IMG/VR virus record: IMGVR_UViG_3300001472_000024
Coordinates: 14,619 to 47,526 of that record
Direction: 5' to 3' (one strand)
DNA length: 32,908 bases
Source of the DNA: a virus
In this document: positions 1 to 32,908 of the stretch, piece after piece
Numbering within the stretch: the stretch's first letter is position 1
Layout: each line of letters begins with the position of its first letter
Notes under the pieces: model-generated
Told to the model about the DNA's origin: nothing
Database searches by the model: none
What the model saw: only the letters and a program-made list of their open reading frames with translations
Position numbers and translations under genes: made by a program

Positions 1-17
1 TTATGTTCATTTGTCAT
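1..17 (-). CDS. start of a gene that runs off the left edge
   Basis: An ATG lies at 17-15 and reads MTNEH before the window ends. It is preceded by GAGGTAGAGTAGA, a plausible Shine-Dalgarno placed over the last codons of the upstream tail gene, matching the tight spacing seen throughout this operon. Only five codons are visible, so no product can be named. By position it would be another tail-tip, fibre or lysis gene. Confidence 0.45.
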
Positions 18-18
18 T

Positions 19-363
19 CTACTCTACCTCTAAAAATATAAAAAATTCTAATGTATCAGTTGAAGAAAATGGCCCAATGCCATCAAAGTTTTCTCTAAAT
101 AACATATTAGAACTCGAATCAAAAACTCCTATTTCTCTAATAACTTGTCCTGTCATAGCGGCAGTTGAACCCGACATTGTTATTTTTACTTGAACAACAT
201 TAGCATCGGATTGAGTTGCAGTAACAGAAGTAGTGGCTACTAAAGGAACATCCAAATCAGTTTGTGATGAATAAGTGGAATTTCCGCCTAAACCAACTTT
301 GCCATTATTCACTAGGCTAGCCAAATGAGTAGCCAGTAAATTCTGTAGTTTTTCAGTTATCAA
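19..363 (-). CDS. small tail-tip/fibre-associated protein
   Basis: A 114-residue protein starting at a TTG codon (363-361) that overlaps the stop of the giant tail gene as TTGA. A strong GGAGGAAGAA site lies just upstream, which supports the TTG start. The N-terminus (about 1-25) is helical and amphipathic. The rest is beta-rich and ends in a segment of the type GQVIREIGVFD...LEFFIFLEV (about 75-114). That pattern is common in phage tail-fibre and baseplate proteins, where short beta proteins sit at the distal tail. There are no catalytic motifs. It is probably a virion tail-tip component or a fibre attachment/assembly factor; the exact role is inferred from position and the beta pattern only. 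Confidence 0.55.
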   Translation of the reverse strand: MITEKLQNLLATHLASLVNNGKVGLGGNSTYSSQTDLDVPLVATTSVTATQSDANVVQVKITMSGSTAAMTGQVIREIGVFDSSSNMLFRENFDGIGPFSSTDTLEFFIFLEVE

Positions 364-3300
364 AATTCTTCCTCCAAAATCGTAGTGAATGTGGTCGTAC
401 TTATATTCAATGCGTTAGTGTTCGTATTTAGCGTTTGCGAATTTGCACTACTAGTTCCTAATGTAAAAGCACCCGCAGGTACGCTTTTATTCCTAGCAAG
501 TATTTTCATCGCTTTTATTTTTATGTTTTTTAGGAAATCAAAAGAAACTTCACTGTTGTTAAATGAATCTTCTCTAACTTTATTATTTATGGCACTATCC
601 GCTATAGCCATTTCTGCAAATCTATCCTCTAACCCTTTAGTATAACTTCCTAATTCTAAGTCCATAGTTCCACTAAGATTGTGTTGTATTTCCAACACCA
701 TAAACTCGGTTCTAGGTATATTTTCTTGGGCTATTTCTACGGTAACGACATCTCCTACTCTAAGATGAGAAATACCCTTATGCCCTACATTTAATTTTAA
801 TCCAAAACTATCATCGTTGTGTATTCTCAATAGTTCTGTGGCTCTTTTATCCACATCGCTTTGATTAATCATTTCGTTTTCAAAAACTTGTAGGGTCTTT
901 CTTCCTTTTCTTTTGATGCTCCTAAGTTCCTTTCTAGTGGCTTTATGGTTTCTACCAAAAACCTGTATTTCATTAAATAAATCAAATTGGCTTTTTTCTT
1001 TAGAGTAAGAAAATATCTGTGTGTCGCTGTTTTCTGTAGTGAAAACTATTTGTGGGAAAAAATTAGACCCATTTTTATTATCTATTGTAAAAGCACTATT
1101 GTCTTCAATTAATATTTTATCTTTTTTATTCATTAAGAATTTTATTGCTGAAAACAAATCTACTCCATTAAAGTTCGGAGCAACGAAATAAGGATAATCT
1201 ATGGGGTTAGGTAAGTCAAAATCTATTTCATTTTCTTCTAAAAGTTCGTTTATTAATCCATCGACTTCTTTAACAATACTTACCGATGAACCTATCAATG
1301 CTCTTTTTCCTACACTTTCTGTTTTTTCTACAGTTAATTCTAGTGTCTCCGAAACAGAAACAACTCCTAACATTTCTTTTTGTTCGGTTAGAGACATATA
1401 AAAGCCAATATCGTCTCCGTTATCTTGTAAAGTTACATTAGTTAAATTATTATTCTCTCCATCGCTTATATTCATTTCTAAAGAAATATTACTTATTAGG
1501 TTGTCTCTCATGCTAACAGGGTTGTTTATCACTAAATTATTTTCTGTAGTTTGAGAATCAGCATCCACCACAACATACATAGAAAGAACTGCTTCGTTAT
1601 TTCCTTCGAGAGTCCTAGAGTTAGAACTTCTATCCTCTAAATGAAATGAATTTATATCATCATAGGTTTTATCTTCATTAGGTTTTTTTGTGTATTTTGA
1701 TGACATCTCATTTAATCTAATTTTTTTAGGACTAAAATCATAAAAACAAGTATGATTAGGTTGCATGACTCTAAAGAATTTAAACCTATCAAAGTTATCC
1801 CCACCATCCCATTCTGCTGAAGCGGAAGGAAAATCACCACTAACTGTTAAAATATGAGTTCTAGCCTCTTGTGTAGTGTCAATTTCATGAGATATAACAT
1901 ATAAAATATGTGCAGGGGTCGTACCGTTTTGACTATATCTTTCTTGGTTTTTAGAAGAACCCCATCCATGCGAACCACCAATCTTAGCAGTTCTTAAGTT
2001 TTCTACTTGACTACCTTCTTCGCCAACATATTGACTACCTTCTTCGGAAACTAAATAGCAACCTGTTAAATCAACAAAACTCAACCAGTATGCATTGTCG
2101 GCTATGGGTAGTCCACCACTCATACTTGTCCTACTACCTTCTGCATCACGAACTTTAAAATCTTTAAATGCTAAAACATGTACTTCTGTATTATTCGTTG
2201 CCTTATCTGCCCCAACATAATGTCTGCTTAATCTAACGGTTTCTGTCCCTGCACTAACAGCATTACCGTTCATTAATATTGAATCAGGATTGTCCGTCGT
2301 TACTCCTTTATATGCTTGTGTGAATTTAGGAACCTTCCCTGTTGGTGAATATACATAATTCGAAATGCTCTTATCGGAAGAATCTGTAAAGTCACCGATG
2401 AATCCTGCTGTGCTAGTAGCGGCTACATTACCATTCGCTACTGTAAATTTAGCCAAAGTAGACACCCCTACATTAAATGTAGCACTTACTTCATATCCGA
2501 CATCTATTTTCAAAGTCGGTTTGAATCCTGCAAAAGCCCCATCAGCCGCATTATCATATCCTGCAAAACTACTAGGTTCATCGGTAGATTTTATTCTGTT
2601 GTAAAGACCCGCTTGAGTTAATGTCCTATCGCTTTTTATTGCGCCAGTAGTTAGCCCTAATCTAGTATGGACTAAATTGGCTACACTTGAAGGAATAGTC
2701 AATCCCCTGTGATTCATTATTTTAGTTCCTGCCATACCAACATCTACATTTGCACCTTGGCCCCCATCAATTTTGTATCTATCTAAAAATACAGGTATAA
2801 AGTTTTGAAGCATTTTATTATTGAACTTTGAAACAGTATATGCTCCGCTAACAACTGATGAACTATTAGTTCCTGCTACTGGGCCGACGCTATCGCTGCT
2901 AGCAACGCTTCTTCCAATATGTCCGTACTGAGCAAACACTGGGAAAGGTTGTTGAAAAAACCCATTTGAAACATTAGACAACGAATGGTTTGCTGTAATT
3001 AAACTACTTAGTTTAGAGTTATTGTCGAGGTCTATTGGTAATATTATAGTACAATCTTCATGGATAGTAGTAACATGAGAGATAGCAACAATAGACCATC
3101 TATCATTAAATGTGGTGTCACTATAGGTGGCATCGTCACCGCCGTAGCCCGCTTCTTCATTTCCTCTAATACCTTGAACATAAGATGAACCGGAGCCAGT
3201 GCTAGTAAGCCCCCCTCCTGCCAACCCTCTCATAGTACCTAATTGTAGTAAATTTATCGTTCCGTCAATTTCAGTAAAATTATTTTCAGTGTTATAACCT

Positions 3301-6300
3301 CTTAAAACAGAGGCGCCTACTATACTATTAGAGGAAAATTCTTGAGTTGCTTTCGCTATGAAATATAGTGGCATATAGTTACCAACCGGAGTAGTTCCCC
3401 CTCTAGTGTTTATTCTAGGCTGATAGTGGTCTGCGGCAGAACTAGTATCTAAATCAGTTTTATGAGCGTTCTCTTCTAAAACTATAGTATTTGTTCCTAT
3501 GGATGCTACCACTCCAATATACCTACCTGCTCTATCTATTATTATGTCTCCCGCACTTAAGTTATTGGCACTAGAAGCGTTCCCTGCTTGGTCGCCCGTA
3601 CTAATAGTCTTACCACTAACAGAAAGAATGTGTAATAGTTTAGAAGAACTGTTCAATATTGCACTAGAGTCATAGTGAGGATAAGTTAAAATGCCTATAT
3701 TTTTATTCTTACTAGGCATATTTTCGGGGTCGAATTGATTAAAAGTAAAGTCATACATGACTTCAGTAAGTCTCATTATACTAAATCTTTTCAATTTATT
3801 TACATCTTTACTTGCAGAAAAAATATTTAATTGTTTATAGGAACTATCTAAGTTGGTGATTGTTTTGGTTCCTCCGATAATATTATCTTTAGTTTCGCTA
3901 TATTCAGTAGTTCCTATATTCTCGATTATCGTTAACGAATAATTTATAATATTTCTGCTCTTGTTGGAATTAAGAAGACTATCTTTCCTAGTAGAAGAAT
4001 AAGGCAATAAATCACTATTACTAAATAAAAACATTCTAGCAATCTTAGGGTCTAATTGTATAAATTTGTCTTTGAACAGGTGTGTGCTTCTAAGTTTAGT
4101 TGAACCAACCGTAGGTGCGCCGTCACTAACAGCATAAGGGGAATACAAAACCTTTGGAGTAAAACCTTCTCTATAAAAATCTCCGGTACCACTAAGAACA
4201 GTTGAGGCATTATATAGGTAATGTTGCCTACTTTTGCTTTCTAAAATATTAGGCTCAAACGCTCTATCTCCTAGACTAGAAGAAAAACCCCTAGATTCTA
4301 GTATCTTTTTGTTGTCAAATTCATAAAATTTAGCATTTATATTAGTGTTAGCCGCAGTAGCATTTACAGCATTTCCATTTAAATCTAATAGTCTCGCTTC
4401 GGATGTTGTGTCGGAACTAGTAAAATCTTTTCCTATTATATTACCAATAAAGGTATCTGCCGGTATTCCAGTAGTTTCTATCTTTTGCCCAATTCTAACA
4501 GTATCACGAAAGAAAGTATCATTTGAAGATAGGGTTGTCTTAAAAAGAAATTCAATATACGGGCTTCCTGAAAAAGTGGTTATCAAACTTTGTCCCACTA
4601 TATTCCTTCCACATATGTCAGTTCCAATTATATTATTTTTCAAAAAATCATCAGTATATTGCCCTGCGTTATACCTATAAGCACTAGCATAATATTTTAT
4701 TTTGCTTAGTTTTTCAGTATAAAATAATATATCATCGTTTTCAAATAGAAGTTGTTTGCTTTTATTATAATTTCCTTTTTCTATGTTCATCAATCTATAA
4801 TTAGAAGCACCAAAATTAAATTGATAGGTTTCCATTTCGTCTAATTTATCTCCGGTACTTACTGCTTTATTGGATGCATTGCTTCCAGTGTGAAGAGTTC
4901 TTCTGTGGTGATACTGTGCGCCTAACATTCTATAATTTAAAACGCTAGTAGTGTTGAATGTGTTTGTGGTCTGTAACTTAGGGTGAATTAAACTTATGTT
5001 CTTGGCAGTATGTAGGTGAGAGGCATTTAAAAAGTTTAATTCATGAGTAAGTTTGGAACTTTCTCTAGTGGCGGCTTGATTATGATGACCCTCTAATATA
5101 TCCACAACAGTTCCACTAGCAATAACAAAAGTCAAACTAGTTCTCGTTGAAGTATCAGTAGCAACAGCAGACATAGTTAGTGTTCTTGTGTCATCTATTG
5201 AAGATATAGTAGTACCCGCAGTAATCCCCGTTCCACTTATTTTCATACCAACATAAAGTTTAGTTGTATCTACATTTTTTATTTTAGTAGTTGAGTCTAA
5301 ATCTCCCAGTTCGACTACTGCTCCTATGTTCTTATCTAAAAAAATCCTACATTGTGTTGAAGGAAGAACAAAAGTGGTGGTGCTGTCTGTAGCACTATTA
5401 GTAGCACTAGCACTCATAGTTAAAGTGGTAGAGCCTATTGAAGAAATTGTAGTTCCGTCTTGTATTCCTGCGTGGGTTCCATTTACTATCTCCATTCCAT
5501 TAGACAAGTGTGTAGTATCTACAGTTAATTCATCATTACCGGCAGTTATAGATGAAAGTGTTATTTCAAAGTTTTTTTCTACTTGTATAATATTAGCCAA
5601 AAACTTTCCATTTATGTAGATTGGTTTTCCATGTAGGTTTCTTTCTCCTCTAATGTGATTGTAAGCAGATAGAGCATAATCACTATCAACCTCTATGTGC
5701 TGTCTACTTATTGAAAAATCATTAGTTGTCTTTCCTAAGTTTGTTTTAGAGAAAGTAGTGTCTTGAGTATTAGCGTAGTTCAAATCTACTCTACCTAATG
5801 TTAATGGATTATATGGTGCTATTTTGAGTATGCTTCTCTCCCCTCTTAGAGATTCTTTAGTCTCTATTATTTCAAAATCTAATAGAGTATTTACAGTATC
5901 AAAGGATTCATCATTGCCATCTTCGTCTTCTAGTATGGATTGAAAGTGTGAGTCGTTTTTAATGTTAGAAACTTGACCAATAAAATAACCTATTGCATTT
6001 TCATTCGTACTTCCACTACTACCAACTAAGTTATCTCCTTCTGTTCCTGTTGAAGTAATTTTGATTCCCGAATTGAAGAAAAGACCTTTATCGGAAGAAC
6101 CACTCAAGGAAGTAGTAGACCCAACAAAATTATTGCTTGCCAATGCTTTGTTTAACACATAGTTTTTATTCGATTCCTTGAATAAGGTAGTGTTATTGGA
6201 AGGCATTATTTTGGTTTCTGCTCTTGAAAAATCTTCTAGTGTTATTCTCGGCGTTTCTAATTTTTCATTAGAAGTAGTGTTACTAGTAACATTTTGACTC

Positions 6301-8837
6301 AAAGTTATTGAAGTGCTATCCACTTCAGTTATGAAAGTATCATCGGGGATAATTGAAGAACCTAGCGTTACCGGAACATGCACCACTCGCTGACCAACTT
6401 CAAACGCACTAGCACCGGCCAAATTAGAAATAACATTATTATTAAAAGTCATAGATTCTGTTACCGAACCTCCGTCGCTTTTTGAAGCAACTTTACCAAC
6501 ATAAGAAACCATACCACTCTCATGTTTTATGTGTATTATGTCTCCTGCTGTTGCGGCATCATGCGCCGCTTTAATAGAATACACCACCTTACTATCGAAT
6601 GTGCATGAAGCCGAGCCACCCAAAGTTGTTAATTTATTATATGGGCTTTGTGTAGAATAAACAGTGTCTTGAGAAAACAAAGTATTCTTAGATATTATAG
6701 GAGAAATTAATTTTCTAATGTTGCTTCTACCTGTCAGTTGGAGTAGAGTAAGTCCATTTTCTTTGTAACTCTCTAACTTTTCAACCTTCCCAGTCATCTT
6801 TTCTACTACTATTGCATATTGTCCTTGCATATAATCTAGCATGTTCCCTTGAGAATGATATACCGCTTCATTAGAAGTATTGCCATCGGAATCGAAATAT
6901 GCTTTATCGGAAAAAGATAATGTTATTAGTTTCTTAGCAACATCAACTGCTGTTGCCGTTGCATATAAGAAAGCAAATTCACTTGAAAAGAACTTCACAT
7001 ATAGGCTTGTGTGCCTATTTGCTACTAGCGGAAAATCAGTAAGCAAGGTTTTATCTTTTTTATTGTAAGCCCTTCTTTCAAGAACACTGTCGTTTGCTAA
7101 AGTGTAAGAACTTGTAGTAAATGCATTAGCCGTTTCTAATCTATTTTCACTTCTAAAAGTAATATTTTGAGTTTTACCGCTAATAGATGCTATGCTTTGA
7201 ACAATAACTATTCTTGTGCCAACTCTAACTTCATCGCCCACATTTAGATAACTACTCAAGTCGTGGTCTGTTGTTGTTGCATAAGTATTTCCGCTAGGGT
7301 TAGAAGTTATTACAGCACCTATTGTTTTAAACTCATTAAAATCACCACTAAATAATTGATGCCTTATTCTTAGGTCTTCGTTATCGCCCACTTTTTTAGT
7401 TAAAATTCTAAACGGGTCTGCTAATTTAACTTCTGCTAAAGTTCCCTTTGCTCCCATTGATTCATATAATAATTGGTCAATAACATTGTAAGATAGATTA
7501 GCCTTATCTTTAGAATAATCATATGATAAATATCTATATGGGCCTGTATAATCTTGGTCGCCGGTACCTGTTATGTCGTCATCTGCATCTCTTCTAGCAT
7601 TAGTAAAACAAGCATCTCTTGTAAAAGGAGTGTAGGTGAGTAGTGATTCTCCTTCATTACTAGTATGAGTTGTAGGATTATCTTGGTCTTTGAGTTTATC
7701 AACTAATCTAGTTTTAAGAGAATATTTACTATAGTCAATAATATCTGTTCCAAAATCAGATATTGTTGTAAAGAAACTAGTAGCGGATAGTGCATCTGTA
7801 GCACCACTAATAAAATCTAACTCGGAATAAAATAAACTATATTTTTTGTTATGGTCTAACTCATTTTTCTTATCTAGGTTTTCATTAAAGAAAAAGAACA
7901 ACGGCCTTGCTAAAGATACAGAAGGGGATAAAATGTTTTTTATTCCTAAACCCACCGCAACTTCTGTAATACTATTAGAAATAGGAGTAGAAAATAACTT
8001 AAATTTAGCATTCTTCTCTATTTCATTTCCTAGTTTTGGTCTAAATTCAAACGAATCTCCCCCAACATCATCTGTAAATTTTTCCGAAACTTTAGCAAAG
8101 TGGTGTTTGTTTGAATCATCGGAGTGTATCATAACAAACAAATGCGTTGTGTCTAAATTAACTGAATTTATTCTAATGCCCGTTTGGGTAGAATCATTAA
8201 AACATTTTATCCTATTACCTCCTGTAACTTCTAAATTTAAATGTTCTAATCCTAAAACATAAGTTGCGTTGCTAGCGTTAGCACTCGCTACTTCTGTTAA
8301 TTCAAATTCAGTTGAAGAAATTATTCTTTCTATTCTCGCCTGTGTTCCAGTAAAACCAGTACCATTTACACTTTGACCGACATACAATGAATTGGTGTTA
8401 CCACTTGATAGAGTAATCCTACTGCTATTTTGAGTAGCATTACAATTTGCCAATGTGCTTCTACCAACGGAAGTTAAAGTAATCGTTCCCGAACTCTCTT
8501 CTGCCACCATTACTCCAAAGACATCTACTGTTGTTGATGTGGTACTTACGCAAAGTTCGGGATTGGTTGGTACATCAAACGCTGTTTTTGTAAATGTAAG
8601 CGTGCCTGTTGCTCCCGAACCAGTAGCCTCTTTGCTCATAGTTATATTAGTGTCAGTTGTTATTGCCAAGACTATACTATTAGCACTTAGATTTGTTCCG
8701 CTAACTTTCATACCCACTAATATATTACTAGTATCTCCAATCGGTAAAACATTACTGCCCGAAGAGGCGGTTTCTGTAGTTTTCGTAACCGTTGTACTTG
8801 GTTTGCTTAACGCGACTAAAGTAGAAAATTCAGTCAT
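360..8837 (-). CDS. giant tail protein (tail hub fused to beta-repeat adhesin body)
   Basis: A 2825-residue protein, by far the largest gene. Its ATG overlaps the preceding stop (ATGA) behind AAGAGGTGGACAT. The C-terminal part (about 2400-2760) resembles tail-hub proteins (gp27/gpD/XkdQ type). There is an 'IQVFGRNHKATRKEL' stretch, then 'LRVGDVVTVEI', and finally 'EFMVLEIQHNLSG...LELG', followed by a short basic tail. The body is Ser/Thr/Asn-rich and beta-predicted. It carries several copies of a roughly 45-residue module with the core VGM-x-(V/I)-SGTGI-xx-GTTI-xx-I...T(I/L)T(M/L)S-xx-AT, near residues 33-80, 150-198, 810-860, 1100-1160 and 1180-1240, with a weaker one near 1450. Modules of this type recur in viral tail proteins. 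The fusion suggests one polypeptide forming the hub and an extended host-contact structure. No peptidase or lysozyme motif was recognised. Confidence 0.75.
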   Translation of the reverse strand: MTEFSTLVALSKPSTTVTKTTETASSGSNVLPIGDTSNILVGMKVSGTNLSANSIVLAITTDTNITMSKEATGSGATGTLTFTKTAFDVPTNPELCVSTTSTTVDVFGVMVAEESSGTITLTSVGRSTLANCNATQNSSRITLSSGNTNSLYVGQSVNGTGFTGTQARIERIISSTEFELTEVASANASNATYVLGLEHLNLEVTGGNRIKCFNDSTQTGIRINSVNLDTTHLFVMIHSDDSNKHHFAKVSEKFTDDVGGDSFEFRPKLGNEIEKNAKFKLFSTPISNSITEVAVGLGIKNILSPSVSLARPLFFFFNENLDKKNELDHNKKYSLFYSELDFISGATDALSATSFFTTISDFGTDIIDYSKYSLKTRLVDKLKDQDNPTTHTSNEGESLLTYTPFTRDACFTNARRDADDDITGTGDQDYTGPYRYLSYDYSKDKANLSYNVIDQLLYESMGAKGTLAEVKLADPFRILTKKVGDNEDLRIRHQLFSGDFNEFKTIGAVITSNPSGNTYATTTDHDLSSYLNVGDEVRVGTRIVIVQSIASISGKTQNITFRSENRLETANAFTTSSYTLANDSVLERRAYNKKDKTLLTDFPLVANRHTSLYVKFFSSEFAFLYATATAVDVAKKLITLSFSDKAYFDSDGNTSNEAVYHSQGNMLDYMQGQYAIVVEKMTGKVEKLESYKENGLTLLQLTGRSNIRKLISPIISKNTLFSQDTVYSTQSPYNKLTTLGGSASCTFDSKVVYSIKAAHDAATAGDIIHIKHESGMVSYVGKVASKSDGGSVTESMTFNNNVISNLAGASAFEVGQRVVHVPVTLGSSIIPDDTFITEVDSTSITLSQNVTSNTTSNEKLETPRITLEDFSRAETKIMPSNNTTLFKESNKNYVLNKALASNNFVGSTTSLSGSSDKGLFFNSGIKITSTGTEGDNLVGSSGSTNENAIGYFIGQVSNIKNDSHFQSILEDEDGNDESFDTVNTLLDFEIIETKESLRGERSILKIAPYNPLTLGRVDLNYANTQDTTFSKTNLGKTTNDFSISRQHIEVDSDYALSAYNHIRGERNLHGKPIYINGKFLANIIQVEKNFEITLSSITAGNDELTVDTTHLSNGMEIVNGTHAGIQDGTTISSIGSTTLTMSASATNSATDSTTTFVLPSTQCRIFLDKNIGAVVELGDLDSTTKIKNVDTTKLYVGMKISGTGITAGTTISSIDDTRTLTMSAVATDTSTRTSLTFVIASGTVVDILEGHHNQAATRESSKLTHELNFLNASHLHTAKNISLIHPKLQTTNTFNTTSVLNYRMLGAQYHHRRTLHTGSNASNKAVSTGDKLDEMETYQFNFGASNYRLMNIEKGNYNKSKQLLFENDDILFYTEKLSKIKYYASAYRYNAGQYTDDFLKNNIIGTDICGRNIVGQSLITTFSGSPYIEFLFKTTLSSNDTFFRDTVRIGQKIETTGIPADTFIGNIIGKDFTSSDTTSEARLLDLNGNAVNATAANTNINAKFYEFDNKKILESRGFSSSLGDRAFEPNILESKSRQHYLYNASTVLSGTGDFYREGFTPKVLYSPYAVSDGAPTVGSTKLRSTHLFKDKFIQLDPKIARMFLFSNSDLLPYSSTRKDSLLNSNKSRNIINYSLTIIENIGTTEYSETKDNIIGGTKTITNLDSSYKQLNIFSASKDVNKLKRFSIMRLTEVMYDFTFNQFDPENMPSKNKNIGILTYPHYDSSAILNSSSKLLHILSVSGKTISTGDQAGNASSANNLSAGDIIIDRAGRYIGVVASIGTNTIVLEENAHKTDLDTSSAADHYQPRINTRGGTTPVGNYMPLYFIAKATQEFSSNSIVGASVLRGYNTENNFTEIDGTINLLQLGTMRGLAGGGLTSTGSGSSYVQGIRGNEEAGYGGDDATYSDTTFNDRWSIVAISHVTTIHEDCTIILPIDLDNNSKLSSLITANHSLSNVSNGFFQQPFPVFAQYGHIGRSVASSDSVGPVAGTNSSSVVSGAYTVSKFNNKMLQNFIPVFLDRYKIDGGQGANVDVGMAGTKIMNHRGLTIPSSVANLVHTRLGLTTGAIKSDRTLTQAGLYNRIKSTDEPSSFAGYDNAADGAFAGFKPTLKIDVGYEVSATFNVGVSTLAKFTVANGNVAATSTAGFIGDFTDSSDKSISNYVYSPTGKVPKFTQAYKGVTTDNPDSILMNGNAVSAGTETVRLSRHYVGADKATNNTEVHVLAFKDFKVRDAEGSRTSMSGGLPIADNAYWLSFVDLTGCYLVSEEGSQYVGEEGSQVENLRTAKIGGSHGWGSSKNQERYSQNGTTPAHILYVISHEIDTTQEARTHILTVSGDFPSASAEWDGGDNFDRFKFFRVMQPNHTCFYDFSPKKIRLNEMSSKYTKKPNEDKTYDDINSFHLEDRSSNSRTLEGNNEAVLSMYVVVDADSQTTENNLVINNPVSMRDNLISNISLEMNISDGENNNLTNVTLQDNGDDIGFYMSLTEQKEMLGVVSVSETLELTVEKTESVGKRALIGSSVSIVKEVDGLINELLEENEIDFDLPNPIDYPYFVAPNFNGVDLFSAIKFLMNKKDKILIEDNSAFTIDNKNGSNFFPQIVFTTENSDTQIFSYSKEKSQFDLFNEIQVFGRNHKATRKELRSIKRKGRKTLQVFENEMINQSDVDKRATELLRIHNDDSFGLKLNVGHKGISHLRVGDVVTVEIAQENIPRTEFMVLEIQHNLSGTMDLELGSYTKGLEDRFAEMAIADSAINNKVREDSFNNSEVSFDFLKNIKIKAMKILARNKSVPAGAFTLGTSSANSQTLNTNTNALNISTTTFTTILEEEF

Positions 8838-10141
8838 ATGTCCACCTCTTCAAATCTAAAATAAAATAATGTATCATCTAAATTAGGCAATAAATTATTA
8901 GTAAAGAATTGTTTTTTAATTGTATTTACCATAGACATTTCATGTAGTTCTCCCATAAATTGTTTGTTAGCAATAGCACTTTCTGTTCCTGTTCCATTAT
9001 TGCTAGAAGCACCAATAAAGTAATCTTCTTGAGCCATAGAAAATGTATCACTTGTAGATATAGTCTGTTTCTTAACTAATATTCCATCTAAATATATTCT
9101 AACTTCTTTTGCTGATTCATTATATGAACAACTTATATGGGATTGGTTATTAATGTAAGAAGCATCTTTGTATGCTTCTATGTATATTTTATCAGTATTT
9201 CCAAAATCACCTGCATGTGCTGTTTCTAATACAATACTGACACCACTATTTATTGAAGCAATTGTCCCTACATAAACAAATGTAAATCCACTACTTCTTC
9301 TAAAAATATCTTGACCTACATGAAACCTAGCAGTAGAAGCGACAGGAATAGTTGTTGAACTGTTGCTAGAACCATCTGCTGTTCCTCCAAGAATGTGAGT
9401 CATTCTACCTTTAGAATTAAAACCCTCTAATGTTTCACTACTGTAAAACCATGCAGGTTCCGAAGTCGCATTAATTACAGTAGAGTCGGTTGTAACAGTA
9501 TAATCTGTAGAACCTATTTTTATAGTAGTCTTTATTTTATATTCAGCAGGTTGATTCTCATTATGTACTGTTGCATTTACTAGGGCTATTGTAAGATTAG
9601 TGCTAGAAAATATATTCATTTCATGGACTAGCCTATTAGCAATTGGTAAATACTCATTGCTTTGAGGTGTAGAACTAGAAGCACTTGAAAATACTGCGCT
9701 CGGCATAGTTTTTTTAGTAACTGTTGTAGTCGGTCTTTTAAAAGTAAAAGTTCTACCCGTTGTTGAAGAATTAGTAGCCGCTTGACTAATAGTTATTGTT
9801 GTGCTGTTATCTATATTAGTTATTGTAGTTCCTGTTGGTATTCCTGTTCCCTCAATTGCCATACCTACTATTAGTATGCTAGTGTCCGAAATAGAATCTA
9901 CTGTAGTGTTGCTATTGGTTCTACAGGAAACGGTTTGACCACTAGTATATTGTCCATATCCATTTATGTCATAGGGTGTAAGTATTGCTTCAAAAGTAAA
10001 ACTACCTGTATGTGAAAATATTCCATAGGCTAAATTATCCGAAGTGCTAGGAACATTGTCGCTGTAATCTACTCTAACATGACCATTGCACATAACAGGG
10101 AAGATTAATCCCCGTTGTTTTCCAATAAGCACATCATACAT
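8834..10141 (-). CDS. LamG-like (concanavalin-fold) tail adhesin
   Basis: A 435-residue protein with an ATG behind AGGTGATAAT, an ideal GGTGAT-type site. The N-terminus contains 'FTFEAILTPYDINGYG' (about 50-65), as in viral LamG-type tail proteins. A copy of the VGMAIEGTGIPTGTTI...ITISQAAT module (about 85-130) then follows, the same module found repeatedly in the 2825-residue neighbour. The C-terminal half holds a second LamG-like stretch, with a HISCSYNESAKEVRIYLDG strand pair (about 333-351) and a closing 'FMGELHEMSM' strand near 400. LamG/concanavalin folds commonly bind glycans, so a receptor-binding or glycan-contact role at the tail tip is likely (inference). The repeat appears inserted within the LamG domain. 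It ends in an ATGA overlap with the giant tail gene, suggesting coupled translation. Confidence 0.7.
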   Translation of the reverse strand: MYDVLIGKQRGLIFPVMCNGHVRVDYSDNVPSTSDNLAYGIFSHTGSFTFEAILTPYDINGYGQYTSGQTVSCRTNSNTTVDSISDTSILIVGMAIEGTGIPTGTTITNIDNSTTITISQAATNSSTTGRTFTFKRPTTTVTKKTMPSAVFSSASSSTPQSNEYLPIANRLVHEMNIFSSTNLTIALVNATVHNENQPAEYKIKTTIKIGSTDYTVTTDSTVINATSEPAWFYSSETLEGFNSKGRMTHILGGTADGSSNSSTTIPVASTARFHVGQDIFRRSSGFTFVYVGTIASINSGVSIVLETAHAGDFGNTDKIYIEAYKDASYINNQSHISCSYNESAKEVRIYLDGILVKKQTISTSDTFSMAQEDYFIGASSNNGTGTESAIANKQFMGELHEMSMVNTIKKQFFTNNLLPNLDDTLFYFRFEEVDI

Positions 10142-10149
10142 ATTATCAC

Positions 10150-10854
10150 CTATGGTACTATAATTGCTGTTTCAAAGTCTAAATTAAATGTTAATTCAAA
10201 TGCTTCTCCACTGATGTCACAACCAAAAGTTCTAATGAATCCTGTCATTCCTGTGTCAGTTTCAAAGTCGGGGAAGGAAGATATTTTGGCAGGAACTCCT
10301 ATATTGTCTAAGGCGTCATTGTCTCCTCTTGAAGCAAAGTTAAATGGAACATTTTGACCTGCATCTCTAGTGCTATTACCATCAACCGTCTGTGTCCAAG
10401 TTGCTCCTGCGGCTTCACATGCTGTTTTATTTTTATGGTCACTTACACTACAAGTGCCTCTATAATTATAATCACTAGCAACAAAGGAAGGGATTAAAAC
10501 CACCAATTCATTTACTGCTTGATTCTTAGCAAATCCTGTTGAATCAACTCCCGATGCAATCATTTGCGCTATTTCATGGGCTGTAAATCGCCTAAGAGTG
10601 TAAGTTCCGTTAATGACTTTAGTAATATTTTCATCCATTATTACTCCTTGTATTGAAATGTTTTTAGTTGCCATACCTAAATCTAATGCGGCTGTTATAG
10701 ACTCACCCGTTGCTACACCGGACAAAGGAATAGGAAACGAAGGTATTGATTTAGAGACACTTATACCAACACTATTTACCTTTAGAGGTATAACATTCGT
10801 AGTCAGCCCATCTCCCGCACCATGATTTTGTATTTTCAAATATACTTTAGTCAT
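10150..10854 (-). CDS. distal-tail protein candidate
   Basis: A 234-residue protein placed directly after the tape measure, the usual position of a distal tail (Dit-type) or first baseplate protein. It is beta-rich, with a central helix 'TAHEIAQMIASGV' (about 92-105). An unusual Cys loop near residue 135 reads GTCSVSDHKNKTACEAAGATW, with two cysteines ten residues apart, typical of small disulfide-closed insertions seen in environmental viral tail proteins. A third Cys lies near the C-terminus in FGCDISGEAF. There are no catalytic motifs. The order tape measure, this gene, LamG protein, hub protein fits a siphovirus tail tip. The family is not certain from sequence alone. Confidence 0.5.
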   Translation of the reverse strand: MTKVYLKIQNHGAGDGLTTNVIPLKVNSVGISVSKSIPSFPIPLSGVATGESITAALDLGMATKNISIQGVIMDENITKVINGTYTLRRFTAHEIAQMIASGVDSTGFAKNQAVNELVVLIPSFVASDYNYRGTCSVSDHKNKTACEAAGATWTQTVDGNSTRDAGQNVPFNFASRGDNDALDNIGVPAKISSFPDFETDTGMTGFIRTFGCDISGEAFELTFNLDFETAIIVP

Positions 10855-10858
10855 TTTA

Positions 10859-12793
10859 TCATCTCACAAATCCACTAGAAGAAACACTCCTATTAATTTT
10901 ATTTGTTATCATATTTCCAACTTGGTCTGCTATCCTTCTTAATTCAGCATCGGAAGTATCTTTGGCGTTTATAGTAATGTTGATGTTAGTATCTCCCATC
11001 TTCATAGAATCACTACTATTGTGTACTCTACTACCCGCAGGTAACTTAACTAATTCCGGCCCACTCTCACCAACTAATTGTAAGCCGGAAGCGGAAACTA
11101 TACCGCCACTGGCAAATGCCCCCTTTATCTTTTTACTAGACATACTCTTACTCAACGAAGAACCAACTCTATCTTTTATCTTACCAAAGAATTTTTTGGC
11201 TCCTTTAACTAGACTTACTTTGAAAACGAAACTTTTAGCAAAGTCTTGTAGTGTGCTTACTATGTCACTAAAGAAATCACCATTAGTCATATAATTAAGT
11301 AATTTAGCAACAAACTCTACAGGTTCTCTAATTATCTTAAGTAGCAGGTCGTTTATTTCTTCTTTGTATTGAGTATATAGGGCTACTAAGAAAGCCGCCA
11401 CTAAAACAAATACTGCTAGTGGTAGTGCATAAGTAGCAAGCAACTGTAGTCCCATAGCAACCAATGTCTTTGCCATCCAAACTCCCGCTACCAACATACC
11501 TGCTTGAACTGCATACTCTATTACTGCGGCGGCGAAGGTAGGATTACTAAACATTTCATTGAAGAAATCTATTATTAATCCAAATCCTGCTACTAATGTA
11601 GTCCATGCCAATTCGACTAGCAGTTTCCCTCCGTCTATTAATAAGTCCTTTACCTTCTCTAACATAGGTGGTATTAGTTCAAATGCTTTCTCATAGTCTC
11701 CGCCAATAAAGGCAAAGGCTATCTTGAATATATCCATCACTACACTAAATACTCCTATAACAAAGTCTTTTATGTCGGCTATCAATCCCATTTCTTCTAA
11801 TACTTTGAATATTTCATATGCGGCTTTTACAAATAATAGGAATGCTATTGCTCCAAATATGACAAATAATATCATCTTTTGTAAATTAGGTAATATTGAC
11901 TTTTGCATCATATTGTTAAAATCCAATATCATCTGTTGATACTTCTTTCTATTCTTTGCTAATTTATACATACCCATTAAAGGAGCGAAAGGTAAAGCAA
12001 GAGCCTTGAATTGTTTAGGGTCAAAGAAACTTTTCTTTAAACTTTCAAAGCCTTCTTTTTTACTGTCTTTAGAAATGCCTTCTTGTTCTTTGGACATTTT
12101 TCTTTTTTCTCTTTTGACGGCATCTTTTACTTCAAGTTCAGTCTGTTCTTCGCCAAAGCCTCTTTCTTTTGATTTTTTTCTAGCCGCTTTTTCTGCTAAT
12201 ACTAATCTATCTTTATCAAAAGCGTGAGCCTTTTTTGCCATTTTTATGACATCTTCTTCTTCCTTTCGCATTTGCTTATGTTTTTCCGAAACACTATTGT
12301 AGGCTTTAGCCATAGCATAGGCTTCGTCACCTGTTGCTTTGAGTGCTATTTGAAATGCCGCAGTATCTTGTATTTGTTCTTTTAAAACATTCATATCTGC
12401 TTCTTCAGCAATTCCCTTTCTATAGTTCTCATAAGCAGCCATAGTGTCTTTCATTGCGGTATTAAGAGTATCGTAATTCTTTATATTCTTAACAATAGAG
12501 TCATTTTGTTTATTTCTTGCTTTAGCATTTTCTTGAGACGCTATAGAAAACTCGGATAAGATACCCAAGGCACCTCTTAGATAGTTTTGTACTTTCCAAA
12601 GAGGAGTACCGGAAACTAACCTACTAAAAATAGTCCATTTTTTACCGGCTGAACTTAATGAATTAGCGGCATCAGTTACTTCTTTAAATAGCCCTTTAAA
12701 CTCAACACCCGAACGAAAGGAAACTCTTTCTAAACTTGCTAATGAATCTCCAAGACTTTCTATTTCTCTTTCTGTCTTTTCGAGGTCACTCAT
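10859..12793 (-). CDS. tail tape measure protein
   Basis: About 644 residues. The C-terminus is diagnostic: 'FASGGIVSASGLQLVGESGPELVKLPAGSRV' type sequence (Ala-Ser-Gly-Gly-Ile-Val followed by the GESGPELVKLP core), as in many tape measure proteins. The N-terminal 250 residues are coiled coil and very charged. The middle (about 310-480) has several strongly hydrophobic helices that could enter the host membrane at infection. It follows the frameshifted chaperone genes, as expected. The frame opens at GTG 12802, but the ATG at 12793 has GGTGA five bases upstream while the GTG has no good site, so 12793 is preferred; the GTG is part of that ribosome site. By the usual rule of about 1.5 angstrom per residue, the tail would be near 100 nm. 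Confidence 0.88.
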   Translation of the reverse strand: MSDLEKTEREIESLGDSLASLERVSFRSGVEFKGLFKEVTDAANSLSSAGKKWTIFSRLVSGTPLWKVQNYLRGALGILSEFSIASQENAKARNKQNDSIVKNIKNYDTLNTAMKDTMAAYENYRKGIAEEADMNVLKEQIQDTAAFQIALKATGDEAYAMAKAYNSVSEKHKQMRKEEEDVIKMAKKAHAFDKDRLVLAEKAARKKSKERGFGEEQTELEVKDAVKREKRKMSKEQEGISKDSKKEGFESLKKSFFDPKQFKALALPFAPLMGMYKLAKNRKKYQQMILDFNNMMQKSILPNLQKMILFVIFGAIAFLLFVKAAYEIFKVLEEMGLIADIKDFVIGVFSVVMDIFKIAFAFIGGDYEKAFELIPPMLEKVKDLLIDGGKLLVELAWTTLVAGFGLIIDFFNEMFSNPTFAAAVIEYAVQAGMLVAGVWMAKTLVAMGLQLLATYALPLAVFVLVAAFLVALYTQYKEEINDLLLKIIREPVEFVAKLLNYMTNGDFFSDIVSTLQDFAKSFVFKVSLVKGAKKFFGKIKDRVGSSLSKSMSSKKIKGAFASGGIVSASGLQLVGESGPELVKLPAGSRVHNSSDSMKMGDTNINITINAKDTSDAELRRIADQVGNMITNKINRSVSSSGFVR

Positions 12794-12798
12794 TAACT

Positions 12799-13005
12799 TC
12801 ACCGTCTATTTCTTGCTTTTTCCAGTTCTTCGCCCTTTATTGTTTCAATTACACCATGAACAGTTAATAAATCTTTTACTAAACTAACTGGCATTTTATA
12901 CACCTCTAAGGGACTTATGCTTAATGCAGAAGATAGAGTATAGACCATTATTAAACTAATAGTCTTTACATCGGAAGGCTTTCCTTTTAACGCCTTCCTA
13001 ATCAT
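12799..13005 (-). CDS. tail assembly chaperone, frameshift extension (gpT-like)
   Basis: A 68-codon frame whose ATG overlaps the stop of the previous chaperone gene (ATGA). It is probably made mainly as the C-terminal part of a -1 frameshift fusion rather than alone. The A AAA AAG heptamer just upstream shifts the ribosome exactly into this frame (..EKK-G-MIRKAL), giving a fusion of about 189 residues. The sequence is basic at both ends, with a hydrophobic helical centre (about 18-40) and a C-terminus 'GEELEKARNRR'. It sits just before the tape measure gene, the exact position of lambda gpG/gpGT extensions, which bind the tape measure and recruit tail-tube subunits. Sequence identity to known T domains was not recognised. 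Confidence 0.7.
   Translation of the reverse strand: MIRKALKGKPSDVKTISLIMVYTLSSALSISPLEVYKMPVSLVKDLLTVHGVIETIKGEELEKARNRR
12973..12998 (-). promoter_or_regulatory. frameshift-stimulating stem-loop
   Basis: Perfect 7-bp stem GGAAGGC/GCCTTCC with a 12-base loop on the minus strand. It starts nine bases after the A AAA AAG heptamer, within the normal spacing for a stimulatory structure of -1 frameshifting. Confidence 0.75.
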
Positions 13006-13367
13006 TCCTTTTTTTCGTCATCCTCCTGCATTAATGACATAGGATTTGGTAGTATTTCTTTAATTTGATTGCCAACATAAGGACTTAGTTTTAGCATATC
13101 AATACTTGAGAGGGATGGTTCAGTTTTAGATATAAAATTATCCATCATATAACGATACATGGCATTTAAATCTATATCTAAATTCTGAGTTCTAGCGTCA
13201 ATTTTCATAACAGAATTTAACGCTTTTTCAGTTTCTAACCATGTGGGTTCTTTTACCCACACTTTTAGATACTCTTCTTGGTCGGGTGCTACCTTAATAT
13301 AATGTAGCGTAGGCTCTTGTAGTGCAAATAAAGCACTCTTATCACTTATTACTTTCTTTTCAGTCAT
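13002..13367 (-). CDS. tail assembly chaperone (gpG-like)
   Basis: About 121 residues. The open frame extends to a TTG at 13391, but only the ATG at 13367 has a ribosome site (AAGGTGGATGAA), so it is preferred. The N-terminus has a beta hairpin 'PTLHYIKVAPDQEEYLKVWVKEPTW', followed by helices, as in G-type chaperones. The C-terminus is acidic/basic and ends in DDEKKE over the slippery heptamer. It lies between the tail tube and tape measure genes. In tailed viruses this protein and its frameshifted longer form coat the tape measure during tail assembly and leave the mature virion. The call rests on position, size and the frameshift signal. Confidence 0.75.
   Translation of the reverse strand: MTEKKVISDKSALFALQEPTLHYIKVAPDQEEYLKVWVKEPTWLETEKALNSVMKIDARTQNLDIDLNAMYRYMMDNFISKTEPSLSSIDMLKLSPYVGNQIKEILPNPMSLMQEDDEKKE
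13008..13014 (-). promoter_or_regulatory. -1 programmed frameshift slippery heptamer
   Basis: The minus strand reads A AAA AAG in phase with the chaperone frame (codons GAA AAA AAG GAA TGA). A one-base backward slip of both tRNAs re-pairs perfectly and enters the downstream frame, which is open for 68 codons beyond the overlapping ATG. A stem-loop begins nine bases downstream. Confidence 0.85.
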
Positions 13368-13383
13368 TTCATCCACCTTCAAA

Positions 13384-13410
13384 ACCAACAAACAAACAAA
13401 CGGTGTTGGT
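13384..13410 (-). promoter_or_regulatory. inverted repeat in the leader of the tail chaperone gene
   Basis: A perfect 7-bp inverted repeat (ACCAACA/TGTTGGT) spans a TTTG tandem run. It lies between the stop of the 41-residue gene and the preferred ATG of the chaperone. A CCACC just 5' of it could alternatively pair with the GGTGG ribosome site of the chaperone. This could be a translational control structure; that is inference. Confidence 0.4.
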
Positions 13411-13421
13411 GGAGTTTATAT

Positions 13422-13547
13422 TTACTCAGCCTTTGGAGTTTCTTTTTTCTCCTCCTTGGCCTTTGTAGTTGTCTTTTTTGCTTGACGCTTAGGCTTTTTA
13501 GCCTTTTCAATTTGCGTCATTCTAATTATATCTTCTCTCGATACCAT
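13422..13547 (-). CDS. 41-residue basic protein
   Basis: A short gene opening at ATG 13547 and ending at TAA 13424-13422, placed five bases after the tail tube stop. The ribosome site GGGGTGATTTGC overlaps the end of the upstream gene and is one of the best GGTGAT sites in the window, so translation is likely. The product starts MVSREDIIRMTQIEKAKKPK and then becomes almost entirely Lys/Thr/Glu/Ala, with no hydrophobic core. It is probably disordered and could bind nucleic acid or an acidic partner. It lies between the tail tube and tail chaperones, where no standard gene is expected. The family is not recognised. Confidence 0.7.
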   Translation of the reverse strand: MVSREDIIRMTQIEKAKKPKRQAKKTTTKAKEEKKETPKAE

Positions 13548-13552
13548 GCAAA

Positions 13553-15178
13553 TCACCCCTGTAGAATCCAGTGTGTTTTCACAGTGCAAGCATTAAGATT
13601 TCTTGGCATTACTGTTGCTTCCACAACAATTGGCCCTTTATCTTCTGCAATAGGGAAATTATTTGCGCTAATAAAATAGTCTTCAAACTTTAGTGTAATC
13701 GTTTCTCCATTAGATTTTGTAAAAATTAATTCTATGGTTTGAGTAGTATCTTCCGAATCGTTTAGTAATGCGGTGTAAAGAGCATCATCTGTAACATGAC
13801 CAGTAAATGAAATCTCATATGTTCTTTGTGCAGGTATAGACTCTTGGACATCTTTACTCCCAACCCCTAAGAATCTCCTATCTTGTAGATTATTATTCAT
13901 GGTTAAAGTTAATGAATTAATCTTCAAGAAAGTGCTTCCTAATAATTTAAAAGTTCCATCGGAGAAAAAGAACGGTTCTCTAGTTTGGTCTGCATTAGTG
14001 CTAGACTCATAATTAACGAATGCTGTTTCATCAGTAACCCCTCTCCTAGCATCATAAACTTCATCGGAGGCTAAGGAGTGAACATTTCTTGTTGATAAAT
14101 CCATAGTCATTTTAACTTCTTCATTTTCATTAGCGGTCATGGTTAAAGTATTAACTCTACATCCTCTAGCGATTTTAACGAAGTTTAAACTTTCATCGGT
14201 TTCTGTTCCTGTTCTGTACTGATTTGTTCCTGTTAGTTTAGATAGGTTTTGTTCCAATGAAAAAGACGGTAGTAAATCTCCATCTTGTTCAGTAAAAGTA
14301 TATGTGATTGCCTTTGTTAATGTAGTCGAACCAGTTGGCCTATCTAATTTATGGTAAAAGTCTAATTGAGCATCAGTGGCCTCAAAAGGAGTAATAGGTG
14401 GACATATCTTAGTACCAACAGTTCTTCTAAATATTGGCCCTGTTTCAACAATGCCGCCAATAACTGCATCGTCACCTGCCGCAACTTCAGCAGTAGTCTC
14501 ATTCATAGAACGAATCAAGAAACTATTATTATCGCTTGAACCGTGAGCCAAAGTTTGTCTATGTGCATCACTAGATAATGCAGTTGTCAACGCATCCGTG
14601 CTGCATGTTAGCGTAGTACACTTTCCTAAGAAATAATATAGCCATGCTCCATGATTTGCTACAAGACCTAAGTTACCTCCGGTAAAAGAAGTAATGCCCT
14701 TGTATTGATAAGTGAAGTTTCTTGAACCACCAAGAGAAAGATTCTGTTGTTTCATTTCAACTTCACTAGTTGGGAAAGTAGCACTTTCAAGAATACCTAA
14801 CCATTGGTCGGAAAGTAGTCTTTTTGCTGTATCAACTGGGGCAGGAACAGGTGCGCCATAGGACTTAATTACAAAATAATCATTAGAAGCGGCTGAAGCA
14901 GAAGGACTAATAGTTACTGTATTAGCAGTATTTGATGTTATTCTATGAGTGGATTGTAAGGCATCACTTGTATTATATCTTTCTAAAAGACAACCTTTGT
15001 ATAAATTAGTAACTAATTCAAAGTCGGTATCAAAAGTTGAACTTACTTGTATGATACTTTGTGCAGAATCGTCTAACGCTCCTCCACCACTTTTTAATCC
15101 TATACCTAAAAATAAATCATTTTCTGGTATAAATGTTATACTTGCCCCGCTTCCTAAAAATATATCTGTGTTTGCCAT
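13553..15178 (-). CDS. major tail tube protein
   Basis: A 541-residue beta-rich protein with ATG behind GGAGAGGAACAGC. Near residue 133-185 it has 'SATFPTSEVEMKQQNLSLGG' followed by 'FTYQYKGITSFTGGNLGLV', a pattern typical of tail tube proteins. The C-terminal third (about 395-535) has another set of long strands ending in 'IVVEATVMPRNLNACTV', consistent with a second tube-like or Ig-like domain. It is longer than the usual 200-300 residue tube protein, so it probably carries a surface domain. Its place just before the chaperone/tape measure genes supports the call. It would polymerise around the tape measure to form the tail. Confidence 0.72.
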   Translation of the reverse strand: MANTDIFLGSGASITFIPENDLFLGIGLKSGGGALDDSAQSIIQVSSTFDTDFELVTNLYKGCLLERYNTSDALQSTHRITSNTANTVTISPSASAASNDYFVIKSYGAPVPAPVDTAKRLLSDQWLGILESATFPTSEVEMKQQNLSLGGSRNFTYQYKGITSFTGGNLGLVANHGAWLYYFLGKCTTLTCSTDALTTALSSDAHRQTLAHGSSDNNSFLIRSMNETTAEVAAGDDAVIGGIVETGPIFRRTVGTKICPPITPFEATDAQLDFYHKLDRPTGSTTLTKAITYTFTEQDGDLLPSFSLEQNLSKLTGTNQYRTGTETDESLNFVKIARGCRVNTLTMTANENEEVKMTMDLSTRNVHSLASDEVYDARRGVTDETAFVNYESSTNADQTREPFFFSDGTFKLLGSTFLKINSLTLTMNNNLQDRRFLGVGSKDVQESIPAQRTYEISFTGHVTDDALYTALLNDSEDTTQTIELIFTKSNGETITLKFEDYFISANNFPIAEDKGPIVVEATVMPRNLNACTVKTHWILQG

Positions 15179-15208
15179 GCTGTTCCTCTCCTTCCTTTTA
15201 CTTACTTA

Positions 15209-15718
15209 CTAAGGGAGTGTTAATGCGAATCGTTTTGTTTCTACTGTTAATTTATAACCGAATAACCTCTTCGCTCTATCGTTGCTTTCGCTTCTTGAAC
15301 CTACAAAGACTTGATTGAACTTAGAACCATCACTTGCGGTATAACCTTTACGACCTCGCTCAAGCGTATGACGGGCTATCAAGTATAAAGCCTTTAGCCT
15401 ATCTTTTCCAAAGGCAGCATCCGTACCGGCTCTTTCATCATGTATAGTTCTCATGTGCATTGTAAACGAATGAGTTTCGTTTCTTAAATCAAAATGTATT
15501 GTTGGATAGGTTATGTTTTGAGAGTCTTCAAAGAATATTATAACATCTTTAGCCGTTAAGTCATATCTAACTCCCTTATTCTTTTGTAATGTTCTAACAT
15601 CAACAAAGTTAGGAGTTCCTGCATGGTCAGCAGTTATTTTTCCTTCGTTGATTAATGTAGTTACAGAAGAACTCCACTTACTTGAAACTAAATCTATTAG
15701 TAAACTTACTTCATCCAT
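15209..15718 (-). CDS. tail terminator/completion protein candidate
   Basis: A 169-residue alpha/beta protein immediately before the tail tube gene, where tail terminators (gpU-like) normally sit. Visible elements are an N-terminal helix (about 1-25), a strand 'KDVIIFFEDSQ' (about 57-68), a strand pair around 'HFDLRNETHSFTMHMRTIHDE', then a helix 'KDRLKALYLIARHTLERGRKG' with a C-terminal beta strand 'LTVETKRFALTL'. This helix-plus-sheet order resembles terminator proteins. It overlaps the upstream 67-residue gene by 13 bases. The role is inferred from position and fold pattern. Confidence 0.5.
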   Translation of the reverse strand: MDEVSLLIDLVSSKWSSSVTTLINEGKITADHAGTPNFVDVRTLQKNKGVRYDLTAKDVIIFFEDSQNITYPTIHFDLRNETHSFTMHMRTIHDERAGTDAAFGKDRLKALYLIARHTLERGRKGYTASDGSKFNQVFVGSRSESNDRAKRLFGYKLTVETKRFALTLP

Positions 15719-15909
15719 TTCAAAACATCCTCCGCTATTTGTTTCTGCAATACTTTATTGTAAGATTGCATTGCATATTCAATAACTTCTTCATCACTAA
15801 AAGATACATCAATACCTAATATTTGAGAAAGTTCTTGAGTAGCCGCTTGTCTTTCTTTTTGTATTTCTACAAATTTTCTAAAGTCTGCAACTAATTGTTT
15901 GCTAGACAT
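15706..15909 (-). CDS. small helical protein of the neck region
   Basis: A 67-residue, almost wholly helical protein with ATG behind AAGGAGATGAGT. Charged helices run over about 1-30 and 40-66, ending LQKQIAEDVLKWMK. It lies between the 376-residue Gln-rich protein and the tail terminator candidate and overlaps the latter. No family was recognised. By position it may be a neck or connector accessory protein. Confidence 0.5.
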   Translation of the reverse strand: MSSKQLVADFRKFVEIQKERQAATQELSQILGIDVSFSDEEVIEYAMQSYNKVLQKQIAEDVLKWMK

Positions 15910-15912
15910 AAC

Positions 15913-17043
15913 TCATCTCCTTAGTATGTTCTTAATTGATTTTGAAAGTTCATCACTCTTTCCTATTGGTACACCAGTTTGTTTTGGCCTTAATACCGGA
16001 TTTTGCCTACGCCCAGTCCCTCTAGGAACTAACCTACTATTAGGATTACTTGAATTAGGGTTTCTTCTAACTAGTTGTCCACCGGCTCTAGGATTTTGTT
16101 TTGCTTGACGCTTTGCTTCTTTCTCTTGTTGTCTTTGTTGCTGTTGTGCTAATCTTTGTTGAGTTTTTTGTTGTCTAGCCTTTGCCTTAGCATCCTTTTT
16201 TTGTTGTTTAGGGGTTGTTGCTGTTCTTCCTAACTCCCGTAAATATTTTTCATTCATTCTTTTATTCTGTTGTATCAACTGTTGATTGACATTAGGAATT
16301 TCTTTTGGTGGAATAGGATTGCCTTGAGCATCTTTAGGTGGGTCGTAAGGTTGATTAGCAGTTTTTTCTCGATTTTGTTGTGCTTGTTGACTTAATTGTG
16401 CCGTAGTCATTCTTTTAGGAGGTGGGCCGGTTCTTTGTCTTTGCTGAGGAGTTGGTTGTGAAGCCGCTTGTGTTGCTTCTTGTGTAACTTTTCTTTGTTG
16501 TGCTTCTTGACTTAATTGTGCTGATGTTTTAACATTTTGTTGTGGAGTTTGCTGTCCCATATATCCTCTTTGTCTAGCAAAGCCCGCTAAGTCAGCAGGT
16601 TTTTCTCCTTGAACCGGAGGTAAATCCATCATAGGTGGAACATTTCTTGTTGCATCTACTACACTTGTAGCGGGTTGTTGAGTTCCTGTTGATTGAACAT
16701 TAGGTTTTAACATCTGTTTCCAATTTTGTTGTTTAGGTGTTGCTCTTTGAGATTTTAGTCGCTGAACTGCCGGAGCAATTTGATTATCCCTTTTTTTTCT
16801 TTCCTGTTCTAAATCTCTTTTATATCCAATATTAGCCGACCCACCATCTTTAGTAGTGGCAACTTTAGCCTCTAACTCTTTTATTTTTGGATTATATCTA
16901 TCATTAGCGGCTCTAATTAGGTTCTGTAATTGAGTTCTATCCATAGAATCTAAGTTTGAACCTGTTCCTCCAAAGCCCTCTCTTCCTAAGTAAGTGGCGG
17001 CACTCTTTCTTATTACATGAGAACGCCAATCACCAATAGCCAT
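15913..17043 (-). CDS. Gln/Arg-rich protein of the connector region
   Basis: A 376-residue protein with a short ordered N-terminus (about 1-75: 'MAIGDWRSHVIRKSAATYLG', then a helix ending in KIKELEAKVA). From about residue 90 it is extremely rich in Gln, Pro, Lys and Arg and probably disordered. Two copies of a TAQLSQ(E/Q)AQQ element occur near residues 170 and 220. A coiled coil of Q/K/R repeats follows (about 275-315), and a very basic tail ends SDELSKSIKNILRR. The position after the head-tail adaptor suggests a minor head or connector protein, and the basic tail could contact packaged DNA. Function is not established. Confidence 0.5.
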   Translation of the reverse strand: MAIGDWRSHVIRKSAATYLGREGFGGTGSNLDSMDRTQLQNLIRAANDRYNPKIKELEAKVATTKDGGSANIGYKRDLEQERKKRDNQIAPAVQRLKSQRATPKQQNWKQMLKPNVQSTGTQQPATSVVDATRNVPPMMDLPPVQGEKPADLAGFARQRGYMGQQTPQQNVKTSAQLSQEAQQRKVTQEATQAASQPTPQQRQRTGPPPKRMTTAQLSQQAQQNREKTANQPYDPPKDAQGNPIPPKEIPNVNQQLIQQNKRMNEKYLRELGRTATTPKQQKKDAKAKARQQKTQQRLAQQQQRQQEKEAKRQAKQNPRAGGQLVRRNPNSSNPNSRLVPRGTGRRQNPVLRPKQTGVPIGKSDELSKSIKNILRR

Positions 17044-17047
17044 AGAA

Positions 17048-18169
17048 TCACTCCAATAAGTAAACGAGGTCGCCTTTGCCCTTTAAGATTTCGTTGGCTT
17101 CAGTTGTTAAAATATCATACTTTTCTTTAGTAGATATATTACCACCAGTTTCAGCAATCATGATTGTTTGGTCATCGTGTCTTAATAATTCAGCCGCAAC
17201 TAACATTGTTGTAGCCTTATGTATAGCCGAAGGAACTCTACCATCGCCTGCAATATAACTAACAATTATTGAGTTTTGAGTATGGTATGGATAATCTCTT
17301 AAGAAAAAGACTCTCCCTTCATCACCTATCTTCCAAAAACTTCCTAGTCTCTTCATGTCTTGCTTATCAGTAAAGGCTTCTGTAATAGTATTAGAGTTTT
17401 CACCCGCTTTATCTGCTAGCGTTATAGTACAAGCCGAGCCATCTTCCCCTGCTAACAAACTAGAAATATTTATTTTATTTCCATCATCGGGGTCTGTTGA
17501 AGCATAAAAGAAATCGGAAATAGCGATTGAAGAATCAGCCTCCGAGTTCTTGAATTTTTCAGTAGTTGCTCCTGTAAACTGGGCAGTTTTAGAAGGATAT
17601 TCTTCATTGATTAAGTGGCATATTTCTTGAGCCATTGTCTTAGAACCAAAACTACTATTGAATGTATTATTAGCACTAGTCCCTCCTTCTCCTGTAAAGT
17701 ATAATATCCATGAAGAACCACTATTAGGTAATTGTAGAGTTATGCTTCTTAGATGTTTATAATTATCACTATTCAAAGTAATACTTGCTTGTGCTGATGC
17801 CAACTCCAAATAACTATTACCTTGCCATACTTTAAGAGAAACTATCTTCTTAACTTTCATAGTTGCTAACTGAATAAAACCAACATAGCCACCATAATAA
17901 GTTTGCATAGGATGATTCATAAACTCAAAGTTATGAAATTCATTCTTATGTATAATGGGCCTATAAGACCTCTTTACTTTGTCATCAACAATACCTTCAA
18001 TGTTCTTTATGATACTGCCAACTTGTGCTTGAGAAGGGAAGGTGGAAGAACTAAATGCAGGTATTTGTAGCATATCGGAAACTGCTCCTTTGTCTGTGTA
18101 GTAGCCTTTTCCTGTAGAGTAATCTACATCAATAGAAGTGTAGTCGCTTGGGGATGATGCTATTGCCAT
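17048..18169 (-). CDS. head-tail adaptor (gp6-like connector) protein
   Basis: A 373-residue protein. The C-terminal 75 residues match the helical part of head-tail adaptors of the HK97 gp6 type: 'VPSAIHKATTMLVAAELLRHDD', then a loop, then a last helix 'KEKYDILTTEANEILKGKG'. The N-terminal region (about 30-60) has the matching 'QVGSIIKNIEGIVDDKVKRSYR' helix. Between them is a large beta insertion (about 75-290), including 'EGGTSANNTFNSSF' and 'INISSLLAGEDGSACTITLAD', which makes the protein about three times the usual size. It probably forms the ring beneath the portal. It follows the 606-residue gene by one base. Confidence 0.62.
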   Translation of the reverse strand: MAIASSPSDYTSIDVDYSTGKGYYTDKGAVSDMLQIPAFSSSTFPSQAQVGSIIKNIEGIVDDKVKRSYRPIIHKNEFHNFEFMNHPMQTYYGGYVGFIQLATMKVKKIVSLKVWQGNSYLELASAQASITLNSDNYKHLRSITLQLPNSGSSWILYFTGEGGTSANNTFNSSFGSKTMAQEICHLINEEYPSKTAQFTGATTEKFKNSEADSSIAISDFFYASTDPDDGNKINISSLLAGEDGSACTITLADKAGENSNTITEAFTDKQDMKRLGSFWKIGDEGRVFFLRDYPYHTQNSIIVSYIAGDGRVPSAIHKATTMLVAAELLRHDDQTIMIAETGGNISTKEKYDILTTEANEILKGKGDLVYLLE

Positions 18170-18170
18170 A

Positions 18171-19991
18171 TTAAATTCCTCTCTCTAGTGTATCAACTCT
18201 ACTTCTAATAGAATTAATAAATGTATTTACCTTAGAGATATTAGTTTTGCTTTCTAATATCTTGGTAGTTTGTCTTTTTGGTTTTGGAATAGGATTAAGG
18301 CCGCCACCTTTGAAGATGATTTGTTTTCTTTTAGCGTTGAATCTTTTTATTTCTGTTTTATTCTTAGTTGTACCTTTAGGATTCTTTTCTGTTTTATTAG
18401 TAGTCTTTGTTATTTTAGTCATGACAAATTCTATATCAAAAACATATTCTAAATCATTTAAATATCTAAGTAATATTTTTTGTAGTGACTCTTTAGGGTC
18501 ATCAAATGAAACGGGACTATCTTTAAAAACATTCAATTCTTTTATTTTTTTATTTGCTTCGGAATATGTATCTTCTTCTAAACTAAACATGGCTTGTGCT
18601 TTTTCTGCTATTATTTTTTGCTTTTCAGTCGCTACATAATTTCCTGCGGATAGTGTACTTTCTATGGATTTATTTTGACCTTTAAAGAATACACCGTATG
18701 GTATTTTTTTAATTTCTTTAACACTACTATAGTCTATCCCACTCAAACCAATCCCTATTATTTCTTCAAAGGGAATTTTCTTATCGTCATCGCTCTTAAG
18801 TTTATTATGTAACTCAACTATTTCTTTAGCAACTTTATTTGATACCATTTTCTTTTTTGCTAAACCCATAACTTCGCTTTGTTCGGGAGCAAACTTAGAG
18901 CCTTCTTTTATTCTTCTTCCCGATTCAGTTTCTTTATCTTCGTAAATACTCTTATCTTCTAAATCTCTTTCAATGTCTATCATTTCTTTTCTAAGTTCAT
19001 TGAGAACAGTTTTTTCTAAACCTTCTAACATCTTAGGAACACTATCAAGAAACTTATATTTCTTTACAGTTTCTTTATTATCTCTATCATATTTAACAGC
19101 CCCTTCTAAAATTAAAGGGTCTATCCTACTACCGTCTTTTATTTCTCTTAAAGTATTATTACCTATCTTATTAATTAAATATAATGGTATTTCTTGTAAG
19201 TCTAATCCTCTTACTGTAGTTCCTCTACTATCATCTGCCATTGCGAAACGAGTTTGGAATGTTTTTCCTCCCGAAGTAACTTCTTTTTTAGACTTAAAAC
19301 CATCCTTTCTACTAGTAATATCACCTGCTTTAGTTTGATTACCTACGGCCTCAATCAAGTTATAACTTTGACCTGCTTTATTTTCTCCTTTAATGCTAAT
19401 ATTAGTAAAGCCTAACTCTACTAACTTTTTAAACTTAGCACCCTCTCTAAAATTACTCATTTCATTTAATGTAACTGTTTTAGTAATCTTCTTACCATTC
19501 TTAACATTACTTTCCTTTTCTGTAACATTATACAAACTATCAAAATAACTATCGTAATTATCAATACCTTCCTTTAATGCAATCTTAGTATCTTTTTCAT
19601 CAGTAGGGGATTCTAATATTCTCGACACAACTGCCCTACTTAATTCATTAGGTGCTTTATCCATCAAAGATTCAATAGTTTTTATTGATTCATATTTTTG
19701 TTTAAGTGGTTTATTTTCAATAAGTTCTTTAATAGGAGTATTTTTTAGTTTATCTAGTCCCTGCTTATATGTTTTTTTATATTCATCCACTATCTTAGTA
19801 CCAGTATTATACTGCTTGACTTCATCTAACTCCAATATGTTATTTATCTCATTAGCATTTTCATTGCTATCCCCTAACCTAACTTGTTGTTTTTTATCTA
19901 AAACTCCAACAACAACATACTCTTTAAAAAACTCTAAAGCAACTTCTTCGTTCCAATTTGGGATAGAGCCACCTAAGATGTCTACTTTCAA
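18171..19991 (-). CDS. large unknown virion-operon protein
   Basis: A 606-residue protein starting at TTG 19991, supported by GAAGGTGGTCTT upstream. It is very rich in Lys, Glu, Asn and Ile. The N-terminal part (about 1-210) is helical. A more beta-like stretch (about 210-300) contains 'AGDITSRKDGFKSKKEV' and 'TRFAMADDSRGTTVRGLDL'. A helical centre and a very basic region near 510-560 (Lys/Thr-Asn repeats ending FNAKRKQIIFKGGG) follow. There are no transmembrane segments and no recognisable catalytic motif. It sits between the GTPase cassette and the head-tail adaptor. It might be a minor head or ejected internal protein, but the sequence does not decide. Confidence 0.45.
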   Translation of the reverse strand: MKVDILGGSIPNWNEEVALEFFKEYVVVGVLDKKQQVRLGDSNENANEINNILELDEVKQYNTGTKIVDEYKKTYKQGLDKLKNTPIKELIENKPLKQKYESIKTIESLMDKAPNELSRAVVSRILESPTDEKDTKIALKEGIDNYDSYFDSLYNVTEKESNVKNGKKITKTVTLNEMSNFREGAKFKKLVELGFTNISIKGENKAGQSYNLIEAVGNQTKAGDITSRKDGFKSKKEVTSGGKTFQTRFAMADDSRGTTVRGLDLQEIPLYLINKIGNNTLREIKDGSRIDPLILEGAVKYDRDNKETVKKYKFLDSVPKMLEGLEKTVLNELRKEMIDIERDLEDKSIYEDKETESGRRIKEGSKFAPEQSEVMGLAKKKMVSNKVAKEIVELHNKLKSDDDKKIPFEEIIGIGLSGIDYSSVKEIKKIPYGVFFKGQNKSIESTLSAGNYVATEKQKIIAEKAQAMFSLEEDTYSEANKKIKELNVFKDSPVSFDDPKESLQKILLRYLNDLEYVFDIEFVMTKITKTTNKTEKNPKGTTKNKTEIKRFNAKRKQIIFKGGGLNPIPKPKRQTTKILESKTNISKVNTFINSIRSRVDTLERGI

Positions 19992-20001
19992 AAGACCACC
20001 T

Positions 20002-20679
20002 TCACATTAACCATTTAGCCCAAGCAGCACCTTTTTGAATTGCTCCGCCTAAACCTAAACCGCTTTGTGGAGGTTCGTAACTCATTTGTCCTTGAGCATC
20101 TATCCAATATGGTCTTCCATAATTATCTGTGCCTGTTGGTGGAACTGGATAACCACTACCATTATTCATAGCACCTTGCATTTGTTGATATTGTTGTGTG
20201 TTACCCGTTAATCCCGCTACTGCCATACCTGCTGTTGGTTGTGCCATTTGTTGCATACCGCCACCGCCACTAAATCCTTGAGATTCAAGATATTGTTGTT
20301 TTGCTAACTTTCTTTGATTAACAACTTCTGTATTGATTGCCGCATCTAATACTTTTTGAATATCTAACTCAATGTTTTCTGCGGTAATCTTTTCAAATTC
20401 TCTCATAGCATCGTTGTGTATCTTCAACATACCTGTTGTAGAATCTGTTGTAAATTGTAACTTAGCCAACATTTTGCTGACTACTCTTTCTACAACATCT
20501 TCCATAAGATTTTCCATTTGTGTTAGAAACTGTTGTCCATGATATTGAAAGAATTCTTCTACATGGTTTTCTTGTAAAGAAAGTAAGTTATTTACATTCT
20601 TAAATTGTTGGTCGCTTTGTTGTTGTACCGATGCCAACACTGTTCCGTTACTTGTTCCGAATACTCCCATATCACTCAC
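20002..20679 (-). CDS. Gln-rich coiled-coil protein
   Basis: A 225-residue protein. It opens at GTG 20679 behind AGGAGAACAG; an in-frame ATG three codons on is a possible alternative start behind GGTGAGTGAT. Residues 15-130 form long amphipathic helices rich in Gln, Glu and Leu/Val ('MENLMEDVVERVVSKMLAKLQF'), probably a coiled coil. Residues 135-190 are Gly/Gln/Pro/Met-rich and likely disordered. The C-terminus (about 207-225) is a small hydrophobic amphipathic helix ending KGAAWAKWLM that could touch a membrane or partner. It overlaps the zinc-type protein gene by eight bases, so the two are probably translated together. Function unknown; considered part of the GTPase cassette. Confidence 0.5.
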   Translation of the reverse strand: MSDMGVFGTSNGTVLASVQQQSDQQFKNVNNLLSLQENHVEEFFQYHGQQFLTQMENLMEDVVERVVSKMLAKLQFTTDSTTGMLKIHNDAMREFEKITAENIELDIQKVLDAAINTEVVNQRKLAKQQYLESQGFSGGGGMQQMAQPTAGMAVAGLTGNTQQYQQMQGAMNNGSGYPVPPTGTDNYGRPYWIDAQGQMSYEPPQSGLGLGGAIQKGAAWAKWLM

Positions 20680-21304
20680 CCTGTTCTCCTTTAATTAGAT
20701 AATTAACTCTTTCTGTATTTAATTGTATTTCCGCCATCAATCTAACTATTTCCGCTATTTGTGTTTCTGCATCAGTAGCCGGTGTTGGTGGCGTTATGTT
20801 CCACCCCATGCTAGTCAGCCTCATAACATCTTCTTTAGTTAAGTTGTTTAATTGTTGTCTTTTTAACATATTAGGCATTTTTGCTTTAGGAATAAACGCT
20901 TTAAAATCTAACCCATGTTCATCTGCTAATATTTGTTGTTGTAGCATCTCCATTTGTTTATGAATAGCCGCATGCTTTTGACAGTAAGTTCCCCTTAGTG
21001 GTCTTCCTTTCTCAACATTATCTAGTGGTATTGGTGGCCTTAAGTAGTCTCCTGCTTCCCAAATATGGTGAGTTCCACATACTACACATCTATCTTTAAA
21101 GTTAAACTTGTGGCCGTATTTTAAGAAAAGAATTTTTTTCTTTTCCGGTAGTAATACTTTCTTTATTTCTTTCATCTGCTTCTTTGGCTTTAGCGCATCA
21201 TATTGATAGTCTTCAATTGGCCCAACTGCCCTATATTGTTGCAGTTTAGGTAAAAAAGCACTCTTCATTTGTTGCGTCTGTATTAAATTCGGTTGCTGAT
21301 ACAT
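20672..21304 (-). CDS. CxxC...CxxH putative zinc-binding protein
   Basis: A 210-residue soluble protein with ATG behind GAGGAATGAAAG. Cys73 and Cys76 (RCVVCGTHH) and Cys108/His111 (YCQKHAAIH) give a CxxC-x31-CxxH arrangement, with His79, His80 and His115 also near. This looks like a treble-clef or HNH-like zinc-binding site without the full HNH catalytic pattern. The N-terminal 60 residues are basic ('KKQMKEIKKVLLPEKKKILF'), and the C-terminal helix near 170-205 is acidic. It directly follows the Arf-like GTPase and overlaps the coiled-coil gene. It may be an adaptor that binds the GTPase or nucleic acid; this is inference. Confidence 0.5.
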   Translation of the reverse strand: MYQQPNLIQTQQMKSAFLPKLQQYRAVGPIEDYQYDALKPKKQMKEIKKVLLPEKKKILFLKYGHKFNFKDRCVVCGTHHIWEAGDYLRPPIPLDNVEKGRPLRGTYCQKHAAIHKQMEMLQQQILADEHGLDFKAFIPKAKMPNMLKRQQLNNLTKEDVMRLTSMGWNITPPTPATDAETQIAEIVRLMAEIQLNTERVNYLIKGEQGE

Positions 21305-21314
21305 CTTTCATTCC

Positions 21315-21977
21315 TCAATAATCCTTTATCATAGTAGTTATTCCTTTATACACCATTTCGGGGTCGGACTTAGCCGATACTATATATTTAAAACAAGGTA
21401 TTCCCTTGTCATTCAACTGCCTCATTCCATACTTAAAAGGTTCAAATATTTCATGTTTGTCTATAGGGTTATTACTTTTATACTTCTCTCCCCACATATC
21501 ATACTTGTTTCCCCATATTCCTACGGCTATTGGATAATCCGATTCTTTTTTCTTTCTACCCGAAGGCCACCTATCTGCTACAATAGTATCTACTAGAAAC
21601 TTCCATGCTAATTGGTGGTCTAAGTTAGAAGGTGAATCTAAATGTCTATGGTCTATCATAAAAATAACATATCTTACTCTACGCTTCTGCATATCCTTAA
21701 CCCATTCTTTCCAATAGATTGCTTCCCCTCCTAAGTCAGCACTCTTAATTGTATGAGAACTACCATCAATCTTAACATTCTTTCTAGTGGCTCTATGTAA
21801 ACCAACGGTTCTATCCTTTATTGTGGGAACTTCGCCCCTTGTTCTAAGTTGATGACTAAGAGTTGTTTTACCAACCATAGTAGAACCATAAACTCCAAAG
21901 TTAATTGCATGAACTTTTTTGTAGAATCCTATTATTGCTTCCCCTACTAAAATAGCAAAGCCTGTCATTATGGACAT
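21315..21977 (-). CDS. Arf/Ras-like small GTPase
   Basis: A 220-residue protein with all five guanine-nucleotide motifs. G1 P-loop is GSTMVGKT (31-38). G2 probably involves T52 or T57. G3 is DLGGE (81-85), with the Arf-type DxGG rather than the Ras DTAG. G4 is NKYD (157-160). G5 is SAK (201-203). The order and spacing fit a Ras-superfamily GTPase, closest in pattern to Arf. Gln after DxGG is replaced by Glu85. Residues 5-19 (TGFAILVGEAIIGFY) are a hydrophobic or amphipathic segment before the G domain, as in membrane-bound Arf proteins. The preceding genes encode two membrane proteins. A GTPase inside a viral head module is very unusual. Its role in assembly or host membrane takeover is unknown. 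Confidence 0.8.
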   Translation of the reverse strand: MSIMTGFAILVGEAIIGFYKKVHAINFGVYGSTMVGKTTLSHQLRTRGEVPTIKDRTVGLHRATRKNVKIDGSSHTIKSADLGGEAIYWKEWVKDMQKRRVRYVIFMIDHRHLDSPSNLDHQLAWKFLVDTIVADRWPSGRKKKESDYPIAVGIWGNKYDMWGEKYKSNNPIDKHEIFEPFKYGMRQLNDKGIPCFKYIVSAKSDPEMVYKGITTMIKDY

Positions 21978-21978
21978 A

Positions 21979-22197
21979 TCAATGCCCCCAAATATCCTTT
22001 GCCCTCGCTATAAGCCATCCCATTATATTTATGTCAAAGACTCCCATTATGTTACCCACTAGAAAAGCAGACAATCCTAGACAGCCGCCCCAAAAATACA
22101 TCTTCATTTTTATGAAGAACATATCTGCCGAATGCGCCCGACTTTGATTATATACATAGTCGGATTCACTAAAACCCATTATGTCGCCAAAGACCAA
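21979..22197 (-). CDS. small single-span membrane protein
   Basis: A 72-residue protein. The frame opens at TTG 22197; the ATG at codon 7 (22179) is another possibility and neither has a clear ribosome site. Residues about 33-55 (MYFWGGCLGLSAFLVGNIMGVF) form one membrane span, flanked by a Lys/Met segment and a C-terminal 'WLIARAKDIWGH' amphipathic helix. It stops one base before the GTPase ATG, suggesting coupled translation and partnership with the GTPase. No family was recognised. Confidence 0.55.
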   Translation of the reverse strand: MVFGDIMGFSESDYVYNQSRAHSADMFFIKMKMYFWGGCLGLSAFLVGNIMGVFDINIMGWLIARAKDIWGH

Positions 22198-22208
22198 TCA
22201 ACCACAAC

Positions 22209-22616
22209 CTATTGTTGTATTGTTGCTAGAAATTCATTTCCTATTGTATTGTCGTCGTAGTCTTCAGTAGCCATAACATTACCACGCCAGTTTTCTCGCC
22301 TTACTGTACCGAACTGCTTCATACTATCCTGTAGTTTAGTTTTGATTTGTTCTTCTCTTTGTAGTCTTTGAAAATGATTTTCAATTTGTCTGTCTAGTAG
22401 TCTTATCTCAATCTTATCATTTAGTGATAGGTCAAACAATGCTTTCATAACCATTATTGCCCCTACTGTAATAAGACCAAATAAGACAGAATGTGCTAAT
22501 GCGCCGTAAGGAAATCCTAAACCGTATGCCGCATAGAAATATACATTCGCTCCGCTAACTGTTCCGACAAATAAAATTGTCATAACTAATCTTGTGTCTT
22601 GACTTAGTGCCGCCAT
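22209..22616 (-). CDS. two-span membrane protein with coiled-coil tail
   Basis: A 135-residue protein with ATG behind GAGGTTTTATT. Two hydrophobic spans are visible: about 9-31 (LVMTILFVGTVSGANVYFYA) and about 38-61 (the GALAHSVLFGLITVGAIMVM region). They are followed by a charged coiled coil (about 62-103) and a soluble C-terminal tail. It lies between a decoration-type gene and a second membrane protein, upstream of the Arf-like GTPase. Membrane proteins are not expected in the head module of a siphovirus, so it is probably a host-membrane factor, a holin-like protein or an anchor for the GTPase. The size would allow a holin, but no lysin gene is adjacent. Confidence 0.55.
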   Translation of the reverse strand: MAALSQDTRLVMTILFVGTVSGANVYFYAAYGLGFPYGALAHSVLFGLITVGAIMVMKALFDLSLNDKIEIRLLDRQIENHFQRLQREEQIKTKLQDSMKQFGTVRRENWRGNVMATEDYDDNTIGNEFLATIQQ

Positions 22617-22625
22617 AATAAAACC

Positions 22626-22931
22626 TCAGTTGAACTCGACAGAAACATTGGCCGTAGAACTTCCTACTTCTGTTACTTCCAAGAATATTCCACTTCTGCA
22701 TAGAACCCCATGCATGTCATATTCTAAGTTGTAATGTCCTGTTACTGAATGAAATATTCTAGCCACTTCTGTTCCACTGTTATCTGTTCCATTGAAAACC
22801 TTAATCGTAACTGCATCGTTTCCTGCAATTGTTATTGCCGCATGTATGCTAATTAACTTAGCATTTTCGTTACTTACAATTGCGCTTGCGCCCAATACTC
22901 CACTACTTCTACAACCGCCTATGCCCGTCAT
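22626..22931 (-). CDS. small beta-rich protein, capsid decoration candidate
   Basis: A 101-residue protein with ATG behind AGGTGATAGT. It opens with a Gly/Ser-rich stretch holding Cys7, then eight or so beta strands ('AKLISIHAAITIAG', 'DAVTIKVFNGTD', 'SGIFLEVTEVGSSTANVSVEF'). This jelly-roll-like strand pattern is common in viral capsid decoration proteins and small virion surface proteins. It is the last of four small genes following the capsid gene and is separated from the previous one by a hairpin. Function inferred from position and fold. Confidence 0.5.
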   Translation of the reverse strand: MTGIGGCRSSGVLGASAIVSNENAKLISIHAAITIAGNDAVTIKVFNGTDNSGTEVARIFHSVTGHYNLEYDMHGVLCRSGIFLEVTEVGSSTANVSVEFN

Positions 22932-22949
22932 ACTATCACCTGTTCATTT

Positions 22950-22968
22950 GATGGAGAAAGACTCCACC
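22950..22968 (-). promoter_or_regulatory. intergenic hairpin
   Basis: On the minus strand GGTGGAG-TCTTT-CTCCATC gives a 7-bp stem (one G-T wobble) and a five-base loop between the Lys/Pro-tailed protein and the 101-residue protein. It is followed by the GGTGAT ribosome site. It could be an RNA processing or expression-tuning element. It has no T tract, so a terminator is unlikely. Confidence 0.4.
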
Positions 22969-22983
22969 TATTTAATGTAGCGA

Positions 22984-23340
22984 TTACTCTTTCTTTGATT
23001 TTGAAAGAGTTTTTGCCTTTGGTTTAGGTTTTGGTTTAGGTTTAAGAGTTGGTTTCTTACGAATAACTTCTTTCTTAGGAAGTAGTTCATCTGCTAATTG
23101 TTTAACAGTTGAAATGTCTTTTCCTGTTTCCTTACAACCCATTAGAACTAGTTTTTCATTAAGTGCTAACAACTCTTCACGGTCTTCTTCGCCAAAACTA
23201 AAGAAATAATTAGGGTCGGAAAGACGAAGGACAGCCCATTTTACTGAGACTGTCGCTTCTTCTTTCCTTGTTATTTCTTGTTTTGGTGTAATGTTAAGCC
23301 TACCGATTTTAGAATCATCAGTTAATTTAACTGTTACCAA
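22984..23340 (-). CDS. head-module accessory protein with Lys/Pro tail
   Basis: A 118-residue protein starting at TTG 23340, supported by GAGGGATTTAA. Residues 1-90 form a small alpha/beta unit ('KWAVLRLSDPNYFFSF', then helices with 'DREELLALNEKLVLMG' and 'VKQLADELLPKKE'). From about 92 the chain is nearly all Lys, Pro, Leu and Thr (KPKPKPKPKAK) and probably disordered. The basic tail could contact DNA or the acidic scaffold. It lies among small genes after the capsid. It may be a head completion or capsid accessory factor; no firm family. Confidence 0.5.
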   Translation of the reverse strand: MVTVKLTDDSKIGRLNITPKQEITRKEEATVSVKWAVLRLSDPNYFFSFGEEDREELLALNEKLVLMGCKETGKDISTVKQLADELLPKKEVIRKKPTLKPKPKPKPKAKTLSKSKKE

Positions 23341-23349
23341 TTAAATCCC

Positions 23350-23706
23350 TCAAAGATTTCCCCAAACTCGTAGTCTAACTGCACAGGCGGGGTCTGCATC
23401 ATTAGCAACAGTAGCGTTTGTTCCGTCTAATGCCGTAAACATTAACGCTATTGATGTTGATGAAGTATATCCGCCGGTTGCGGTTGTTAGCAAAGATGGA
23501 ACATGAGCGTTTGCGCCTTCTGTTCCACAGATTGTTGCACAATGAATTGTAGATAATCCAAAGTCGCTAGCAGGTATTATTGCACCCGAAGCAAGATGGG
23601 AAGTTACATCAACTACTGCATCAACCATGTATTCATCACCACAAACTTTAGGGCGAGAAACGCCCTTATGGTCTGCTAATAATGTTGTTGTGTGTACTTG
23701 TGCCAA
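23350..23706 (-). CDS. capsid decoration/stabilising protein candidate
   Basis: A 118-residue protein starting at TTG 23706, with GTGAGGTGTTTTAG upstream strongly supporting TTG. It is small, Ala/Thr-rich and beta-predicted, with cysteines at about 22, 56, 60 and 107. The C-terminus is 'CAVRLRVWGNL'. Its place, two genes after the major capsid protein, and its size fit a decoration protein. No signal peptide or catalytic motif is present. Confidence 0.5.
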   Translation of the reverse strand: MAQVHTTTLLADHKGVSRPKVCGDEYMVDAVVDVTSHLASGAIIPASDFGLSTIHCATICGTEGANAHVPSLLTTATGGYTSSTSIALMFTALDGTNATVANDADPACAVRLRVWGNL

Positions 23707-23716
23707 CTAAAACACC

Positions 23717-24016
23717 TCACTGTCCAATGCAAATCCAACTCAACAATTCATCTGAAACTATGTCTAGTGTAAGAGAAACTGTATTTATTCCACCTACAAC
23801 TGAACTAGCAACAGGGAATGTTTCATCAATTGAATGAGTTGCTGCATTTGCCGCCCTAACTCCATTACCCATAGGGCTAGTAGTCATAATTTCAACAGAA
23901 GTCCATCCTGTTAAAACTAATTCCGTTGTAGCCGCATCTTCTGTAATTGTTCCAAAAGCCATCTTTCTGTTTCCTTCTAAGTTCATTTCGCCTAATATTA
24001 CTTGTGTTTTTGCCAT
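23717..24016 (-). CDS. capsid decoration protein candidate
   Basis: A 99-residue protein directly after the major capsid protein, with a strong AAAGGAGAGG site before its ATG, suggesting high expression. It is beta-rich: 'QVILGEMNLEGNRKMAFGTI', 'TELVLTGWTSVEIMTT', 'INTVSLTLDIVSDELLSWICIG'. The strand pattern resembles small virion surface proteins. It is probably displayed in many copies on the shell. The alternative is a minor structural protein. Confidence 0.52.
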   Translation of the reverse strand: MAKTQVILGEMNLEGNRKMAFGTITEDAATTELVLTGWTSVEIMTTSPMGNGVRAANAATHSIDETFPVASSVVGGINTVSLTLDIVSDELLSWICIGQ

Positions 24017-24037
24017 ATATATCCTCTCCTTTTTTCC

Positions 24038-25375
24038 TCACTGTATGTTTGTTATCTTTCCTTGACCACGGAAGAAGGAACATCCTACTTCACCAATTGT
24101 TCGATACAAAGCCCTGTTTCCTAGAGTTCCTACACCAAATGGATTACCATTAGCGATTCCGTCTTCAAAGTATTGTGTAGGTTTCATTACTGAAAGCCAC
24201 AAATGGTCTGTATCAAGGAATAATAGGTCACTTAGTTTTGTTGAAGCACCGCCAGTTTGACACATATCCTTAACTGGGATAAGTGGTATATCGTAGTAAG
24301 TAGCAACTCTAAAGCCCATTTCTTGGCCTTTAGTTCCTCTAACACCGTTTACTGTTGGTACGATTTCTTTTCTGTCCATAAATCTCTCTTGACTTTGTAA
24401 CAAATCAGCAAGTGCTTGAATTGTATCATATCCAGTTAGAATAACCTTTGGAGAACCACCGGCTAATTTTAGATTTCTAATCATATCGTTAAGTCTTGTT
24501 AGGGTCAATGAACGAACATTTCCTGCGGCGTAGCCACTACCAAAGTCTACTTCTGCATCAAGGAAAGAGGCTGCGGAGAATCTTTCACTACCGTAGATTT
24601 TTCCTAGTGCGTTAGAAGCGGATGTTGTATCAGTTGCTAGAACTCCACCATCAATTGCTAATAGTTCTGCTCTTGAGGTAATAACCTTGTTTAGAGAAGT
24701 ATAGTTGTTTCCGATATTTGGCATAGCGGCGACTTCACCATAATGTTCTAGTGGCATAACCAACATTTTGTTTTGTACTTCAGCATGGTGCTTACCCATA
24801 TCTTCACGCATTTGCGCTCTAATATCGCCAATTCCATCATCAATTTGTGCCATTTCCATAGCAAGTTCACTGAAATCAAATTGGTGTGCAACTACTTTAG
24901 GACTCATGTTTAGTTGAGCGTAAGTTGGTGCAATTGGGCCAAGTCCATCTTGTGCTGTTGATAGTGCCGCATTCTCCGGTACACCACCAATCATATCTGC
25001 TCTTGGACTATCCGAACCTAGTTCTGCTAAGTTTTCTGTTCCACTTGCATCAACAGTAAACAAGTTACCGCTTCCACCGGAAGGTCTTGACTTTAGAACT
25101 CTCCATCCGCTAGAACTGTAAGGTCTTTTTGAAATCATTGAAAGAGCGTTAACTTCTCTATTCAACATTGACCATACTTTTTGTCCGTAAACAATATTGT
25201 AAAGTGCAGATACATCACTAACAGCACTACCGGAGAATGCCGGAGAACCATCGTGTCCTGTGTGTATTCCACCAATAGCACCGGCTTGCTTCAAAAGAGC
25301 GTTACCGGCAGGTAGATTGTTTATTCCATATGTGCTTGCTTCTAAGTCTGCGATTGTATTAATATATCCTGTCAT
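24038..25375 (-). CDS. major capsid protein, HK97 fold
   Basis: A 445-residue protein immediately after the protease-scaffold gene. The N-terminal 60 residues are flexible, followed by 'ALYNIVYGQKVWSMLNREVNALSMI', an N-arm/E-loop-like segment rich in Ser/Gly (about 85-105). A long spine helix is seen at about 170-205 ('FDFSELAMEMAQIDDGIGDIRAQMREDMGKHHAEVQNKML'). The C-terminal half contains the P-domain pattern 'PKVILTGYDTIQALADLLQSQ' and the closing 'LLFLDTDHLWLSVMKPTQYFEDG' and 'YRTIGEVGCSFFRGQGKITNI' strands. Length and gene order (protease/scaffold, capsid, decoration) fit. The N-terminal arm (about 1-50) may be the part exposed or trimmed on maturation; no cleavage site is certain. Confidence 0.85.
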   Translation of the reverse strand: MTGYINTIADLEASTYGINNLPAGNALLKQAGAIGGIHTGHDGSPAFSGSAVSDVSALYNIVYGQKVWSMLNREVNALSMISKRPYSSSGWRVLKSRPSGGSGNLFTVDASGTENLAELGSDSPRADMIGGVPENAALSTAQDGLGPIAPTYAQLNMSPKVVAHQFDFSELAMEMAQIDDGIGDIRAQMREDMGKHHAEVQNKMLVMPLEHYGEVAAMPNIGNNYTSLNKVITSRAELLAIDGGVLATDTTSASNALGKIYGSERFSAASFLDAEVDFGSGYAAGNVRSLTLTRLNDMIRNLKLAGGSPKVILTGYDTIQALADLLQSQERFMDRKEIVPTVNGVRGTKGQEMGFRVATYYDIPLIPVKDMCQTGGASTKLSDLLFLDTDHLWLSVMKPTQYFEDGIANGNPFGVGTLGNRALYRTIGEVGCSFFRGQGKITNIQ

Positions 25376-25376
25376 C

Positions 25377-26087
25377 TTAAATTCCCCCTACCATCTTGTG
25401 AATGTCCGACCAATCCATGTTAGCCATTTCATCCATACTTGGGAGTTTTGCTTGTACTTCTTCTTGAGCCTTTAGAATAGTTTCCTTTTCTGTGGTCAAT
25501 GATTTCCTTAGTTGTGTAAATTCATCTTTAAGAGAAGCAATCTCGCTAGCCGCATCATAGTTTGCCTTTGCGATTGTGTTTTCTCTTGATGTAACTTCAG
25601 TAGCGAATCTTGCTTGGAATGATTTCTTTAGGTTATCATAAGCAAGAGTTTCTAACTGCTCTTGTCGGAAAGCCTCGTAAGCCTTCTCGATGTTTCCAAC
25701 TGACAAATCTAGTGTGTCAAATTCACCGTTACCAAAAGACTTTACTACTGGCATATCGGATGAAGTTGGTTTACCATTGTTAATTACAATACGGTCAGCA
25801 GGTTCTCCAATTTGGTTTCCTGCACCATCAAGAGTTCTTAAGTAAGCCTTTGCTTCCTCATCTTGATACTCGCCCATTTCCATGTCCCCTTCTTTATCAG
25901 CCAGTTCCATGTCTTCTTCGTCTTCTTTGTCCATGTAATTTCCTCTTTCCATGTCCCCTTCTTCATCAGCCATTTCATGTTCTTCAGTATGGCCTTTTTC
26001 ATCTATCTCTTCTTCTTTACGAAGCGTATTTACTTCTTCTAGCAAAGTATCTAACTCCGCTAATGCTTTTTCTAGTTTTTCACTCAT
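25377..26087 (-). CDS. nested capsid scaffold from an internal start
   Basis: An in-frame ATG at residue 193 of the protease-scaffold frame (26087-26085) opens with MSEKLEKALAELDTLLEE. It is preceded by AAAGGAGACATAAAC, with GGAG eight bases from the ATG, one of the strongest ribosome sites in the window. The predicted product is 236 residues: scaffold without protease. This matches the known phage strategy in which a protease-scaffold gene also makes free scaffold from an internal start (lambda C/Nu3). The scaffold would form the core around which capsid subunits assemble and be removed by the protease. The C-terminus is MDWSDIHKMVGGI. Confidence 0.75.
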   Translation of the reverse strand: MSEKLEKALAELDTLLEEVNTLRKEEEIDEKGHTEEHEMADEEGDMERGNYMDKEDEEDMELADKEGDMEMGEYQDEEAKAYLRTLDGAGNQIGEPADRIVINNGKPTSSDMPVVKSFGNGEFDTLDLSVGNIEKAYEAFRQEQLETLAYDNLKKSFQARFATEVTSRENTIAKANYDAASEIASLKDEFTQLRKSLTTEKETILKAQEEVQAKLPSMDEMANMDWSDIHKMVGGI

Positions 26088-26630
26088 GTTTATGTCTCCT
26101 TTATCTTGTTTCAAAATATCGAACCTCGCTTCGGGGTTAATTCCTTTTTCGCATATAGTAATTTCATGCAACTCTAACTTGCTGATTTCATTATAATCAC
26201 CTAAGTTTTCGTGGCTTTTCTTTACTTTTTGGAGGGCTTGGCCTCCTATGCTAAAAGACCTTAATGACCCTTTGCGAATGTTTCTGCCAACTTCCTTGGC
26301 TTTTTCTATATCGTCTCGTAGTTTAATTACTACAAAGAAACCTACATCATCTACTTCGGACTTCCATAGTCGCCCGCTAGTATCTCTATAAGAATCTACA
26401 ACTTCTCCAACTTGAACATTGGAATGGTTTGTCATAACATTTCTAAATTTAGAGTCTCCCATAAATTTAGTAACTGCTTCATTAAGTGCCTTTAGTGTGA
26501 TTAAGTCATTTTGCTTATCAACTATCTCTATACTGGCATAGCCGCCTATCATCAAATCGTCGCTTCTAGCCTTGAGGATGGAGAACCCATCATTTCTCGT
26601 TGCTAATACTGCCGATGACATTTCGCTCAA
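25377..26630 (-). CDS. prohead protease fused to capsid scaffold
   Basis: The frame is open to GTG 26663, but a GGAGAT site lies about ten bases before TTG 26630, so that start is preferred (about 417 residues). Numbering here is from the GTG (428 residues). Residues 30-185 match the HK97/XkdF-type serine prohead protease: 'GGYASIEIVDKQND', the likely catalytic His80 in 'TNHSNVQVGEVVD', and a Ser in 'GSLRSFSIGG' (136 or 138). The rest (193-428) is scaffold. It has a coiled coil, an acidic stretch with two related copies of ADxEGDME(R/M)G near 231-270, another coiled coil (about 325-403) and a conserved C-terminal peptide MDWSDIHKMV. It cleaves capsid and scaffold during head maturation. The fusion plus internal start resembles the lambda C/Nu3 arrangement. 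Confidence 0.85.
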   Translation of the reverse strand: MSEMSSAVLATRNDGFSILKARSDDLMIGGYASIEIVDKQNDLITLKALNEAVTKFMGDSKFRNVMTNHSNVQVGEVVDSYRDTSGRLWKSEVDDVGFFVVIKLRDDIEKAKEVGRNIRKGSLRSFSIGGQALQKVKKSHENLGDYNEISKLELHEITICEKGINPEARFDILKQDKGDINMSEKLEKALAELDTLLEEVNTLRKEEEIDEKGHTEEHEMADEEGDMERGNYMDKEDEEDMELADKEGDMEMGEYQDEEAKAYLRTLDGAGNQIGEPADRIVINNGKPTSSDMPVVKSFGNGEFDTLDLSVGNIEKAYEAFRQEQLETLAYDNLKKSFQARFATEVTSRENTIAKANYDAASEIASLKDEFTQLRKSLTTEKETILKAQEEVQAKLPSMDEMANMDWSDIHKMVGGI

Positions 26631-26651
26631 AAGGAAAAAATCTCCTTTTGA
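26627..26651 (-). promoter_or_regulatory. perfect 9-bp inverted repeat at the protease start
   Basis: TCAAAAGGA-GATTTTT-TCCTTTTGA. The stem contains the AGGAGAT ribosome site and the TTG start itself, so folding would hide both. It may control protease-scaffold translation. Confidence 0.55.
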
Positions 26652-26658
26652 TATATAA
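26651..26658 (-). promoter_or_regulatory. candidate TATA box before the capsid module
   Basis: The minus strand reads TTATATAT, close to the archaeal TATA consensus. It is about 25 bases upstream of the TTG/ATG starts of the protease gene and lies next to an A+T-rich stretch after the ligase-like gene. It could drive the capsid module. Short A/T-rich boxes are common in such DNA, so confidence is low. Confidence 0.3.
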
Positions 26659-26680
26659 TACACACGGTTATTTTAAACGA

Positions 26681-29230
26681 TTAGTCCTCATTTGGAGGTA
26701 ATTCAAGACTACTGTATTTATCTTCATAAATATTCCATAGTCCTCTATCACTATCAGTATCAGCAGGTTTTTGTTCATAGCCTGTCCATGCTAGCCACAT
26801 TCTTTTTCCTTTAACTTCAAGCATTCTAACATGAAGTTTAGTTTCAAACTTATTACCATCTAAGAAATACTCATGGTAGCCTTCCTTTTGAACGCCTAAT
26901 TTAACATCTCCACTGTCGATGACTTTACGCTTAGATATATTCTTAGCAACCATAGCAGGGAACTTACCGGCCTTGCCAAACAATTCAAAGATGTCATCTT
27001 TACTATCTAATCTTACCATCCAGTTGATGCTCTCATCGCCTAACTTCATAACAATATTTAGATTATCATCATCTCTAAGATATACCTTAAACTCACCACT
27101 TCTGTATTTTTCGGGAGTTTCATATTCTTTTTTAATGGTGTCCATTAATATCTTATCATGTTCAGCAAACAACTTTTTTGTTTTAGCATCAAAAGATATT
27201 CCATCTCTATTCTCAAACCAATCTTTTACTCGGCTTTCTTTACTTTCTAGTATGTCTTGATATTCTTTTTTGTGATTTTTTACTAAGAAATTATGAACAA
27301 CTTTCGGTACTTGTGCGCCCTTTTCCTTTAAGAAATTAAATATAGCAACAGTAAGTTTAGATTGTTTTGTTTTCATTATTTCTTCTGCCTGTTCTTTCCA
27401 CAGGTCTAAATCCATTAGTGCATTCTTGGCCATTAGATTGTCTTCTTCAAATCCATAGATAGTAAAACCATCCATGTCTCCTTTGATTATAATATTGGCT
27501 TCGCCGTGAATATGGTCAGAAACTACAATCCCTTTCTCTACTTCTTCTACATTATATTTCAAAGACTTATCCGTATCATTAATTAGCATTTGTAGAGTAA
27601 CTAACTTGTCCGGTGTCTTACTTTCAGCAATTTCATTTATCTTTGCTGAATAAACAACTGGCTTACCCTTAACTTGTTTTACTTTATCAATAGAAACTCT
27701 AACAACTTCTCCGACATCTGCCGAAACCTTAGTATTAGTAGCACTACCTACATTAAGATAATTTACACCTTCTATTTTTTCACCATCTTCTTCAACTGGC
27801 CCCGCCCCTAACTTATAAGAAAAGTTAGAACCACTCTTTTTCTTATCAAGTACAATTAAATCTAACTCAACAAAAGGTTTCCATCTAATCCACTTGGGGT
27901 TTTTCTTTGTTCCTAAGTAGTAAGTTGATGTAGAGTCTTTAATCATAGCACCTTCAGCAGTAGGCATTTCCATAATCTTCTTAGCATACTCTTCAACATC
28001 CTTTAGACTATCAGCAACTCTTGTATCTTTTTTAGATGGGAATGTTAAGGCTTCACTAGAATGTATAGAATAGTTATTGAACATTATTTGCATTCTGTTT
28101 TGTAATGTATCTTCCATGAGATTTTCTTCGTTGTGTCTCATAATATCAAACACATGAATTCTAGCCTTGCCCTCTCTTTTTCCTTCTAAGTATTCTACCG
28201 CTTCTTTTCTTTTAAGAGAATCCTCTCCGTCAAATAAAACTAATGAAGCATCTAATATACAGTCTCCGAATTGTTTCTTTTTCAATTCTTCTATTGCGTC
28301 TTTACATTTACTAGATATATCTTTACCTGTATAATCATAGACTTTTATATTCTTATCTATTTTATGAAGTTGTATTCTAAATCCATCATATTTTTCTTGG
28401 ACATAGTATTCTCCACTAAACCCTTTTAGTTCATTCATATCTTCTATTGTAAATATTCTATACATTGGTTTGTTAGGAATAATAAAATCACTTTGGGCTT
28501 TCTCTTCATCAGATTTCTTTTCTTTCAAGATAGTTTTTTTATCTTTATCAGTTTCATCCTTGGCTTTAGTTTCATCTACATCTGTATCTATGTCTTCTAA
28601 TTCAAGCCACTCTTCTTTAGTGTTCTTAGATAAGAATATTAATTCTAGCATATTCATAGCGGCCTTCACCTTAGACTCCACTTTCTTAGAATCTTTATCG
28701 TCGCCATAATGCTCTATAATGTAAAGTGCAACATCATCAACTTCTAAGTCTAGCCCAGTTAAACCTTCAGTAATATCATCGGGCTTCATATCTTTAATTG
28801 AATATGCTTCTTTAGGTAGTGCTTTATCATCTTCTCTAATAGCATAGTGAACAAACTTAATCATAAGTTCGGGTGAACCTAATAATGCTTCTAATACATT
28901 ACCTTTAAATTTTTTAGCGAAAGGGTCACTAACTTCTTCCGAAGAATATCTTAATGCTTTAATTCCTTGATATAATTTTTCAGCATTGTTTGTTGTTGGG
29001 TCGGAAGCATCTTTAGATTCTAGTAGGTCTTCCTCAATGTAATCCTTAAGTTCATTTGAAAGAGCATCGCTCATTTCATATGCTTCTTTAATTTTATTTA
29101 CTGCGTTTCTCCATTTAGAACCGTATTCTTTTGGGTCGGTTCTTGCTGAAAGATAAGCGACTCTTGTTCTTTCAAAGAGTCTTAGAATATCTGTGGATAT
29201 TGACTTATCCTTTTCAATAAGGAGGGGCAT
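26681..29230 (-). CDS. ATP-dependent DNA-ligase-like protein, LigD-like layout
   Basis: An 849-residue protein. Residues 1-245 are helical and charged (unknown). Residues 258-455 are a nucleotidyltransferase domain: motif I EKYDGFR with Lys280 as the expected adenylated lysine, motif III region ILDASLVLFDG (326-336), motif IIIa HVFDIM (359-364), motif IV EGAMIKD (426-432) and motif V KWIRWKP (446-452). An OB-fold-like segment follows (about 455-535). In motif III the usual Glu is Ser330, so activity is uncertain. Residues 570-600 (SDHIHGEANI...) and 715-820 (LNIVMKLGDESINWMV...GYHEYFLDG) loosely resemble a degenerate LigD phosphoesterase. The gene sits directly before the protease, an odd place for a ligase. 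It may repair packaged DNA, or the fold may serve a structural role. Confidence 0.72.
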   Translation of the reverse strand: MPLLIEKDKSISTDILRLFERTRVAYLSARTDPKEYGSKWRNAVNKIKEAYEMSDALSNELKDYIEEDLLESKDASDPTTNNAEKLYQGIKALRYSSEEVSDPFAKKFKGNVLEALLGSPELMIKFVHYAIREDDKALPKEAYSIKDMKPDDITEGLTGLDLEVDDVALYIIEHYGDDKDSKKVESKVKAAMNMLELIFLSKNTKEEWLELEDIDTDVDETKAKDETDKDKKTILKEKKSDEEKAQSDFIIPNKPMYRIFTIEDMNELKGFSGEYYVQEKYDGFRIQLHKIDKNIKVYDYTGKDISSKCKDAIEELKKKQFGDCILDASLVLFDGEDSLKRKEAVEYLEGKREGKARIHVFDIMRHNEENLMEDTLQNRMQIMFNNYSIHSSEALTFPSKKDTRVADSLKDVEEYAKKIMEMPTAEGAMIKDSTSTYYLGTKKNPKWIRWKPFVELDLIVLDKKKSGSNFSYKLGAGPVEEDGEKIEGVNYLNVGSATNTKVSADVGEVVRVSIDKVKQVKGKPVVYSAKINEIAESKTPDKLVTLQMLINDTDKSLKYNVEEVEKGIVVSDHIHGEANIIIKGDMDGFTIYGFEEDNLMAKNALMDLDLWKEQAEEIMKTKQSKLTVAIFNFLKEKGAQVPKVVHNFLVKNHKKEYQDILESKESRVKDWFENRDGISFDAKTKKLFAEHDKILMDTIKKEYETPEKYRSGEFKVYLRDDDNLNIVMKLGDESINWMVRLDSKDDIFELFGKAGKFPAMVAKNISKRKVIDSGDVKLGVQKEGYHEYFLDGNKFETKLHVRMLEVKGKRMWLAWTGYEQKPADTDSDRGLWNIYEDKYSSLELPPNED

Positions 29231-29236
29231 ATAGCA

Positions 29237-29773
29237 TCAACTAACTCTTCTTTCTCTTTCTTCGGGGGTTTCTAGGCTTCTTCTATATTCGCTATAACTT
29301 GACACATTTTCCTTTCCTTGTTTTAATCTAAGGTTGTTATGGTCTTTTCTATCAATATTAATTTCCATGCCCTTGAGTGCGTTTTCTAATTCCTTTAAAT
29401 TAGGTGTTGAAGATAATGACGATGCTTTCCCAAAAATCTTTATTTTTCTAAGGGCATTTTTAAATTCATATTCAAGTAGTCTAACTGCTTTATCGTAGGC
29501 TTCATTATCTTTCTCTATTGTTCTTTCTGCTTTTTTTAAACTCTCGCCCGCTAAACCATACCCTTCATCTTTTCGAGTTTGATTAGTAATCTTAGAAGCA
29601 TCTTGTACTTTAGGTCGCTTAATCTTAACTTCCTCTACGCTAGTATCTACTTCTTTTACTTGAGTAGGCTCTATGTTCATTCTCTTTTTTGCGCTCAATT
29701 CTTCTTTAGCCTTTCTTGCTTTTTCAATAGCAAGGCTGATTATTTTTTCTTGTCTTGTAACTTTTTCCGGCAT
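29237..29773 (-). CDS. charged helical protein
   Basis: A 178-residue protein, mostly helical and rich in Lys, Glu and Arg, with no transmembrane segment or known motif. Its ATG overlaps the end of the 82-residue gene. Central helices (about 85-120) are 'KAERTIEKDNEAYDKAVRLL' and a following 'YEFKNALRKIKIFGK'. The C-terminus ends SLETPEERERRVS. It precedes the ligase-like gene by six bases. Function unknown. Confidence 0.5.
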   Translation of the reverse strand: MPEKVTRQEKIISLAIEKARKAKEELSAKKRMNIEPTQVKEVDTSVEEVKIKRPKVQDASKITNQTRKDEGYGLAGESLKKAERTIEKDNEAYDKAVRLLEYEFKNALRKIKIFGKASSLSSTPNLKELENALKGMEINIDRKDHNNLRLKQGKENVSSYSEYRRSLETPEERERRVS

Positions 29774-30021
29774 TATTGTCCACCTACATTTTCTACCATC
29801 TTATGAATATCTTTCCAATCCATATTTCCTACATCTTTCAATGGGGAACCGCCAATGGTTCCGTTGTTCATTCTTGGAGTAGGACTATCAACAACGACAA
29901 AACCGGACTTCATTAGTAGGTTATCGTCATTGTAAACTGCTCTCTCTAAACTTTCTATCTTAGAAGTCAGTGCCTTGATTATCTCAAGTAGTTCTTCATT
30001 AATTGTATTTTCTTCACTCAT
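29773..30021 (-). CDS. mini-scaffold-like protein sharing the scaffold C-terminus
   Basis: An 82-residue protein with ATG behind GGAGGAAAAGAG. Residues 1-33 form an amphipathic coiled coil beginning MSEENTINEELLEIIKAL, similar in style to the scaffold start MSEKLEKALAELDTLLEE. A flexible middle (about 40-63) follows. The C-terminus is NMDWKDIHKMVENVGGQ, nearly identical to the scaffold's ANMDWSDIHKMVGGI. In many phages the scaffold C-terminus contacts the capsid, so this protein may bind the same capsid or protease site, for instance to recruit neighbours into the head. That is inference; the shared peptide is seen directly. Confidence 0.6.
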   Translation of the reverse strand: MSEENTINEELLEIIKALTSKIESLERAVYNDDNLLMKSGFVVVDSPTPRMNNGTIGGSPLKDVGNMDWKDIHKMVENVGGQ

Positions 30022-30377
30022 CTCTTTTCCTCCTTCTTTGGATATACTAAATCTCTCAACTGTCTGTAAAGCAATTCATAGTCCTTACGAAGTTCGGTAG
30101 CCGAAGCGACTATATCTACATTCCGTTCATCCATAGACTTCATTTTCTTGGTAAGTTTCTTATCGGACTTAACTAGTTCTGCATCCTTTAGAACTTGTAT
30201 TAATTCTCCTAACTTAGTGAAGTCTTGACCAAAAAATTCAGTTGGTTGTGTTGATTGTAGTATCTTCTTTAGACGCTTAGTTTGTTTTTTATCTAATGTG
30301 TCTAATATATTCTTTTTTACTTTTTCTTCTTTCTTTATGGTAAATTCTTTACCTTCTTCATAATAATCCCATGTCAT
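30018..30377 (-). CDS. small Lys-rich helical protein
   Basis: A 119-residue protein overlapping its upstream neighbour as ATGA and the mini-scaffold gene by four bases at its other end, so translation is probably coupled. It starts MTWDYYEEGKEFTIKKEEK and is otherwise helical with many Lys ('KKQTKRLKKILQSTQ', 'DKKLTKKMKSMDERNVD'). It ends in 'YRQLRDLVYPKKEEKR'. No family was recognised; probably an internal head or assembly protein. Confidence 0.5.
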   Translation of the reverse strand: MTWDYYEEGKEFTIKKEEKVKKNILDTLDKKQTKRLKKILQSTQPTEFFGQDFTKLGELIQVLKDAELVKSDKKLTKKMKSMDERNVDIVASATELRKDYELLYRQLRDLVYPKKEEKR

Positions 30378-32908
30378 TTTCCTTCCTCCTTTTCTGCTCT
30401 AATTTCTTCAAGAATTTCTCTTTCGAGTGCGTTTGTTTCTTCAGAAAATTTATTTTCCAATTCTGCAAAATCAGCAAGTGTTTCTATTTTATCTACTTCA
30501 GCCAAAATTCTATTCAAGTCCATTTCTTTCTTTAACTTTTCATCTAGTCCCATAAATTGTTTCATTAGACTTTCTAAGTCTGCAACATTATCAAATGCCT
30601 TAGAGTCACTTACTGTTTTGGTTAGTAGTATTCTTCTTAGAGATTGTGGATTTCTTTTGTAGTCCTGTATCTTTAGTTTATCCTTAAATTCAACTATTGA
30701 AGACTTTTTGATATTAACAAAGAAAACCTCTAGTAAACCAACTAGTCTTTCTTCTAACTCTTTAGCCTTTGATTGTAAGTTCTTCTTATCTCCTTTCAAA
30801 TCTTTTTTGTTGGAAAATTTTAATTCTCTTTCCAACCAATTTTCAAACCAAGCCTGTAACTCTTCTTCGGATGGTGGCGTTCCTTTTTGTTCTGTAGTGG
30901 ATGGTTTGATTGTGGATTTTCCTGTTTCTTTTGTAGTCAATCTATCCAATGCATTCTCATACGCTTGTTCTAAATCTATTAAATTATCTACGGATTTTTC
31001 ACTTTGAGTTGGTAATCCTATTTCTTTCTTTAGATGAACTAAACCATCCATGATGTCTTCTCTTTCTTCTTTAGTCAAGAATATTTCTTTAGTAGAATCT
31101 AAAGATTCTGTCTGTTTGATTGTAGACATAATATCATTTTCTAAAGAAGTCACTTCCTCTTTAGTAGGTCTTTGACCTTCATCGACTTTCTTTGCCCTTC
31201 TATAATATTCTCTAATAATTTCTAAAGTTCGAGACATTCTTTCGATGAATAAGTCTAATGGTGTCTTTTCTTTTTCTTCTTTTGAGATAGTTTTATCTTT
31301 TAAGTCCGAGTCTTTTATTTCAACTCCCATAAAATTCAGTGGCAGTTCTTTGCCTTCGTTTGTTTTCATCCAAGCATCCCATTTAGTTCTAAGTTCTTTC
31401 TCTAAAGTTTTGCCGGTTTTTCCTTTACCACTTTTCATCTGCGCTACTACTTTATCATACTCGTCAGCGAGTTTTTCATAGTCTTCAGCAAATTTTGTTA
31501 TGGCTTCAAAGAACTTAAGTAAATCTGTTTTAGCACCTTTGAATGCCTTGAATTTTTTTTCTAGGTTTTCTTCATATTCTTTGATGAATTCTGTAACATC
31601 TTCTTTTTCTTTTTTAGTGATGGAGACTTTACTTAATTGATTTAAGTTATCAATAAGTCCTCCCCACAATTCTTGTACTGCCAGTGAGTTTGGCTTTTGA
31701 TTGTCCTTCTCATCAATTAGAGTAGGGAATATTCTAAAATGCTCCGAAAGAAGTGATTTAGTGTAGTTCTCCTTAGTCTTACTAGCCTTACCCTCCTTAC
31801 TAAAAATTTCTATTCTTGCTATTCTTACTGCCCTAGAACCTTCCTTCTCTCTAACTAAAGGAGTTAATTTCATATCTTCTCGCTCGGTTCCTTTTTCAGT
31901 ATATTCTTTAACTTCTTTTTCCCTTAACTTAACAGACTCTTTTGTATATACAACAACTGGAAAAACATTGAAGGTAGGGAGTTTTAATGACAAAGTAAAG
32001 TCGGGAAACATTTTTGTTAAATATTCTATAACCAAATCCGATATATCATCTTCTATATCAGCAAGTTGTTTAATCAAGTTAGCGGGTAGTGTTGCTTTTA
32101 TCTGCTCTTTACCTGCCCTCTTTCCTCTAAGACCCTTTCTCTTAGCCTGTAACTTTTCTTTTAGTTTTTTTCTCTTTTCTTTACCTGCTTCCGATACATC
32201 GGGTTCATTGTAATCAAATGATGATTTTATAACAGTTTCAAGATTAGCATCAAAACCCTTGACTTCTTTCTGTAATAGTTGCAGTATTGCATCTATGGTT
32301 TTCTTAATAGTAGCATAGTCTTTAGATTCTTCATCGAAAGGAACATCTCTTAATACTAATTTTTTATCTTTATTAATATCATATCTTAGGAAAGCATCTA
32401 CGATGTCTTGTTTTTTCAATCGCTTTTGTCTTTCTTGTTGAATTCTTTTCAAATCTTCTGCTAGTTCAGCATCTTCCTTCTCTCTTCTTTCTTTAATGTC
32501 TGCCGCTATTTGTTGTTGTTGTTTCTTTTGTTTAGGAGTTAGTTTAATGTTAGGTTTTCTACTAAGCAGTTCTCTAAAATCCTTATCCCTCATAGTTTTT
32601 CCTTGTTTACTAGGAGCAGTAGGTTCTTGAGAAACTCCCATATCCTTAAACCCTTCCGGCAATTCTAGTGGAATTTTTTCCGGCTTCTTACCTTCTTTAA
32701 TATCTTTAAGTTGATGTAACTCTTGTATCTCTCTAATAGTAGATTCAAACTCTTGAATAAGTTTATTTCTTCTTGAGGTTTTTCTTCCTTGACCTTTCAA
32801 ACCCTCTATTTCTGTCTTGAGTTTAGCCTTTCTTTTTTCGGCTTCTTGTAACTTATCTGCTCTAACTTCGCTACCTTTCATTACATTAATAACAGAAAGA
32901 ACTGTTTG
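30374..32908 (-). CDS. very charged coiled-coil protein, probably truncated by the window
   Basis: At least 844 codons with no stop between the right edge and TGA at 30376-30374. An ATG at 32881 gives 835 residues, but it lacks a ribosome site and the frame stays open to the window end (QTVLSVINV before the Met), so the true start is probably outside. The visible part is Lys/Glu-rich: coiled coils (about 5-65), a Lys-rich linker, a more ordered region around 270-345 containing 'LPTFNVFPVVVYTKESVKL', then helical segments to the C-terminus. No catalytic motif or membrane span is seen. It might be the C-terminal extension of a portal or minor head protein encoded upstream, or an internal head protein. 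Not recognised. Confidence 0.5.
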   Translation of the reverse strand, partial: QTVLSVINVMKGSEVRADKLQEAEKRKAKLKTEIEGLKGQGRKTSRRNKLIQEFESTIREIQELHQLKDIKEGKKPEKIPLELPEGFKDMGVSQEPTAPSKQGKTMRDKDFRELLSRKPNIKLTPKQKKQQQQIAADIKERREKEDAELAEDLKRIQQERQKRLKKQDIVDAFLRYDINKDKKLVLRDVPFDEESKDYATIKKTIDAILQLLQKEVKGFDANLETVIKSSFDYNEPDVSEAGKEKRKKLKEKLQAKRKGLRGKRAGKEQIKATLPANLIKQLADIEDDISDLVIEYLTKMFPDFTLSLKLPTFNVFPVVVYTKESVKLREKEVKEYTEKGTEREDMKLTPLVREKEGSRAVRIARIEIFSKEGKASKTKENYTKSLLSEHFRIFPTLIDEKDNQKPNSLAVQELWGGLIDNLNQLSKVSITKKEKEDVTEFIKEYEENLEKKFKAFKGAKTDLLKFFEAITKFAEDYEKLADEYDKVVAQMKSGKGKTGKTLEKELRTKWDAWMKTNEGKELPLNFMGVEIKDSDLKDKTISKEEKEKTPLDLFIERMSRTLEIIREYYRRAKKVDEGQRPTKEEVTSLENDIMSTIKQTESLDSTKEIFLTKEEREDIMDGLVHLKKEIGLPTQSEKSVDNLIDLEQAYENALDRLTTKETGKSTIKPSTTEQKGTPPSEEELQAWFENWLERELKFSNKKDLKGDKKNLQSKAKELEERLVGLLEVFFVNIKKSSIVEFKDKLKIQDYKRNPQSLRRILLTKTVSDSKAFDNVADLESLMKQFMGLDEKLKKEMDLNRILAEVDKIETLADFAELENKFSEETNALEREILEEIRAEKEEGK

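Follow-up and report, generated by a model that had tools for sequence, protein, structure and literature searches.

Small GTPases of the Ras superfamily are rare in tailed viruses, and the locus described here raises the question of what such a protein does when its gene lies within a virion operon. We analysed a stretch of 32,908 nucleotides (hereafter the window), which is part of a 52.7-kb IMG/VR record; its features are listed in Table 1, and genes without a name are referred to by their lower coordinate. The ORF of the GTPase is encoded on the minus strand, the plus-strand translation of the same interval being riddled with stops, and it shares its strand with the head and tail genes. 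A single base separates it from the upstream gene of the 72-residue protein, and 10 bases from the downstream gene of the 210-residue protein. The original prediction had placed the gene inside the virion operon and next to two membrane proteins, and this setting was borne out: the prohead protease and an HK97-type capsid protein lie on one side and the tape measure protein on the other, and the products of the two adjoining genes (21979-22197 and 22209-22616) have strongly hydrophobic segments.

Table 1. Features of the GTPase locus in the window, and the holin-like cassette of related viruses that lack the block.
Feature	Coordinates	Strand	Remarks
Ras-superfamily small GTPase, 220 aa, with a predicted N-terminal hydrophobic helix	21315..21977	-	Motifs DLGGE, NKYD and SAK; profile matches
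72-aa protein with one hydrophobic (probable transmembrane) segment	21979..22197	-	Evolves most closely with the GTPase
135-aa membrane protein	22209..22616	-	Hydrophobic segments, then a charged helical tail
210-aa putative zinc-binding protein	20672..21304	-	Conserved CxxC...CxxH; no Pfam match
225-aa protein whose N-terminal half is helical and coiled-coil-like (by eye)	20002..20679	-	Well conserved
Conserved flank of the block	22626..22931	-	Weak homologues in the sister clade, so outside the exclusive block
373-aa probable head-tail connector (by position)	17048..18169	-	The other conserved flank, in both clades
606-aa protein between the block and the connector	18171..19991	-	A ~1000-aa protein stands here in the sister clade
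HK97-fold major capsid protein	24038..25375	-	
Prohead protease with a C-terminal scaffold-like part ending MDWSDIHKMVGGI	25377..26663	-	
Tape measure protein	10859..12802	-	Sets the tail side of the cluster
Holin/XhlA-like cassette	L345:11194-12411 (G005), G006:67666-68495, G007:36028-36363		Upstream of the terminase gene in G005

All the G motifs, including the Arf-type DxGG, were expected in this protein and are indeed present: G1 GSTMVGKT (residues 31-38), T57 within RTVG, G3 D81-L-G-G-E85, G4 NKYD (157-160) and G5 SAK (201-203). Searches of viral contigs with increasingly divergent queries yielded 165 distinct full-length homologues, with pairwise identities down to 54%, and G31, G36-K37-T38, T57, D81-x-G83-G84, N157-K158-x-D160 and S201-A202-K203 are invariant in every one of them; the same conservation table holds one more residue set free of exceptions. 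Judged from this alignment, the retention of the motifs is far beyond chance.

The window protein alone gave weak Pfam matches below the cut-off (MMR_HSR1, E 0.0064; Ras, E 0.034) and matched NCBIfam small_GTP with an E-value of 1.5e-4, and the best Pfam E-values among individual members of the family were 1.2e-5 for MMR_HSR1, 1.6e-5 for Ras, 3.1e-5 for SRPRB and 3.8e-5 for Roc. The best PDB sequence matches of the family were KRas/HRas, with Arl8 close behind; a PDB search with the single window sequence gave zero matches. AlphaFold models built with 14 and then 55 close sequences were poor (mean pLDDT 58 and 54), and their top Foldseek matches against the PDB were all Ras, Rab or G-alpha, with TM of about 0.3. 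Given the intact guanine-specificity motifs together with these profile and Foldseek matches, we regard it as established, at the level of sequence, that the protein represents a virus-specific family of Ras-superfamily small GTPases; the same intact motifs make it very likely that the enzyme is competent. It is extremely improbable that we are dealing with an unrelated P-loop protein (a packaging ATPase, a kinase or a Sak4-like protein) that merely resembles a GTPase. This idea could draw on the only PHROGs match of the window protein, a weak one to the P-loop protein Sak4 (E 0.098), and on a few AAA-type Pfam matches in some family members, but the guanine-specific NKxD and SAK are fixed in 165 of 165 homologues, and it is Ras-superfamily profiles, not those of an unrelated P-loop family, that lead in both the sequence and the structure searches. 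Among the INPHARED phages, the GTPase gave only chance matches to T4-like tail fibres. As for the earlier description of the protein as an Arf-like small GTPase, its Ras-superfamily part stands, whereas the Arf part is not settled, as the scores of the Ras, Roc, SRbeta, MMR_HSR1 and Arf profiles are similar: of 33 members, 16 match the Pfam Arf profile and more match each of MMR_HSR1, SRPRB, Roc and Ras, which across the family do as well as Arf or better. Arf is the best Pfam match for one divergent member (L265, E 3e-4).

The Glu reported in place of Gln after DxGG is correct for the window sequence, yet 48 of the 165 homologues have the usual Gln at this position (residue 85), the other 117, the window included, having Glu. 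At least two changes are needed to explain this distribution on the GTPase tree, and the presence of Gln85 in 48 homologues shows Glu85 to be the state of a lineage, the canonical residue being found in the same family. Residues 85 and 110 represent a natural coupled change at a catalytic position, since Gln85 is always accompanied by Asp110, and Glu85 by His110 in 108 homologues and by Asp110 in nine.

The N-terminus, foreseen as a hydrophobic helix, is hydrophobic throughout the family, and the AlphaFold models predict it to be helical with low confidence. On the Eisenberg scale, residues 2-19 are strongly hydrophobic in both groups, averaging 0.67 in sequences with Glu85 and 0.51 in those with Gln85, whose N-terminus is less hydrophobic and more amphipathic. 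Residue 2 is Ser or Thr in 164 of the 165 homologues. Between residues 137 and 149 all members contain an insert whose net charge is at least +1 (mean +2.7) and which should sit in the loop joining alpha3 to beta5. Proteins with the Ras fold have this loop at the end that faces away from the nucleotide, where strand 1 also begins; as the AlphaFold models are poor, the helix and the basic loop were placed from this general knowledge of the fold. A hydrophobic helix and a basic patch at one pole would be the pattern of a membrane-anchored GTPase, and this suggests that the protein is targeted to a membrane.

Few viruses of the surface ocean are as common as magroviruses, and an ATP-dependent DNA ligase is one of their features. 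The virus of the window looks like a magrovirus (Magrovirales), because a halovirus-related capsid protein, a split DNA polymerase B and an ATP-dependent DNA ligase in the cluster are found together. The nearest named relatives of its capsid protein are haloviruses of the Druskaviridae (HCTV/HVTV, at 24-25% identity), the N- and C-halves of DNA polymerase B lie apart in the window's record and in most GTPase-bearing records, and the large contigs measure 87-101 kb. The ligase domain is part of an 849-residue protein with long extra regions (26681-29230), whose gene adjoins that of the prohead protease inside the head-gene cluster. Magroviruses have in common with the viruses studied here a size of ~90-97 kb and a Druskaviridae-related capsid protein, and the split PolB-NTD/CTD recurs in the published map of the Aoguangviridae, order Magrovirales (PMC10768690); according to the literature the hosts of Magrovirales are Poseidoniales archaea. 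The magrovirus literature that we examined does not mention a GTPase, although an earlier annotation may stand in the tables of the original 2017 magrovirus or the 2025 Poseidoniales virus papers; literature searches for small GTPases in tailed viruses of archaea brought up no relevant work.

Within its clade, a large one among the magroviruses, the gene is found at the same position in all 126 unique neighbourhoods that have enough flank, as part of a five-gene block coding for the 135- and 72-residue membrane proteins, the GTPase, the zinc-motif protein and the coiled-coil protein. No member of it is ever missing, and the order is invariably capsid protein, 22626, 22209, 21979, GTPase, 20672, 20002 and 17048. 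In the 20672 protein the CxxC...CxxH motif is conserved in nearly all of 174 sequences (Cys in 172, 171 and 170, His in 170). A second, sister clade of magroviruses, with capsid proteins 50-56% identical to that of the window, lacks the GTPase, as do haloviruses; the sample that showed this was ranked from a halovirus capsid protein and hence is not biased towards the window. Whole-record searches found no GTPase in block-less records of 94, 87 and 61 kb nor in haloviruses. In these viruses the same flanking head genes are contiguous, and sensitive HMM searches revealed 22209, 21979, the GTPase, 20672 or 20002 in 0 of 13 block-less loci. Thus the five genes are gained or lost as one unit. The gene 22626 was rejected as a member of the exclusive block, since the HMM search detected weak homologues in the sister clade that make it a flank, and the membrane protein gp124 of the druskavirus HVTV-1, encoded at the corresponding place, was rejected as a counterpart because the block HMMs do not match it.

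A stringent peptide scan of 84,980 genomes found no cellular relative of the GTPase, bar one viral contig that seems to have been misbinned: L155 (NZMJ01000024.1), placed in a 'Maricaulis' metagenome-assembled genome, is a piece of a magrovirus that carries the entire block. It is also worth recording that IMGVR_UViG_3300021958_000021 (184,733 bases) carries two different copies of the block ~92 kb apart (L072/L146 and L076/L150), probably because the assembly fused two magrovirus genomes.

The GTPase is the best conserved of the eleven proteins compared, with a mean identity of 0.72, followed by the capsid protein with 0.67 and the other nine with 0.42-0.66. Partial correlations of pairwise distances linked it to 21979 (0.40) and to 20002 (0.35), the values for the capsid protein and the connector being -0.01 in both cases. 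The distances of 20672 go with those of the connector (0.32), even though this gene sits between the GTPase and 20002; the co-variation of the GTPase with 20002 is not predicted from linkage alone. The products of the GTPase gene, 21979 and 20002 may therefore form a complex, co-variation being a pointer to it and not proof because the sequences are not independent. In 66 pairs of viruses (among L256, L258, L263, L247 and others) the capsid proteins are at least 90% identical and the GTPases less than 82%; therefore, the capsid genes recombine independently of the block.

Arf, Sar1 and Arl proteins have in common with the viral GTPase a hydrophobic N-terminal helix directly before strand 1, a T-[VI]-G switch I, DxGG(Q) and NKxD. 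In contrast to Arf, whose N-terminal helix carries a myristoylated Gly2, the viral protein lacks Gly2 (as does Sar1), mostly has Glu after DxGG and carries the basic-patch insert; its spacings, of 44 residues between G1 and G3 and of 76-88 between G3 and G4, are longer than those of Arf. SRbeta also places a Ras-like GTPase after an N-terminal hydrophobic anchor, and the SRPRB profile matches 28 of 33 members (best E 3.1e-5); however, this profile is not singled out and the block is unrelated to SRP genes. The Ras/Rab-like GTPases of giant viruses (Pithovirus, Orpheovirus, Bodo saltans virus) are likewise virus-encoded and gave weak structural matches in a viral library (E 3e-3 or worse), but they belong to viruses of eukaryotes, whereas the protein described here is conserved and fixed in position within the head cluster of a tailed virus. 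There is also a resemblance in parts to ArvA of Haloferax volcanii, a vesiculating GTPase tied to membrane budding, with which the block shares an archaeal setting, Arf-like features, an N-terminal helix (amphipathic in ArvA) and a small zinc-motif neighbour, a zinc-ribbon partner in the case of ArvA (PMC10927574). The block differs in being viral and in lying in a virion operon, and its genes were rejected as relatives of ArvB and ArvC, as the neighbours of the GTPase gave no Pfam match to DUF2073 or DUF2072 at E-values up to 1. The two systems are likened by their described parts and not by sequence, so we speak of a resemblance and do not claim membership.

Short terminal motifs recur in these viruses. 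W-[KE]-[DN]-I-[LI]-K stands at the start of many magrovirus proteins with no other relationship (12 of 115 genes in G005, loci L345-L349; 15 of 98 in G006, loci L355-L359; also in G018, loci L350-L354) and is almost never internal; a similar M-x-W-x-D-I-H-K-M closes the protease-scaffold protein of the window (25377-26663) and an 82-residue protein (29773-30021). This W-x-D-I-x-K-type motif resembles a tag that would direct packaged cargo to the capsid. Variable cassettes of proteins starting with MW..[IL]LK (53 genes of 26 families) are inserted directly before or after the GTPase gene, 39 of the 53 genes lying within ~1 kb of it (cassette loci L090:8668-9243, L094:7157-7992, L126:8669-9516, L150:7056-7999, L163:3814-4317 and L139:7503-8000). 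Some of their products seem enzyme-like by eye (nucleotidyltransferase, acetyltransferase, metallopeptidase), none having a confident Pfam match. A restriction of these cassettes to GTPase-bearing viruses was considered and rejected, because whole block-less genomes are full of them.

The block-less genomes G005 and G006 contain, in addition, a three-gene membrane cassette encoding a coiled coil with a C-terminal membrane segment, a two-segment holin-like protein and a one-segment protein, whose similarity to XhlA, haemolysin and holin families is weak and sub-threshold (E 0.014-0.1). Its central 120-residue protein is present in the three long block-less records and in none of the 18 block-bearing contigs at least 87 kb long, a contrast that amounts to a single phylogenetic split, 3 versus 18 genomes, and may be coincidental. 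No holin, endolysin or other lysis-family match was obtained for 21979 and 22209 in Pfam or PHROGs.

Together, these data suggest that the block-bearing magroviruses probably put a host-membrane step under the control of GTP. Our best explanation, which we put forward tentatively, is that a membrane-anchored GTP switch and its block partners act late at this membrane for virion release. The GTPase would be an active switch on the inner face of the host membrane, anchored by its hydrophobic N-terminal helix with the aid of the conserved basic loop that joins helix 3 to strand 5 and is expected at the pole where the N-terminal helix lies. It would work with the co-varying 72-residue membrane protein and the 225-residue coiled-coil-like protein; the 135-residue membrane protein is a probable further partner, and the zinc-motif protein may be a regulator of the complex. 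The complex would remodel or open the membrane late in infection for egress or to time lysis, and in the sister clade the holin-like cassette may do this job. GTP hydrolysis, membrane binding and late expression of the GTPase are predictions from the sequence, and release is the least certain part of the explanation. Nevertheless, egress or lysis seems more likely than capsid building as the late membrane step, because the sister clade builds its head without the block and because of the contrast with the holin-like cassette. That a GTP-driven egress or lysis module actually replaced the cassette in magroviruses, opening or remodelling the membrane of a host without peptidoglycan, is a doubtful extension of this proposal.

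The position of the gene beside the head genes would fit assembly as well as release. A GTPase that holds proheads or the connector at the host membrane and sets the time of capsid assembly or maturation, the membrane proteins serving as anchors, would account for the invariant place of the block between capsid or decoration genes and the connector (126 of 126 neighbourhoods) and for the two adjoining membrane proteins, and prohead assembly does begin on the membrane in some tailed phages. We consider this role rather unlikely, as sister magroviruses and haloviruses, which lack the block, make a head of this type with homologues of the protease, capsid and connector genes, and the partial correlation between GTPase and capsid vanishes once the other genes are accounted for. 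The GTP-controlled capsid assembly envisaged in the original prediction is weakened by the same comparison, since sister-clade records of 87 and 94 kb hold these head genes and no GTPase.

An unlikely alternative in our estimation is that the block acts on the host, disrupting or mimicking a membrane GTPase system of the ArvA vesiculation type, for example against vesicle shedding, superinfection or division. The amphipathic helix and zinc-ribbon partner ArvC of ArvA (PMC10927574) are paralleled by the N-terminal hydrophobic helix and the CxxC/CxxH neighbour of the viral block; however, the neighbours lack DUF2072 and DUF2073, the place in a late structural cluster argues for late expression, and the peptide scan offered no cellular relative beyond the apparently misbinned viral contig. 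Less probable still is a virion-borne GTPase that is delivered at entry and helps the genome to cross the membrane. Its gene does lie among the head genes, and genes with the common W-x-D-I-x-K terminal tag, plausibly coding for packaged cargo, are inserted right beside it, but the absence of this tag from the GTPase and its four partners, apart from one chance internal match, speaks against entry by way of it.

The reading that we prefer, a membrane-anchored GTP switch acting in release, bears on the exit of archaeal tailed viruses from cells without peptidoglycan. A strictly conserved, virus-specific GTPase module, with a block-less sister clade as a natural control, makes the mode of exit testable with recombinant proteins and without a cultured virus. 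Furthermore, the family adds to the small GTPases found outside cells and displays natural Gln/Glu changes at a catalytic position. If the proposed role is true, it would represent the first release step controlled by a small GTPase in a virus of prokaryotes.
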